Source: Rutstroemia sp. NJR-2017a BVV2 (Eukaryota > Ascomycota > Leotiomycetes > Helotiales > Rutstroemiaceae). From it: a stretch of DNA of 64,000 nucleotides. The stretch covers positions 1-64,000 of the forward strand of contig NJPS01000043.1 of the NCBI GenBank assembly GCA_002946415.1, in the 5' to 3' direction. How positions within the stretch are numbered: position 1 is the stretch's first letter; every line of letters begins with the position of its first letter. Both the position numbers and the translations under genes were made by a program. Below, in pieces: positions 1 to 64,000 of this stretch. Below the pieces are notes generated by a model that saw only the letters and a program-made list of their open reading frames with translations, was not told where the DNA came from and ran no database searches.

Positions 1-53
1 CCACTTGGCCCTATTATAGATAATTAATATTTCATAAGATAACCACCCCTATC

Positions 54-1376
54 CTATCTACCACTTTTCTCGTTGTCAATCTCCTGTCTCAAATCTGCCA
101 GAACCTGCTCCCTAGATCTAAGATGCGCTTCTAATCCATCGACCTGTTCCTTGACCGTAGCAACCTCGTCCGCAACTCCTTTCAAGCTTGCACCAACCTT
201 ACTTCTTCCTTCGCCAGTCTCCAAGTCACGCAGTTCTCTCCTCTTGTAGTCCAGCAATTGCTCCAATTCGCGTTTCACCAAAGCTGGCGTGGTATCCCGA
301 CGTCCACCAGATCTTGCCGCAGATGCGGCTTCGACCTTGTCAATTTTGGCTTCTAGCTCAGCGAGTTGTTTCTTAAGTCGCACTTCCTCCCAATCTTCCG
401 TTGTTTTCGTGCTTGAGAAATCTGTGCCCGTAGGTTTGTAGCTGCTCTTTCCGCCCAAACCAATCCGGCTCAGATATGTGTCCCCGAATTTCGCTTTGCG
501 GCCTGTGCTTGTCTCTTCACCTCCTGTGGAGCCCCATCGTTGCGCTGGGGAGGCCACTCGTTGATTGTCTATTTGATAATCGATTTGGTTTCGCTCGAAA
601 CTTGCTCGGAGTGATGGTGGAACTGTTCTAGGAATGCGATATCCTTCGTGACGACCGTTAAGTATGTGCAGGAAGGCTAGACACGCGTCCTTGGAAATGG
701 CGGAGGAAGCAGATGGATTGATGAGGTTCCAGGCTGATCGTATATCTGTGTCGGGAACATCAAGTGAGGAGTACAGTGTGTCTAAAGACTCGACTATTGA
801 GATGTTAGAACAAAATCGTGATCATATGTTAATGTATATCTTACAAGTGATGTCTCCTCTCCCATCCCTATTCGCAGAGTAGATCTCCTCGTATTTGGCC
901 TTATCCGACGGACTCATGTACCAATCGAACCCATCCTTCAATCCTGGGGTATCGTCATCATCTTCTACGCGCTCGAATTGTACTTGTCTGCCAGTGATTG
1001 CTCGACTTGCTTGAACCAGATGTGCCTTCGATTCCGGAACGAGCCAGTCGGGGAGTGCTGGTGGTACATCTGCATATTCCTAGGACAGTAAGCATTGATC
1101 TGCATGAGCGCAGGCTTAAAACGAGAATAAACATACTCCATTGACAAGATCAAAGATCAATCTCATAGCCACACAGAATTCTTCGAAATCCAAATTCCCA
1201 TCATTATCTACATCCGCCAAATCCCATATTCGCTCTAGCTGTTCGTCGCGAAGCTGACTGTTCTTCAATATGGGTGCTGCTTGCGCACCAGTGAGGTGAG
1301 TACCGCCATTCGACAGAGATGCAAAGATCTCCCAATATTTCTCAATTTCGCCCTGTTCGATACGTTTGTTGGACAT
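54..1376 (-). CDS. end3: Actin cytoskeleton-regulatory complex protein End3
   Basis: Three exons: 1376-1137, 1079-845 and 793-54, giving 404 residues, a usual End3 length. The introns (57 and 51 nt) are GT-AG. The N-terminal EH domain (about residues 1-100) contains a canonical EF-hand loop, [13 protein letters not shown]. Exons 2 and 3 carry the second EH-like region with the [17 protein letters not shown] block, and the C-terminus is a coiled coil (about 290-400) rich in E, K and R. In yeast End3 acts with Pan1 and Sla1 in early endocytosis and cortical actin patch assembly; I infer the same role here. The start is the ATG opening MSNKRIEQ. The gene is divergent from the phosphatase-like gene across about 470 bp. 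Confidence 0.93.
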
Positions 1377-1846
1377 TTTGATTGTGGATTGGAAACGGAG
1401 CTGGGGAAACACGGAGTTAATCTGACGTCGGAGCACAAGCCACACTGGGAAGCCACATCCACGGATTAATTGCTGATGGGCAGTACGGGATGCTCCTGCT
1501 GCACCCCAGATTCGATAATTCTACTTGCCTACGCACGTTTACACACTAGGTACAGTGACGATTGACGACTGAGAACCAAGCAGCGAGTCTAGACATAACT
1601 AGAATGGCCTCTCAACCTTATCCAAGAACTTCATGAATTCGATCAACAACTTCGAATCTGCATTCTAGGCCTCTGGTAAACCACCGCGGACGCTTTACCT
1701 CGCCCCATTTTCTTTACGTACAACTTACCAGCGCCCTGAGCAGCTTGATCAGTTTCACCAACGCATCTTCAACTCCGATCTGAGGGTCAAACGAGGGGTT
1801 ATAGCTTCTTCGAAAGACTCTCAGACGCTTGAGATCATCTTCCGCA
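1377..1846. promoter_or_regulatory. Divergent intergenic region, end3 / phosphatase-like gene
   Basis: About 470 bp between two divergently transcribed starts. It must hold both promoters. I see no convincing TATA box, repeat or extra reading frame. Confidence 0.45.
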
Positions 1847-2814
1847 ATGCAAACTTCAACTTCTAACTCGATCTTTAGCACAGTGCCGCACGGTGCTACA
1901 CCCACCGGCGCGTTTTCTCGAAGGGCAAGTCTCATCCATAGATGAATGGGCAGCAGATGAACTAACTGATGTTGTAGCCTCCATCGCCACCTCACATTCA
2001 TATACCGCCGGTACACGGCTACGGTGCGCACATTGTTCTCTCGGAATATCGCGGGCATGGCGACAAGCAAGATGAACAAGAAATACTCAAGGCGATTACT
2101 CGAGGACAACACGTATCCGTGGAAAGGTCTGAATGGAAATATGAGATGCGACGCAAATTCCAGCCAGTACTATCTTTCCTCTACCTAGGACCCTCATCTG
2201 CAGCGAGGGATATCGATTCCCTACGAAAGGAAGGAATCACAATGCTTCTAGTGATTAGAGACACCATGACAGCACAGGCAAGAATATTAAGCGGCGCAAA
2301 AGTAGCAGAACAGTTGGGGGTCGAAGCCGGCGCTATTGATGTTAGTGGAAATATGGAACTCATCGCAGCCTTCCCGCGAGCCATAAGTTCGATAAACGAC
2401 CATCTTATTGGGGTATTTCGACAGCGAAATCCGCAAGGGATATCTAACGGCACGGATGTGTTAGAGGGGCCTATACCAAAGGTTCTTGTCTTCTGCGAGT
2501 CTGGAAATGAAAGATCTGCTGCTGTGGTTGTTGCCTACATTATGGCTACTTACGAATTGGGTTTAGTCGAAGCTATTCAATATGTGCAAAACCAACGCTT
2601 TTGTGTTGCCTTCGACGATGAAATGAAGCATACATTGTTGAACTACCATCAACTTCTGGAGGCGAAGAGAAGCGTTTCCGAAGCGCGGCAAGCTACTCCA
2701 GTTGCAATTAAGTCCAAAAGACGACATGACGACGAGGAAACAGACATAGACATGGACCATCAGGACGACATTGATAGGTTTGTTGGACGTTCCAAATTTG
2801 CTCCCTTTCAATGA
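1847..2814 (+). CDS. Dual-specificity phosphatase-like protein (FMI2/STYX type)
   Basis: The main exon is 1978-2814. It carries a phosphatase-fold domain with an FCESGNERSA signature. The Cys-x5-Arg loop is kept, but the His that normally precedes the catalytic Cys is Phe. The C-terminus has a basic KSKRRHDDEE stretch, a possible nuclear signal. The frame is closed just upstream, so an upstream exon is needed. The best fit is exon 1 at 1847-1924, which opens MQTSTSNS, joined by a 53-nt GC-AG intron (donor GGGCAAGT, branch CTAACTGA, acceptor TTGTAG) in exact frame. The product is then about 304 residues. Fungal relatives are annotated as protein-tyrosine-phosphatase-like proteins; catalytic activity is uncertain. 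The main exon is secure and the first exon is inference. Confidence 0.75.
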
Positions 2815-3828
2815 CGCATATTGCAATGCTCTGTTTATACCGGAATGAGAATGGATGAATTGGTGGTTTAGTTTGTTGTTTACAGCGTCGGCGTATATCT
2901 GGAAGCTTTTCACATGGTGCATATTTCCTCGCGGGTCGGCGTTAGTTAATACCCATTAGCATTACAAGAGGTATAATTCCTAGATGTATAAATGTTTGAG
3001 CGGCATTTGTCGGATATAGGAAAGAGGTTGAGGTTATCAGTAGGTAGATAGAGAAACGGACGGTTCACATAGATTCCACGATAGCAGAGAGAACTTCGCA
3101 AAACATGAACTGCTCATGAACTCGGCCACCAAGTTGGGTTGATTTGACAGTACTTGGAAGAGCGTATATGAAAGATCAAGTACCAGGACTATTCGAGCTT
3201 TAGAGAAGGAATACTTCCGTTGTTAGAAGGACGGCAGCACGATCTAGAGCTCATCTACTCCGCCCGCCCCCCCTGTCCTCCCTATAGAACTGCCAGAAAC
3301 ATAACAAAAATCTCAGGTAACAATTTCAAATCACAGACGTTTTGTAAAACAGGAGTCGATGACTCCAAGGAGGTCTGTTATTTGTCCAACAGATAATCCT
3401 TGAATGTGACAGTGCGTTAAAGTTCTCTGGCAGGGAATTTGTAGCATCAAAGCTTGTTCGAGAAACAGACCCTAAGAGCTTGTGAATCAAAGCGTTACTC
3501 GTCCGACTTTGACCTCAAAAACCTCAACAGTCATAGAGTTGTAAAACCTACGATGTTACACTTTGTTTCATGTTTCGAAGTTCGTCACATGATGGTAACA
3601 AAAATGGAAACGCCACTGTGGGCAGCGAAACAGCTGAAATCAAGGTACCCGACCGTGCCGAAACGCTACTTAGCTTGATGAGAAATCAGCAAAAACGCCG
3701 CATTCCTTCTTTCCAACCACTCTTTTCCGCTTCAATATGATGCCAAGATTCTGAAGTAAGCTGTCAGAAGTTTTCCAGGAGACTCACGAATATATCGATG
3801 ACAGTTGGATATCGCCAACTTTGAATCC
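2815..3828. other. Intergenic region
   Basis: About 1 kb. It holds the 3' flank of the phosphatase-like gene and the 5' flank of atg22. Only short, unconvincing open frames; nothing recognised. Confidence 0.6.
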
Positions 3829-5736
3829 ATGGAAGATGGAGGTAGAGGGCTGCGGAGCCCCCGCTACCCAGCTGAGGATACGAGTCCAACAACGGAAAGA
3901 GAGCTGAGAGGGTTCTTTTGCTATGGACTTGCTGCTGAGGTGTTTGCAGTATGTGCAGTTGGTATGTAATAGCTCTAATACACTATGCGGAAAGATTAAG
4001 AACTCACAACGACATCAGGGTCTTTTTTACCGGTTACATTGGAGCAGCTAGCACGTGAGCAGGGAGTTCTTTTCACGGACAAGACAACTTCTTGTACGGC
4101 TAAGAATGTTACGCAGGCTGCGAATGCTACTGCCAATGCCTTGCTGAAGAGAGCAGGAGAGCCAGATACTCACCAGTGTATCGTAAATATATTCGGCGCG
4201 GAATTAACGACAGCAAGTTTTGCTATGTATACATTTTCCTTTGCTGTATTCATGCAGGCTTTGGCACTGGTATCTGTGAGCTCAGTTGCTGATCATGGTA
4301 TGTTCTTGATTTTTCCCTCGTGGTTTGCATACTGATAATCTCCAGGTAACTGGCGCAAGAAGCTCCTTGCAGGATTTGGCTTCACAGGCTCAGTGTCCGC
4401 CATGTTGTTTCTGCTAGTCGTTCCGCAGATATTCATTGTTGGATCACTGTTGACAGTAATATGTGTTGTGTGTCTCGGTTGCTCCTTCGTCATCCTCAAT
4501 TCATACTTGCCGTTGCTTGTTTTGAATCATCCAACAGTTGCGGGCGCTGGTACTCATTCCAATGGAGCTTCTTCTTCTATTGCGCTCGAACCGCTTTCTC
4601 CCAACAATGGACAAGGAGAATCTGGGGATGCATTCCGCAAACGTCCTTTTCGAAAGCTAGATGTAGACTCTAAAGCAGACTCAACAGATCTTCAACTGTC
4701 CACCAGAATTTCTGCCAAAGGTGTAGGGATTGGCTACATGGCCGCAGTCTCTGTGCAGGTCATTTGCATCATTATACTATACGTCATGAATAAAGTAAAT
4801 ATGCCATCGACGATTCCTCTACGGACAGTTCTATTCTTCGTCGGCTCATGGTGGCTCACTTTCACCATTCCATCGATTATGTGGTTACGCGACAGGCCTG
4901 GGCCACCACTTCCCACAGCGGTCTATGAAGGAGGTGCGAGCATCCGCACATGCTTATCATACACAGCTTTTGCTTGGAAGTCGTTGTGGAAGACTGTAAA
5001 AGTAGCTGTCAAGCTCCGCCAAGTGCTCCTCTTTCTAGTCGCCTGGTTCCTTCTCTCAGACGCAGTAGCCACCATTTCCGCTACTGCGATTCTGTTCGCC
5101 CGGACAGAGTTGCAGATGGGGACGGTTTCGGTGGCTATATTGTCTATTGTAGCTACCGCCTCAGGAATAGCAGGCGCTACGGTATGGCCTATCCTAGCGA
5201 AGAAGTTTTCGCTCAAGACGAATCAAGTCATCGTCTGTTGCCTGCTGCTTCTGGAGCTCGTTCCTCTCTATGGACTTCTCGGGTATCTTCCTTTCGTTCG
5301 AGCTTGGGGTGTGGGTGGTCTGCAGCGACCTTTCGAGATATATCCGTTGGGTATAGTGCATGGTGTAGTTATGGGAGGTCTGTCGTCATATTGTAGATCT
5401 TTCTACGGTCGGTTGATTCCACCCGGCAGCGAAGCTGCATTCTACGCACTGTTTGCAATTACCGACAAGGGAAGCTCAGCAGTGGGTCCGGCTATTGTGG
5501 GAAGGATTGTTGATGCTACAGGGCAGATTCGACCTGCTTTTGGGTTTCTTGCAGTGTTGATTGCTCTTCCTATTCCGATGATTTGGATGGTAGACGTTAA
5601 TAAGGGACAGGAGGATGCTATTCGAATGGCTGGGTTGATGAAAACGACCGATGACGGACATGAAGATTTCGAGTTATCTGATGACGAGTCGTCTGATGGC
5701 CATGAAGCTGAGGGACTGATGAGGAACCATGAATAG
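3829..5736 (+). CDS. atg22: Autophagy-related protein 22, vacuolar amino-acid effluxer
   Basis: Three exons: 3829-3961, 4019-4297 and 4346-5736, giving 600 residues. The introns (57 and 48 nt) are GTATGT...CAG. The N-terminal [11 protein letters not shown] then RELRGFF block, followed by [19 protein letters not shown], is diagnostic of fungal Atg22. Many hydrophobic segments follow (about 10-12 membrane spans, MFS-like fold), and the C-terminus is acidic ([14 protein letters not shown]). Yeast Atg22 exports leucine and other amino acids from the vacuole after autophagic breakdown; the same role is inferred here. Filamentous fungi often have more than one Atg22 paralog and I cannot tell which this is. 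The start ATG opens [14 protein letters not shown]. Confidence 0.93.
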
Positions 5737-6095
5737 AGTAAGTGACTATATATGTATGTATAGATCTGGGAGACCGATGTTCAGTATGATTTTAATGACA
5801 GACTAAAGTTGGAACTTTGACATAGTAAGTGATTGTGCAAGTCTTCCGCGCACATTAAACTCTTCTATGACCGATTTCTATATGAGGCTCCTGCAAATAG
5901 CTTAGCGGCATAATCCCGGGTTTCTATCTCGGGTACGTAAGCTGTCAGCAGGCTGCATACCCGCTATTTTCTGATTGGACAATTCGGTGTGGTCAGTGCA
6001 TATCACGACCGTAAGCATTCGGCTCCTTTAAATTTCTAGTCGATTCTCAAACGTCTGGTCAGCACATTGCATTTTTTTCTCAGATCATTTCCGCG
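5737..6095. other. Intergenic region
   Basis: About 360 bp between atg22 and the bZIP gene. It contains an imperfect CCCGGG/CTCGGG hairpin near 5916-5935. I checked it as a possible tRNA and it has no B box or acceptor stem. Confidence 0.45.
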
Positions 6096-7068
6096 ATGTT
6101 TTTGGTTTTACCCTTCGGCCCAGTGGCCCCTCCGAAAGAATCTACTCAGACTTTCAATGAAAATGTTGTTCCAGACGTAACATCGGTTGAGATTCAGCCA
6201 ATGCCGCAGAGCGTTGAGGCTAAAACACTCGCCGAAGACTGGACAGGAACTACCAGCGCCGCGGTGCGGAGAAAATTGCAGAACCGATTGAATCAGCGTG
6301 CTTCAAGTTTGTCTCCTATGGTCTAAATGCTTGATATCCGTCGTTATTGGTCAATGCTTATATATTGCTCTAGGGAGACGCAGACGACTAGCTCAGATTG
6401 CCGAACCATCCACACGCGAGACAGGGATCCGCATATTAGAGCCCTCAAAGAGACCCCAATTGACGGAAGATATATGTTCTGATAGCTTTAACCAAAAGCG
6501 GATGCTCTCCGCTCGCTCATTCAGCACCTATGTTCCCACGGATGGTATCTCCCAAGATTCATACCTACTTACATTGCTCCACTTCAACGTATATCGTGCT
6601 CTAACTTCCAACGTCCATCTGCTGAAGTTAGAGGTCTCAAATATGAATCTTGATGATCTTATCTCTCCATTCAATGACCTGAGTCTTAATTCAGACGATT
6701 CGCCTTCCGTCACTTTGGATCTGCCACCGTCACTCCAGCCAACCGAACTGCAGAAGACCATCACACATCATCCCGAGATCGATATTTTCCCGTTTCCACA
6801 ATGTAGAGATAATTTTCTCACAGCCATCTCGACTGGGCAAGAATGGGATGATATAGAATTCTGTCGTGATATCTTCTATGGAGTTGAAGGTGGAGACGGC
6901 AGGACAGGATTGATTGTGTGGGGCGAATCATGGGATCCAAGCAGTTGGGAAGTTGAAGAACAATTCGCCAAGAAATGGGCGTGGCTATTGAAAGGCTGCG
7001 ATGATCTATTTGCGACTACAAACAAATGGAGGGCGAAGAGGCAAGAGAGCCTCATTGCTTGGAAGTAG
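6096..7068 (+). CDS. bZIP transcription factor with DUF3425 domain
   Basis: Two exons, 6096-6306 and 6374-7068, giving 301 residues. The 67-nt intron (GTTTGT...CTCTAG) splits the basic region. After splicing it reads RRKLQNRLNQRASRRRRRLA, the form typical of DUF3425 bZIPs, where Tyr is more usual than Ser after NQRA. The C-terminal half carries the DUF3425 signature: HHPEIDIFPFPQCRDN, then WGESWDPSSWEVEEQF and KKWAWLLKGC. This implies a nuclear DNA-binding regulator. It lies about 1.2 kb from the RpiB/TIM-like pair and could regulate it, but only proximity suggests that. The start is the first in-frame ATG; a further upstream exon cannot be excluded. Confidence 0.85.
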
Positions 7069-8246
7069 ATACCGCCATACATATCTTGCCAGTGGTGCAC
7101 TGCGAACGTGCTCGTCTGGCAGGAACGGTCATGTACTGAATCATTGCAACGGGCGATTGACTAGCTGGTGCTGCTTTGTGCTTTCGAGATTAGATGGACG
7201 AAAAGATCATGCCGCCCATTTAAATCACCAGATTTCACATCACGCAACTTCTGTCTGACGACGAACATTTACTATTCAATAAAGCAAGGATCCCGATTCT
7301 GAATGTTACCCCATTCTTTACATGATAAGCTATTTCGAAGACCGCTCCTCGGAAGCTCTATCACCATAACTTTCACCTTATCGAGGCCACCTGGAAAAAC
7401 TGATGCAATACTGGCTGGAGTTTTCGCCCCACCACTGTACGCAGTCTTGTTCGAATTGAGATCAATATTTTGCTTGAGGAATTCAACGGCCTGGTTTAGG
7501 ATGCCTCTTGCGAGACAGACTTAGGTTACCAACGAATCCTTTGGGGCGAGGAAAAGACTCGGCACAGCTGGCATCACGTTCCAGCTGTGAAGAGCCGGAC
7601 GCGCTGACTTGGAACCACCTTTTTGGTTTGTCGAGTACGACTTCTTTCTCTACAACCAGTCAAGTGTAAGCGCCACTATGCGATTTTAAGACTCCAAGTT
7701 CAACCAACAGTGTCTACTTCTATCACCACATCCTCCGTGACTGGTCAGATCACAAGTGTCTAGAAAACTCAAAACTCTAAGGGGTGCTATGAAAGTCGGA
7801 CATTCTAAACTCTTGTTGCACGAAATGATGTACCCTCACAAGGAGCGTCGGACTCTCACGCCATGACTTGACTATGATTGTGTTTAACTCTTTATGGGGC
7901 GAACTAGGAGCCAGTTCAGAGACTTGCTTGTTCAAGCAGGCTTCGAAGTCGTCACGTTTTGTTTTACTAAAGAAAATCATACGAATGATATTTTTGAGAG
8001 GTTTTTGAGGGAGTAGTAGTATTCTTTGTGGGTTCTTTCGCTTCAGTGGGAGATATAGTTAGGGGTAATAAATTGGTATTTGCATTGAGAATAGTAACGG
8101 GGTAATCATATCAAAACAATTCATATGCTCAAAACAGCACCATTCTCTTCACGTAATTTCTCTTGAAATTCCCCACACTCAATTCGCCAAATCATAATCA
8201 TTAATCGCCTTAACCTTCGGCGCCGAGCTCGATTCCTACACCTCAG
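7069..8246. other. Intergenic region
   Basis: About 1.2 kb between the bZIP gene and the RpiB-like gene. Apart from the possible minus-strand fragment at 7272-7520, I recognise nothing. Confidence 0.5.
7272..7520 (-). pseudogene. Possible gene fragment, unassigned
   Basis: A minus-strand frame of about 82 codons, bounded by stops and without a usable ATG. Its composition looks protein-like (for example GGAKTPASIASVFPGGLDKV). No family was recognised. It may be a remnant of a decayed gene, an exon of an unmodelled gene, or chance. Confidence 0.2.
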
Positions 8247-8807
8247 TCAGCACATACCCTCACCACACCCCTCAACCACTCCACTCACCGGATCAAAAGT
8301 ATACCCCAACCACTCCCTCGTCAGCCTCCTCGCCAACTCCAATCCTATAACCCTCTGTCCCAAACACAGCACCTGCGCATCATTACTCAACACCGCTCTC
8401 TCAACACTAAAACTATCATGCGCAGTCACAGCCCTCACACCCGTTACCTTGTTTGCAGAAATCGCGACCCCGAGACCAGTCCCGCAGATCAGGAGCGCGC
8501 GGTCGGCTTTGCCGGCTGCGATCAGCTTGGCGGCGTCGACGGCGAAGTGTGGGTATGCGGTTTTGTCGCCGGGGGAGTGTGGCCCGACGTCGTGGACGGA
8601 GAGGACGCGCGGGTCTTGGGAGAGGTCGGAGGTTAGGGCCGCTTTGTAGTCGTAGCCGGCTGGAGAGGGAGAGAGAGAGGTGTTAGTTATTTGGGGTATC
8701 AAGGGGGTGGTGAGGGTGGAGGGCTTGCCGTCGTCGCCACCGACTACTATTCTTAGACCTTGGCTGTCTGAGCTATGGCCATCTGAAGATGTAGAAGAAG
8801 GAGGCAT
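8247..8807 (-). CDS. RpiB/LacAB-family sugar-phosphate isomerase
   Basis: Two exons, 8807-8729 and 8659-8247, give 163 residues. The 69-nt intron begins with GC rather than GT (GACG|GCAAGC ... CTAAC ... CTCCAG). Its length is a multiple of three with no stop, so unspliced reading gives a deceptive 186-residue frame. Splicing restores the family motif [13 protein letters not shown]. Cys85 in ICGTGLG and His107 in TAHDS match the RpiB catalytic Cys and His. The [11 protein letters not shown] block is also family-typical. RpiB-type enzymes interconvert aldose and ketose phosphates. The divergent TIM-like neighbour suggests a tetrose-phosphate (erythritol/erythrulose) role, as for Yarrowia EYI2. 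The assignment to the fold is strong; the substrate is inference. Confidence 0.87.
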
Positions 8808-9327
8808 TATGAGAGACGTTAGGAGAAGTGGAGATCAAAATTGCCAATATGCGGGGTAGCGAATAAATCTGGGGTGCAGTAAGGGATGAGATTGTGATGA
8901 TGCAAGCACTTTGATGGAATCGAAAAAGTTGAAGTCAAGAACAGAACTTTCAACAAGTAGAAGCAAAAAGTGAGAATGACAGCAATTAGCACTTACGCAA
9001 TTATTATATATAGATCATATTACCCGGATAACTTACAGGTTTTGTAGATCAAGTATGAGGAGGTGGTTATTTCCCCGCAATGAACCGTCTGTTTGCGCCG
9101 GATGACTCGATTAGGAAATCCCGGACGTCGGCAAGTTCACAAGTGGGAGGGGAAAGTAGCCTGGAACATGAGAGCATTTACCAGCAAATCCCAGTCGTCT
9201 GTTATTGATATTGTTGCATCAAAAATCCAATTGTAACTGAAAACCCGGATAATTGGTTCTCCTTTCTTCTTCAGCGCTGCTCCGTCCTGCATCTCGGATT
9301 CTTCATCCGATCCCTCTCAACAACGTC
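8808..9327. promoter_or_regulatory. Divergent promoter, RpiB-like / TIM-like pair
   Basis: About 520 bp separate two head-to-head start codons. The spacing and the related chemistry of the products suggest shared control. I see no clear binding-site palindrome. A sequence ttattatatatag near 9001 is TATA-like. Confidence 0.5.
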
Positions 9328-10074
9328 ATGGCTCAAAAACCCCACAAACGAACAGTGGGAGTTTCCCTCAAGATGTACTTTGATCTCGAAAAGACCTCAA
9401 AGTACATCGCGGACTGCGCAGCCCTGGCACCACACGCCCTATCACGCAACGTAGATATCTTCCTCATTCCGGACTTTCTCTCCCTCACTGCCGCAAGCAC
9501 AATCCTCCGCTTTGAAGCACCGACTGTCAAACTCGGTGCGCAGGACTGCTTCTGGGAAGACAGCGGTGCGTATACGGGGGAAGTATCGCCTGCTGTGCTG
9601 AGACAGATTGGGTGTTCGCTGGTGGAGCTGGGACATGCGGAGAGGAGGAGGTTGTTTGGGGAGACGGATGAGATTGTGGCGAAGAAGGCAAGGGCTGTGT
9701 TGAGGAATGGGATGATTCCGTTGGTGTGTATTGGGGAGAAGACGAGGGGGAGTGTTGAGGTGGCGGTGGAGGAGTGTAGAGGGCAGGTGGTCTCTATTTT
9801 GGAGGTGCTGGGGAAGGATGAGGAGGTGATTTTTGCTTATGAGCCGGTGTGGGCGATTGGACAAGCAGAACCAGCGGAGGCTGGGTATGTGGTGAATGTA
9901 GTGAAGGGACTGAGAGGATTATGTGAGGGAAGAGAAGTACGGTTTCTGTATGGAGGGTCGGCTGGACCTGGGACGTTTGAGAAGATGAAAGATGGGGTTG
10001 ATGGATTGTTCTTGGGGAGATTTGGACATGATGTGAAGAATTTTCGAGAAGTTATCAGCGAGGTAGCGAGCTGA
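9328..10074 (+). CDS. Triosephosphate-isomerase-like protein, possible erythrulose-phosphate isomerase
   Basis: A single exon of 248 residues, the normal TIM length. The start is the ATG opening MAQKPHKRTVGVSLKM. The frame stays open 25 codons upstream but without an ATG. The catalytic residues are Lys15 (SLKMY), His103 (ELGHAERR) and Glu172 (AYEPVWAIG). The phosphate loop LYGGSAGPGT is present. It departs from glycolytic TIM in having SLKMY where most have NWKMN, so it is likely a paralog of the housekeeping enzyme. Yarrowia EYI1 (L-erythrulose-1-phosphate isomerase) is a TIM relative that works with the RpiB-like EYI2; the divergent arrangement here supports that analogy. Fold: certain. Substrate: inferred. 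Confidence 0.88.
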   Translation: MAQKPHKRTVGVSLKMYFDLEKTSKYIADCAALAPHALSRNVDIFLIPDFLSLTAASTILRFEAPTVKLGAQDCFWEDSGAYTGEVSPAVLRQIGCSLVELGHAERRRLFGETDEIVAKKARAVLRNGMIPLVCIGEKTRGSVEVAVEECRGQVVSILEVLGKDEEVIFAYEPVWAIGQAEPAEAGYVVNVVKGLRGLCEGREVRFLYGGSAGPGTFEKMKDGVDGLFLGRFGHDVKNFREVISEVAS

Positions 10075-10496
10075 AAAAATAGGGATATATTTCCCATTGA
10101 AGTGCTTCGGGAAGAAGACATTGATATGAGAGCCTTGTCTTTGCGAGCTGTCCAGATCTGGTACAACCTCAAAGACTATTTATGTAGTGTACTATAGAGT
10201 CTATTCCGGTGCTGACGCACTATTCTTGCATTGGGAAACACTTCAAGGTGCAGGAGCGTTCTTTCCTGCTTAGCGTTTCGGTTGTCTCTTGCTCACGATG
10301 GTTCCTTCCAGAGTACTTCAAATCCACCGAGCCAACTACCTCACCACTACAGACATGTTTATCACTTTGCCATTTGTTTTTTTTACTTCAACAACTTCAT
10401 CATTAAGTCCTCGAACTCGACCTCATCTTTTTGGAATTAAAACGAGTCATATACACATAACTAATTTTATCAGATATCCATTTTATAACCGACATC
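10075..10496. other. Intergenic region
   Basis: About 420 bp between the TIM-like gene and the oxidoreductase. It is pyrimidine-rich on the plus strand toward the downstream start, as in many fungal promoters. No other feature seen. Confidence 0.45.
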
Positions 10497-12092
10497 ATGA
10501 CTAGACAAATCGTCATTCTAGGAGCCTCCTATGCTGGCTTGATAGTCGCCCACAGGCGAGTTAATGTTTTTGCACAGTCTCAGATCTTCATAACTAACCT
10601 ATATCCATAGGCTCTTGAAAGAAACCCTACCCAAAGTCCCAGATATCAAGGTCCTCCTTGTCTCGCCTTCGGAACATATGTATTGGAACATGTCATCAAT
10701 TCGGGGTCTGTGATCGAATCCGACTACTGAGTACCTATATCTAACAATGAGCAGCTATGGTTCCAGGTCAAGTTGAAATTGATGATGTAAGCCCCATTGC
10801 TTCTCCCGGATTTATTCCTTCACAGAAGCTGATACCCATCTCAGTTATTTGCACCAATCGTCCCCGGCTTCGCAAAATACCCCGAAAGGTCGTTCCGATT
10901 TGTCAAAGGGATCGCAGTTCCGGCGGGTCTCAACAGAGCTGCTAAAACAGTGCGAATCAAGCACGATGGCTCAGGGCACCTAACCGACGAGCCATACGAG
11001 TTCATTGTAGTTGCTACCGGGACCTCAGCACCAGCACCAGATATGCCATGGAAGGCGGGAGTCTGGAGTTACCATGACATGAAGAATATGCTGCAGGGCT
11101 ATAAGGACAAAATCTCGAGGGCTAGTGCAATAGTAATTGGAGGAGGGGGTCCTACGGGAGTTGAGCTTGCAGGGGAGCTGGCTTCCGCGAACGGCCATCG
11201 CAACGGGGTTACTTTGGTATTCTTCGGAATTTATGACGTAAATCGACAGCATCACTAACAGATTCCAGCTCAGTTCCAGCGAGGAACTGCTCCCTAATAT
11301 AGGTCATTTATCGGTCAGCAGAGAAGCAGAAGATAAACTAACAACACTGGGTGCCAAAGTACTCTTAGGCCGGCCAATCAGCGGCTTTGTTGAGCCTTGC
11401 GACGGCTCAGAACTGCGGATTTTCAGGACAAGCGAGGGATTTCATCGATGTACCTGTAATCTATATCTGCCTGCCACAGGCAACTCACGGAACAGTTGTA
11501 TCCTTCAGAGCGAATTGTTCGAGGCTCGCACCGGACTGGCACGGGTTGACGAGTTTCTTAGAATCGAAGGAACCGAAGACATCTGGGCCGCTGGGGATAT
11601 CAGCAATGCGGAACCGGCTCTGTATGTAAATGCTGTGAGACAGGGATTGTGGGTAGCAAAGAACTTGGATCGGGTGCTGAGAGATAAAGAGCCCAAGGCA
11701 TATGAGTTTAATAAACCTTGTAAGTGCTCGTCCTCTCATTTTCCAGGCACCCCTTTTCTGGAGAGCCCGTTCGATACAACCCCAAGATCCGTCTTTGCAG
11801 CATCAACTCGATACTAATTTTTCGTTCGATAGCAAAAATCACCGTCAGTCTCGGGCGGGAGAAGGTCGAGTGTCCGAAATATGACGACAGGACATTCTTT
11901 GGGGCTTGCTCCATTGCCTACTCCAAAGTCTGCGAAAAACTCTTTGGTATGCATACATACATTTACTCCATGCATGCATTGATAAACGCGACTAAGTGCT
12001 AACGATAATTGCCACAAACAGGAAAAAGCAGTGAGACACCTGACCTGGAGATTCCAAATCCGGAAGCATTTGTCAATGGTACCTTCTTCTGA
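10497..12092 (+). CDS. AIF/AMID-like FAD-dependent oxidoreductase
   Basis: Seven exons: 10497-10555, 10611-10705, 10755-10786, 10845-11216, 11269-11719, 11833-11946 and 12022-12092, giving 397 residues. The FAD-binding start VILGASYAGLIVAHRLLK is formed across intron 1, a GC-AG intron (CACAG|GCGAGT). Intron 2 uses a weak GTCTGT donor. A second dinucleotide fold, IVIGGGGPTGVELAGE, binds NAD(P)H. The C-terminal GTEDIWAAGDISN motif contacts FAD. The family includes apoptosis-inducing factor 2 and AMID-type NADH oxidoreductases. Residues about 205-260 are more divergent than usual. The C-terminus lacks the hydrophobic tail seen in some relatives. All junctions keep frame. Function beyond flavin-dependent redox chemistry cannot be told. 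Confidence 0.85.
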
Positions 12093-12625
12093 GAAGTGCA
12101 ATCCTACCCCCCTGCCCTCGAGAGGTCGACTTTGAGATGCATGTTCAGCTACTGAGAAAAGGTAATGGCGGAAGGGAATTGGGCATGAGGTTGGATGTAT
12201 AAGATGGAAACTAATTACCAAAACAGCGGGCAGAATGCTGCCAAGAATATACCACTGGGCGCAAGAAGCAACGAAGTAATGAAGAAGCGATTTAGCAAAC
12301 GATGAGCAAATATGCACTCTTGTGCTGCAGCAAATCAAAAATAAAAGTATTGTATTCAAATATCTGCAACGCTGCTTCGCTGTGCTGTCGTGCTTTCCCA
12401 TGAATCTCATATATGAGACGCTTAAACATCCCATCAAATCTATATGCAGTCTCCTCTATCTATATTTAAATACCTCATAGCAGAGTCTCGAAATGTCAAA
12501 ATGGATATTGTACAAGTGGCAAAAAGAAAATGAGTAAAACTCCCCCCAAGATACCTTCCAACTCCAGTCCCATCCATTGAGTCCAAATCCCAGCCACTAG
12601 GCCATAGGTCCAAAAATTACTGTAT
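12093..12625. other. Convergent intergenic region
   Basis: About 530 bp between two converging genes, presumably both 3' untranslated regions. The minus-strand open frame here has no family features and I regard it as chance. Confidence 0.5.
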
Positions 12626-14170
12626 CTAGTTGTCCTTCGCACTGCCCAAAATCTTCTTCTCCTTCTCAATATCCTTCAACGTCGCCCTCATCTCTTTCCT
12701 AATAATCTCATTAAATTGCTCCCACCCTTCCAAATACAGATGATGTCCCGCTTTCTGGATAATAATCACTTCCGCCCGCCCATTCTCTAACTCCTTTTCC
12801 TCCTTACTCGCACTCCGCAGCACCTTCTCCTTCTCCTCGTTGCACGCCTGAACAGCTGCATGTCCACCCGCGATATCCATCCAATCGTGCTGGCCATACA
12901 TGAACAAGACCGGGTATCCATGTTCTTTCTGTGGCGGCTGAGTCGAAGGGATAGTTTGTCGTCCGAGCTTATGGACACGACGGATTAAAGGCGAGCGCGC
13001 GAATGCGCCAGGCGCGAGAATGTAAGGCAGCGCGTACTCCCCGCTTCCGCGCTGGCGGAAGAGAGAGTAGGCGTAGATGTGCAGGGCTTGGCTCTCGTCG
13101 GTCTGTAGATGCGAGAAGCGGCGTGATGTCCATCCGGAGACGAGACGCGGACCGAAAGGGCCGGCCCAGCGGACGAGAGAGAAGGGGGAGATGTTGGCGT
13201 CCCAAAGGTAAGAAAGCCAGCCTGGTAGGGGACGTCTGGGCGGGTCGGAGGATTTGGAGGATTTGGAGTCTTTGCCGTTGCGGTTCATAAAATTGTTTTT
13301 GTCGCCGCTGGTGGGGTTGGTTACGATGTCGACTTCAGCGTCTTGGTTGACTTCATTGGCGAGGGTGGATTCGCTAGGTTCGGGCATCGCGGCTTGAGTT
13401 GCGTAGGGGTCTTCAGGAATCCCGACTGGTGACGCGAGGATAAGTTTATTGAGATGGCCGGGGTATTTCAGGGCGTAGGCTGTTGCCATGTATCCACCCA
13501 TACTGTGCCCTAGGAGTGTAAATTTGTCGATCTTCTTGAGAATCCGCCATTCCTCTAGAGCATCGATGAACCAGTTCTCCGCTTCTGATATCTTTCCCGC
13601 TTGGTCTTTGGCGCTGATTTTAAACGGTGGTCTGGTACTTCGTCCCATTCCAAGCATGTCTAAAGCGTAGATCTTCCAGCCGGGTACTTGACTCAATCCT
13701 TCAAAATTCTTGTAGAAGAATCCGAGACCTGCGCCGTAACCGTGTAGCATAACTAGATTCTCTTTAACCTCCTCGCCCACTCGTTCCACCGAGAACTCAT
13801 TCAATGCTCTGTTCTTGCCACTCAATTGTATCAAATTCGAGTGCCATTGCCGTGGGCCGTGTGGGTCGTTTATGGAATTGGTTCGAACGGGCGTTGACAG
13901 TGCTGCTGGGTCATTGTTGACGGAGAGAGTAGAGGTACCAGCAGATACTGGCGCAGAACCAGTTTGCGTATGCGTCGGAGGTTTTTGCAGATATGGGATG
14001 AAGGACAGAACATTGTGTTCTGCGACGGCTGGTGAAACGCTTGCCCACCACTGGCTGAAAGCTGGTTTATATCCCAACGGAAAACGACCAGGCGCTGGGG
14101 CAATGCCTTTGGGTGCTTCTCGCTGAGATGCCAGTACTGGCTTTTGGCCGTGAGAGTCGGAGGCAGACAT
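12626..14170 (-). CDS. Alpha/beta hydrolase, Cld1/ABHD5-like phospholipase
   Basis: 514 residues from the ATG opening MSASDSHGQKP. The oxyanion block LVMLHGYGAGLGFFYKNFE and the nucleophile elbow LLGHSMGGYMA are typical of the CGI-58/ABHD4/Cld1 group. The acid is probably in GQHDWMDIAGG and the catalytic His in KAGHHLYLEGW. Cld1 in yeast is a mitochondrial cardiolipin-specific deacylase needed for acyl remodelling; this is the likely role. The frame stays open 57 codons upstream and reads like a basic, hydrophobic presequence, but contains no ATG. A mitochondrial targeting exon may therefore exist upstream of 14341. A low-complexity insert (about 320-350) separates the core from the lid region. 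Confidence 0.85.
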   Translation of the reverse strand: MSASDSHGQKPVLASQREAPKGIAPAPGRFPLGYKPAFSQWWASVSPAVAEHNVLSFIPYLQKPPTHTQTGSAPVSAGTSTLSVNNDPAALSTPVRTNSINDPHGPRQWHSNLIQLSGKNRALNEFSVERVGEEVKENLVMLHGYGAGLGFFYKNFEGLSQVPGWKIYALDMLGMGRSTRPPFKISAKDQAGKISEAENWFIDALEEWRILKKIDKFTLLGHSMGGYMATAYALKYPGHLNKLILASPVGIPEDPYATQAAMPEPSESTLANEVNQDAEVDIVTNPTSGDKNNFMNRNGKDSKSSKSSDPPRRPLPGWLSYLWDANISPFSLVRWAGPFGPRLVSGWTSRRFSHLQTDESQALHIYAYSLFRQRGSGEYALPYILAPGAFARSPLIRRVHKLGRQTIPSTQPPQKEHGYPVLFMYGQHDWMDIAGGHAAVQACNEEKEKVLRSASKEEKELENGRAEVIIIQKAGHHLYLEGWEQFNEIIRKEMRATLKDIEKEKKILGSAKDN

Positions 14171-15319
14171 TGTGGAATATTTTGTGAGTTTCGAGAATCG
14201 CTTGAGATATAGAAGCGCAGACTTTCGTCCACCAAGTATATCTGTAGGTCCTGATCGCAATAGGATCGCCGGCAGAGTAGGTAGTGAATACAACTTGGAG
14301 AGACGAATGGGGAGGCAAACAGATCTGCCTCTCAACCACAAGTATTTAAGGAAGGTACAATGTGTTGTTGTTGTCTTGGGTCGACGGAGTTAAGAACGGG
14401 GTGTATTGTATAGCCGGGGGGGGAAATGCGCCACCTTCAATGTCGACGTCGGCCGAAGAACGTCGCAGAAAGGTGCTGTATGGAGTCCGAGCTAATATAA
14501 GAGCAAGAAGGGAGAGAACCGCAAGCTGTTGTGGCGAAAAGTTGTAGAGACTGTGCTATATACCTTCTTTAAACCAATAAGGAATTCATAGGAAGTAGAA
14601 CACTATTTGCAGAGATGGATCCCATACAGTACACGTTCGTCATCGACTCGAAAAGACGAATGCGAGTCAACCCGAATGCGCGGCAGGCCGTCGGCCATCG
14701 GTGCAACTAGAACTTCCGCAGACGTAAAAGGGCCAATTGAAGGCCGCCATTTTCACACATTGAATACTGGGGCATTGGGCAAAGTAATGCACCTACTCCT
14801 TTTCGCATTCGTGTCTCATTGTATTCATCAGCAGATGTAGCCTGAGCTGCCTGGCCATCTGATGGAACTCCGTGCGTTATGCTTCTGTTGCTGCTCCTGC
14901 TCGATGATGCCGTTCTTCTACATTCTACTTCGTACAGTAAGGCGTGGTGGGGCGTGGAGCTTGTGGGAGGAGACGGTGTCCGGAGCTATTGGGGGTTCTT
15001 GCCGGCCTTCTAGAACTAGAACTTGTAAAGCAAGATCAGCATCATATGATATCGGTGAACAAAATATGTTTTCCTGTGCTGCACAACCATACTCCCGTAC
15101 CAATCCAGACACAATATCATATAACAGCAATAAAGGCGGGCAGCGCGACAATTAGAAGAGAGGTATTTGCGACTCCAGGAAGCTACGAACCTATCACAAC
15201 TTTTGCGCATGCGCCGTCATCCCCATTCTGCAGCACCCGAAAAAACCAAAGTGAACCCCAACCACAGCATGATGATAACGCCATAGCCACCGCAGACCCT
15301 TTGAAATTCATTCCTCACC
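14171..15319. promoter_or_regulatory. Divergent intergenic region, Cld1-like / spo7
   Basis: About 1.15 kb between head-to-head genes. It includes the open but ATG-less extension of the lipase frame (14171-14341) and a GGGGGGG run near 14418. No other gene recognised. Confidence 0.45.
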
Positions 15320-16714
15320 ATGTCAAACAAGATTGACCAATTCGTGAAAGGCGCTCCGCCGCCGGGAAGCCCTATGCCGTCTGTCCCAACAACTGGGGTT
15401 ATACCGACGATCGAAACTTCTGTCGCCGACCCATTAGCATCTCTTCCTTCCTCTCCACCACAGATATACCTCAATCTTCTCATTCTCGAAGCTTCGCTCC
15501 GCGCACAATGGCTACAGCTACGCACGCGACGTCGACAGCATACCTTTTTCTTAGGCCTGCTGGGTCTATGGAATATCTATTTCGGCTATGCGCTATTTCT
15601 TGCGCCTCGAGAAGACGGCAGTGGTGTGGGGGGTTCGGTATACTGGGTCGTGGAAATGATAGATAAGGTTTGTTTTATGGGTGGCATAGTGACAGCTTTG
15701 CTAGTTTGGGGGACCGGGCAATGGGAACGGGGAATTCGATGGCCGCGACGATTTGTTGGGATTACAAATAGAGGACTTCGGGGGTTCAATTGCAAGCTGG
15801 TGGTAATTAGACAGTCATGGTGGAAGGAGATATTTTCCACCTTATCATTCGTCTTTTCTTACGGTCTGTTTTCTGGCAGCAGCGGGAGCTCATATCGGTT
15901 TGTGGACCAGGCATTATTGAGGGAGTCGGAAAAGGCAGGAAAGGGCGGCGGCCATCATGCGCTACCAAATATACACGAAGACGATAGAACGGCTGGATAC
16001 ATGGAAGACTTGTCGCCAGGTGGAGACTATGTGAAACTTCTTCTACTTCCCAAACCTTTTTCACCCAACTTCAGGGAGAATTGGGATCTATATCGCATGG
16101 AGTATTGGGAGAAAGAGAATGAGCGAAGGAGAATACTGAGACAAAAACTCAAGGAACGAGAACACGCACTCGCGAAACAACAAGGTGGATGGTTATGGTG
16201 GACAGGATATCGCGGATGGAGGAGAAACAATGCTACAGATGTCGAGAAGATACATTACCGACCGCACCGACAAAGCTCATCCGAGAAGCGTCCAAGAAGC
16301 GCCAGCGTGCGCTCCAACTCTCGCAACTCATCCCGAAGCGCTACACCGACCGCCGAATCAGAGCTCGAACGTCCGACTGCCGGTCACATCCGCAAAGGAA
16401 GTAGTGCATCAACGGCCTCAGAACGCAGGAAAAAGAAGACATTGTCCGGATCCACTAGACAGAAACTTTCCCCACCAGGTTCCATGTCCCGTTCCTCGAC
16501 TCCAGATGTGCCATCGCCTTTGGTAAGGGAGAATAGTTTTACGAGCACATCGACTTCGGATAGTGAACGGCCTATTACTCCGATGATGGGAGATGGAGAT
16601 TCGGTTAGATCCCTGAGGTCATCTGCTAAGGGGAAGTCGAGTTCGGGCACGGGTTCGTTGAGAGGAAAGAGAATTGATGCGCTGGCTCAGAGTGGTGATG
16701 GTGATGGTAGATAG
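15320..16714 (+). CDS. spo7: Spo7-like regulatory subunit of the Nem1-Spo7 phosphatase
   Basis: A single exon of 464 residues. The start ATG lies in a good context (caccATGtca). Two membrane spans (about residues 75-96 and 117-131) follow the conserved LLILEASLRAQWLQLRTRR segment. A second conserved cytosolic block, LLLLPKPFSPNFRENWDLYR, is typical of fungal Spo7, which binds Nem1 at the nuclear envelope/ER to dephosphorylate Pah1 lipin and control phosphatidate use. The C-terminal 150 residues are Ser/Arg-rich and probably disordered, and may be phosphorylated. The yeast protein is shorter; the long tail is common in filamentous fungi. Confidence 0.9.
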   Translation: MSNKIDQFVKGAPPPGSPMPSVPTTGVIPTIETSVADPLASLPSSPPQIYLNLLILEASLRAQWLQLRTRRRQHTFFLGLLGLWNIYFGYALFLAPREDGSGVGGSVYWVVEMIDKVCFMGGIVTALLVWGTGQWERGIRWPRRFVGITNRGLRGFNCKLVVIRQSWWKEIFSTLSFVFSYGLFSGSSGSSYRFVDQALLRESEKAGKGGGHHALPNIHEDDRTAGYMEDLSPGGDYVKLLLLPKPFSPNFRENWDLYRMEYWEKENERRRILRQKLKEREHALAKQQGGWLWWTGYRGWRRNNATDVEKIHYRPHRQSSSEKRPRSASVRSNSRNSSRSATPTAESELERPTAGHIRKGSSASTASERRKKKTLSGSTRQKLSPPGSMSRSSTPDVPSPLVRENSFTSTSTSDSERPITPMMGDGDSVRSLRSSAKGKSSSGTGSLRGKRIDALAQSGDGDGR

Positions 16715-17204
16715 ATACCTACTAGTACTTAATGTTATTGATTGGTTGCTCTCCTGTCCTCTTGCATGCCAGTATGCTGCATTCGAGATATGCTCTCCGT
16801 TTAAAGGCTCAGCGACGGAGAGTGGCAAGTGCACTTGCTGAGTCGCAAAGCATGTAATCATGTAGGCTGGGATCAACCGATAACGGAAAAGTCGAGAAGA
16901 GAGTGAAAGTGTCTTCTCCAGCTCTGGATCTCTCATTGTCAACGAATGGTCCTCTTATGTAGTCTTGTTGAATCCCTCTCCAGGTCCAGATATTAAGAAC
17001 GAAGTAAGAGTATAAGTCCATTCTATTCTCTTGGGTATCTTTCATCAATCATGGTATAACTCCTCATGACAACATCATAATTTCCGTGCACCTTTACCCG
17101 CATAAAAATCAGACAAATCCCGCATATCTCGACTCCACAAACGCCGAACCCAATCTAATCGTACACCTATCCCAATATCCAATATCAAACGCTTCCTGCA
17201 GCAT
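16715..17204. other. Convergent intergenic region
   Basis: About 490 bp of 3' flanks between converging genes. Nothing else seen. Confidence 0.5.
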
Positions 17205-18600
17205 TCAAAGGACCCTCGAAGGGAGCCGAGAAACTGGCCTACCAGGACCTTTGGTACTCCTGGCGCCTTCGACATCTTGCGGCTTTATCGACGAGATACG
17301 CAAGTTGAGATTCCTGGATTTATTCACAGGCGGCCTCCGTCCTTTGTTGGTTTTACTTCCACGCGGTCGACCAACGGGTCTTCGAGTCGGCTGCCAAGTC
17401 TCGTCCTCATCTTTATCCTTAGCTTCAACGTGACATTCCACCCTAAGGACATCACCACCATCATCAGCATCACAGACCATTCCAAGTTCAACAATAAGAT
17501 AGTCCGACAGTCCCATATCATGACCATTATCCAATGTAAACACCTCTCCAAGCCGGGTATACCTTCGCATCTTCTCCAGTATCTCAGCAACGATGAGAAA
17601 CGGCGGTATATCATCCGGATCGACTATCCTCAGCCCATCAGGCGTCTGTTCCTCAACCACACAGTGTTCCTCCTGCACACGAAAGCTCCTTAGAAACTCA
17701 ATCGCCTCCTCGATCTCCGATTCCGTTATCGATTGTAAGCAAGATGCTACAGGTAACTTCGCAACCACTTCTTCGTCGAAGATAATCTGTCTTTCCATAT
17801 CCGTCATGTCACGCTGCATCCTAATGCGCATAATGCGATTCATCGCGCTCTTCAGCAGCTCTTCTTCCGTCTTGGGTCTGGTATGTTCGCGGTCATAGAT
17901 GTGCACGAAATGCGCGATTTGCGTGTCTGTGAGCTCAAGGAAAGAGACGGCTGTTTTGAAGGTCATGTGGTGGGTCATTTCTTGGAGGAGGATCAGCTTT
18001 GCGCCGTCGGAGAGATCGTCGAAGTCTGGGGGGCCTATGACGCCCTGGGTTGCATTGATAGTTAGTTTGAGAGTGGCAGATAGTAGGAGGTTTTCTGCTC
18101 ACAGGAGGTACCCAACTGGGCTCTGAGTCTTCGCTGTCTGAATCGCACATGTGTGATGAGTTTGTATCGTATGCGGGCGTGATATCTAAGCCGAAAGTGT
18201 CGAATTCGGTTTCTACTTGAGATGTAAGCCTGTCGTCACCTGGGTGGACAGGATTTTCTGTAGATTGCCCACTCGCATTCAGAGAAAAGCTTTCCGCGCT
18301 GGGCGTAAGGCAAGCCGCTTGAGATGCAACTGTATCAGGCGTGGTTGAAGTAGTTAGACCTGGCGTTGGGGATCGAGAAGTCGAGCTTGAGGAACAAGCA
18401 ACGCCAGAATCCAATTGGTGAATGGTCGGCGATTCTAACTGAACTTCGGGATCTGAGTAGCGGGCAGGTAAACGTCGAATGCGTGAAGGGAAAGAAGCTG
18501 AGCCCATCGTTGTGGTTGTTCTTGGTTTCGTGGTGTTGTGTAAAGGAACGAAGAAGCTGGGGAAGTTTAACGTCGAAAAGAAGCCCCGAGCTCCGAGCAT
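17205..18600 (-). CDS. AT-hook protein of unknown function
   Basis: Two exons, 18600-18103 and 18044-17205, joined by a 58-nt intron (GTGAGC ... CTAACTAT ... CCCAG), giving 445 residues. I do not recognise a named family. The N-terminal half is Ser/Thr-rich and probably disordered. A helical domain follows from about residue 180, containing RIMRIRMQRDMTDMERQII. The C-terminus has an AT-hook, RRPVGRPRGSK, and a second, weaker one, KGPGRPVSR, so minor-groove DNA binding and a nuclear location are likely. The start may instead be the in-frame ATG 32 codons downstream (MGSASFPSR). Confidence 0.75.
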
Positions 18601-19993
18601 TCAAATGCTGTATAGTTAAGCTCTAGTATCGGCCGCCTTTCTGCTGTATGCTTGTCGAAAGTGAATTGGGAAGATGATGTACATCAAATATCACGTGAAT
18701 CAGTCGCTTCCGAAAAGGAGATGACAATCAATTCTATTCTCACGACGTTGATGGAGAGAGCGATGAGAAAGATGATCTCATTTGATTAAATCGCTCTGAT
18801 TTCTCAATGATTTGATTAACGTTCATAGTATGTTATATTTTCCATAGGCAAAGAGACCGTCGCCATCTCTATCCGGCTAGGATACCGGGTGACGATGCTT
18901 CGAGTAACCCTTCATATTATGGTTAAGATGAATAAGTCGTGTCATATAAGATATAATACGGCTTCTAGAAGAGAAGAGTAAGCAACTGTTTCTGTTTCTT
19001 TCCTGCTTTTATTTGTTAATCGGTGGGAGTAGACTGAAGAATATCCTGCCCGTACCGGGCATTCAGAGGCCATGGAATCAGTGGCTACTATTGTCAGTAT
19101 CACCACTATCATTCACTGACTATCGTATTCACATAGATTTTGGGTGTGCGTCCATTCCAGATTCCAACGATTAACCTAGTGTAAGGACCACCTAATGAAT
19201 CCTAGAAAGCCGAAATGGATAGGCCTGCTCACTATTCGTTCTCAACCTCCATACATCTATTTCGGAATCGTTCCAAGTGCGCACATCTGCCGAATACACT
19301 CGCCCTAAGTCAGCGAGAGTTGAAACCTAGGCATTTGCACACCTCTCACTGGCAATAAAAAGACGCGAACTGGTTGAAACTTCTTGGACTATCATTTCTG
19401 CCACAGAGAAATGTAATTTATTGGTCGAGACGAGGACAGCACAATTCCATGACCTTGCTGAATACATTTCTTAGTGGCTGCATTTTATGCAAACGCTGGC
19501 TCAAGACGTGATCATGGCCACGTCCGAATCTCGTGTGCGAGAAAAAGATATGGTTGAGAAGAAGTGAACAGACGGAAAATCTGCTGTCAAGGGGGAGCAG
19601 AGTCTGGAAATTAACACAACTTTTTCAACAAGGCAACGCCAAATTCATTCATGTGCTTACAACATCCTTACGATTCGAACTTCGAAGTTGTGAAATAACT
19701 AAAAATAAGAATGAGATGACAAAACCCTAGTATAAACGTCAGAAGAAGTGAAGAAACCCCGACTCGTCTTCTTTTCCTTCCTGGAAAGACTCAATCGTTC
19801 ACGACCGACACTTCGCCCTCACGACTGCAGAGTAGCTAACGATATTGATGCATGAATGCGTACTTCATATTCCTTCTCCTGTGACCATACCTCGAATTAA
19901 TCGCGTAGCTTTATGTCAATATCCTGCACAGGACCAAATAAAGCACCGATTCGTTTCGTCCTTGTCCCAAAAGTCCATGTAGCGGTGTCTACC
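18601..19993. other. Gene-poor region upstream of the retroelement
   Basis: About 1.4 kb. It holds the 5' flank of the AT-hook gene and, at its right end, the original 3' flank of the ankyrin gene before the copia insertion. No gene recognised. Confidence 0.5.
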
Positions 19994-19998
19994 GCCTT
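19994..19998. repeat. Target-site duplication, left copy (gcctt)
   Basis: The five bases gcctt lie immediately before the first TG of the element and recur at 24711-24715 just after the closing CA. A 5-bp duplication is the size expected for LTR retrotransposon integrase. Confidence 0.92.
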
Positions 19999-20179
19999 TG
20001 TCAGGAAATGCTTATGTAATACTGTAGTTGTCAGGAAATGCTTATGTAATACTGTAGTATTTATGGATCGTTCGGCCATCTGGCCACTTTCAGTAATATC
20101 ATCATTATTAATTACTACTGTCATTAAAATCATACACTAAACCGCTTCCATTCCAACTAATCAAGTTATAATCCTAACA
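19999..20179 (+). repeat. 5' LTR with an internal 30-bp tandem duplication
   Basis: 181 bp, beginning TGTCAGG and ending CCTAACA. The first 30 bases (19999-20028) are repeated exactly at 20029-20058, so this copy is 30 bp longer than the 151-bp 3' LTR. The target duplication abuts 19998, so the extra unit belongs to the element. Confidence 0.93.
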
Positions 20180-20193
20180 GGTTATGAGCCCGG
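20180..20193 (+). promoter_or_regulatory. Primer-binding site, half-tRNA type (initiator tRNA-Met)
   Basis: GGTTATGAGCCC follows the LTR directly. It is complementary to GGGCUCAUAACC, the anticodon stem-loop of fungal initiator tRNA-Met, not to a tRNA 3' end. Priming by a cleaved half-tRNA is known for Drosophila copia and yeast Ty5. The ATG inside this site (20184-20186) is also the first codon of gag. Confidence 0.8.
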
Positions 20194-23100
20194 CCGCAAA
20201 CCGGGGTAATAAGGAAGAAATGGCCTCATTCTCATTAACGAAACCCGATAAGGGCAATAGCGACAGTACCAACGTTATCTACAATAGTGACAACTACTTT
20301 GAGTTCGTTGAAGCATACACGTCGGCCCTAATAGGCAAAAGATGCCTGAGAATCGTCCTAGGCACAGAACCAGCTCTGCCTATCCCACCAAATCAGTCAA
20401 CAGTACAATGGAACCTCTATATGGACTGGCAAGAAAGACGGGCAAAAGCCATCGATATCATAAGCTCCAGGGTCAATTCAGTGCAAAGATCAAGGCTCAT
20501 GCTGTTCATACAAGCGGAAGATCTAGTAGGTATGTGGAACGAGCTCAAAAGAGGTAACCCTAGAAACAACCCTATCTTCGTCGATCAGATCCGAAGGCAG
20601 TTCGTCGACCTGCCCTTCGATCCTAAGACTATGAAGCTTCGCCAGTTCGTCGATAGCCTCATCTCACTCCAATCTCGAACAAAAGCTAGTACAAGGGGTA
20701 TTACGGATAAAGAGGTGGTTTCACAACTGTTCGCCAAAATCCCACACGACGCAGGCTGGCAGGCATCCAAAATGTTTGCTCTGAGCTCCAAGATGGATCT
20801 TGAAGCAGCTGTTGTAGTTCTACAAGCCAACGAGACCGTCAACCCTATGGAACATGCAAATGCAGCTCAAGAGGAGGTATATAAAGGAGGCCATAGAGGC
20901 TATAGAGGCAGAGGAAGAGGTGGACGTCGCAGCTCAAAAGGAGGAAAAGGCAAGCCGTACAACTGTAACGGACGTGGTAGGGCAAGTTCAGGTTCTACGG
21001 ACCGTAATGACGACCATCACGGCCGAAACCGCGATCGCAGCAGTGGCAGAGGAAAAGAGGAGAAGGAAGCTGGCTCAAATCAGTATTGGTGGTGTAAGAA
21101 AGAAGGATACTATCAAGCAGACTGCTACTCCTACTTAAGAGCTCGAGAGAAGAATGACAACAGACGTGATAGCTCATCAGAAGGTGCAAAAGTTGCTATA
21201 ACAGAGGAAGAATACCGCAGTTCAGGATACTTTATAGAGCATGCAAATACTATAACTACAAACCCAGAATGGATCCTAGACTCAGGCGTATCAAAGCACT
21301 TCTCAGGCACTCTAAACGATTTCCAACGATTAAAGAGATAGGCTGAACCTCATAAGGTACGACTAGCTGATGACTCCTACAGCTAAGCAGAAGAGATAGG
21401 CCAGGTCAAGCTCAATCATATTATACTAAATGATATCTGGTATATTCCGAGCTTCGGAAACACTCGATTACTCTCAGTAAAGCAGCTTATATCAAAAGAA
21501 GGATATAAAATCGTATTTGAGAAGCAGGAAGCAAAATTATAGCTTAATAAGGAATTGAGGTTTACGGCGATTTCTCAACATAGCATATATAATATATAGC
21601 CATTAGTGAGCTCAAACTTTGCTGAAGGCCGAGCACAGAAACCACCCGAAAATGGTGGTAATTTTGCCCTGTGGCACCGCCGTTTAGGGTATCCGAGCAT
21701 CAAAACCTTAAAAATAGTCGAAAAGAACACGATCGGCACCAGTATCAGTATGGACGTCGCAAAAGGACGAGAAGCATACGAAGTATACCTAGCAGGCAAA
21801 ATGAAAGAAAAGATAAATAAACAGATACAAAGCAGATCGGAATTGAAGCTGTATAGGCTATATATAGATATTTCTGGGAAGATCGCCACCTCCATCAACG
21901 GCTTTAATTACTTCCTTAAGGTCATCGACGATACAATACGTTTTACCTGGCTCAAACTGACTATCGGCAAGAGCTCAGCGGAGCTTGTACTAATACTAAT
22001 ATAACTGATTGAAGAAATCGAAAGAGAAGCTAACTTAAAGGTTATAGTAATAAGAGCTGATAATGGCAGAGGAGAATTTAGTATAGACTTCCAAAATCGG
22101 ATCAAATCTCAAGGTATAGGATTCGAACCGTCGCTACTATACAAACATACGATGAACGGAGTAATTGAGAGATCTATATAGGAGATCGTATATATATCAA
22201 GGAGTATACTGTTCGAAGCAGGACTTCTACAAAACTATTGGGAGTTTGTAGTACAGCATGCAGTATAGCTTAAGAATCGTATACCTATAATAGTACTGCC
22301 TTTTAACATATTAAAAACAACAAATCCCTACGAAGTATATATGGACTATTCCCTCAATTTGACAAAATTAAAAGTATTTGGATATAAGGTATTTGTTCTG
22401 AAGTATAGGGATAAACACCCAATCAAATTTGAACCAAAGATCATATCTGGAAGGTATATAATGATCAGTATAAAAGGATCGCAGATCTACAGATTATAGA
22501 ATATATTGATTGGCAAGCTAGAAGAGTACACTGATATTGATTTCAATGAATATAGCTACCCATTTCGCAGTGACAACAACAATAAGACCTAAGAGATTCA
22601 GAGGAATCCAAGAGCTTGCAAACGCTACAATGTTGCGAACGCTCCAGCACAAGTATTAGAGGTCAGAGGTTCAATAGAAGCAGAAAGGAAGGTCTTCAAC
22701 AACTCAGTCGTTGCACAAGCCAAGGCAAATACTGTAGTATATATACAGCATGAAGCTAAAGCGATACAAGGCCTTCCCTTCGCACCTCACGAGGCCATTG
22801 AACTGGAAGATGTACTCGCAGAGGACGCTCTCGGGTGGAAAGCTGCAATAATTGAAGAGCTAAAAGTGCTTAAGAATATAGGCACATTCAAAATTATAAC
22901 GGGCAAAGTCCCCAGCGGAAAGCATGCGATTACATCGAAATAGGTATGCCGAAAGAAGTTCAATAACGACGGACAGATCGTGAGAAGAAAAGCACAACTT
23001 GTTGTAAGAGGCTTTGAACAAACCTATGGATCAGATTATAATGAGACCTATGCAACTGTGCTGAAGTATGCTATATTGTGAGTGCTCGCAGCGAAAGCAG

Positions 23101-24353
23101 CAGCAGAGAACCTGGAAATAGATCATATTGATATCGATACTACATTCCTAATCCTGCAGATTCAAGAAGATCTCTACTTAGAGATTCCTCAATTCTTTGA
23201 AGAAGTGTTTCCTGAGATCAAGATAATGACGGATATATTTCTCTTAATTAATAAAGTGCTCTATGGACTGAAACAAGCTCCAAGAGAATAGCTTTTATTA
23301 GTTAAAAGCGTCTTCGATCGCCTTGGATTGATAGCAGCAATAGCTGATACAAACCTGTTTCTTAATAAGAAACTATATATTATATTATAAGTCGACGACA
23401 TGCTAATTGTAGGAATACGAAGGTATATCGACGAGCTCAAGAAGAGAATAAGAGAAGAGTGGAAATACAAAGATTTAGGACCTGTTGATACCTATATCGG
23501 CCTTCAATTCGAAAGGAATCGCAAAGAGCGATCGATTAAAATCCATCAAACAGTATATATACGAAGGCTCATTGAACGCTTTCGACTACAAAATGCGAAT
23601 CCAAGGATACTTCCACTGCTAGCAGGAACAGTTCTTAAAGACGATAACAACCTTCTCTCAATTGAACACCAGTATATTTACTAGTAGATTATTGGATCTC
23701 TTCTGTTCCTATCAAACAACTCAAGGCCAGATATTGTATATGCAACAGGACAGCTAGCACGATTTATACAGAAGCCAGGAATCTCTCATTACAGATATAC
23801 TAAGAACCTACTTCTTTTCTTAAAAGGCATAGCTAATCGTAGTATCCTTTACTCAAGCAGGCAACGACTGCGACCAACAGATTATAATACATATACGGAT
23901 ACGATATAGGGAACGGAGCAAAGTCGAGCCTCATTTCAAGGTATTGTATCGATAAAATATAGTGGAGCGATCAATTGGATGGCGCAAAGGCAAAAGTCGA
24001 TAGCGCAAAGCACTATGGAAGCAGAGATCATAGCAGCGAATGAAGCAGCGAAGGAGATAGCATGGATGAAGAAGCTGGCTACAGATTTACGAGAACACGA
24101 TCCAAACGAACCCTACATTCCGACCCTTTATTGCGACAATCAAAGTGCGAACAACTGGATGAAAGAGTCCAAATTCCATACGAAATCGAAGCATATTGAG
24201 ATCCGATACTACTATATAAGGAACGATATAGTAGATAAAAAGAGACTAGCAGTCTTGTTTATTCCTGGGAAGGATCAGACTGCTGATATTCTCACGAAAC
24301 AGCTACCCATTGAGCAGTTCAATAAACACTTGAAGGGCATGGGAATGGTTTAA
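20184..24353 (+). pseudogene. Copia gag-pol polyprotein, 16 nonsense codons
   Basis: One frame of 1,390 codons. Gag occupies about the first 300 codons and ends in an RG-rich tract and a zinc knuckle in which the first Cys and the His read Tyr (YWWCKKEGYYQADC). The protease motif reads DSGV where DSGA is expected. Integrase lacks both Cys of its HHCC site (EAYEVYLAGK) and one His (RRLGYPS). Reverse transcriptase retains KQAPRE and VDDM, and RNase H retains STMEAE. Internal stops start at 21339, 21384, 21540, 21597, 22002, 22179, 22266, 22497, 22590, 22941, 23079, 23289, 23388, 23682, 23685 and 23907: 11 TAG, 4 TAA, 1 TGA. Each can come from CAG, CAA, TGG or CGA by one transition. No indel disrupts the frame. 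Confidence 0.93.
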
Positions 24354-24559
24354 AACCATCGGAATACTCTTGTATCGCTCTATAGCTGAAAAGCATAGGT
24401 TGCTGAACTCCACAGGAGACGTAGGCATCATAGCTGAAGCCATTGCGAGAGTTAATAAGGTTCTAGTGTTGAGAATGGTTGATTCAGATCTGAGCGAAAT
24501 CCATTTGAGCGCATTTCTGGGAATAGCTTCATTTTATCCCTTATTCAGCTATGGAGGGC

Positions 24560-24710
24560 TGTCAGGAAATGCTTATGTAATACTGTAGTATTTATGGATC
24601 GTTCGGCCATCTGGCCACTTTCAGTAATATCATCATTATTAATTACTACTGTCATTAAAATCATACACTAAACCGCTTCCATTCCAACTAATCAAGTCAT
24701 AATCCTAACA
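24560..24710 (+). repeat. 3' LTR of the copia element
   Basis: 151 bp, identical to 20029-20179 except one position near the end (C here, T in the 5' copy, in a CpA/TpA context). It ends in CA and is followed by the gcctt target duplication at 24711-24715. Confidence 0.95.
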
Positions 24711-26473
24711 GCCTTGCAAGCTTCTTCTGCTGCAGCATATATGCCAGGCTACGAAATTCTAGTTCAACTGCAATATCCAGTGCTGTTTTGCCACTGGAAG
24801 TCGTGGCTTCAATGTCCATCCCTCGGTTTAGTAGGATATCCACCAGTTCTACACAACCAGATTGAGCCGCGCAATGTAAGATGGTCTCATGAGAGGTAGA
24901 CCGAAATTTAACCTGTGCCCCATTATCCAATAGAAACAGCGCAATATCGAGGTTGCCCTGCCTGGCTGCATAATGTAATGGCGTAAAAAACTCCCGATCA
25001 AGACAGTTGACAGACGTTAGACTGGAGTTTGCTTTTTCCAAAACCAGCTTCACTATCTGCATCTGCTCGGACATGACTGCAAGATGCATTAATGATCTGC
25101 CTTTCGCATCAGTTCCTGCGTTTACTACCCTCTCAATTAGGAATCCTGCTACTGCCATGCTCTTGTTTAGGACAGCCCAATGTAGTGCATCCACAATGTT
25201 GAAATATGCTAAGTTGAAATACGCTTGTTGTTTTAGCAGTAGTTCAATCAGTGACAAGTGCCCACCCTTGAGTGCCTCACTTAACTCCAGTTGTAGGGCC
25301 TGATCAATCCCAGCGAGGTCCACACAGTTGTCCAAAAGGAGCCGTAGAATCTCTAGCCGCCCTTCTTGAGCTGCCCAATGTAAAGCTGATCGTACATCAT
25401 CATGAGTGATAGCGATATTTAGGTTGCTGTCTAGCAAAAGCTGTACTATCTCCAGGTGCCCACACTCAACTGCCCAATACAATGCCGATCGGTTTCCCTC
25501 GTCAACAGCAATGACATCTGCACCATTTTCTTGCAAAAGCTGTACTATCTTAGGGTTCCCCCCTTGGACTGCCCAATATACAGCTGATCGCTTTTCTTTA
25601 TCAACAGTATTGATGTTTGCCCCTTTGGCTAGCAAGAGATGTACAATCTCCAGTTGCCCTCCCTCAGCCGCCCAATGTAATGCTGATCGTTCATCTGTAT
25701 CAAGGGCATTGACATCCGCCCCGTTGTCTAGAAACAGCTGCAATGCGACCTTCTGCCCGTATTTCGCTGCCAAATAAAACGCCATACTAAAATGAAAATA
25801 TGTAATGCTTTCAGGTTCGGCTCTATGTATAGGGACCGATGGTACACGCACCCCCTTCTTAAGCAGCTCCGAAATTTTCGCTATATCTCCCGTCTTGGCT
25901 GCATAGTCGAGATAAGGACCCCAGAAATATTCTGCTAAATCTCGTCTCCAAGCAATGACCTTCTGATGAAAATCATCCAGAACCTGAACATCGACAGTGA
26001 GAGTTTGGAATACAGTCCTCAAATCGTCATAAAACATGACAAGTGGACGTTGACGCTCAAATTCCACATCCCGAGGATATTCATGCATCTCATCTGCATA
26101 GTTCCTTTGTTAAATAATCTTCTCGTCTAAGGGTTTCGAGAACGTAAATGAACTCACCCTTGATTAAATATATCCCATCTTCTATTACCTTGTAGTTATG
26201 AACTTCTTCCAACAACATTCGAAGATTATCCCTGCACCGTTTTATCTCTAGCGGCAGGTGCTTTGGAAGCATTCTCCACTTGACAGGTTTGAGAATACCG
26301 CACTTGATTTGTACGATGATCAACTCATCGACTGCCTGAAGAATTCCCGTGACATTCGAAGTAGACGAATCCGAAACTTGGGAGCCTCTGGAGCTCTGAG
26401 ATCCTTGGGATCTTGCTGGAGAGCTACTGCGATGATTTTGCCTGGCCTTCCCATATTTCACATAAAACGGCAT
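24697..26473 (-). CDS. Ankyrin-repeat protein, 3' end interrupted by the copia element
   Basis: Two exons, 26473-26158 and 26093-24697, with a 64-nt intron (GTGAGT...TATGCAG), giving about 570 residues. The C-terminal 400 residues form about ten ankyrin repeats with the usual SALHWAAEGGQLEIVHLLL pattern. The N-terminal 150 residues contain a Ser-rich stretch and an unassigned helical region. Fungal proteins of this build act as protein-interaction scaffolds; no partner is evident. The reading frame enters the 3' LTR and ends there as LARLLGL-stop. Across the empty site the frame would stop one residue after LAR, so the insertion merely swaps the last residue for four others. The start is the ATG opening MPFYVKYGK; the frame stays open further upstream and an additional 5' exon is possible. 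Confidence 0.82.
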
Positions 26474-26883
26474 AGCTTTTGTGTCGCTTCGCAGAGTCTC
26501 CACTGGATATGAAAATTTTATTAGTGTCATGCATTCAACGAAGAAAGTTAGCACTTACGAAAGGATGTCAGGCTTGAGTGATGTTGACTTGTTGAATGTA
26601 AGTCTCTCAGTTTCGTAGATTTTTAGGATACGTGCAGCGTTTTATTTTCTCGTAAGAAAGAAAGTCGACAGTATCCATCTAGGTTCCATTTGCCAGATGC
26701 GCCTCGGCCAATACTGCATATGTGCAGCTGACCATTGCTGCTCCAGCCTCATGTATTCCGCTCCTCATTCGCCAGATAAGGCTATGAACCTACTTCTTTC
26801 AGATATGCAAAACATCTAGCTTTCGACATCTGGATAAGCAGCACCGAGTGCCAAATATTTTAGTGATAACTTGTGTATGTACC
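26474..26883. promoter_or_regulatory. Divergent intergenic region, ankyrin / DUF6594 genes
   Basis: About 410 bp between head-to-head genes. A GTAAGT near 26560 on the minus strand may be the donor of an unmodelled 5' exon of the ankyrin gene. Confidence 0.4.
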
Positions 26884-27720
26884 ATGGCAGCGTACAACGA
26901 AAGTGAGAATCTCCTAGACTACGTTACTAGGTCTTTGACTGAAGAGGAGGAATTCCATTTTCTTCGATTCGAATTTCTCCAACGACTCAATATAGTTCAT
27001 ATGCAAACTGAGTTAGCTCGAAGAAAGAGCAGATTCCAGAAGGAACGAAAAGCGACCGCAGATGATATGGATGATCTAAAAATCAAGATGCGGGATTACG
27101 GTGATCAACCAGACACCCCAAAGCAAACAATGCATAACAACTGACAGCAAATAGCAACGGCAATCCGTGATTACCAGTATTTGAGGAATAAACACAGCCT
27201 GAAGAAAGTTGAGATGCGAAAGCGGAAGCTACTTCTCCAGCGTTACTTCCAATCCTCAGATGACTTCAATGACCCATTCCAGTCGCATTATTCCTACTTT
27301 GATGATGCGCATGAAAAAGTCGATCCTCTCCGGAGCACATTCATGCGATATTTGCCAGCTCGGCTCACATATTCTCACAAAGAACGCAGCGAACGAAGAA
27401 AGGAATACGACGAGGGGAAAGCCCCGAAAGAAGTCTCTGTGTTCGTGGATAGACTGGTGCGATTTATTGTTGCCTCTGCCGGAGGAATCTTTCTGATCGT
27501 GCCTATGATCATCATGACCCTCGGACCATCACAGACGAAGAGTCTCGTGACTGTATCCGTTGCAGTAACTGTATTTGCGCTGATGCTGAGTTTTGGTGTC
27601 CGGGTTTCCAACGCAGAGACTTTGGTGTCAACTGCAACGTACGCGGCAGTACTTGTTGTATTTGTTGGAACGAGCACGACTGCGAGCTCAGCCACGACCA
27701 CCAACTTGCCAGGCTCTTGA
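26884..27720 (+). CDS. DUF6594 fungal membrane protein
   Basis: Two exons, 26884-27100 and 27155-27720, with a 54-nt intron (G|GTGATC ... CTGACAG ... AAATAG), giving 260 residues. Splicing yields the family segment RDYATAIRDYQYL. The N-terminal part is helical (LTEEEEFHFLRFEFLQRLNI). The C-terminus has three membrane spans starting near FIVASAGGIFLIVPMIIM, the layout of DUF6594 proteins, which are abundant in Pezizomycotina and have no known function. The start ATG has a strong context (accATGg). This is a plasma or organelle membrane protein by topology only. Confidence 0.85.
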
Positions 27721-28295
27721 GTGTAGCCTTTGGAAACACCATGTCTGAAGAAAGCTTTAGTTAGGCTAGGTTGTTGGTGGAATTAATTCATCCCCGTGTC
27801 TATGAGGCCATTAAATATGACCATCGTGGACGTCATGATCTAGGCTTTGATGACGAGGGCAGGTATCATGGGAATTGTGTTGCAGTCAGGAGGAAAGAAA
27901 CATGGTGTGAGAATTCTTAATCTTCGGGGTTTAGATGGCTTATATAGCCTTAGTTGCTATACTTAAAGCAGTGGCTAGACTGCAAACTCGCGCTTGTGCA
28001 AACTTAGTTGGCGTGCTGTAAGTCAGTAAAATCCCAAATACTGTAACTTTCAGCGATTGAGTGGATATCCCAGAGTGAAGCATTGCAGCAAGACGAATTT
28101 TACCACAATGTAAAAAGACAGTTCTTCACACCAAAGCTACCTGATTGTGAAAGTACAAATCGGCGCGTGGCCCTCACACCTCTTATTATGGCCCCAGGAA
28201 CTCCGTCCGACAGTATTGTTGTTACAGTCTCTTGCTTGAAAAGATCACCATCCACTCAAACAACAACCACAACCTCTCATGCCTCTTCAATATCT
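27721..28295. other. Intergenic region with a possible short coding remnant
   Basis: About 575 bp. On the plus strand 27763-27918 is an open stretch of about 50 codons (it includes HPRVYEAIKYDHRGRHDLGF) that looks protein-like, but it has no start and no family match. The rest shows nothing. Confidence 0.3.
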
Positions 28296-29023
28296 TCAAT
28301 TGTACTCCCTTAATGTCGAATTTCTGAGATGAGGAGATGGTGTACTTTCCGATCCGCTTCTCAATGCGAACGAGCTGATGGCGAAACCCATGTTCTGCAT
28401 CTGCGCGTCCTTTTGCGCCGCAATCACCTGCCATTTTTGAACTTCCTCTCGCAAGCGGCTGTTCAACTCTCCTTGAGTCTGTGAAATTCTCCTCAGTTCC
28501 ATGATGGTGTCGTCTTTCTCTCTGATTCTATCCTGCAGTTCGGCAGCCTCATTTTCCATTGTTGCGATCTTCTCGTCGGCCTCTGCTGCTGCTTTCTTGG
28601 GACGACCTAGTTGCTTCTTTCCACATCTCTCTAGAGTAAGAATTTCTTCCTTCAACTTCGCAATCTCTTCAGCCTGGGACTTGACGGTGATCTCCCACTC
28701 GTCTGCCGCGTGCGCAGATTCACTTTTCTTTCGTACAACCGACTCGATGTCTTCAAACGGTGCACTTTCCTTCGGCTTGGAAGGTGAAGGCGAGGCAAGT
28801 CGTGCTTTTTCTAGATATTGTCAGGGCTAATCCGATAAGTTTAGAACGATGTGTACATACTAATTTGGTGATCAAGAAAAAGTCGTCTTCGTGTGGGAGG
28901 AAGGATCGGAATAGGATCGCCAGGGTTGGTAGCAATGCGACCTGGATGAGCAGTTCGTATTTTGGATGGGGGAAGAATTGGTCGTCTTGAAGGCTCAGAG
29001 CTGGGCTTGCGTTTGTGCTTCAT
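28296..29023 (-). CDS. Small coiled-coil protein of unknown function
   Basis: Two exons, 29023-28861 and 28810-28296, with a 50-nt intron (GTATGT ... ATCTAG), giving 225 residues. The N-terminal 55 residues are basic and Pro-rich (MKHKRKPSSEPSRRPILPP). Residues about 85-190 form a coiled coil rich in E, K, A and Q, including a short basic GKKQLGRPKKA stretch that resembles an AT-hook. The tail is Ser-rich. No family recognised. The ATG context and clean splice junctions support a real gene. Confidence 0.7.
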
Positions 29024-30281
29024 GATCGCGAGTTATTGTTGCAGTATGTGATTTTTGTCTTGTTGAAAACTTGAAATGTTGAAAGAATTCACACCTTTTT
29101 GTGAATGCGATTGTTTAGGCCAAGGCGGGGTTTTACATATTTTAGTGTAGAAAGGGAGGAAAAAGGAAAGAAAAAGAAGGAAAGAAAATTGACATATCAG
29201 ATTCACTTTCAAACGAAGTTTAGATTGGGTAATTCTCATTTTTACGGCAGATAGGACGAAAGTAGTATCAGTGAATGGTACTGGATCAGCCTTTTGATAT
29301 GTTTATACCAAGGATGAACGCTTTTATATACATGTTGGTGGTAGCTTTAACGATCACCAGGTGTTCTCAGTATACGACTATAGTGACAAATATAGAATGC
29401 TCGGGAATGTATTCTTATGAGATGGCTACTGACCCTCTGATATTTCTCCATGATGTTCATATGCGATTCGAATTATTAATGCGACACACCAATAGCAACT
29501 TGCTAGGCCGGAGTTATAATGATTGCGTACGTGCCTGAGGGTTGACCATGACGATGTACTGCTCATCGGAAGGTCGAGGGACTGAGCTGACTCTGCCGAT
29601 GAGTCGTGACACGCCGAGTTTGTTTAGACCTCCGTATAATGAACATGAACGATGTTGCTTCCACCGATGGTATTTATATGATGCACTCCATATAACGTCG
29701 GAGGCAAAGTGGTCGACTCGCGAGGACGTGGAGACGAATGATGGCCCCATCTTGGGCTTGTGCGCATACGAACTGGCTCAAACTCAACGAACCGTCAATT
29801 TCACCCTATGCTATTATAGAGATTTTCCTGCACTGTGAGCTATTAGCATGGCAACCAAAGTTCGAACAGAATCAAAAGACATTGGCCGAACTCATCAGAC
29901 GTAGCTAGATGTCGAGTGCCGTCTCGGAGTCCCCAGGCGGAGAGTGCATCATCGTGGAGGGCGGGGTAGCGTTGGGCAGTTCAAACATTCGCGCCTTCGT
30001 AAAGTTGAAGACAACCACTCCGCACACTTGGAAAATCCATCGGGGTAAACGGAGAACCACGAAGTCATTTCGCCAGTGATTCGGGCTTTTCCATATAATT
30101 GAGCGCGTTGATGTAATGAAAACCCAAGCTCATGATGTTACAGTAGCGTGAGTAGTAGACGTTTGACTTCCCCGCAATGGTCCGAGCTCCAAGGGTTTGA
30201 CGCGCCGACGCGCGAAAAAACGCGGTGACATATGACATCGTCCTTCGAAGTTGATGCCGGCTAGCACAAGATCCAGTAGCC
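29024..30281. other. Gene-poor region
   Basis: About 1.26 kb. It includes a purine-rich run (29150-29190) in the 5' flank of the coiled-coil gene. Two plus-strand frames of 80-100 codons (29275-29538 and 29542-29838) have no recognisable features. I see no supported gene. Confidence 0.5.
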
Positions 30282-33200
30282 ATGGCAGACATGGAATTAT
30301 CAGAGTCAGACTATGTTGAAGCATGTAGGATCGTGGAGCTTTTCTTTTCTACCCAACGCTATGCGCACAATGAAGGCGTTCCACCGAAACGATTGCAGAA
30401 TTTCTACGCCGAACACCTCGACCAGACTGATAGCGATTTGGTGGCACGGAAAAGAGCAAATTTCCCCTCTGCTGTTGTTCGAATGATAGAGGTACCATAG
30501 ACTTTGGGTTTTGGAAGTCAATGAAATACTAAATAGAACAGAAAAAGCATACTTTAAAACACGACGAGAAGCGCAATGTTTTCATACCTGTCAAGCCCAC
30601 GATCTCTCAGGATCCAGAGGAGGACAAGGAGAACGATTTCACCTCTATCATACGCGCACACAAACAACGGCAGATGGAACTGAACTCTGCCGCTCCTGCA
30701 AGTAGGATCAATCAGACGTTGACAGCTAGAATCGACCCCAAAGGCTTGGCGCCCCAACATAAGAAACGTAGATTCACAGAAGTTGACGAGAGTGATGCGT
30801 CGGCAAATGGGACTCCCTGCTTAAGTCCGAGACAGGCTGCGAATAGAAACACAAGTCCACAGAGGTTGACTCGTCCCGCTCTTGCGTCCCTGGATAGCAA
30901 TCGACGAACTTCAGCTCCGTCACGATTCTACAGCCCCTCAGTCCAACCCGAGGCATCAGCGCCAATGAAGTGTCGACCAAGCCTGGAGCTCAAGGAAAAG
31001 AATCAGGTAAGCTCACTGCCTCTGTCAATATTGGTCAGCCACTAATTTCAAAGTCCCCTTTGCCGGACTGGCTTGTCACAGGCATGGATGCCCTTCGTGA
31101 AAAGTTTCCTGATGATCGATATGAGCCTACGTCCACTAACGACTTACAATGCTTGGACTGTGGAAGACCAATTCGTGTTGCCAAAGCGCAGAAAATACAA
31201 TCGTTTGAGAACCACCTCCTGACCAAATCGCACAAACAGGCTGTCCAAAGACGTCTAGAGGGCACAACGTCATCACGAGCCCCAGTTTCACCTGCCCCTT
31301 CGATTGCAAGCATGCCACTACCATCTATAACCATGCCGGCAATGGGATTATTCGAAAGTGCGGGGTCAAATGGTGGCTTTCTTGAAAGCATGATTGCAAG
31401 TGCCATACACAGAACCTCGGAGAGATTTTGCGCGCAGATACGAGCGCTTGAGAAACGAATCGAAAGCTCTGAACAGTTACACAATCGAAAGCTTGAAGAC
31501 ATGAATCGCATATACGATGAATCGTCGAGGAGGAGCCAAGATCTTGCGTCACAGATTGAAGAATCGCGAAGTTTAGCTGACAATTTCAGCGAACGTCTTG
31601 CGGCTTCAGAGCGGCGGAACGAGAAAAACTCTCGACTTGCAGCGACCATGAAATCGTTGCATGAGATAGTTGAGGCACTCCAGCGCTCGCAAGAGAGTAA
31701 TGCAACTCAGATTCGGGAGGCCTCCGAAAGCATCAAATCCTTGGAACAGGTATGTAAGAATGTCATCCATAAGAAATTTCTTCCGAAAGTTTACTTTCTG
31801 CATTGGGAGGTGCTGATGATTGTACACTAGAATGTCTCAGTGCTCAAGAGATCCACCCATAGAAAGTTTGAGGCACAAGAAGCTCAGGTGTTCCATGTGG
31901 GTAAACAGTGTGCTGCCACAGCAGAAGATTTGTCACGTCATAATCAAACGCAGAGTGATTTACGCCAGAATATCTTATCTCAGGTCAAGGACCAATATGA
32001 AAAGTTTTGTCGGCAGTTAGCCACCACCCAAACAGCAGTCAATGCTCAGAAGAACGAGCTCCACGAATTGAAGCAGAAACCGTTGCACAATGCCCAATTT
32101 GATCAAGGTAGTCTCAGTCATTTGAAGTCTCAATTACTAGCAGAAACAAGAACATTCAACGAAACTTTGACGAGCCAACTAAAGCTTATTGAGAAGAGAA
32201 TATCAAAGCAAGCGGTTTTATTTACTTCGTTGGACCATCGAACAGCAGAATGGGTGAACAGTACTCAAGAGAGTCTTGGCTTGAGAATGACTTCTTTGGA
32301 GCACTTGTTCGAACAGAAAATTAAATCTGTCAATCTCAATATTGGAGATGTTCACCAACGTGTAGAAACAGCATGTGGACAGTTTCAAGCAGATGCGAGG
32401 AAGCTACAGGAAGAGTTTACACAGCTATTGCGGTCGAATGAAGAAGCAATTCACCACTTGGATAATCATCAGGATGATCGAGATGTATCTCTGAAAACTT
32501 CAGTACGGAACACGATGGAGTTAACCGAAGAACGAATGGCCGAGAAAATATCCCTTCTTCAAACCTGTTACGAGAGAGTCGACAAATCCTTGACTGACCT
32601 TGAGAATAATCTATCTCTAGGACTCAATGCCACCATGGAAGGACATATCCGTAGCATAAACGCGAAACATACAGAACTAGCAAATACCATGCAGCGTGGG
32701 CAACAAGAACTCTCTCAAAAGTTCAACCATGATTTGCAGGAGCGAATCGATCTAGAGCGCCAACATCAGGCGCAAGAAACAAAGACTCTGATTCAAGAGT
32801 ATGTCGCCAAACGAGACTCCGAACTCGCCGCGAAGTACGAAGAGCAATTCAAACCCCTGATATTGAAGTTCATGGTAGATCAGAGCGAGTCTTTGAAGAA
32901 GGATCACGAAAAGCAGATGGAGTCATCCTTCAAAACACAGTTACAGGAGCGAGAGCACCAACTGGAGAAAAAGTACGAAGAGTCCTTTAAGCCGATGATC
33001 GCGAAGTTCATTACCGATCAACAGAGAGATCTGCGGGAGGAGAACGAAGCTCGCATACAGTCCCTTCTTGAAAGGCACGCGGATGAACTAAGCAAAGTGG
33101 CCCGTCAACACTCCATAATAGAATCAGAGGAAGAGTTGAGGTCATTTGTATTGAGGATAGTGGAAGAAGAAGGTGTTTCTTTAGGTTGTGCATCTGATGA

Positions 33201-33417
33201 GCAGATCAGAGCGGAGCTTGGCTGGTTGGAGGAAGCGACCCAAGAGCGTCTTCTGTCTCTGAAGCAGACACTGGAAGCCCGTTGCCAGCAGCTCGATGAT
33301 GTCGATGCTCTATTACCCTATCTGCTTGCGGATGTCGATGCTTTGAGAATGCGCACGCACAAGGCTGGCTCCGGGCATGTCATGGTGAAGAAACGCAGGG
33401 CCTCTTCCTCAGGCTGA
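30282..33417 (+). CDS. Zinc-finger and coiled-coil protein, paralog A
   Basis: Four exons: 30282-30491, 30542-31006, 31054-31749 and 31831-33417, giving 985 residues. All junctions are phase 0. The N-terminal 70 residues are a compact acidic helical unit, followed by a disordered basic region. Exon 3 opens with LPDWLVTGMDALREKFPDD and a C-x2-C-x17-H-x5-H finger (Cys258, Cys261, His279, His285). The remaining 650 residues are almost continuous coiled coil. Two near-repeats occur in exon 4 (KYEEQFKPLILKFMVDQ and KYEESFKPMIAKFITDQ). The basic end VKKRRASSSG may be a nuclear signal. It is related to the gene at 40338-42088 in the finger block and in the intron position just before it. Function unknown; the build suggests a structural nuclear or cytoskeletal scaffold. 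Confidence 0.8.
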
Positions 33418-34209
33418 ATATTAGCGAATGTCCCTAGCTTACTTTGGATCGGACTGATGGAGCATGGCCTCATAATCATTTGGTGAACGACGGTACGATA
33501 GGGAGGGGCGACCTAGATCATGGATGTCCGGTGTGTTAAGATGTCGGATGAGTTGGGGCGGCGTTCATCCAACGAATCTGTTTAGCATAGATCGTTTATC
33601 AATACCCAGTGCCCATTGCCATTTTACTTAGTCAAGCACATTTTATCCACTTCTTGACTCGCGTCTATCGAGTGGCTAATATGGTTACAGCACCAACTAG
33701 TTTTAAGAACATCTAGATCGCACTTCACGGTTCATCATTGCGCATTCGTTTCCTGGCATTTTTGTTCACTGCTACTCGAGGCCATTGATCGGTAGCGCCA
33801 AGGTCGCAAAGTCTGGAATGGGACCAAGTGGTTGGCCACTCTTACTCGCTTTCCGCCTTGCTCTCTACCAATGGAGGTCCCCAATGGTACTATTGCGAAT
33901 CTTCCATAGTATACACATATCTGCTTCACATTGGTTGAGTCGCCCTGCTCATGGTTAATAATGTTACAACACAATTGGTCACTGTCTATCCACATGATCA
34001 AAGCAAGTCTTGCAACTTGCTCATCGCATTCCAAAATTCACTATCAACATTTCCTAGATTCTTGGTGGTTATATTTCAAATTTTATATTTATTGCTATTT
34101 CAAGCCACTGAGGGGCTGTGAAAGGGGGAAATCCATGCAGAGTTAGACAAAAAGGGAACTTAGTGTTAGGAGAGTGACCGACGACAGCTCATGGTCTGCC
34201 TTTCCAGCT
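33418..34209. other. Convergent intergenic region
   Basis: About 790 bp between converging genes. AT-rich near 34060-34110. No gene recognised. Confidence 0.5.
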
Positions 34210-34883
34210 TCATGTCCAGCCACAGAAATCACCGTCGGCATCAAACATTGGTGTTTTACTACTTCCGTCGATGTTGTTGCTGGGCGCTGTGTTATTTGAG
34301 GTACCAGAGTCGGCCGCGGAATTGTAATTCTGACTCACATTGATACTGCCATGAGCTATGCTTGTGGCATACTGAGAGAAATTTGGGAGGGGGTTGTTGG
34401 CTACAGCATCTGAAACCATATTCCCAGAATTTGACGCATTGTTTTTTTCTTGGGTTACCATGAGTAAGTGGAGTTCAAGTTCATCCAGAATCTTCCTCGT
34501 CGCGGCAGGATCATCTTGGAGTGCCTCACGGACTTTCAAATAGTTTCTGACCTGGTCCGGGTTTTGGATTCCATCCCTCACAGTTGCTCTATCATTTTTT
34601 CCTGGAAGTACGGGATTTATCGTCCCAATATTTCTCCAAGCACGTCCGGAGAGGCTTTTCGTCTCATTCCAGTTGAACCAGCGTCGTTCCGTCCAAGGAT
34701 AGTCTGCGAGATATACGCGGTCGTTTGGTAAGTGATATCTTCGCTCAATTTCCATCTCCAAACATATAGCCTCCCACGTTTCAGTGTCCTCGCGAATAGA
34801 AGCACTTATTTCACCACCGCTGTAAAGTTCAAAAAATAGTGTAAACTCAGCCCTGCATTCTTGTTCTTTTGAATATCATCCAT
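34210..34883 (-). CDS. Unrecognised paralog 1 of a tandem pair, 5' end unresolved
   Basis: The coding frame 34875-34210 contains the block CLEMEIERRYHLPNDRVYLA followed by DYPWTERRWF, matched in the gene at 35510-36382 by CLEMELERRYHV and YNPWTGRRWL. A second shared region is ILDELELHLLMVTQEKNN against LLDKLDERLTRMFFERASKN. The Asn/Ser-rich tail ends FCGWT. The shared frame runs upstream (EFTLFFELYSGGEISAS) to a TGA at 34878-34876 with no ATG. The nearest ATG after a TATA-like site (34883) is one base out of frame, so a one-base indel, a tiny intron or a start at the internal ATG 34755 must be invoked. It may be a decaying copy. No family recognised. Confidence 0.5.
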
Positions 34884-35509
34884 CTTGATAAATCTTCTCA
34901 CGGTCGTTTGAGGAAGGGCAATTACTTTGGATAACTCCAAACATATATAGAACCAAATACAACATTGTTTAACACTTGTTCACGGGCGATACATCATCTA
35001 ATCAAGAGTTGTCTAGCCCTTCATTCGGAATTTAGGCGTCACCGAAATCATTATTTGACATGGTTTGGAGAAACATACACAGTGAGCAACGGTCTCGCTC
35101 CTTGTCCAGGTTTCTTTCTCCTCGTCACTCATTCAAGAGGCCATGGACATTTAAAAACATCATACTAGACGTCCAATCTGGAACCAGGACTCAAATACAG
35201 TACAGCTACACCAAGGCATGGCGTCCGACTCGCGTAGCTGATCACTTCACACTTCCCTATAGCTCAAGGTTTGTTTTTCAGTGAAACAATCGTCATTTAT
35301 TCAATCACATAAACAAATCACATATATATTAGCATCGGAAAGTATTGAGAAAAAATGGTCTTTGTTTGGTCGGGTGGAATACCCCTCACTTGTTTCTTTC
35401 GCTTATAGTACTAGAAAATTCTTGGTAACTCCTCGAAAGCGGCTACTCGATCACCTCACCTGGTAGTATAGTTCGCCAGAAACAATTCTTAGTTGAGAAT
35501 CGTCGATTC
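34884..35509. other. Spacer between the tandem paralogs
   Basis: About 625 bp. It contains the TATA-like element of paralog 1 (34941-34950). Otherwise nothing recognised. Confidence 0.5.
34941..34950 (-). promoter_or_regulatory. TATA-like element of paralog 1
   Basis: Reads CTATATATGT on the minus strand, about 60 bp before the ATG at 34883. The same CTATATATG core precedes paralog 2. Confidence 0.45.
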
Positions 35510-36382
35510 CTAGCTCAAGGTGAGGAAATCCTCGAGGGTCCAACCAGAAGCAGATTCAACGGGGGCGCTACCGCCAGCCAGAGTATAAGACCAGTCCGGG
35601 ACGAGATGACCACTGAATGGATTCATTTCCAAGCTGGTAAAGCTACTCATTAGAGTATAGGCGAACTCTGGGTCGAGGAAATTGCTGCCATTTTCAATGC
35701 AATAAGCATTAGTAATGACACCATTGTTAGCCTTTAGATTGTAATCTGAGCTCGCAATGGGGAAATAGCCGAAATTCATCGCGGTGTTATTGTTGGTTGT
35801 GGCATTGTTGTACAAACACGCAGTGGTGTCAATGTTTGCCGTGGTAGTTGCTGCGGTGCGGTTGTTTGCTTTTGCACCAGTATTCTGCTGAGCAGCCAGG
35901 GCATTTTTCGAAGCTCTCTCAAAGAACATCCGCGTGAGACGCTCATCAAGCTTATCCAGAAGATTATCAGTGTCTGCTTCATTACCTCTAGCCCTATAAA
36001 GACTCCAGAAAAATCTTCTGAGTTCAGGTACGTCGGAGAACCCATCGTACACGGAGATTCTGGCTCTTGCTGGTGCAGACAGATCATCCGTTTCATGTAT
36101 GCCGAATTTCTTCGCCTCAAGCAATGCATCGAACATAGCTTTCGGCGTGAGCCAGCGTCTACCTGTCCAAGGATTATAACCAACATATTTAGGATTCTGC
36201 GTCTTTTTGTTTTCGTATCGTTTCACATGATACCTCCGCTCTAATTCCATCTCAAGACACATGACTTTCATTTTGTCTTCTTTTTCGAATTTGATCGGAG
36301 ATATTGCGTCGTAAGCTGCATCGATGTAGAGCATATACTGCCTCTGGTTCGTTACTTTGGGGTTAGGAACTATAGGTGGCAT
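35510..36382 (-). CDS. Unrecognised paralog 2 of a tandem pair
   Basis: A single exon. From the ATG opening MPPIVPNPKV it gives 290 residues; an ATG at 36478 would add 32. The conserved N-terminal block is QYMLYIDAAYDAI ... CLEMELERRYHV ... GYNPWTGRRWLTP, with a strikingly charged and aromatic pattern. A helical segment (LLDKLDERLTRMFFERASKN) follows, then an Asn/Thr/Ala-rich region and a C-terminal SGWTLEDFLTLS. The acidic-hydrophobic end and Asn-rich region resemble transcription activators, but no DNA-binding domain is recognised. A TATA box lies about 95 bp upstream of the chosen start. No function can be assigned. Confidence 0.65.
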   Translation of the reverse strand: MPPIVPNPKVTNQRQYMLYIDAAYDAISPIKFEKEDKMKVMCLEMELERRYHVKRYENKKTQNPKYVGYNPWTGRRWLTPKAMFDALLEAKKFGIHETDDLSAPARARISVYDGFSDVPELRRFFWSLYRARGNEADTDNLLDKLDERLTRMFFERASKNALAAQQNTGAKANNRTAATTTANIDTTACLYNNATTNNNTAMNFGYFPIASSDYNLKANNGVITNAYCIENGSNFLDPEFAYTLMSSFTSLEMNPFSGHLVPDWSYTLAGGSAPVESASGWTLEDFLTLS

Positions 36383-36751
36383 ACTTACTATCAAGCAACT
36401 GCTTCTTGGATGAATTTTGTTACTTTTGTTTAAGTGAGTTGAAGAGACATTTCCTTTGCCTTGAAGACGACTACGCATATATAGGGGCAACAGCCGCACT
36501 ATTCAAGTCTTGTTTGAAAACTGTGTCGCTAATCCAGTCGGATTAGAGTCTCCCACCAAGAAAGAATCATGAACAAAGCTTCTTTGTTTCCATCACTCAT
36601 CAAAGTCTTTGTTTACATAAGTCGCTCTTTATTGATAGCATTCATTGGTGCTAGTAATACCTGCACGTCACAGCTTGGCAATGGAATGTCGGCGAATGAA
36701 GTCAATTAATGTAAATGTATTCATAAAACTAGATAATCTAGGCCCATACGC
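36383..36751. other. Intergenic region
   Basis: About 370 bp between the 5' end of paralog 2 and the 3' end of the E/R/K-rich gene. It holds the TATA-like site and nothing else seen. Confidence 0.4.
36477..36484 (-). promoter_or_regulatory. TATA-like element of paralog 2
   Basis: Reads CTATATATG on the minus strand, about 95-100 bp upstream of the ATG at 36382, matching the core found before paralog 1. If used, it argues against a start at 36478. Confidence 0.45.
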
Positions 36752-39205
36752 TCAAACTCTCCTCCTCATAGGACCAGTAGGCAAACCTCCAATCTTCGGA
36801 CTACCCGGCAACCCAACCCCAGCTCTCGGTCCACTGGGCAAACCACCTCTAATCGATGGTCTCGGCCTAACAGTATCCTGTCTCGCCGGCCGTACGACTT
36901 CCACTGTCTTGGGTGGTGGTGGAGGAGCCCCTGATTTCTGCGCCGCCATCCCCGCGAACGCCTGCCTAATCTTCTCCTCTGCTTTTCGCATCTCCTCCTC
37001 TTTCGTCAATGGGCGGTCGTCGTCTTCAAGCTCTGCTTGTTCCTGTTGCATCCTCATTTTTTCTTCTCTCTCCATTCTGTTAATCCTCTCCATTTCCATC
37101 TGCGCATCCACTCGCTGCTGCTCGATAATCCATTTCTGTTCCTCTCGTCTTCTTATATCTTCTATTCTCTTTTCTTCTTCATACTGCTCTCTTTCCCTTC
37201 GCTCCAAATCGGCTCTTCTTTCTGCGTCTTCAAGTCGCTCTTGTTCTTCCATTTGTGCTCGTAGTCTTTCTCTCTTGTCTCTGGCTTCGGTCTCTCTTCT
37301 TTCTTCGTCAAGACGATCTTGTTCTTCTCTCTGTGATCTCATCCATTCTGCTCTCTCACGAGCCTCCCTTTCCCTCGTCTCGTCACGGAGTCTTTCTTGT
37401 TCAACATACCTCTCCTCCTCTTTCCTTTGCAGTTCTTCATATAGAGCGTCTTGGCGGCGTCTCTCTTCTTCGTATTTTGCTTGTTCGGCCACTCGTTCCT
37501 CCTCTTCTAATCTCTCCTCCTCGGCCAATCTCTCCTCTCTCGCAAGTCTCTCTTCTTCGTACCGTATGTTAGCCTCGTATGCCAACCGCTCTTCCTCTTC
37601 CAACCTTTCCTCTTCGGCCAGCCTCCTCTCCTCCTCAAACATTTCCTCTTCTTCGTATTTCTTAATTGCTTCGGCTGCCAGCCTTTCTTGCTCCAGCTCG
37701 AAAGCCTTGATTTGAGCCGTAAGCCTCTCAGCCTCTTCTCTTGCTTCTCTCTCTTCCTGCTCCCGCTTTTCTCTCTTGGCCCGTGCTGCCATATCTCTTT
37801 TCTCTTGTTCCATTCGTCTCTCTTCGTTCTCGGCCTCTTTTATCCTTTCTTCCTCTTCGTAGAACAATCGCATCTCTTCTGCCTCCCTAGCAATCTTTTC
37901 GTCCTCTTCCTCCATTTTCCTCTGTAGCTCCAACATTCCACTGCGTTGGTTTTCTATTTCTTCTCTTTCCAAGCGTATTTGCTCGGCTCGCTTTTCATAC
38001 TCGAGAAGTTTTCGTTCCGATTCTGCCTCTTGGGCTTGTTCAACGACTTGCGCCAATTTGGGGGCCGTTGCGAGTTTGGCCAGGTCCCTGAATGACCGCT
38101 TCGGTCGAGGTTGTGGTGGTGGTGGAAGGAACTCGGTAAGCGGGGTCTGAAGTTTGGGATATGCCATATTTTTGTTGTCGACTATCGGGGACTCTGCTGC
38201 AGTTGGAGTGACCATAGGTCGAACGGGCTCTTTCAGTTTCAGAGGATTCACAACTACTGGGACATATCTCTTCTGGGTGAGAAATATCTCATCTGTCTCA
38301 CCCAGCCCAGCCATGATATCATCCAAGGCGGAGATAGATGTCTTTGGATTTCTCTGATTCACCAATTTCTCTGTGGCTGGCTTCTCTGTCGATTTCTTGT
38401 TCTCAGTTTGTTTTAAAGAAACTGAAGCAAAATCGCCCAACCCAGCCATAATATCATCCAATGCAGAGATCGAAGCGCTGGGTTGACCTCGAACTTTTGG
38501 TCGCTGCGGTCGTTTGGATTTGCCAAATGGTACAGATGTATGAGTTGATGTACGTGTGGTTGTAGGTGTAGCCGCATTCATATTTTGCGTTGTTGACTGC
38601 GCTGGAGCAGAATAGTCTCGAATTGTTTCTTCGAGTAATTTTTCGTTAAGAGTCGATGTTGATATTTCGATGCCCACCATCACTTCCTGGGTAGGCAAGC
38701 TGTCCCGCTTACTTTCTTGAATTACTATATCCGCCAGGGTAAAAACGATAGCTGCTTCGGATTTGACCTCCTCAACAACCTCCGTTCTCTCCTGTGGCTC
38801 AACAGCGATCTCTTTTACCTCCTCAACGGCGACGGTTTTCAATTCCTCGGCAATCGTCTCGTCAACCTTTGTCTCCTTCGCGGTACCGTAGCCGAACATC
38901 TTCGCCATCCTCGCTCCTCGACTATTCGACCTCAGCATTGGCTTGGTGGTTCCTACTGCCGGTACCCCAATTCCCAAACTTCCAACACTTCCTAACTTCG
39001 CGTCGAAGAGCTTCTTCCCACCATCACCGGGACTGGCCGCAGCTCCGTCGCCCTCGGTGGAAATAGGATCGACGCTTTTGACATCTCCATTCAAGCTGAG
39101 GGGGAGGACCGTTATGGGAGTCGCAGTTATATCGGTGTCAGTAGATGTCGTTTCAGTTGGCTGTTTTTTAACATATGAAGAAAAGTATGATCCCCAGGTA
39201 GACAT
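36752..39205 (-). CDS. Long E/R/K-rich helical protein with a duplicated LDDIMAGLG motif
   Basis: 817 residues from the ATG opening MSTWGSYFSSYVKKQ. Residues 1-370 are low-complexity and mostly disordered, and contain the segment SISALDDIMAGLG twice (about 246-257 and 291-302). Residues about 375-770 are an uninterrupted E/R/K-rich helix with repeated EEERL(A/E) units, a likely single alpha-helix or coiled coil. The C-terminus is Pro- and Gly-rich (SGAPPPPPKTVEVVRP, SIRGGLPSGPRAGVGLPG). Proteins of this type often bridge actin or membrane structures, but no named domain is present. The frame is open 27 codons upstream without an ATG. The apparent plus-strand frame opposite the coil is an antisense artefact of GAG-rich codons. 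Confidence 0.8.
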   Translation of the reverse strand: MSTWGSYFSSYVKKQPTETTSTDTDITATPITVLPLSLNGDVKSVDPISTEGDGAAASPGDGGKKLFDAKLGSVGSLGIGVPAVGTTKPMLRSNSRGARMAKMFGYGTAKETKVDETIAEELKTVAVEEVKEIAVEPQERTEVVEEVKSEAAIVFTLADIVIQESKRDSLPTQEVMVGIEISTSTLNEKLLEETIRDYSAPAQSTTQNMNAATPTTTRTSTHTSVPFGKSKRPQRPKVRGQPSASISALDDIMAGLGDFASVSLKQTENKKSTEKPATEKLVNQRNPKTSISALDDIMAGLGETDEIFLTQKRYVPVVVNPLKLKEPVRPMVTPTAAESPIVDNKNMAYPKLQTPLTEFLPPPPQPRPKRSFRDLAKLATAPKLAQVVEQAQEAESERKLLEYEKRAEQIRLEREEIENQRSGMLELQRKMEEEDEKIAREAEEMRLFYEEEERIKEAENEERRMEQEKRDMAARAKREKREQEEREAREEAERLTAQIKAFELEQERLAAEAIKKYEEEEMFEEERRLAEEERLEEEERLAYEANIRYEEERLAREERLAEEERLEEEERVAEQAKYEEERRRQDALYEELQRKEEERYVEQERLRDETREREARERAEWMRSQREEQDRLDEERRETEARDKRERLRAQMEEQERLEDAERRADLERREREQYEEEKRIEDIRRREEQKWIIEQQRVDAQMEMERINRMEREEKMRMQQEQAELEDDDRPLTKEEEMRKAEEKIRQAFAGMAAQKSGAPPPPPKTVEVVRPARQDTVRPRPSIRGGLPSGPRAGVGLPGSPKIGGLPTGPMRRRV

Positions 39206-40337
39206 GATTGCCACTTGTGAAATATAAGCCCGCAGTCCTGTCAACGTAACTTGATTGTAATATTCCTGGGTGAGTTTTCGTGTCACATCAATACGAACGT
39301 CTCCTCTTGCCTCAAAACTCGTAACTTATATCACGCCGCCGGTAGCGACTTCCCATGCAGACAAATTAAAGTTTAAAAAGAAGAGTCGACTCTAATCTAG
39401 CAAACAAAGGAGAGAAATCCAACCTCTTAAAATACTGAATGACTTGGTGTGAGTCTCAACACCATTGTTTGGTGCTGAGACCTGCGACTCGGATGATACA
39501 CGGAACGTTTTGGGACGACGACATTGGCACACGACAAACCCCTAACACGTGACTTGGTGGGTTAAACTAGAAATGCTCAGGGGGTCCATGCGAAAATCTT
39601 GAGGTAAGCTTACCCATCATAGGTATCGTGTGAACGGGTGTATGCAGATTTGACAAGGACTTGTCGATCTGAAGATCGCGCGGGCGTTTTTTTCGATGTT
39701 TGCCAAGCAACAGCCATGTCACAAGATAGAATGAATCCAAGCACTTTATATCCATGATTGACGTAAGACCCCTTATGGCGGCTACTTGGACGCGACTTTA
39801 ACGTCGACCATCCATTTTAACGGCATCAGTCCTAGTTTTTCGGAAGTGTGCATGTTCAGAAATGTTGCGGTCATGTTGGTAGGATCCGAAATCAGTCCAT
39901 GCCATATGGTTCTAAGAGCGAGACAGCCTGGTGAAGAGCAAAGAGGAGATGCGAGATTATTTTCGTTGTTTTGGGCATTCTTGTCTCTTGCAATGCGGGC
40001 CCATGGGTAAGTGATGTAGATTCTCAGGTGCTGCCGAGTCCATGAGCAGCCCGCAGTCAATATCCGCAGCATAAACATAGATATACTCTCGTCATGTCTA
40101 CTAGTAGGAAGTCTTTTCCATAAACCGAGGAAGGATTTGCCTGAAATGCAGAATGACTGGGCGTCCTTCCAGGAATGTGAAATAGAGATCATTCTTAATA
40201 TATAGCAACAGTTACAAGACATATTAGTTTACAATTTGAGGGGTTCTTCCACTTCATATATACAAATAAAGGCACGGACAACTTGCCTGTTGCAACGATT
40301 TGACCAATACGTAGTCAAAAGGTTGGCTGGATCGGGT
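39206..40337. other. Gene-poor region
   Basis: About 1.13 kb of 5' flank of the E/R/K-rich gene and 3' flank of paralog B. Short frames on both strands overlap one another at 39782-40222 with no family features. Confidence 0.5.
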
Positions 40338-42088
40338 TCATGTGTTACGGGGTCGTCCCCTCGGTCTTCTCAGTGCTTCTGGACTCTCCGCTTGTGGTGG
40401 CATCGTCGTTGATACAAGAGGACTCGAATTTGGATCGTTTGTGCTCGAACTTGGGATATAACTGGCCATGTTGCTTTGTAGTTGTTGAACTAGAGCGGAA
40501 AGCGTTTCGAACTCGCTTCCTTTCTGCTGAATTGCTTGTTCCAGTAATTGTACCTTCGCCTGCAGGTCGGCATTGTTGGACTTAAGATCTGCAATATCGT
40601 CGTCCTTAAAGCGGTACTTCTCTTCTAAACTCTGAACTCGGTGTACCATGTCTCTGATTACGGCCTGGTGAGTATTCTCCACTTGTTGTTGATTCCGCAG
40701 TTTGATGTGGAGAGTATCAATTGTTCGTGCTTGATCTACACATTCCTGTTCGAGGCCCATGATACGGCTCTCCAAGTTTCTGATTCGCGTGACAGGAGTA
40801 ACTGTGTCGTCATGCGAAGGGCCAGCCGCGGGAGCTTCATGCATCGGCCGCGTAGCTGAGAAAGTTCCGTAATTAACCTCGTCTCCTGGGGCAGCTTCTG
40901 ACGCTATCGTGTGTACACTACCTTCCGGCTGATACCCGCGTACAGAAATCGTGCTCGGTGGAGCCACGTCTCTGGTTGGTTTGGGAGGCTTCTGAGGAGG
41001 GAAATACATTGAAGCTGAAGCGGGTTGGTGAGCTCCTGGGAAAGCGGCTGGCCCTCCTTTTCTTCGAACGACTTTCTTGGCGTTCTCGAGAGCTATTCTT
41101 CTTTGCTGCACTTCCGGCGTAATTATTGCCTGCCGTCCAGCCCCCTTCAACCTGTCCTCTACTCTCTGAGAATGGAGAGTTGCCTTGGCATGATATTCGA
41201 TGTTGGAAACATCACGATTCGCAAAGTGGACTTTGTAAAGTCTATGTGTACAGTCATGACACCGGATCAGAAGCGCATCGTTTATGTACACGACCTCATA
41301 AATGTCATCTGGATACTTTTTGCATAATTCTACGAGTCCTTCTGACAACCACGGTAGTTTTTCAAGCTGGCAGCGTTAGCGTATTTTGATCATTGGAGGG
41401 AGATGTCCTACCTCTTGCGCGACCTTTGCGCTGTTTGAAAGTATACTAGCCGCTTCAAAGTCGATTTTTGGCTTATTTGGACCACGGGTCCTTTTCTTTC
41501 GAGGGGGCTCCGCATTCATATCGGACGAATGGGATACCAATGCATTAGAGGTCGCATCCGTATTCATAGCAGCAGATGGTCCCTCGTCTCCGTCTTCCGA
41601 CGAACTTGCGTTAGAGTCTGCCTGACCATAATTGAATGCCTCAGGACGCAATACATCATCGCACAATCGGCCGGGTGCGCAGTACAGATGTTCACATCGT
41701 GGATCCAGAACGTAACATTGCTCTTCTGTTGCTGGTAGACCGATAGTTGCAGGTAATCGCTCAAAACGGGAGACCTCAATCAACATTTTCTCCTGGCTCC
41801 ATTTAGATAATGCTCAATTGAACAATCAGGCTGGACTCGACCGCGCCGTACCTCAATCATCTGGTCAATGACATCTCGTACAAATCCTTCCTTCTCCCCA
41901 AGCTGCTCTGGTGCAGGCGCGTCATTGGCACCGGCACTCCATATCCAATGCCGGTACGAGTAGGATGAAATGATAAGCTGGGGACACAAGCCATCTCCCG
42001 ATGTATTTGCGGGGTGACTCCGGATGGTGCTTGCAATGCATTTCGAAACTCTCTCAAACGCCTGGGGATTTATTGTATGTCGGGTCAT
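40338..42088 (-). CDS. Zinc-finger and coiled-coil protein, paralog B
   Basis: Three exons: 42088-41852, 41792-41412 and 41366-40338, giving 548 residues. Introns are 59 and 45 nt, both phase 0. Exon 2 ends in a basic PPRKKRTRGPNKPK stretch, a likely nuclear signal. Exon 3 opens with LPWLSEGLVELCKKYPDD and a C-x2-C-x19-H-x5-H finger (Cys242, Cys245, His265, His271). A coiled coil (about residues 400-510) and a C-terminal AT-hook-like RRPRGRPRNT follow. The finger block and the intron immediately before it match the gene at 30282-33417. The AT-hook and NLS point to a chromatin or nuclear role. No named family recognised. Confidence 0.8.
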
Positions 42089-42375
42089 ATCGCGGGTGAT
42101 GGAGTTCTTGATGAAATGATGATGCTGTCGATGTCGAATGAATGTTCCTTATTGCGGTTGCAGTGGGCCTGCTAAGTTCTAACGTGCTGTAGCGCGTTGT
42201 GGCGCAGCATTTCAGGTGTGGCTGATACGAAATCGGTTTATTTGGCAGGGAAAATCAACTTTCGAGTCTCGAACTTCACCAACGACGTTCGAGAATTCAA
42301 TTCTCCAATTTCTCACGGCTAATCTACCTGCTATAATTGGTATTTACGTCTACTTTAACCGTTCAAGGAAGTCGC

Positions 42376-43857
42376 TCAAGCCATCACAGCCTCCATCCAA
42401 GGATATACCGCTGAGTTCGCCATTGGATAACCCATGTGAAGTGCATTTGCAAAGAATCTGGAACTGTTAGTTTCTCATCTGCGTATATGACTATGGGTGG
42501 AACCTACCGAGCTTCTTTTGGGGTGCCGTGCTCGAAGAGCAACTGCGAATCCTCAATCGGCATCAGGCCATCATGAGTTCCCTGATTCTACCATTAGCAT
42601 GACTTTATACACCTTGCAGAAAAAGAGCTACGCACATTAATAAGGAGCAATCTTGTGGATGGTTTCTGGATGATCCCCGTTTCGAGCAAAGAGAACCTCT
42701 TCTGCGCGTTCTTCCTAAACTCGTCCACGGAGTCATATCCATGCTTCAACGCCATTGCAGGACCCAACCTGGAGATGTCAGCAGCTCTTCCAGATCACTC
42801 CTTGAATATTCGCTTACTGAAATGGATACTCATGTCCTTCGGCTTTCTCTAGCCAGTCTTTGCCGAAGAAGTAATGCACGCCAGCTCCTTGTGCCACAAC
42901 GCCGCGCAATCTATCCTTATGCGTGTGAGCTAATCTTACAGCATAGTATCCACCGGTACTCAACCCCCAAACAATCACGTGCTTCATGTCGAATCTTCCT
43001 TCCTTCTCCATCCAGTCGAGCACGCTGGTCCATAGCCTGTCAGGAGAGTCCGGATCACTAGGATCCGCCGGAGAGTCAGCTGTCCCTGGAATCTCAGCAA
43101 TAACACACCCCCAGCCACGGTTGATAAACTCGTCGCTACGAGTTGTGTTGTCCGGACGATATCCGTCGAGTCCGGTGAGGAGTAGCACTACTGGTACTTT
43201 CTGGTCTTCAGCATTGGCTGGATACCGTATGTACAATGGGATTTCGTCACGATCTTTCCCTTCCTTCGCGGTATATGGAATTGAAACATCCAGAAAGGGG
43301 CAGTCCCATTTGGAACTAGCTTTCATGTAGACGTTCTTCTGTGCTTCCCAAGCTTTCCACTTGCTCTGAGAACTTATCTTGGGAAAACTGCCGATATAAG
43401 GAAATCTGGCAATCCGGTAAAGACATGCTGCACGGAGATAAAGTTCCGAAGCCAATTCGCGGTTGTTAGATTCCATGGCCTCATCACCTTCCTTCGTGAG
43501 CTTTTCAGCGACTGGGAAGAATGCTTCGGTATAAGCATCGCCGTAGCCATCGTTGATGTCGTTCTGCAGATTGTCAACTGCTTGTCAGAATAGCGGTAAT
43601 CGCTTCTCTTACCTTGATCAGATGCTCGAATACTGGCTCAAAGTCTTCGTACTTGCCATCGTGGAAGGGATAGAGACTTTTCGTGCACTAATTGGTGTCA
43701 GAGGTTGAACTGCTTCAGAGAAAAGGGAGCTCACGGGAAACTTCCACTTCGTTTCCCACAGCGCTTTAGATCCCTCATGATGAGGAAGCTTTGCCTCGAA
43801 CTTCTCTCCCAAAGTCCACGTCCTCCCGTTGCCAAGCTCTGTCGTAGTTGGAGACAT
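42376..43857 (-). CDS. ayg1: Ayg1-type alpha/beta hydrolase (DHN-melanin polyketide shortening)
   Basis: Six exons: 43857-43735, 43687-43613, 43563-42818, 42768-42636, 42581-42508 and 42457-42376, giving 410 residues. The motifs [42 protein letters not shown] and [13 protein letters not shown] are characteristic of fungal Ayg1. The predicted triad is Ser268 (WGLSTGG), Asp363 (GTHDG) and His391 (ALHMGYP). Ayg1 cleaves the naphthopyrone or heptaketide YWA1 to tetrahydroxynaphthalene in melanin synthesis; Botrytis has the equivalent YGH1. No polyketide synthase or reductase is adjacent, so the pathway genes would be elsewhere, which is common outside clustered melanin loci. Two introns use weaker donors (GTGCGT and GTAGGT), yet all junctions keep frame. 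An Ayg1-like paralog acting on other polyketides is possible. Confidence 0.88.
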
Positions 43858-44796
43858 CTTTGAGAGTAGCTTGTTGGTTGTGTAACTAGCACGACTGATG
43901 GCTAGCTTTCTAATTGATTCAGCAGCCCTCGAAACACCACTTGATGTTAAATTGATCAAGCTTAGACCAATAGTGATATATCACTATGAATGTGTCGCTG
44001 GGAGAACCGGAAGTAAGAAGCTGAAAGTTGTCTTGTCCGTGGGGAAGTCCGGGAACTTTTAGGTCATAGTTCTAGCCTCCCACTTGTAAGACGAACTATA
44101 GATAGTCCGGTCATGGACATCCTTCCATAGATTACTCGATGTTTACTCGCAACTGCGAGAAAGTCCGACGCGAAGTACCACACTCGTCTTTCGATAGTCT
44201 ACTCCCAGGCTGAAAGCTATGTACCTATATTTACCACATTTATGAAACGCCGTGATTGAATAAGATCGATCGGCTCTTAGTTCAACCACGAGCAAGTGCT
44301 CACTTTCTTTGAATGCTTTATTTCAAGTCCGACTTTGATATTATCGGAAGTGGATATGGGAGTTCATGTAACACAGTCTCGATAATTATTTGATAGATCA
44401 TTATGTCATCAGCAACCCTGGCTGGAATCTTATATTTTAAGTGTATCTTAAATCGTATATCGCGAATTTCAACAGAGTGCGAAACCGACGTATTAAAGTA
44501 GTATTAGGTTTAGACAGTTGCACCAGGAGTTTGTGATTCTTCTTATGGTTGTGGGCGGCGACTATTCTCCGCGGCAATGCTGACTGACACACGCTCAACT
44601 GTGAAGGTTGATGGTTTAATGCAAGAAGTTTCCCACGTAATTCATATATACCTGCTTCTCAATAATGTCTTCTTAGAAGTCAAATCTCGTTAGACTCAAA
44701 CTTATGATTATCACACTGTTCCCTTTTTTTTTCATTTCCTTTCCCTTTTTTTTCTTCTTTTTTGCTTCTCTCTGCCTTCAATTACGGCCAATTCCA
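43858..44796. other. Gene-poor region with a pyrimidine tract
   Basis: About 940 bp. 44721-44780 is almost pure pyrimidine on the plus strand. The rest is AT-rich and without a recognisable gene. Confidence 0.5.
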
Positions 44797-45444
44797 TCAT
44801 TTCACCTTATGCTTTTCTTGGTTCTTTTGAGCTATACGACGCAATTCTGATGCGGAATAGTGTCTAGCGTCGTTGATTGGAAGCTTTTTATCTTCAATGG
44901 TTGGAAGGTAGTCCGCAAAAAGAGTATCGTTTTGGCCACGAGTCCGGTTATGGGGCCTGTAGTAGCAAGAATTAGCGGGTTCTTAAACGTGTTGAAGATG
45001 GGGGTTTCAAGGAATAGGTGAGTGTAACCAAAACCGTGTTGTCTTCTAGGCCAGCAGCCATTATGTGAAAGAGGATGTAACTTACGGCGAAGATAGAAGG
45101 CGTGGTTTCGAGCTTGGCATGGGCGGCACGGCATGAGCTGGCGAAGTGCTTGATCGTGGTCTCTTCTTAGGTTTTTGAGATTCTTGATGAGGTTTTGACC
45201 CTGTGTTTGTTTGTGGGCGATGTGGTTTTGTGTGTGTCCGATGTTGAAGTTCAGTCTTTTCCTCACATCTACTTTCTCTCCTCGATCAAGAACCATCTCG
45301 ACGTTGAGGAATAGAATTATTCTCCTGCTGCTTTGGTCTATCACTTGGCACATAACTTGCTGCCTCTTGGAACGCCTTCCAATCGGGGTCCTCGAACCCC
45401 CCCCCCCCCAAATAGTCCTTAGAATAACTCATATTAGTAGCCAT
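44797..45444 (-). pseudogene. Small unrecognised gene with one in-frame stop and a poly-G tract
   Basis: From the ATG at 45444 the frame reads MATNMSYSKDYLGGGG, then FEDPDWKAFQEAASYVPSDR. A run of 13 G encodes the glycines. The frame meets TGA at 45288-45286 and then stays open to a good donor at 45085 (CC|GTAAGT). A 129-nt intron to 44957 (CTACTACAG) leads in frame to a protein-like end, GQNDTLFADYLPTIEDKK ... SASELRRIAQKNQEKHKVK. Either the TGA is a real nonsense mutation (a CGA to TGA transition would do), or a small intron I cannot place removes it. Another frame of the middle part also looks coding (LRQLMPCRPCQARNHAFYLR), so the model is uncertain. No family recognised. Confidence 0.35.
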
Positions 45445-45882
45445 TCTAAATGGTGAAAGAATGAAATATTATACGGTGGAAAAAGTGCTTGTATGAGGGG
45501 ATTTATGCTGGGTCTGAGGTAATCCAGTTTTTTTATAATTACTCGTGTTTGAATGTAGGATTTAGTTTATTTGTGGCCTGTTATGATAACGGTCAATTTC
45601 AAGTACATGACTTCTGGAAGCGCCAGCTCTGTCTTTCGTAGCGACCCAAATAACCAACGTTTCAACACGTAGGCACCAGCAGTTAAGGCTTCCACGGCCA
45701 AGACCAGGAAAGTGAAATGTTTTCCGGTGGATGTTCACGGAGGCCTAATATTGTGCCACTCTGCACACTGTATTTTGGCCTTCTAGGTAAGTGGAGGCGC
45801 GGACTAGGTGCGCACTCTTAGGAAACCTTTGGAGAGAAAGAATCAATTTCAAATGGATTGTTCGACGGTGGGTTAATGACTA
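45445..45882. other. Intergenic region
   Basis: About 440 bp. Nothing recognised. Confidence 0.5.
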
Positions 45883-46593
45883 CTACTTCTTTCTTGCGAT
45901 CAAGAAATAATGCAACTCATCGTCACTGTCAGTCTCTGGCGGGAGCTTGAAAAGATCCTCTTTCTCAACAATAATCTCGAACCCATTCTTTTCCAACAAC
46001 AGCCTCCATCCCTCCTTGGTGAAAAGCGTGACGGTGACATTGTTCCCCAGGAATCTAAACCCAATATCCCTAGCGCAAAGCCCATCTTCGTCATACTCAG
46101 GGCTATGCTTTGGGCGGACATCTTCCGCCGCCATGGTACAAATACAAAGAATCCCACCCGGCTTCAACCAAGTAGACCATTTGGCCGACATACCCTCGAT
46201 CTCTTCACGATTGAGAACAAATAGCGAGAGGATGTTGAATACACCGTCAAACTTGTCGCCTTTCGGTACATATTCCCTCATATCGCCGACCTCGAAGGTA
46301 CCAGCAGGCACAGCTTCATTACTCAGCTCAACCATCTTATCGGATATATCGATACCTAGGACTTGGTGACCAGCTGAGGAAAGTGTGGAGGCCACGGGAC
46401 GGCCGGTCCCACATCCAACATCAAAAACGCGAGACGAAGGAGGGAGTAACGGTAGAGCGGTTTTGAGAAACTCATGCAGGCCTGCATCGTGCGAAAATGC
46501 AGCTTCGTAATTTGAGCCAAGACTTGAGTACATAGCTGTATAGTCTTTCACTTCAGTGCCTGCCATTTCGGTAGAGTTTGATGTGGCCGACAT
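45883..46593 (-). CDS. Class I SAM-dependent methyltransferase
   Basis: A single exon of 236 residues. SAM-binding motif I is VFDVGCGTGRP (about 56-66), followed by VLGIDISDKMVELS (motif post I), VGDMREYVPKGDKFDGVFNI (motif II) and KPGGILCICTM (motif III). This is the UbiE/type-11 methyltransferase pattern. The substrate cannot be inferred; small-molecule acceptors are usual for this group. It is a stand-alone gene with no biosynthetic partners adjacent. The start ATG opens MSATSNSTEMAG. Confidence 0.87.
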   Translation of the reverse strand: MSATSNSTEMAGTEVKDYTAMYSSLGSNYEAAFSHDAGLHEFLKTALPLLPPSSRVFDVGCGTGRPVASTLSSAGHQVLGIDISDKMVELSNEAVPAGTFEVGDMREYVPKGDKFDGVFNILSLFVLNREEIEGMSAKWSTWLKPGGILCICTMAAEDVRPKHSPEYDEDGLCARDIGFRFLGNNVTVTLFTKEGWRLLLEKNGFEIIVEKEDLFKLPPETDSDDELHYFLIARKK

Positions 46594-47252
46594 TCTGGGA
46601 GAAGTGGGATGAAGATAGGAAGTAAAACAGACGTTATTTGTCCTGATCGAACTCCGTATATACTGTAAGATCAGATGGAGCAGAAGAGAATGTTCGCAGC
46701 GATGATGTGGGACCGAGAATCAAGATGTTCAGACTGAACTTTGCGGAACATCAGCACATCTGCAATCTGACTGTGCAATCTTACCAACCTTACCGACAGT
46801 TGTAACATTGACAGATCCACGGAAGAGGCCGCTGGGGAACAGGCATTGGGCCGAAATTTCGTATTGATTGGTCAACGCGTATATCCGGTAGGCAAATGGT
46901 GGTATCTCAACACAACCCCACATCACTTCTCCAACTAACTTCACCCTACAAACGTCTGACAATTGCGGGGATCTGGAGCTCCACTCGGGGTCTTACTGAT
47001 GAGCACTGTATCAAATAGCGGCAGGTAAGCTAGAGTCTTGCTCAACTATTAAGTCAGTTCTTGATTCGCAACCATTCCTTTTGTCTGCACAGAGTTCTTT
47101 TCTCTTAGCATGCTATGAGAGCACCGATATTACTTAGATATCAAGACAACGTGTGTTGGACGATATGGCTGAATCATTGTTGCCCGCACAACGAGTGAGT
47201 AAGCCGACGTCTGCTGTTTAAATAATACGGAACAATGAATCTACTCCACTTT
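46594..47252. other. Intergenic region
   Basis: About 660 bp between the methyltransferase start and the dph5 stop. A 77-codon minus-strand frame (46729-46962) has no family features. Nothing supported. Confidence 0.5.
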
Positions 47253-48235
47253 CTATGATTTACCTTCATAGTCTCTTTTCCAGATCCTGTCCCAGCTCTC
47301 CTTATCTACGGCAAATTCTCTAACGTAGTCACTTTCCAGCTCGTGCGTCCTTCTTCCAAGCAATACAAGACTGTGCAACGGTCCTCCCAATAGCTCGTCC
47401 GCGTCACATAGCTGCTTCAGCGTCCCACTAACAAATTTCTCGTCCTTACCACCCACCCTTGCAGCACCCACGCACAAACTCTCCTCTCCATAAACGCCAC
47501 CTTCACCATCTGCGCTTTTGATCTCCTCGATCTCTAGCATCTGCGCTGCACACTGCCCTACGGTCATATATCTGGGCGGCTCATAGATCTTCCTTCCTCG
47601 TGCCATATTCTCCAAACTTTGCTCCTTGACTTTGATATCCAACAAAACTAAAGTGTGCAGACCAATTGCCCTATTTTCGCGAATTCGATCGTAAAAAGAG
47701 GCAGGTTTCCAGGAATCGGTGAAGAATACCATTGACACTGTCTGACCAAAGTTGTAGAGCTGGAGACCTGTTGCGCCGATGGCGGACATGATTGACGCGT
47801 TCGGGATAGTCGAGATAGGAATGCTCAGAGAGCGAGCCCGAAGTACAAGGTCGGTATGAGTTGTTGCCCTATGAGAATATGTCAGGAGCGTTTTTCAAGT
47901 CGAGTATTTGGTAAACGAACCCAAAGGGATCTCCGACGACAAGGAACGCTACATCGACGTTCTGAGCATCTGCCAGAATATCATCACTGGCACTCTCTAC
48001 CATCTCCCTATCCGCAATTATAACTTCTCGTCCATAGTAGTTCTCCTATGTCTACATCAGTCAGCGCTTTAACTTTTCTGGGATTCGAGGCAAGACGTAC
48101 TAGGACTGATTTATCAACAAGCAGAATGCTAGTGTAGGCCTCGAGATAGACTCGAGCGCATTTTTTCACGGTCTCAAGGCCTTTGACTGTGATATCTGTC
48201 TCATCTGAGAGACCAAGGCCAATTAAGTAAAGCAT
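47253..48235 (-). CDS. dph5: Diphthine methyl ester synthase
   Basis: Three exons: 48235-48101, 48045-47921 and 47868-47253, giving 291 residues. The introns (55 and 52 nt) start GTACGT and GTTCGT. The N-terminus [20 protein letters not shown] and the blocks VVGDPFGATTHTDL and [19 protein letters not shown] are diagnostic of Dph5. The enzyme transfers methyl groups from SAM to the modified histidine of translation elongation factor 2 during diphthamide synthesis, in the cytosol. The length and motif order are normal, with no sign of damage. Confidence 0.95.
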
Positions 48236-48850
48236 CTTGGTATATGGAGGAAATTGTGTTTGCGATCAGTGATGGCGGGGAAAAGTTTCCGGTTTGACAA
48301 ACTAAATTTTTTCCCCGCGTGTTTGCTCATTTGTCAAACATCAACATCCACGGTGAAGTTTGGTCATGGCACGCCCAAATTCAATACTCTTCAACTACGA
48401 TACTCATCAACTACTCAAAAATCAAGAAATTGAGATATGAAGATCTAGTTAACTCAGATTTACTTTTCCGTCTGAAAAGTACCTACAAACATATTGAGGC
48501 TTATTTGGAGAAGCGTTTAGACTTATTTGCTGGTAAATATAAAGAGTCTCAAATCAGATTTTGATGTTGGTGTGTCATTGCCTCTCGCGTCTCTCTCTGA
48601 ATATTATGATTCACACATTACTCAACTGTCACTTTCACATATGCAAATCAAGATCACTTTGCAAGCTGGCAACCATATCAATTCTCTATATCCAGTCCCC
48701 ACATCGATCCATAACCTTGCCAGTACCAGTGCTCGTACCATTGCGATCTCTGAACCCATAATCCATAACCCAACACAACAGAGCTAGACATGGGACGGAG
48801 AGTCTTCATTCCACTCGAAGATTCTAGTATGTCCATGGTACATACAAAGC
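48236..48850. other. Intergenic region
   Basis: About 615 bp: the dph5 5' flank and the 3' flank of the small secreted protein gene. Short plus-strand frames only, none supported. Confidence 0.5.
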
Positions 48851-49072
48851 TTAACAAGAACTTTCGGTAACGCAGGAATATGTGATCTGTACATTGCCGA
48901 TACCAAAGGTGGCGATGCTGCTACATTGGCATGACTTTCCTTGCGGACAATCGGTACCATCGAGGCTGCAGAGCCAGATTATCTCTCGAGATTGGAGCTC
49001 GGCAGGTGCCGGGGCAGCGAGGATGAGGGGCACAATGGCGAAAAGAACCGCGAAGGGGGTTGATGCGCGCAT
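48851..49072 (-). CDS. Small secreted cysteine-rich protein
   Basis: 73 residues in a single exon. Residues 1-19 (MRASTPFAVLFAIVPLILA) are a clear signal peptide followed by APAPAELQSR. The mature part of about 45 residues has six Cys (C-x6-C-x5-C-x-C, then two near the C-terminus), enough for three disulfides. This is the pattern of candidate secreted effectors and small antimicrobial-type proteins. No family recognised. The gene stands alone in an intergenic stretch. Confidence 0.7.
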   Translation of the reverse strand: MRASTPFAVLFAIVPLILAAPAPAELQSREIIWLCSLDGTDCPQGKSCQCSSIATFGIGNVQITYSCVTESSC

Positions 49073-50103
49073 TGTGAATGAGGAGATGTTTGGTGGTGGT
49101 ATAACTGATTGTTGAAGTTGGTGCTATGTTCGAAAGTCGACTTTTAAGGAGTATTTCAGCGGTTGTTGACTGAAGAGGAGTTGGCTGAGTAGATTGAGGA
49201 GGAGTTGATTGAGTTGATTGAGGTCTGATGTGAGTGTAAGCTAGCGTATTTATAGAGAACCCTGATGGTCCTCATATCCCATTTCCACGAAGCTATTCGG
49301 GTGATACCTTCCGTCTGATCGATAGAAAAGGCAACTGCGTGGTAGATTATCGAACGCATACCGAACCACGGCAGGGTGAAACCACACGGCACAAAGTTAC
49401 ACTCTCAAATAACTACATAGCGCTAGACAAGGAATACATGCCTTCGTACTTACGCTTCATCCAAGTAGGTAGGTAGCATTGAAACGCTTTTCCGCGTAAA
49501 CGTTATATCTATATGAATACGGCTGAATCCAGATACGCTTCCGTTGCAAAGGCAGTGTCTAACTACTGCTGTGTGGAGGCATACGAACTGGCTCATGGAG
49601 TGACGTCGACGGCGAAACAAAAGACAATACACGACAGCAGAACGGCTATCTCATTTATGAGTAAGGAGCTGAAGGATGACCTCGCTTGTATTCATCCTTG
49701 TAGTTCATATGAAAGCAAGTGCTTATTCATGGCATCTACATGAATTGAACTCGTAGTCTGGGAGCAAACGAGAAAACCTGACTCGTTCGACAGGCTGCAC
49801 TAACAGAGCTGGTTGGTATACCATCTTCTATTGCGACGACAATTGAGGCAAAAACTTTAGCATTGATCGAACTTACATTGAAGGTACAGTAGAGTACGTT
49901 GTATGGAAGGAAATTTTTCAAGATCCCTCGAACTTTGATACAGTAGCGAAGCAGGATTCAGGAGCACTAGACAAGAGGTGCCATTCTCACTCGGTAAGGA
50001 TTGACATGACTAAATAAATATAGTAGTGACGGCTAGGTCTATGATCAGCACGTGGCGTGGGATAGAAAGTGGGGAGGCGGCATGAAGCGTGGCGACAAGG
50101 TTC
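49073..50103. other. Gene-poor region
   Basis: About 1 kb. 49165-49225 carries an imperfect GAGTTGATTGAG-type short repeat upstream of the secreted-protein gene. No other feature recognised. Confidence 0.5.
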
Positions 50104-50583
50104 TCACTCCTCTGAGATGAAAGACGTTAGCCGCATCGCGTGGGGAAGAGGCGAGAAGTGGGCCCCGAGTTTTCGGTCCTCTGATTGAATACGTTGTCCG
50201 CATCGCGTGGAAACTACAACAAACGCGGAATCGGTGGAAACCCGGTGAGCACACTGAGCCGCTTGATCCAGCACATGGCCGTTTGCTTGTGGGACGAGAT
50301 CTCCTACCCATAGGATGTCCGGGAAGACTTGCGGAAGCGGGTGAAAATTACCAGTCTTGGCTTCAGATGAAGCTTCTCGTGGCCAGTCTGGATATTCAGC
50401 TCGCCACTTCTCTCCCAATTTGGGCCTGGGGGCCAAGAAAGCCTTTTTGGCACAGATGATGGCCAGGAGGTCGACGTGAGAATCAAGGTCTAGGAATGGA
50501 TGATGGATGACCTCGAGGAGTGGAAGTGCCTTTCTAGCTTCTCTATAAGCTGCCTGTCTTTCTAGAATGGCGGAATGGTAGAC
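50104..50583 (-). pseudogene. Unassigned coding-like frame, possible gene remnant
   Basis: A minus-strand frame of 160 codons, bounded by stops, with its first ATG only at 50436. The stretch ALPLLEVIHHPFLDLDSHVD, then DLLAIICAKKAFLAPRPK and FPDILWVGDLVPQANGHVLD, has a protein-like composition and could be an internal exon or a decayed gene. I do not recognise a family, and no splice model joins it convincingly to the neighbours. Confidence 0.3.
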
Positions 50584-51397
50584 TCAGTAGCCTAGGGCAA
50601 AACTGGCGCTTCTTTCCATCGAAGTACTTCTTTGTGAACTCGCACGAAAACTTCATGCGGACTCGGGCGGTCAATTACTGGGTCCTCGGATTAAGATCGT
50701 GGTGATAATTCAACGATAGAAATTACCCCAATGAAGGCTGCAGCATATGTGATCCTTTTGAGAAGGTCGAGCATAGAACCTTGCTTAATTCGATCCTGTA
50801 GATCTCTACCGCAGAACTTCTGTCTGTTGGGCTCACGGGTTAGTATAGAGCTAGGGGGAGACAAACCTTCTTACCGAGATCCATTGCTCCAAAGTCAGTC
50901 CCAGTGGCCATGTCAAAGACTTGGTGTGTCGAAGGAAGTAGCGCCACATACAGTCTCCCAGCTAAACTTCATACACCGAGCAGGCAAGGTACCCAACTGT
51001 TGAAATCCCATTCTATTTGTAGAATGAATTTCCTCGAGCTGTTCTTTACCTAATAATGGGTAGCCGTTTCGATTGTAAAATCAAGCATCGCAATTATACT
51101 TTAGAACTTCCGTTACTTCACACCAATTCCCATCACAGACTGAAAATCCCGTGAGGATCTTGTAGTACCTTAATGCGCACCACCAAGAAGCCTCTCGAAC
51201 GTTCAGTAGACGATGGCTTGAAGGCCAGTGTCTTGTTTGAAGGAGTCGTTATTCGCCCCAATCTGGCTTGCCCAAGCTTTACCCCTTTCTGCTTTGGTAT
51301 AAGCAATAAAAGAGGAAGGGATGATATCATACACCTGAACAGTCAATGCTTCAGAACAGGATTTAAATTTATGGATGATAAGGACGACGTCGATGAA
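50584..51397. other. Intergenic region
   Basis: About 810 bp between the coding-like frame and the stop of the Smi1/Knr4-like gene. Nothing supported. Confidence 0.45.
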
Positions 51398-52358
51398 TCA
51401 AGGGTTGACAAAAAAAGGATAATGTTCCTCCAATGCCGCCTTCACAGCCTCCAAGCACTCCCGCTTGCGATAAGTATCACCCTGCCCAGATTGCCAGCCA
51501 TGCTCTCGAAAGATTCTCTGCAGCATGGGGGCCATCCCGTCTATGGATGGCGCAAAAGTGGTGTCAAACGTAATGACTTCTCGAGAACTTACGGGAATCC
51601 ACTTGAGCTCTCGGAACTGCTTCTTCAGAAGCTCAAAGAAGTCTGTAATCGCCCAAGCCGGGGACCCGTGCCGCCAGTCAATCTCGTTCTCGGGCACATG
51701 CTCATCCAAATCCCAGGCGTCGACTGGCTCGATGAAAGAGGGATCGTCGTCTAAGTTGGCCCGATGGTCACCGCCCCCATCAGACTCTGGCCACTAGTTC
51801 AGCAGGGAGTTAGGAAACTTTTAGGGATAACTTTAGGGGGAAATGGGGGTGTAAGGATGAATGATAAACGGAAGGTAGCGCAAAAGGGACATCACATACA
51901 TGAACGACGCCGAATTTCGTGTCGAGAAGGAAGGTCTTGTTCTCCCTGCCGCCGTAGGTGAGGCCAACAACATGGGCCGGCACAGGATCCAGACAACCTT
52001 CAGTCGTGGCATTGAGAGTGTCTCTGAGGTCACTCATGTCTACTTCAGCCCCGGCTTGCCCGAGATTAGCCAGCAATTGCCAGTCCGCCCAATAACAGTA
52101 AGCACTGCCTTCAGGAGGAAACCATTCGCCGTTGGGCGTGTCTTGACGAATGTAAGGCAGACCCCGGAGTAATGCAATCACCTCGTCCGACTTCCCAGAT
52201 AGTCGTCCAAACTCCGGTGAAACGGTGGGCCATCCTCCCTCTGGTGGCTCGATGATTTCGGCATCGTCCATATACAGGCTGACAAGGAAGCGGTAATAGT
52301 CACGAAAGGCGTTGATTGTCGCCTCGCGAGAGTAGCTAACTTCATCGAGATAAGGCAT
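51398..52358 (-). CDS. Conserved fungal protein, possibly Smi1/Knr4-like
   Basis: Two exons, 52358-51900 and 51793-51398, with a 106-nt intron (GTATGT ... CTGAACTAG), giving 284 residues. The N-terminal half has AFRDYYRFLVSLYMDDAEII and EPPEGGWPTVSPEFGRL. The C-terminal half has WRHGSPAWAITDFFELLKKQ and REHGWQSGQGDTYRKRECLE. This combination occurs in an expanded, uncharacterised family of ascomycetes that I associate with Smi1/Knr4-type domains, without certainty. It is cytosolic by composition. The start ATG opens MPYLDEVSYSRE. Confidence 0.7.
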
Positions 52359-52786
52359 TTTCAGGTGCTTGCTGCTTTTTTGACGTTGACAGTTGAGTTG
52401 AGGTTGATAGTTGAGAATGGCAAGTATTTGAACCCTCGCGTGATAGGCAACGATGGTAGAAGAAATAAACTACTTGACGACTTCGAGCCGCGCCAAGCTC
52501 TTGGCGTAGTCGGTGAACAAGATTGACCAGCAACTTCTTCGGGCCGAGCCACCTTGTGAGGAATCTGCAGGTACACAGGCTTTTAGTAACCTATTGTTTG
52601 GAAAAATTGATGTCTCGGAGAAAGACCTTGGCAAGATACATCTGTTTCTCCTGTTATGTTATAACAACTTCATTTCCGGTGGTAAACCTTGGCTAGGTAG
52701 CATCCTCCTCTCTACTGTTATTAATCTTGCATCATTCCTTCCTTTCTGCAAGTCGCCAACATTAAATGAGCAATAGTGACATCAAT
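52359..52786. promoter_or_regulatory. Divergent intergenic region
   Basis: About 430 bp between head-to-head genes. Short open frames overlap on both strands; none is convincing. Confidence 0.4.
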
Positions 52787-53604
52787 ATGAGAACAAAAAT
52801 TGTCTCCCCGCTGGCTATTGCCACACTATTCGGGACCGTGAATGCCTGGGCAGATTCAGCAGTTCACGAAACATTACTACCAAACGTTCGGCCGACTAAA
52901 ACCCACGATCCATGGCAATGTGTAACAGAGGACCTCACTGAGTACTTTGATGTGCCCAAGCCAGTAGGCAGCCTACTAGACGCCCTTAATTCATACGCAG
53001 ACAAGCTGATTGAGCCATGTACCTTGCCCCAATCGATCGTATCAGGGGTGGATGTTTCCCAGCAAAGGAGACTGGTGTAATTTCACCACTGCTGCACCAG
53101 CCTCTGTGCTTCCGGATTATGAACTGTGAGTTGATCGAACAACAGATTTGGCGTCTCACGAGCGAATCGTTTCAGGATTCGCTCCCAAAACATGTTAATA
53201 TAGGCGTTTACTGACTTCCCACTCTTCCTAGATATGGCAGCGCAGCATCTGCTTGGTGGGCTGCGCACAGCTCAAGCGCAGTTCAACTTGCCAGAGAATG
53301 TCCTAATGGTTGGTATAATGCCATGTTGGAGCTGCCTGGTGGAGGAACTTGGCTCAACGATACCATCATATTTGCTGCCTGTCATACTGAGGTTGTGACG
53401 ACGACAACCGCTTCCTCAGCATCACAATCATCAGGCTTTGCGAGCACAAAAGCAAGTGCAACAACCCTTCCGGGAGCGATTTCAATCCCAACAGCCTCTG
53501 TGACACCAGTATCTACAAATGGCGTTGCAAGCCGTGGTGAGGACCTCGAAATGTGGATTATGGCAGGAACTGGATTTGTTGCCGCCGCCGGTGTTTCCCT
53601 GTAG
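52787..53604 (+). pseudogene. Secreted GPI-type protein with a frameshift
   Basis: The start MRTKIVSPLAIATLFGTVNA is a signal peptide. The frame then reads DPWQCVTEDLTEYFDVPKPV and SLLDALNSYADKLIEPCT. Near 53040 the coding sense passes to another frame, FPSKGDWCNFTTAAPASVLP, with no plausible intron between. A normal intron (CT|GTGAGT at about 53127 to CCTAG at about 53231) leads to YGSAASAWWAAHSSSAVQLA and PNGWYNAMLELPGGGTWLND. The Ser/Thr-rich region and hydrophobic end (MWIMAGTGFVAAAGVSL) suggest a GPI anchor. Related fungal secreted proteins share this Cys and WW pattern; their function is unknown. One indel explains the break, so this is either a recent pseudogene or a sequencing error. 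Confidence 0.6.
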
Positions 53605-54194
53605 AACGGTCTGATTCGGTAAGTGATAACTTCCGCCAGAGTCCCCCAGAATGAGAGGGAGGTGGCGAGCAGAATCATGCACATGGTGTCGCCGGACTTT
53701 GTGTGGAAGCGGCAAGGGGAGGTGTTTTGTTATGGACGGACATTGGCCCCACTTAAGCTGGTCAGCTAACCAGTATTACATAATAGATTAGAAAGGAGAA
53801 GGAGAACAGTAATCAGTTGATACCTAAGGATAATTTTCCTAGTAGGTGCTAATATTTCCCCGAGCTGCAACCCTTAACTACAGGATTTATTAAGTCTTAA
53901 AAAAGTTTCCCTATGATTTATTCCAAATCTATCTTAAATGTCTTTAATAAATTTGAATTAATAAAGATCATGATATATTTGACTTTTTTGAGAAGATGGG
54001 CGCCAGAATGTTGATTATTTCCCCTCTTGTTTGCTTCTTTGTCAAACATCATCAGCCTTGTCTGCTCCACTGGAGCTACACCTTGAAATAATTTCCGACG
54101 TCAAGTCGCAAGTATCATCTCAGAAAACGACTACCAATTATTATCAGCTGCAGAATCAATATCTGCATCCAATACCTCTCCCATACTCGCGATC
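53605..54194. other. Intergenic region, partly AT-rich
   Basis: About 590 bp. 53800-54000 is AT-rich. No gene recognised. Confidence 0.5.
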
Positions 54195-54902
54195 ATGGCT
54201 TCCAAAAAAGGAGCCTACGATACCAAGGCATCTGACACCGATTTCCGCAAGAAATACGACCGCGCCGAATATGCTGAAAAAGCGAAAGAGCGAGAAGCCA
54301 AAGAGAAGGAAGAAGGCCGACTACGCTACGAAGCCAAGCTCGCAGGCAAAAAATACTACGCGCCACTGACCGGCGACGAAACATTCACGCAGGCACGCGC
54401 GAATCGGCTGGATGTCAGCGCGAATGTCGGGAAGACGATCTTAATGCCCGCGGGGGCGGCAACAGGGAAGCGCGGCAAGGGAGCGGGATTCTATTGTCAA
54501 GCATGTGATTTGACGTTTAAGGATTCGTTACAATGGGTGGAGCATGAGAATAGCATGCAGCATTTGAGGGCGATAGGACAGACGGGAGAAGTGCAGAGAG
54601 CTGGGGTGGAGGAGGTGAGGAGGAGGATTGATGAGATTTGGGAGAGGATACAGGCGGAGAAGAAAAATGAGGTGGTTAGCTTGGGGGAGAGGCTGGAGGG
54701 GAGAAGAGTAGAGGAGGAGAAGGAGAGGGAGGAGAGGAGGCAGAAGAGGAAGGAATTGGTGGAGAGGAGAAAGGAGGAGCGAGAGCAGGAGTTGAAGATC
54801 AAGAAGGAGTATGGTGAAGATGTAAGAGTAGAGGGGGAGCATGATGAGGATGATATGATGGCTAGCATGGGTATTACTGGGTTCGGGTCTTCAAAAAAGT
54901 GA
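54195..54902 (+). CDS. snu23: U4/U6.U5 tri-snRNP component Snu23
   Basis: A single exon of 235 residues. The N-terminus FRKKYDRAEYAEKAKEREAK and the matrin-type C2H2 zinc finger FYCQACDLTFKDSLQWVEHENSMQH (Cys, Cys, His, His) match Snu23/ZMAT2. A basic coiled coil (about 140-215) follows, ending in the conserved MASMGITGFGSSKK. Snu23 joins the spliceosomal B complex and helps position the 5' splice site with Prp38. Start context catgATGg-like and normal length support the model. Convergent with flbE. Confidence 0.93.
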   Translation: MASKKGAYDTKASDTDFRKKYDRAEYAEKAKEREAKEKEEGRLRYEAKLAGKKYYAPLTGDETFTQARANRLDVSANVGKTILMPAGAATGKRGKGAGFYCQACDLTFKDSLQWVEHENSMQHLRAIGQTGEVQRAGVEEVRRRIDEIWERIQAEKKNEVVSLGERLEGRRVEEEKEREERRQKRKELVERRKEEREQELKIKKEYGEDVRVEGEHDEDDMMASMGITGFGSSKK

Positions 54903-55189
54903 CGAATTTATAGACATATCTTTGGTTTTAGCGTTGGTGTTAGGAGTTTGGGTTTGAATCTTGAAGCCATACCGGTTGGGAATACAATTATCTATTAGAA
55001 GGAAAACGCACATTACGAATATATCTGTTCTATCTAGGGTATTGGTTTCGCCCGTCTGACCACTCCTGCGGTGTATCATGTTGTGGACTTTGGTAGCCTG
55101 TCTGACCTTCATCTTTTCTACCACCACAGGCACCACCTGTGACAACAAAACAATCCTTGCTTCATGAACATCTTCGCAATTCAGCAGCT

Positions 55190-56128
55190 TCATCTTTCGC
55201 GAACCTCGTCCCTTTGTGTCATTCTCCTCTTGAAGAATCCGCGCAAACCCGTGTCCCGTGGCACAACTGGCGAATCTTCTTCGTCATCCTGGCTATTGAT
55301 TTCGTCCAGCTCGTCAGCAGGCGGAAACCATCTCTCCTCATCCCCACAGAACACCACGTGCCAACCAGCCTGCTCATCACTCTGCAATCCTTCCCTCAAC
55401 TTCTCAAACCACCCCACCCTCCTGCTCTTTCTCCTTGCTTCCCTTGCACTAATGCCTCTATTTTCAGGACCATCGGGTATCTCCTCCTCTGCCTTGAGCT
55501 TATCATCATACCTCTTCATCTCTTCCGCAATACTAACGCCCAAAGTAACCTCGACCAGATGATCCGCAACGTAAGCCCAAGGCTGACTCTTTGTGCTCAT
55601 ATCATCCGGGTTATATTGCTCAACTAATTTTACAACACTCCACTCGTTGAATGACGGGCCTTTCTCCTTCTCTGCTCTCCTCTGCTGCATGTTTGGATGC
55701 GTCCCACCGGATGTCGTCCTACTCATTGCTAGTTCTGATTCTAAAACACTGTCCCGTCTCTGCCCATTCGAAATCGAATTCCTAAGCGCAAAGCTGCTCC
55801 CAAGGCTTGGTGATCTACCTTTTCGAGTGGGTGAGATTAAGGAACCTCTAGAGTTTGTGTTTCTCTTCGTAAGTGTTCGATGGGTAGGCTTGTCTGCAAC
55901 GCTTGGGTGTGCCTCTTCTGTGGGACTTGGCTCCGGCGAGTAATCGATTGGAGGTGGATTACTTGGTGGTAGAAAGTCGTACAAGGTGTAGAAAGAATTG
56001 AGAAGGGCATTCGATGTTGCAGGCGCCATGATCCATTCTGGTGCTGCGTCTTCGAGATTATTGATAACGATGTGGACCATGATATTCGATCTATGCCAGC
56101 GGAAGCCATGGAGGAGGTATGTAGGCAT
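55190..56128 (-). CDS. flbE: FlbE-like developmental regulator
   Basis: A single exon of 312 residues. The N-terminus MPTYLLHGFRWHRSNIMVHI then NNLEDAAPEWIMAPATSNAL and the later LVEQYNPDDMSTKSQPWAYV are characteristic of FlbE. The C-terminal block GWHVVFCGDEERWFPPADE is also shared. In Aspergillus FlbE acts with FlbB at the hyphal tip as an upstream activator of conidiation. A central Ser/Arg-rich low-complexity region (about 80-150) is probably disordered. Start and length are normal. Confidence 0.87.
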   Translation of the reverse strand: MPTYLLHGFRWHRSNIMVHIVINNLEDAAPEWIMAPATSNALLNSFYTLYDFLPPSNPPPIDYSPEPSPTEEAHPSVADKPTHRTLTKRNTNSRGSLISPTRKGRSPSLGSSFALRNSISNGQRRDSVLESELAMSRTTSGGTHPNMQQRRAEKEKGPSFNEWSVVKLVEQYNPDDMSTKSQPWAYVADHLVEVTLGVSIAEEMKRYDDKLKAEEEIPDGPENRGISAREARRKSRRVGWFEKLREGLQSDEQAGWHVVFCGDEERWFPPADELDEINSQDDEEDSPVVPRDTGLRGFFKRRMTQRDEVRER

Positions 56129-57519
56129 TTTGAGTGTGTGAGCCGTGGATGGGGAAGCCTGTACGTTTCACGAAACCAGAAGAACGAAGATGAAAAAGCC
56201 TCTTCTGAAGTAGAGATCAGAAGACATTTGTGAAGTAATCGTGTTGGTGCCGCAAGGGAAATTACGATAGACGGTGATGGTTGCGAATCGGTACGAGGCT
56301 TACGGTCAGCCTTCTTGGTTTAATTTCGTTCTGGGCCCGATGATGTTGGAACTGTTACTACACAAAGGTAATAACATCCTGGAGATAACGAAAAATCTTT
56401 ATAAAGTAGATAAAATGGCAATAACATCAAGTTTAATTCTTTGTTTTCACTCGAGTTATCGTGAATATCTGCTTCCCATCAAGTGTGAAGTTCCTTTACT
56501 CGCCGCGCTTGGACGGCACGCGGCCCCGCTACCCGCTTAACCGTGGCACACCAAAACCTTAACTTACTAAATCATAAGTTAGCGTGAAGGACAAAAGTTC
56601 TTAGAATCAAATTGCCTTTAAAAACTCAATACTATCCATTTTGAGATACTTACCTAACAGCCCTCAGATGTCAACTTTTGTGATTTTCTCGATATGAAGA
56701 TACCTTCCAAGTATGGTGTTGGTGTGCTTCGATTAAGCGGGGCCGTATAGACAATACCAAGCGAAGAACTACCCCGCTATTAACCTCGCACTTCGCTGTG
56801 TCACTCCCTGTAGTTCTACGTCGACCACCTCCCAAGAAGCTAATCCAAGGATCATTCTCTCACAGCATGGTCAGATTATGGTGGAAACCTGCACGAAAAT
56901 TTGATGTGACACCTCATTCAGAGGCCTGATGCCAGACGAGAATGCAAAGGTCACGATTTCATAAGACATGGAGGAACAATTACACATCTATCAAAACCCC
57001 TGAACTGCAAGTGCCGGCGGCGGCAGACCATTCGATCCACCGCAGAACGGGCTGTGGGCTAGGACCTATTGAACCTCCTGGCTTGATGATCTATGTCAAT
57101 GCAAGCCAATATGATTATAGCAGATCTTTGAATGCCTTCTTCACAACCGACATAATATACGCGATACACATACATCTAGCTAGTCTTGGTCAGATCTTTT
57201 GATCAGGATAAGGCGTTGGTGACCATGATAGGGGTTACAAGACGATACGAGCATCCTGGAAGCGGAACTCTAGTCTGGATCAGTTGGGGAATTGCACTGC
57301 CATTCAATACTTTAGGGGCTCTACTCAGTCTGAAACCAGTGATGATTAGAGCAACTCCGACTTTCTATTTCACTGACCGAGGAATTATCTATCACATTCA
57401 AAGATACTTGGTTGGGCTGGAAATCTCCGGCATCTGAATTTTGGCCCATGCGAATGTTTGCCTATCTATCATTCGTGTTATATAGGTCATATCGATAACA
57501 TTGATCGAGACCACTGTAT
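56129..57519. other. Gene-poor region
   Basis: About 1.4 kb. Short frames of under 90 codons only, none with family features. Nothing recognised. Confidence 0.5.
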
Positions 57520-59119
57520 TTACAAGTCATCGACAGTAGACTCGTCGCGCTTGACAGCCATCTTAACACCATTCTTACTCTCCACAGTCAGACTAACTCG
57601 CTCGATGTAGTCCCACACCTCGTCCCTGTTCTCGAGAACCTCTACTTCCTGAGCCAACCTCACCAAAATATACGACAATTGAATCAACACTTGATTCTGC
57701 GCGGGGCACATCCTGATACCTCCCAAAAAAGGCTCATACTGCCACTTAGCCTCCCACAATGGACGTCCCGGGTCCAACCAACGGTCTGGTTTGAATTCAT
57801 CAGCATCTTCTCCCCAAATACTTGGATCGCGCTGCACGGTATATAAGTCCATCTCGACGACCGTTCCTTTGTGTACCAAGAAGGGTGATTGTCCATCATC
57901 GCTTCCTCCCTTGGGTAGAACCACGTCTCGCAAAGCAATCTTGGTTATCCGCGAAGCGGCGGGATGTAAGCGGAGGGTCTCATTAATAACAGCTTTGACC
58001 ATTTTTAGGGAGCGGAGAAACTCATATGTCAGTTTCTGGTTCGAATCCATATTTTGCACTTCATCTTTGAGCTTCTGCCATTCGTGAGGATGACGAACGA
58101 GTTCAAACATCAAGTCTGCAAAAGCGATAGCGGCAGTGTCGCGCGCTGGGAAAAACACGTTTAGAATCTGCATGCGGAGCTGGTATGGATCTTGAGTTAT
58201 TTTGGCCATCTCCTCGAGGAGAACGTATTTATGGGAGTTGACCTCTCTGGGAAGTTGTTGTCTCTCGATGGCGCGGTGGACATGCTTGTCTAAGAAAGTG
58301 TGGACTTTGGTGTACGCTGTCCTCCAGTAAGGATCCAAGTATAAAGGCCAACGTAGTGGACCAAATGTGAGCAGCAATGCCAGGCCGAGAAGAGATCGAT
58401 CGAATGCTTTCAGGAAGATGTCAGTCTCAAGTGGCGCACTTGAGCTGAGACACTCCGTCGATTCACCGAACATAAAGTCCGTCGCTGTATCAAGAAACTT
58501 GAAACCTGTTAACAAGATCACCGGGTACACAGATAATCTATAGCATACTTACCAATCGTTTCGCCAAAGGTAGCATGTCGAAAGTCGATCCATCACGTGG
58601 GATGTGAGCTAGGAAGCGCTTGACATGATTCTCGAAGTTATCGAGATCAGCGATTTCGGCTCTACTAAAGGTCGGCCTAACGAGCGATCTGGAATATTTC
58701 CAGAATTCTCCATCTTCTGTGAAAATGCCGCGACCGAAGAATGGAAGACCTATTGTTCCTCGAAGGGGCCCAACTCCAAAATCCTGGAAAGCAGACGTGC
58801 AAATTGCTTGTATGTTTTGAGGCTGAGCTGTTTGCACTGATGTAACGCCCAACATTTTGAATAAAAAGGTGGGACCATATTCATTGTGGAGATTCCTGTA
58901 CGCCTCGGAGCGATGACCTGCAAAATCAGCTTTGAGGATTTCGAAGAAGTTGTCGACGCCGATGACTGGATCTAGGCTGCGAACTTTGGGAGTTGGCTTG
59001 CAGCCATGCAGACGGGCAGCCTGCGCTTCCTTCCTACGCGCATTCCATGCATTCAGAAGGAAATAAGTCGTAAGGATAATAGAGCACGTAGCATAGAAGA
59101 TGCTCGATGGGAATGACAT
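57520..59119 (-). CDS. Cytochrome P450, CYP52-like fatty-acid/alkane hydroxylase clan
   Basis: Two exons, 59119-58553 and 58497-57520, with a 55-nt intron, giving 514 residues. An N-terminal membrane anchor (about 4-24) precedes FFGRGIFTEDGEFWKYSRSL and RPTFSRAEIADLDNFE. The I-helix is PARDTAAIAFADL, the ExxR is NETLRLHP, the PERF-type motif is FKPDRWLDP, and the heme loop PFLGGIRMCPAQ carries the Cys ligand. These features place it near the CYP52/CYP539/CYP584 group, which omega-hydroxylates fatty acids or alkanes; the true substrate is unknown. The acceptor AAG at 58498 rather than the CAG upstream gives the family-like FLDTATDFMFG. Confidence 0.88.
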
Positions 59120-62100
59120 AATGACGTCGATCAGTCCCGGTACAAACTGTTAAGTCAAGGGAACTTTCAGACGATGGATCGAACCAAACGAGATTTGAAT
59201 GGAGGAATCGCTGTGGAAATGACAATGGCGAGAATACTTGTTTTGATGTTTCATATCTTTATCCAATTTATCCGTCCAACTTCCATATTTAACAGGTGAG
59301 GGTCCACTGGCTGCAGCTAATACTTTGTTGGACCAATGTTGGTTCATTGTTGGTTCATTGTTGGTTTTCAAGGGTCTTCCGGACGTATTCATTTTGCACG
59401 GAAATGCTGCTCTGCATCGTCAAGGTTGCATCGCTTCTATCCCTGACCCTTGGGGTACCCCAGCACCCAAGCACACGTGACCATCATGATTTTTGCTTCT
59501 CCATTACGCCAATAAACCATGGTCACGAAGAGAGCATTGAAAGGCAATATACGTGTTGGTGTTGGAAGAGGTCGGTGGTTGAAGACACGATGTGCATGAG
59601 CCTTAGTAAGCCAAGCCTTCGCTCATCAACATCATGTAGTTTTGTGGAGGAAATCAAAGTCAACACAGCGTCTTTCTATGAAAAGTATTTCGAGAGTTCG
59701 CCGGCTTGTCTAAATTCTTTTAATTCATTTCTCATCTTGTTCGTTACACTTTTCACTTCAGTTGCAAGTTGCCAACTTGCCACTATGGCTTTCAATCTCC
59801 CGAGCATGAGCCCTTTTTGCAAGAAGGCTACAGCAAGTGGATTATGACCTTCGAATCCTGTACCAGCCTCTCCCAAGGTGAAATGTTCCATCAAAGCTCA
59901 TCTAATTGTCGCTATTATATTCACCCTTCAGCAATGCCATCTAGATTGCTCAAACCTTGCAAGCACCTTCCATCCAACCTCTGAATTATTTCCCCAAAGT
60001 ATGTCGTGAAGAGATTCTCTACGCCGGTCCTGAGTCTGAAATTTCTCCACCATTCAAAGATGGCACAGTCTTATTTCCTCACCATCAATGCTTTTCGGGT
60101 ACAATATGGGAACACGGGTTGTTGATCTAGGCATCGTTGTTTTAGCTTGTGGTTAGATCAAAGCCAAGAGGCCTCCATAAGCTCAACTTTGGTTTTGAGA
60201 TAGGGAAAGCGGTATGACGGACGTGGAAATCTAGTTCAGGCATATCAGGACTAATGCGGATGAAGATTTATGCTGAAAGGCACACGTGACACGACTGTGT
60301 CTAGAAGAGCGGAGTTGGGTTGGAGCAATGGGAAATTGGAGATTATCGAAAGGACTATTATGATGAAAAATGCAAGGGCCAAAATGGTCGGAATGAACAC
60401 GAAACTGAAGGGACAGGGCTGGAGGTGGAGATGTTGGATGGAAAACAAGGATAAGATGACTGTGTTAATCTCTAAGTCAGAACGAAAAGTCTATTCCTTT
60501 CCGAGTAATTGCATTCATTCTCATCATGGTCTAGGAAACATTGTGCTTCTCGAGCAAAAGTGGTACAGTGTGGTAGTGAGTACTGTTGTTCTGCCATCAC
60601 GCTGTTCTGTAAGTAGATCATGGACAAAACATATTCTCCTCCAGAAATTTCACCGATATTCACCTGCGTTCCTAGTCTATTTCTCCGCAGATGCTCTTAA
60701 TGCCAACAGACTAGGCGAGTGTGCCAATTACATTACCCTCTGTTGAATAATGAGCCACTGGTAGCTACTACAGCACCCTGCCTCTGGCGGTCTATAGTAT
60801 TTACAGGATAGGATGGCTGCACTGCAATGGCATGTGGACTCTTGTGATTAGTCATCTGTACCGCTGTTGAGTTTCCCTGCTTCAGACACATTTTATGTCG
60901 CGCTGTTGGGCAAACCGTGGCGTGGAGGAAGAATACCTCCTCTTCTCAGAATAAGACTTAGCATGACAGACCAGAGCTGTGAGGACCATAGGAAGGTCCA
61001 AGCAAGCACTAGGCAAGTGGCATCTGTTTCCGTGATATTGGCATTAATAGATAGGGACTTGCGTGATCTCACACGTTGGATGTCAATTCAAATGTTGGGG
61101 ACTGAAATGACTGCAGGGTTCTGCAGCAGTTTCCTCCCTTTCCAGATTTATGAACTGGCTCTCCGGTGTAGAAATAACACGCCGGCAACAATGTCCGAAC
61201 GACAACTGGACAATAAAACATTATAATTGTCTTAGATAATTCAGGATATTCGTTTGACAACAGTAATCAGCTACAATGTATTGTCCCAAATCGCCTTGTT
61301 TTTTCTCCTCCGGAGAGACTGGATCGACTGGGAAGCGGACTTTACGTCTGAAGTACTACATTTGAGCAATTAATGACCTGGACCAATATTGTGACCATCC
61401 GCCACCCGAAATCGGCACATGCGGGCTTTTGTTCTAGAGTCTTATATGTGGAAGCGGTTCTAAAGTCGGTTGATTGATATGCGAGAATCCCGGTGCTAGA
61501 AGGATACCTCAAAGTCCTAAGATTAACAGGCCACTCTCGAGGAAGAGGTCTTCGCTAGTCGTTTATTCCTACCATTGGCCTTCGGCTGCATTGATCTTCG
61601 TTTTTGATGGACTTCTGCATAAGAAGGGATGCAATTCTGCGGAGTGCTGATCGGGCTGAAACATAGCGATTCAGTGAAACTGCAAGCCGAGCCAGGGAGG
61701 GGTATCGACATCCCGCCACCGGACGATATCAGAGTTTCCTAGGTACTGGCAAAGCCAACGTCAGACAGCGCTTTCCGAATATTCTCCCCTCATGCTGGAA
61801 GCGTCCGCGGCCCGCATAGCTTCGTGAACTCAATTCAAATACGAGAAGCTCCCACGGTTGGCGTCATAATAGCTCCGAAAATATGTAACATGATAACATC
61901 GCCTCGTGGATTCGACCGTTTCTGTTAAACCTTATACCCCGCATTATTCACACAGCTGTCCCATGTTACATCGCCGCCACAGAACAGGGACCAGGGACAA
62001 GAATGGCAACCTAGAAATACGTACCTGCGGCTTAAATGCCAAGTCGGACTAAATTACAAATCTTACATACATCTCTTCAATTGAACTTCATCGTCTGCTA

Positions 62101-62882
62101 ACTTCATCTTTTCTTTCATTATTCACATATAACCAGATCGTTGGTCTATACATTCTTTCCGATGGCTTAATTCAACTGAGGGGTAAATCCACATTGTGAG
62201 ATATGAGCAGCCCTGTTAAGCCTAGAGAATGGAATATTTGCTAATGATATCGCAGCCTTTCCATACATAAACGTCAATTTACTGCTCCGAGATAACGTCG
62301 CCGTCATTAGCGGGTTCCTTCGTCGACCAACGAGCGCGGATTAGCGAGAGAAAATCCGCTGATATCTGTACCGCGAATTACAAATTGTTGGTGTGTACTG
62401 GCATCAACCATCGCCGGCGTTCGTGTTTTGCATATCATCGAAATTGATTCCGCCACGAGCATATTAGTGTGCACCAGGAAAGGGGCTGCCTATAGCATCA
62501 GCCAGCAGTCTACCAACCGCCCACGCAAAACATATACGAATCAGTGCAGAGTGTCGACGGTGCATGGTTCAGGGAACTCAAAACTTAGATCACCGGATCT
62601 GCTCCACGGTCGTTACCTGGTCATCGAGTTGAATTCTTGCCAGGTTTGGACACAAATTTAAACCATTACATTACTCTTCCAAGAAGATATCACGGTGTTA
62701 GGCTTCAACAGGTCGGCCCTTCTATCATCTGACTTGGCTTTCGGGGAATTCCTTTTCTTCGGAGGTCTATATAAACCTCCTTTAACCTTGAGACTGATCG
62801 TCTTCAAGAGGAACATACTCATCAGACCTAAAAGATTGTGAAGGTACACAATCTACGAGAAGAGTCAATATCACTTTCCAAT
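59120..62882. other. Long gene-poor region
   Basis: About 3.8 kb, the longest gap in the window. 59335-59369 has three tandem copies of an 11-bp unit (attgttggttc) in the P450 promoter. A minus-strand frame at 59676-59894 (contains RLKAIVASWQLATEVKSVT) looks weakly coding but is unassigned. I see no transposon ends, LTRs or recognised gene. It may hold noncoding RNAs or decayed sequence. Confidence 0.45.
62768..62774 (+). promoter_or_regulatory. TATA box of the Cys-rich secreted protein gene
   Basis: TATATAA about 110 bp upstream of the ATG at 62883, on the same strand. Spacing and sequence suit a regulated fungal promoter. Confidence 0.55.
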
Positions 62883-63445
62883 ATGCATTTCAAACCTACA
62901 CTCGTTCTTCTCCTCCTCCCCACGGCTTTTGCCCTACCAGAGTCTATCGCAGAGCCTATCGCAGAGCCCATTCCAGGCGTCAAGCCGGCATTCAAGGGAC
63001 CTGAAGGCGTTACGGTCTCCCCCCGTGACGAGGCGGGGAGTCTTATTGCACGTGATTGTTCGTATACCACCGGATGTGTTTCTAAATCCGGCGTCACTGC
63101 TGCAAAGTACTGCGGCTTCTGCACCCAAGTGCGCGGCACTTACAATCCTACGGATCTCTATCAGTAAGTAGCCTATATTTGCATACATGAAGATAGACGC
63201 GAGAGGGAAGGAGAGTAGACAGATGACTAACATGCAAATGCAGGGTCAACGGCGGATCTGGATCTTCCAGCTGTTGCAGTTACGGTTTCAGCACTGGCTG
63301 TTCTACACACTGGCCTTCCGTTAGTCCAGAGTGAGTTATACCTAATATCCATCATTCATATTCTGCCTTGCGTTCGGATCCCTGGCTAACACGATCCAAT
63401 TGCAGTGTCTACGTGAACTGCGCCAGCAGTGGGAAAGGATACTGA
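62883..63445 (+). CDS. Secreted cysteine-rich protein with propeptide
   Basis: Three exons: 62883-63163, 63244-63330 and 63406-63445, giving 135 residues. A signal peptide (MHFKPTLVLLLLPTAFA) is followed by an acidic/Pro propeptide with a short repeat (SIAEPIAEPIPGV). Arg in LIARDC is a possible processing site. The mature part of about 75 residues has eight Cys, including a CC pair, and is Gly/Ser-rich, with an end VYVNCASSGKGY. The introns (80 and 75 nt) are GT-AG in phase 2. This resembles candidate effectors or secreted surface proteins; no family recognised. Confidence 0.75.
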
Positions 63446-63950
63446 GAAATGTATGCGGGGCCTAGTGATCAATTGGTAGTCGGAACTTGTACACTCGTTC
63501 GCCAAACTGCTGTACTTCTTTTTGAATATTCGAGGGCTTGGAATTCATGCACAGATCGTCTTGCTTGCATACTCTGATTCTGGATAGCAAAGTAACAAAT
63601 AATTAATAGGGAACAAACATCTGAAATTGAATAGTTGATTTGCAATATGACCAATTCCAGCTCATTGTAATGACATGGTGGAGCTCTCAAACCGTAATCC
63701 GGCACAATATACATGCAATATAGCATTCAGACTCGATAACGCCTATATAGCGCGAGGAAACATTGCAAGAAGACAAAAATAGGGGGCGGGGTATACTGCA
63801 TCATGAGCAATGAATTGATTGGTCGGCTGCATTTAAATGTGGACCAACGCCTTGCATGTCAAAAAGTTGCCGAGACCGGCTTCAAAATATATTTTATGAC
63901 CCCGCGATCTGTTGACTTCCACTGCCATTGAACAACAATCGTCGACAAAG
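63446..63950. promoter_or_regulatory. Intergenic region upstream of the terminal gene
   Basis: About 500 bp between the secreted-protein stop and the ATG at 63951. No other gene seen. Confidence 0.45.
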
Positions 63951-64000
63951 ATGGCACCAAACCAATCTCCCTTCAACCTGCAGACCTGTGCTCGAGCAAA
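63951..64000 (+). CDS. Probable histidinol-phosphate aminotransferase, N-terminus only
   Basis: The ATG in context aaagATGgc opens MAPNQSPFNLQTCARA and the window ends 16 codons in. Fungal histidinol-phosphate aminotransferases begin with a closely similar PF(D/N)L-x-(S/T)CAR-x-N segment. That enzyme performs a transamination in histidine synthesis. Only the first 16 residues support this, so the call is tentative. Confidence 0.5.
   Translation, partial: MAPNQSPFNLQTCARA

Follow-up and report, generated by a model that had tools for sequence, protein, structure and literature searches.

RIP as the very probable cause of decay of a Ty1/copia retrotransposon in Rutstroemia sp. NJR-2017a BVV2

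The copia retrotransposon E1, which lies in the stretch of 64,000 nucleotides analysed here (the window), was very probably disabled by RIP. The preliminary description of this DNA had already named RIP as the cause, and this reading is upheld mainly by sister copies that differ by transitions only, by the LTR pairs and by a RID-like gene in the same genome. PMC6709928 describes RIP as changing C to T in repeated DNA of the parental nuclei, in the interval between fertilisation and karyogamy. The process itself is already known, and this case is unusually clean to read; transition-only sister copies give a clean natural read-out of it.

E1 is a complete Ty1/copia element at 19999-24710, and its coding part is 20184-24353. 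Its parts and internal stops are listed below in window coordinates.

19994..19998, no strand: target-site duplication copy 1, GCCTT, identical to the 5 bp at 24711-24715
19999..20179, + strand: 5' LTR, first 30 bp doubled in tandem (19999-20028 = 20029-20058)
20180..20191, + strand: primer binding site GGTTATGAGCCC, pairing with the tRNA-Met anticodon arm, with the gag ATG within the overlap
20184..21338, + strand: stop-free frame with gag, zinc knuckle and protease DSG motif (385 aa)
21084..21125, + strand: gag zinc knuckle, Cys-to-Tyr at 21084 and His-to-Tyr at 21108
21339..24350, + strand: RIP patch, TAY share 0.73-0.81, RVT_2 above cut-off in two pieces
21675..21788, + strand: integrase HHCC-type zinc finger, Tyr at one His and both Cys positions
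24354..24559, + strand: 3' untranslated region with little RIP signal, polypurine tract at 24550-24559 (by eye)
24560..24710, + strand: 3' LTR, 151 bp, TG...CA, paired with 20029-20179
24711..24715, no strand: target-site duplication copy 2, GCCTT, matching 19994-19998
21339, 21540, 21597, 22179, 22266, 22497, 22941, 23289, 23682, 23685, 23907, + strand, frame 1: internal TAG
21384, 22002, 22590, 23388, + strand, frame 1: internal TAA
23079, + strand, frame 1: internal TGA

The assignment to Ty1/copia is based on the direct TG...CA LTRs (20029-20179 and 24560-24710) with the 5-bp duplication GCCTT, the order gag-protease-integrase-RT-RNase H in one frame, and the tRNA primer site adjoining the 5' LTR, which is complementary to two tRNA-Met genes. 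In the genome, the 13-mer GGGCTCATAACCC has two copies, each within a tRNA-Met(CAT) gene; a genome search with a 21-base tRNA pattern gave zero matches, whereas the 13-base pattern did match. Across their 151 bp, the two LTRs differ at a single TpA/CpA site (T at 20167, C at 24698). The protein encoded at 20184..21338 shares 77% identity over 83% with a protein of Clarireedia jacksonii and matches Pfam Retrotran_gag_2 weakly, under its cut-off. A gag_pre-integrs piece (below cut-off) precedes the two RVT_2 pieces, the integrase core and RNase H pieces were without a Pfam match, and one of the 75 matches to the last piece of the frame carries the name Copia protein.

The single frame from 20184 to 24353 and its 16 internal stops (11 TAG, 4 TAA and 1 TGA), as first reported, were found again on recounting, together with the terminal TAA. 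There are 98 and 96 stops in the remaining two frames, which indicates that a single frame was kept and that no indel is needed over its 4170 bp; the earlier argument from the absence of indels thus stands. All of the stops lie at or 3' of 21339, the first 385 codons being free of them: before this position there are 0 TAR and 23 Q/W codons, and after it 15 TAR and 49 Q/W codons (Fisher p = 0.009). Meanwhile, the remark that each stop is one transition away from CAG, CAA, TGG or CGA gives no support, since this holds for every stop codon and reachability therefore carries no information. Among the clade relatives, Q or W occurs in at least one of E2, E3 and E4 at 10 of the 16 stop positions (all except 21597, 22179, 22497, 22590, 23079 and 23907). 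At 23907, W is present in 15 of the 26 intact protein relatives reaching that site and other residues in 11, perhaps via an alignment shift. The TGA at 23079 faces Arg (AGA) in two relatives, which is compatible with CGA, and the TAA at 23388, opposite TGG in E2 and TAT in E3 and E4, may have needed more than one step. The ratio of 15 TAR to 1 TGA in E1 (p = 0.04) is, alone, weak evidence for RIP; the stops across 32 RT stretches of the same genome are 91 TAG, 79 TAA and 2 TGA.

The alignment of sister copies by dinucleotide context, which had been proposed as a check, was made on E3 and E4, sisters of each other and clade relatives of E1, and bore out the expectation. E3 and E4 are separate insertions with different flanks and different target duplications, and their 403 differences over 4769 aligned bp are 403 transitions with 0 transversions and 0 indels. 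C/T differences number 224 and A/G differences 179, so both strands were affected, and the CpA changes are likewise distributed over the two strands (147 CpA/TpA and 84 TpG/TpA). The sites that differ make up 231/590 of CpA, 54/240 of CpG, 29/307 of CpC and 41/734 of CpT (CpA against all other contexts, p about 4e-48), counts that omit the 48 of 403 differences with an also-differing neighbour. The six clade elements agree with this in their LTR pairs, which show 20 transitions, 0 transversions and one 3-bp indel; 18/123 CpA sites are changed, compared with 2/180 C sites in other contexts (p = 3e-6). Thus, both the restriction to C-to-T transitions on both strands (403/403 and 20/20) and the CpA preference expected of RIP are found in the relatives of E1. 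Other copia stretches behave similarly, for example the pair L019/L021 with 497 transitions and 0 transversions. RIP targets are given in part of PMC5004834 as duplications of over 400 bp with over 80% identity; E3 and E4, identical at 4366/4769 aligned sites, exceed these values. The best match of E1 in the assembly is 70% over 3.2 kb, with no closer duplicate, and a search with its LTR found only E1 itself, which counts against the RIP reading of this copy.

The base following CpA had a marked influence. Between E3 and E4, 99/133 CpApY sites were changed compared with 106/367 CpApR sites, and in the six codon-phase/strand classes the rates were 0.67-0.79 and 0.16-0.33, respectively. The same held in noncoding DNA (12/31 against 2/33), in the LTR pairs (15/69 against 1/41) and in L019/L021 (CAY 24/30 against CAR 81/151). 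The preference is thus seen on both strands, in all codon phases and in most RIP-marked pairs of the other copia families tested. On the 5' side, T before CpA is avoided (TCA 0.20, CCA 0.39, ACA 0.46 and GCA 0.54 in E3/E4). Selection against stops was considered as a source of the low CAR rates and rejected, since CAR was just as low in the phases unable to make stops. No CpApY preference was found in passages on RIP retrieved with terms other than the three-base context, and Wang 2020 (PMC7296669) names a tri-nucleotide datasheet, so this context may already be known.

The RIP indices proposed for 20184-24353 did not call RIP. TpA/ApT was 0.95, the substrate index 1.20 and the composite -0.25, so all three values fall outside the cut-offs quoted in part of PMC8959702 (product >1.1, substrate <0.75, composite >=0), while L036, an intact stop-free copia element of the same genome, gave 1.61, 1.25 and +0.36. 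Two-base indices can therefore miss a RIP-mutated element yet score an intact one higher. The share TAY/(TAY+CAY) in E1 was 0.60 in gag, 0.81 in PR-IN, 0.73 in RT-RH, 0.54 in the 3' UTR and 0.59 in the LTR (pol compared with gag, p = 1e-4, and with LTR+UTR, p = 0.0014), the rise beginning at about 21.1 kb (window starting 21066). Intact E5 gag had 0.57 and the host flanks 0.44-0.49; the baseline for pol comes from other lineages only (intact L036 0.64, L037 0.42). The RIP signature of E1 sits in pol and not clearly in gag, the LTR or the 3' UTR. In gag, CpA-type changes showed no more than a trend, with 11 in E1 and 4 in P0001, and the comparison with P0003 went in the opposite direction (3 against 6). 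The TAY share orders the few compared elements as expected and helps to locate RIP inside an element, although more controls are needed.

The altered active-site residues described earlier are largely borne out. In E1, Tyr replaces Cys at gag knuckle residue 301 and His at residue 309, and the intact gag relatives P0001 and P0002 retain Cys and His. In the integrase finger, two positions expected to be Cys and one expected to be His from the HHCC motif are Tyr. The protease Val reported as a change from Ala is indeed present but is weaker as a sign of RIP damage, as the metagenomic relative P0003 likewise has Val. Between E3 and E4, His changed to Tyr at 19/24 codons, Met to Ile at 8/12, Cys to Tyr at 6/13 and Gln or Trp to stop at 23/79. 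The CpApY preference would turn His codons (CAY) into Tyr faster than Gln or Trp codons into stops, and zinc-binding residues would accordingly be lost while the frame is still open, the numbers for Cys codons being small. It is a tentative and rather doubtful suggestion that RIP reading CpApY tends to kill zinc-binding residues before stops arise and that half-dead copies, whose LTRs and primer site are intact and whose gag is open in two of the six clade members, went on being copied in trans and so form a population of mobile parasites, RIP not ending their transposition. The passages on RIP that were consulted gave no account of RIP-dead copies continuing to jump.

RIP is also recognised by dependence on a RID-type methyltransferase, action before karyogamy in crosses and methylation left behind. 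The genome encodes a RID-like gene on contig C47, with a PF00145 domain carrying SPPCQ and EQT, and also a DIM-2-like protein. EQT is the triad given for many Masc1/RID enzymes in PMC6709928. The RID-like match spans one in-frame TAA, either an intron or a break, and its product would be the enzyme driving RIP here. If the CpApY preference is a property of the RID or DIM-2 enzymes of this fungus, a comparison of species could tie enzyme sequence to target choice.

Three other causes of the stops were weighed against RIP. Ordinary neutral decay, with E1 as an old copy, would suit a single divergent element with many defects, but the LTRs of E1 differ at only 1/151 bp, the 4170-bp frame needs no indel, the sister copies differ by 403 transitions and 0 transversions, and a three-base context exists; we regard it as very improbable. 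An APOBEC-like deamination of cDNA during reverse transcription would also leave only transitions, but it is equally hard to credit with changes on both strands (C/T 224 and A/G 179; CpA/TpA 147 and TpG/TpA 84) and with E1 stops that lie opposite both Trp and Gln in the relatives. The latter pattern also argues against recoding, in which the element would read its stops as amino acids, as do the loss of zinc-binding positions and the sense codons of intact relatives where compared. The kept frame fits recoding, and so does the distribution of E1/E2 transversions over codon positions (159, 111 and 292), a pattern indicating that both lineages encoded protein for at least some of the time since they split; nevertheless, recoding is the least credible of the three.

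With RIP as the cause, its timing relative to the last insertion can be read in two ways. The somewhat favoured one, still short of an even chance, is that RIP followed insertion and was confined to pol, which was still similar to other copies, sparing the diverged gag and LTRs. Indeed, DNA similarity to E2 begins at query 1004 (window 21187), covers pol only and starts near the rise in TAY share (window starting 21066), and the LTR has no copy besides E1's own. On the other hand, the E2 3' UTR is similar (157/204 aligned positions) and the TAY share of the E1 3' UTR is not raised, and E2 gag contains 10 stops despite low DNA similarity to E1 gag. The idea that RIP follows E1/E2 similarity along the frame was not retained, as transversion rate and E1 TAY share were weakly and not significantly correlated over 13 windows (rho -0.33, p = 0.27).

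A possible but less favoured order is that pol was mutated by RIP before the last jump and the stop-bearing RNA was inserted with another element's proteins, giving near-identical LTRs and a dead pol. The E1 LTR differs at 1/21 CpA-type sites while stops make up 15/64 of the Q/W/TAR codons in pol (P(<=1) = 0.001 if the pol rate is applied and 0.008 with the whole-frame rate), and in E2, whose frame has 39 TAR codons, the LTR differs at 2/26 sites (P = 1e-5). However, the LTR+UTR changed less than coding DNA in E3/E4 as well (15/67 and 216/523 sites, respectively; p = 0.003), and the gap between LTR and pol may thus be in part mechanical; if the LTR rate is halved, P rises to 0.05-0.14 for E1, although it is still 0.004 for E2. 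The LTR counts of E3 and E4 fit their stop rates (P 0.10-0.19, equal rates). E5, a gag-only LTR-bounded derivative, did insert. E3 and E4 have 10 internal stops in common (Fisher p = 0.0035), about 2 being predicted from the unshared stops within context classes, but context-matched sharing relative to E5 is 36 observed against 27.5 expected (P = 0.0003), an excess that ordinary divergence from E5 enlarges. Shared stops were therefore not taken to prove an old lineage of elements with stops, the sharing between E1 and E2 not being significant (p = 0.09) and that between E3 and E4 being weakened by context. In RIP-active fungi, stop counts and LTR divergence can disagree.

Several known systems resemble E1. 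Drosophila copia is primed by an internal tRNA-Met fragment, and the primer site of E1 likewise pairs with the tRNA-Met anticodon arm; E1 differs in its short 151-bp LTRs and in having the gag start codon inside the primer site. RIP of the Neurospora crassa type (Pezizomycotina) is like that found here in being transition-only, on both strands, directed to CpA first and to repeated DNA, and RID-like and DIM-2-like genes are present in this genome as well. Here, the third-base preference (CpApY) is marked and TCA is avoided, which may be a difference from N. crassa. According to part of PMC5004834, Copia-LTR_SS of Sclerotinia sclerotiorum is, like E1, a Copia family with preserved LTRs and RIP, the latter deduced there from alignments and indices; that study used 157 sequences and index tests, with an LTR of 269 bp, whereas ours used sister pairs and three-base context, with an LTR of 151 bp. 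The Ty1/copia elements of Microbotryum violaceum show RIP with a TpCpG bias according to PMC2621366, which is a three-base bias in a copia family as here, but it lies on the 5' side at CpG, whereas the bias described here concerns CpA and chiefly the base 3' to it.

The count of 16 internal stops in the frame 20184-24353 (11 TAG, 4 TAA, 1 TGA) was confirmed; the frame is otherwise open, and the remaining two frames contain 98 and 96 stops. The argument that each stop lies one transition from CAA, CAG, TGG or CGA proved uninformative, because the genetic code makes this true of all three stop codons. All 16 stops are located at 21339 or later, with none in the 385 preceding codons (gag and the protease start). 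The frame is the interior of a complete copia element, E1 (19999-24710), and two pieces of it exceed the RVT_2 cut-off.

Terminal features of E1
19999-20058: first 30 bp of the LTR repeated in tandem, 5' LTR only
20029-20179 and 24560-24710: LTRs, differing at 1 of 151 bp (T vs C, TpA/CpA context)
Both sides of E1: target-site duplication GCCTT

The sequence GGTTATGAGCCC 3' of the 5' LTR is complementary to the tRNA-Met anticodon arm; the genome (43.4 Mb) contains the 13-base complement of this primer site at two places, each within a tRNA-Met gene. E1 was inserted at the extreme end of a minus-strand frame (24700-26109, ankyrin-like by eye). Rejoining the flanks gives a frame of 467 codons that stops no more than about 2 codons from the junction; with E1 present, it runs for 470 and terminates inside the LTR. 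Elsewhere in the window, 37001-38000 has a pyrimidine-rich strand with very strong asymmetry (GC skew -0.447, AT skew -0.587).

Gag and reverse transcriptase (RT) searches of the genome were used to assemble a clade of six LTR-bounded elements. The nearest gag among three matches was that of Clarireedia jacksonii (77% identity across 83% of the query; 249/308 aligned residues).

Elements of the clade, with 5-bp duplications read by eye
E1: window; GCCTT
E2: contig C68; TGGCT
E3: contig C38; ATACT
E4: contig C55; ACATT
E5: contig C28 (L034 3585-5252, 1.67 kb), gag-only copia derivative, open gag fused to an RNase H tail, canonical zinc knuckle; ATCTT, perfect
E6: contig C23 (2.07 kb), gag with stops; ACTGC

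The compared frames contain 16 (E1), 40 (E2), 16 (E3) and 27 (E4) internal stops, the frame starts being provisional for E3 and E4. The alignment of clade copies proposed in the preliminary description bore out its expectation of repeat-induced point mutation (RIP). Over 4769 bp, all 403 differences between E3 and E4 were transitions, on both strands and without gaps. Leaving aside 48 differences whose neighbour also differs, 231/590 CpA, 54/240 CpG, 29/307 CpC and 41/734 CpT sites differed. Within the six LTR pairs, there were 20 transitions (18 at CpA), no transversions and a single indel (3 bp, in E5). The 32 RT stretches of the genome contain 91 TAG, 79 TAA and 2 TGA stops.

The third base had a marked effect. 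In the coding part of E3/E4, 25/33 CAC and 74/100 CAT sites differed, against 53/210 CAA and 53/157 CAG; the 5' base also mattered (TCA 0.20, CCA 0.39, ACA 0.46, GCA 0.54). Selection against stops was rejected as the cause of the excess of CAY over CAR, since each of the six codon-phase/strand classes showed the contrast (p = 2e-8 to 0.04). It was also seen in noncoding DNA (12/31 vs 2/33) and in the LTR pairs (15/69 vs 1/41). From the 32 RT matches, nineteen loci were then compared mutually. Keeping pairs that spanned 1 kb or more at an identity of 78% or above left 14, which are not mutually independent; E3/E4 recurs among them as L016/L018. In 9 of these pairs, the excess of CAY over CAR was significant at p < 0.05. 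The contrast was absent from L012/L015 and L012/L013, both transversion-rich, and below significance in L028/L029 (p = 0.08) and L029/L030 (only one CAY site). L012 and L022 are identical, being one and the same place. L013/L015 showed the excess (p = 0.02) and is also transversion-rich, which counts against a simple reading. CpT was also raised (0.20-0.43) in the most heavily mutated pairs.

At the codon level, the E3/E4 pairs that differed were 19/24 for His-to-Tyr, 8/12 for Met-to-Ile, 6/13 for Cys-to-Tyr and 23/79 for Gln/Trp-to-stop. The CpApY preference acts directly on His codons (CAY). In Cys codons (TGY), which are few in number, it is the opposite strand that carries the favoured 5' base. 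Among eight zinc-binding positions read by eye in the gag knuckle and in the integrase finger, the latter at the positions of the HHCC motif, Tyr occupies 5 in E1, 7 in E2, 7 in E3 and 8 in E4. The bias fits the gag of E1, which has lost its knuckle yet carries no stops; the knuckle is kept in the intact gag relatives P0001 and P0002 and in E5.

The indices proposed for E1 itself did not bear out RIP: by the cut-offs cited in PMC8959702 (product >1.1, substrate <0.75, composite >=0), E1 is not RIP-positive (0.95, 1.20, -0.25). An intact 1391-codon copia (L036 2975-7147, contig C5) with LTRs about 99% identical gave 1.61, 1.25 and +0.36, RIP-positive on the composite.

TAY share, TAY/(TAY+CAY), and the corresponding TAR share
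E1 gag: 0.60/0.42
Intact E5 gag: 0.57/0.37
E1 PR-IN: 0.81/0.50
E1 RT-RH: 0.73/0.49
E1 3' UTR: 0.54/0.50
E1 LTR: 0.59/0.70
Host flanks: 0.44-0.49/0.35-0.37
Intact L036: 0.64/0.58
Intact L037: 0.42/0.38

Thus, the raised TAY share of E1 sits in pol, for which the intact baselines come from other lineages. In 300-base windows covering the frame up to its final 300 bases, it was raised from the window starting at 21066 onward, with dips in the windows at 22554 (0.65) and 22854 (0.61).

The near-identity of the E1 LTRs points to one of two histories: pol had already been mutated when the element last jumped, or the LTRs were spared by RIP. At the pol rate, 7.5 LTR differences would be expected against the one observed (P = 0.001, or 0.008 if the rate of the whole frame is used). 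Sparing finds some support in E3/E4 (L032, L033), where CpA-type sites mutated about half as often in LTRs and UTRs (15/67) as in coding DNA (216/523); with LTRs at half rate, the evidence for a deficit weakens to P = 0.05-0.14. E2 makes a stronger case than E1 for earlier RIP (P = 1e-5, or 0.004 with the halved rate). E3 and E4 have 10 stops in common (Fisher p = 0.0035), which supports RIP before the jump but is partly explained by context. Transversions between E1 and E2 number 159, 111 and 292 at codon positions 1, 2 and 3 (each of 1367); therefore, both lineages were protein-coding for at least part of their divergence, and their stops appear to have arisen late. Five RT matches are stop-free: a partial one on contig C47 and four in L036-L038, which are only distant relatives of E1, with no helper of its clade among these four.

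Five C5-methyltransferase matches were found at three loci in the genome. The locus on contig C58 (L046 1459-2964 and 465-1370) shows matches to BAH as well as the usual ENV triad. We infer function for the other two genes, DIM-2-like on C79 and RID-like on C47. The C79 gene encodes a 1225-aa protein piece that is 100% identical to a protein of Rutstroemia sp. NJR-2017a BVV2, and it has a BAH match below cut-off. The C47 match spans one in-frame TAA and has the motifs SPPCQ and EQT, the latter being the triad listed in PMC6709928 for the RID enzyme of N. crassa and for Masc1 of Ascobolus.
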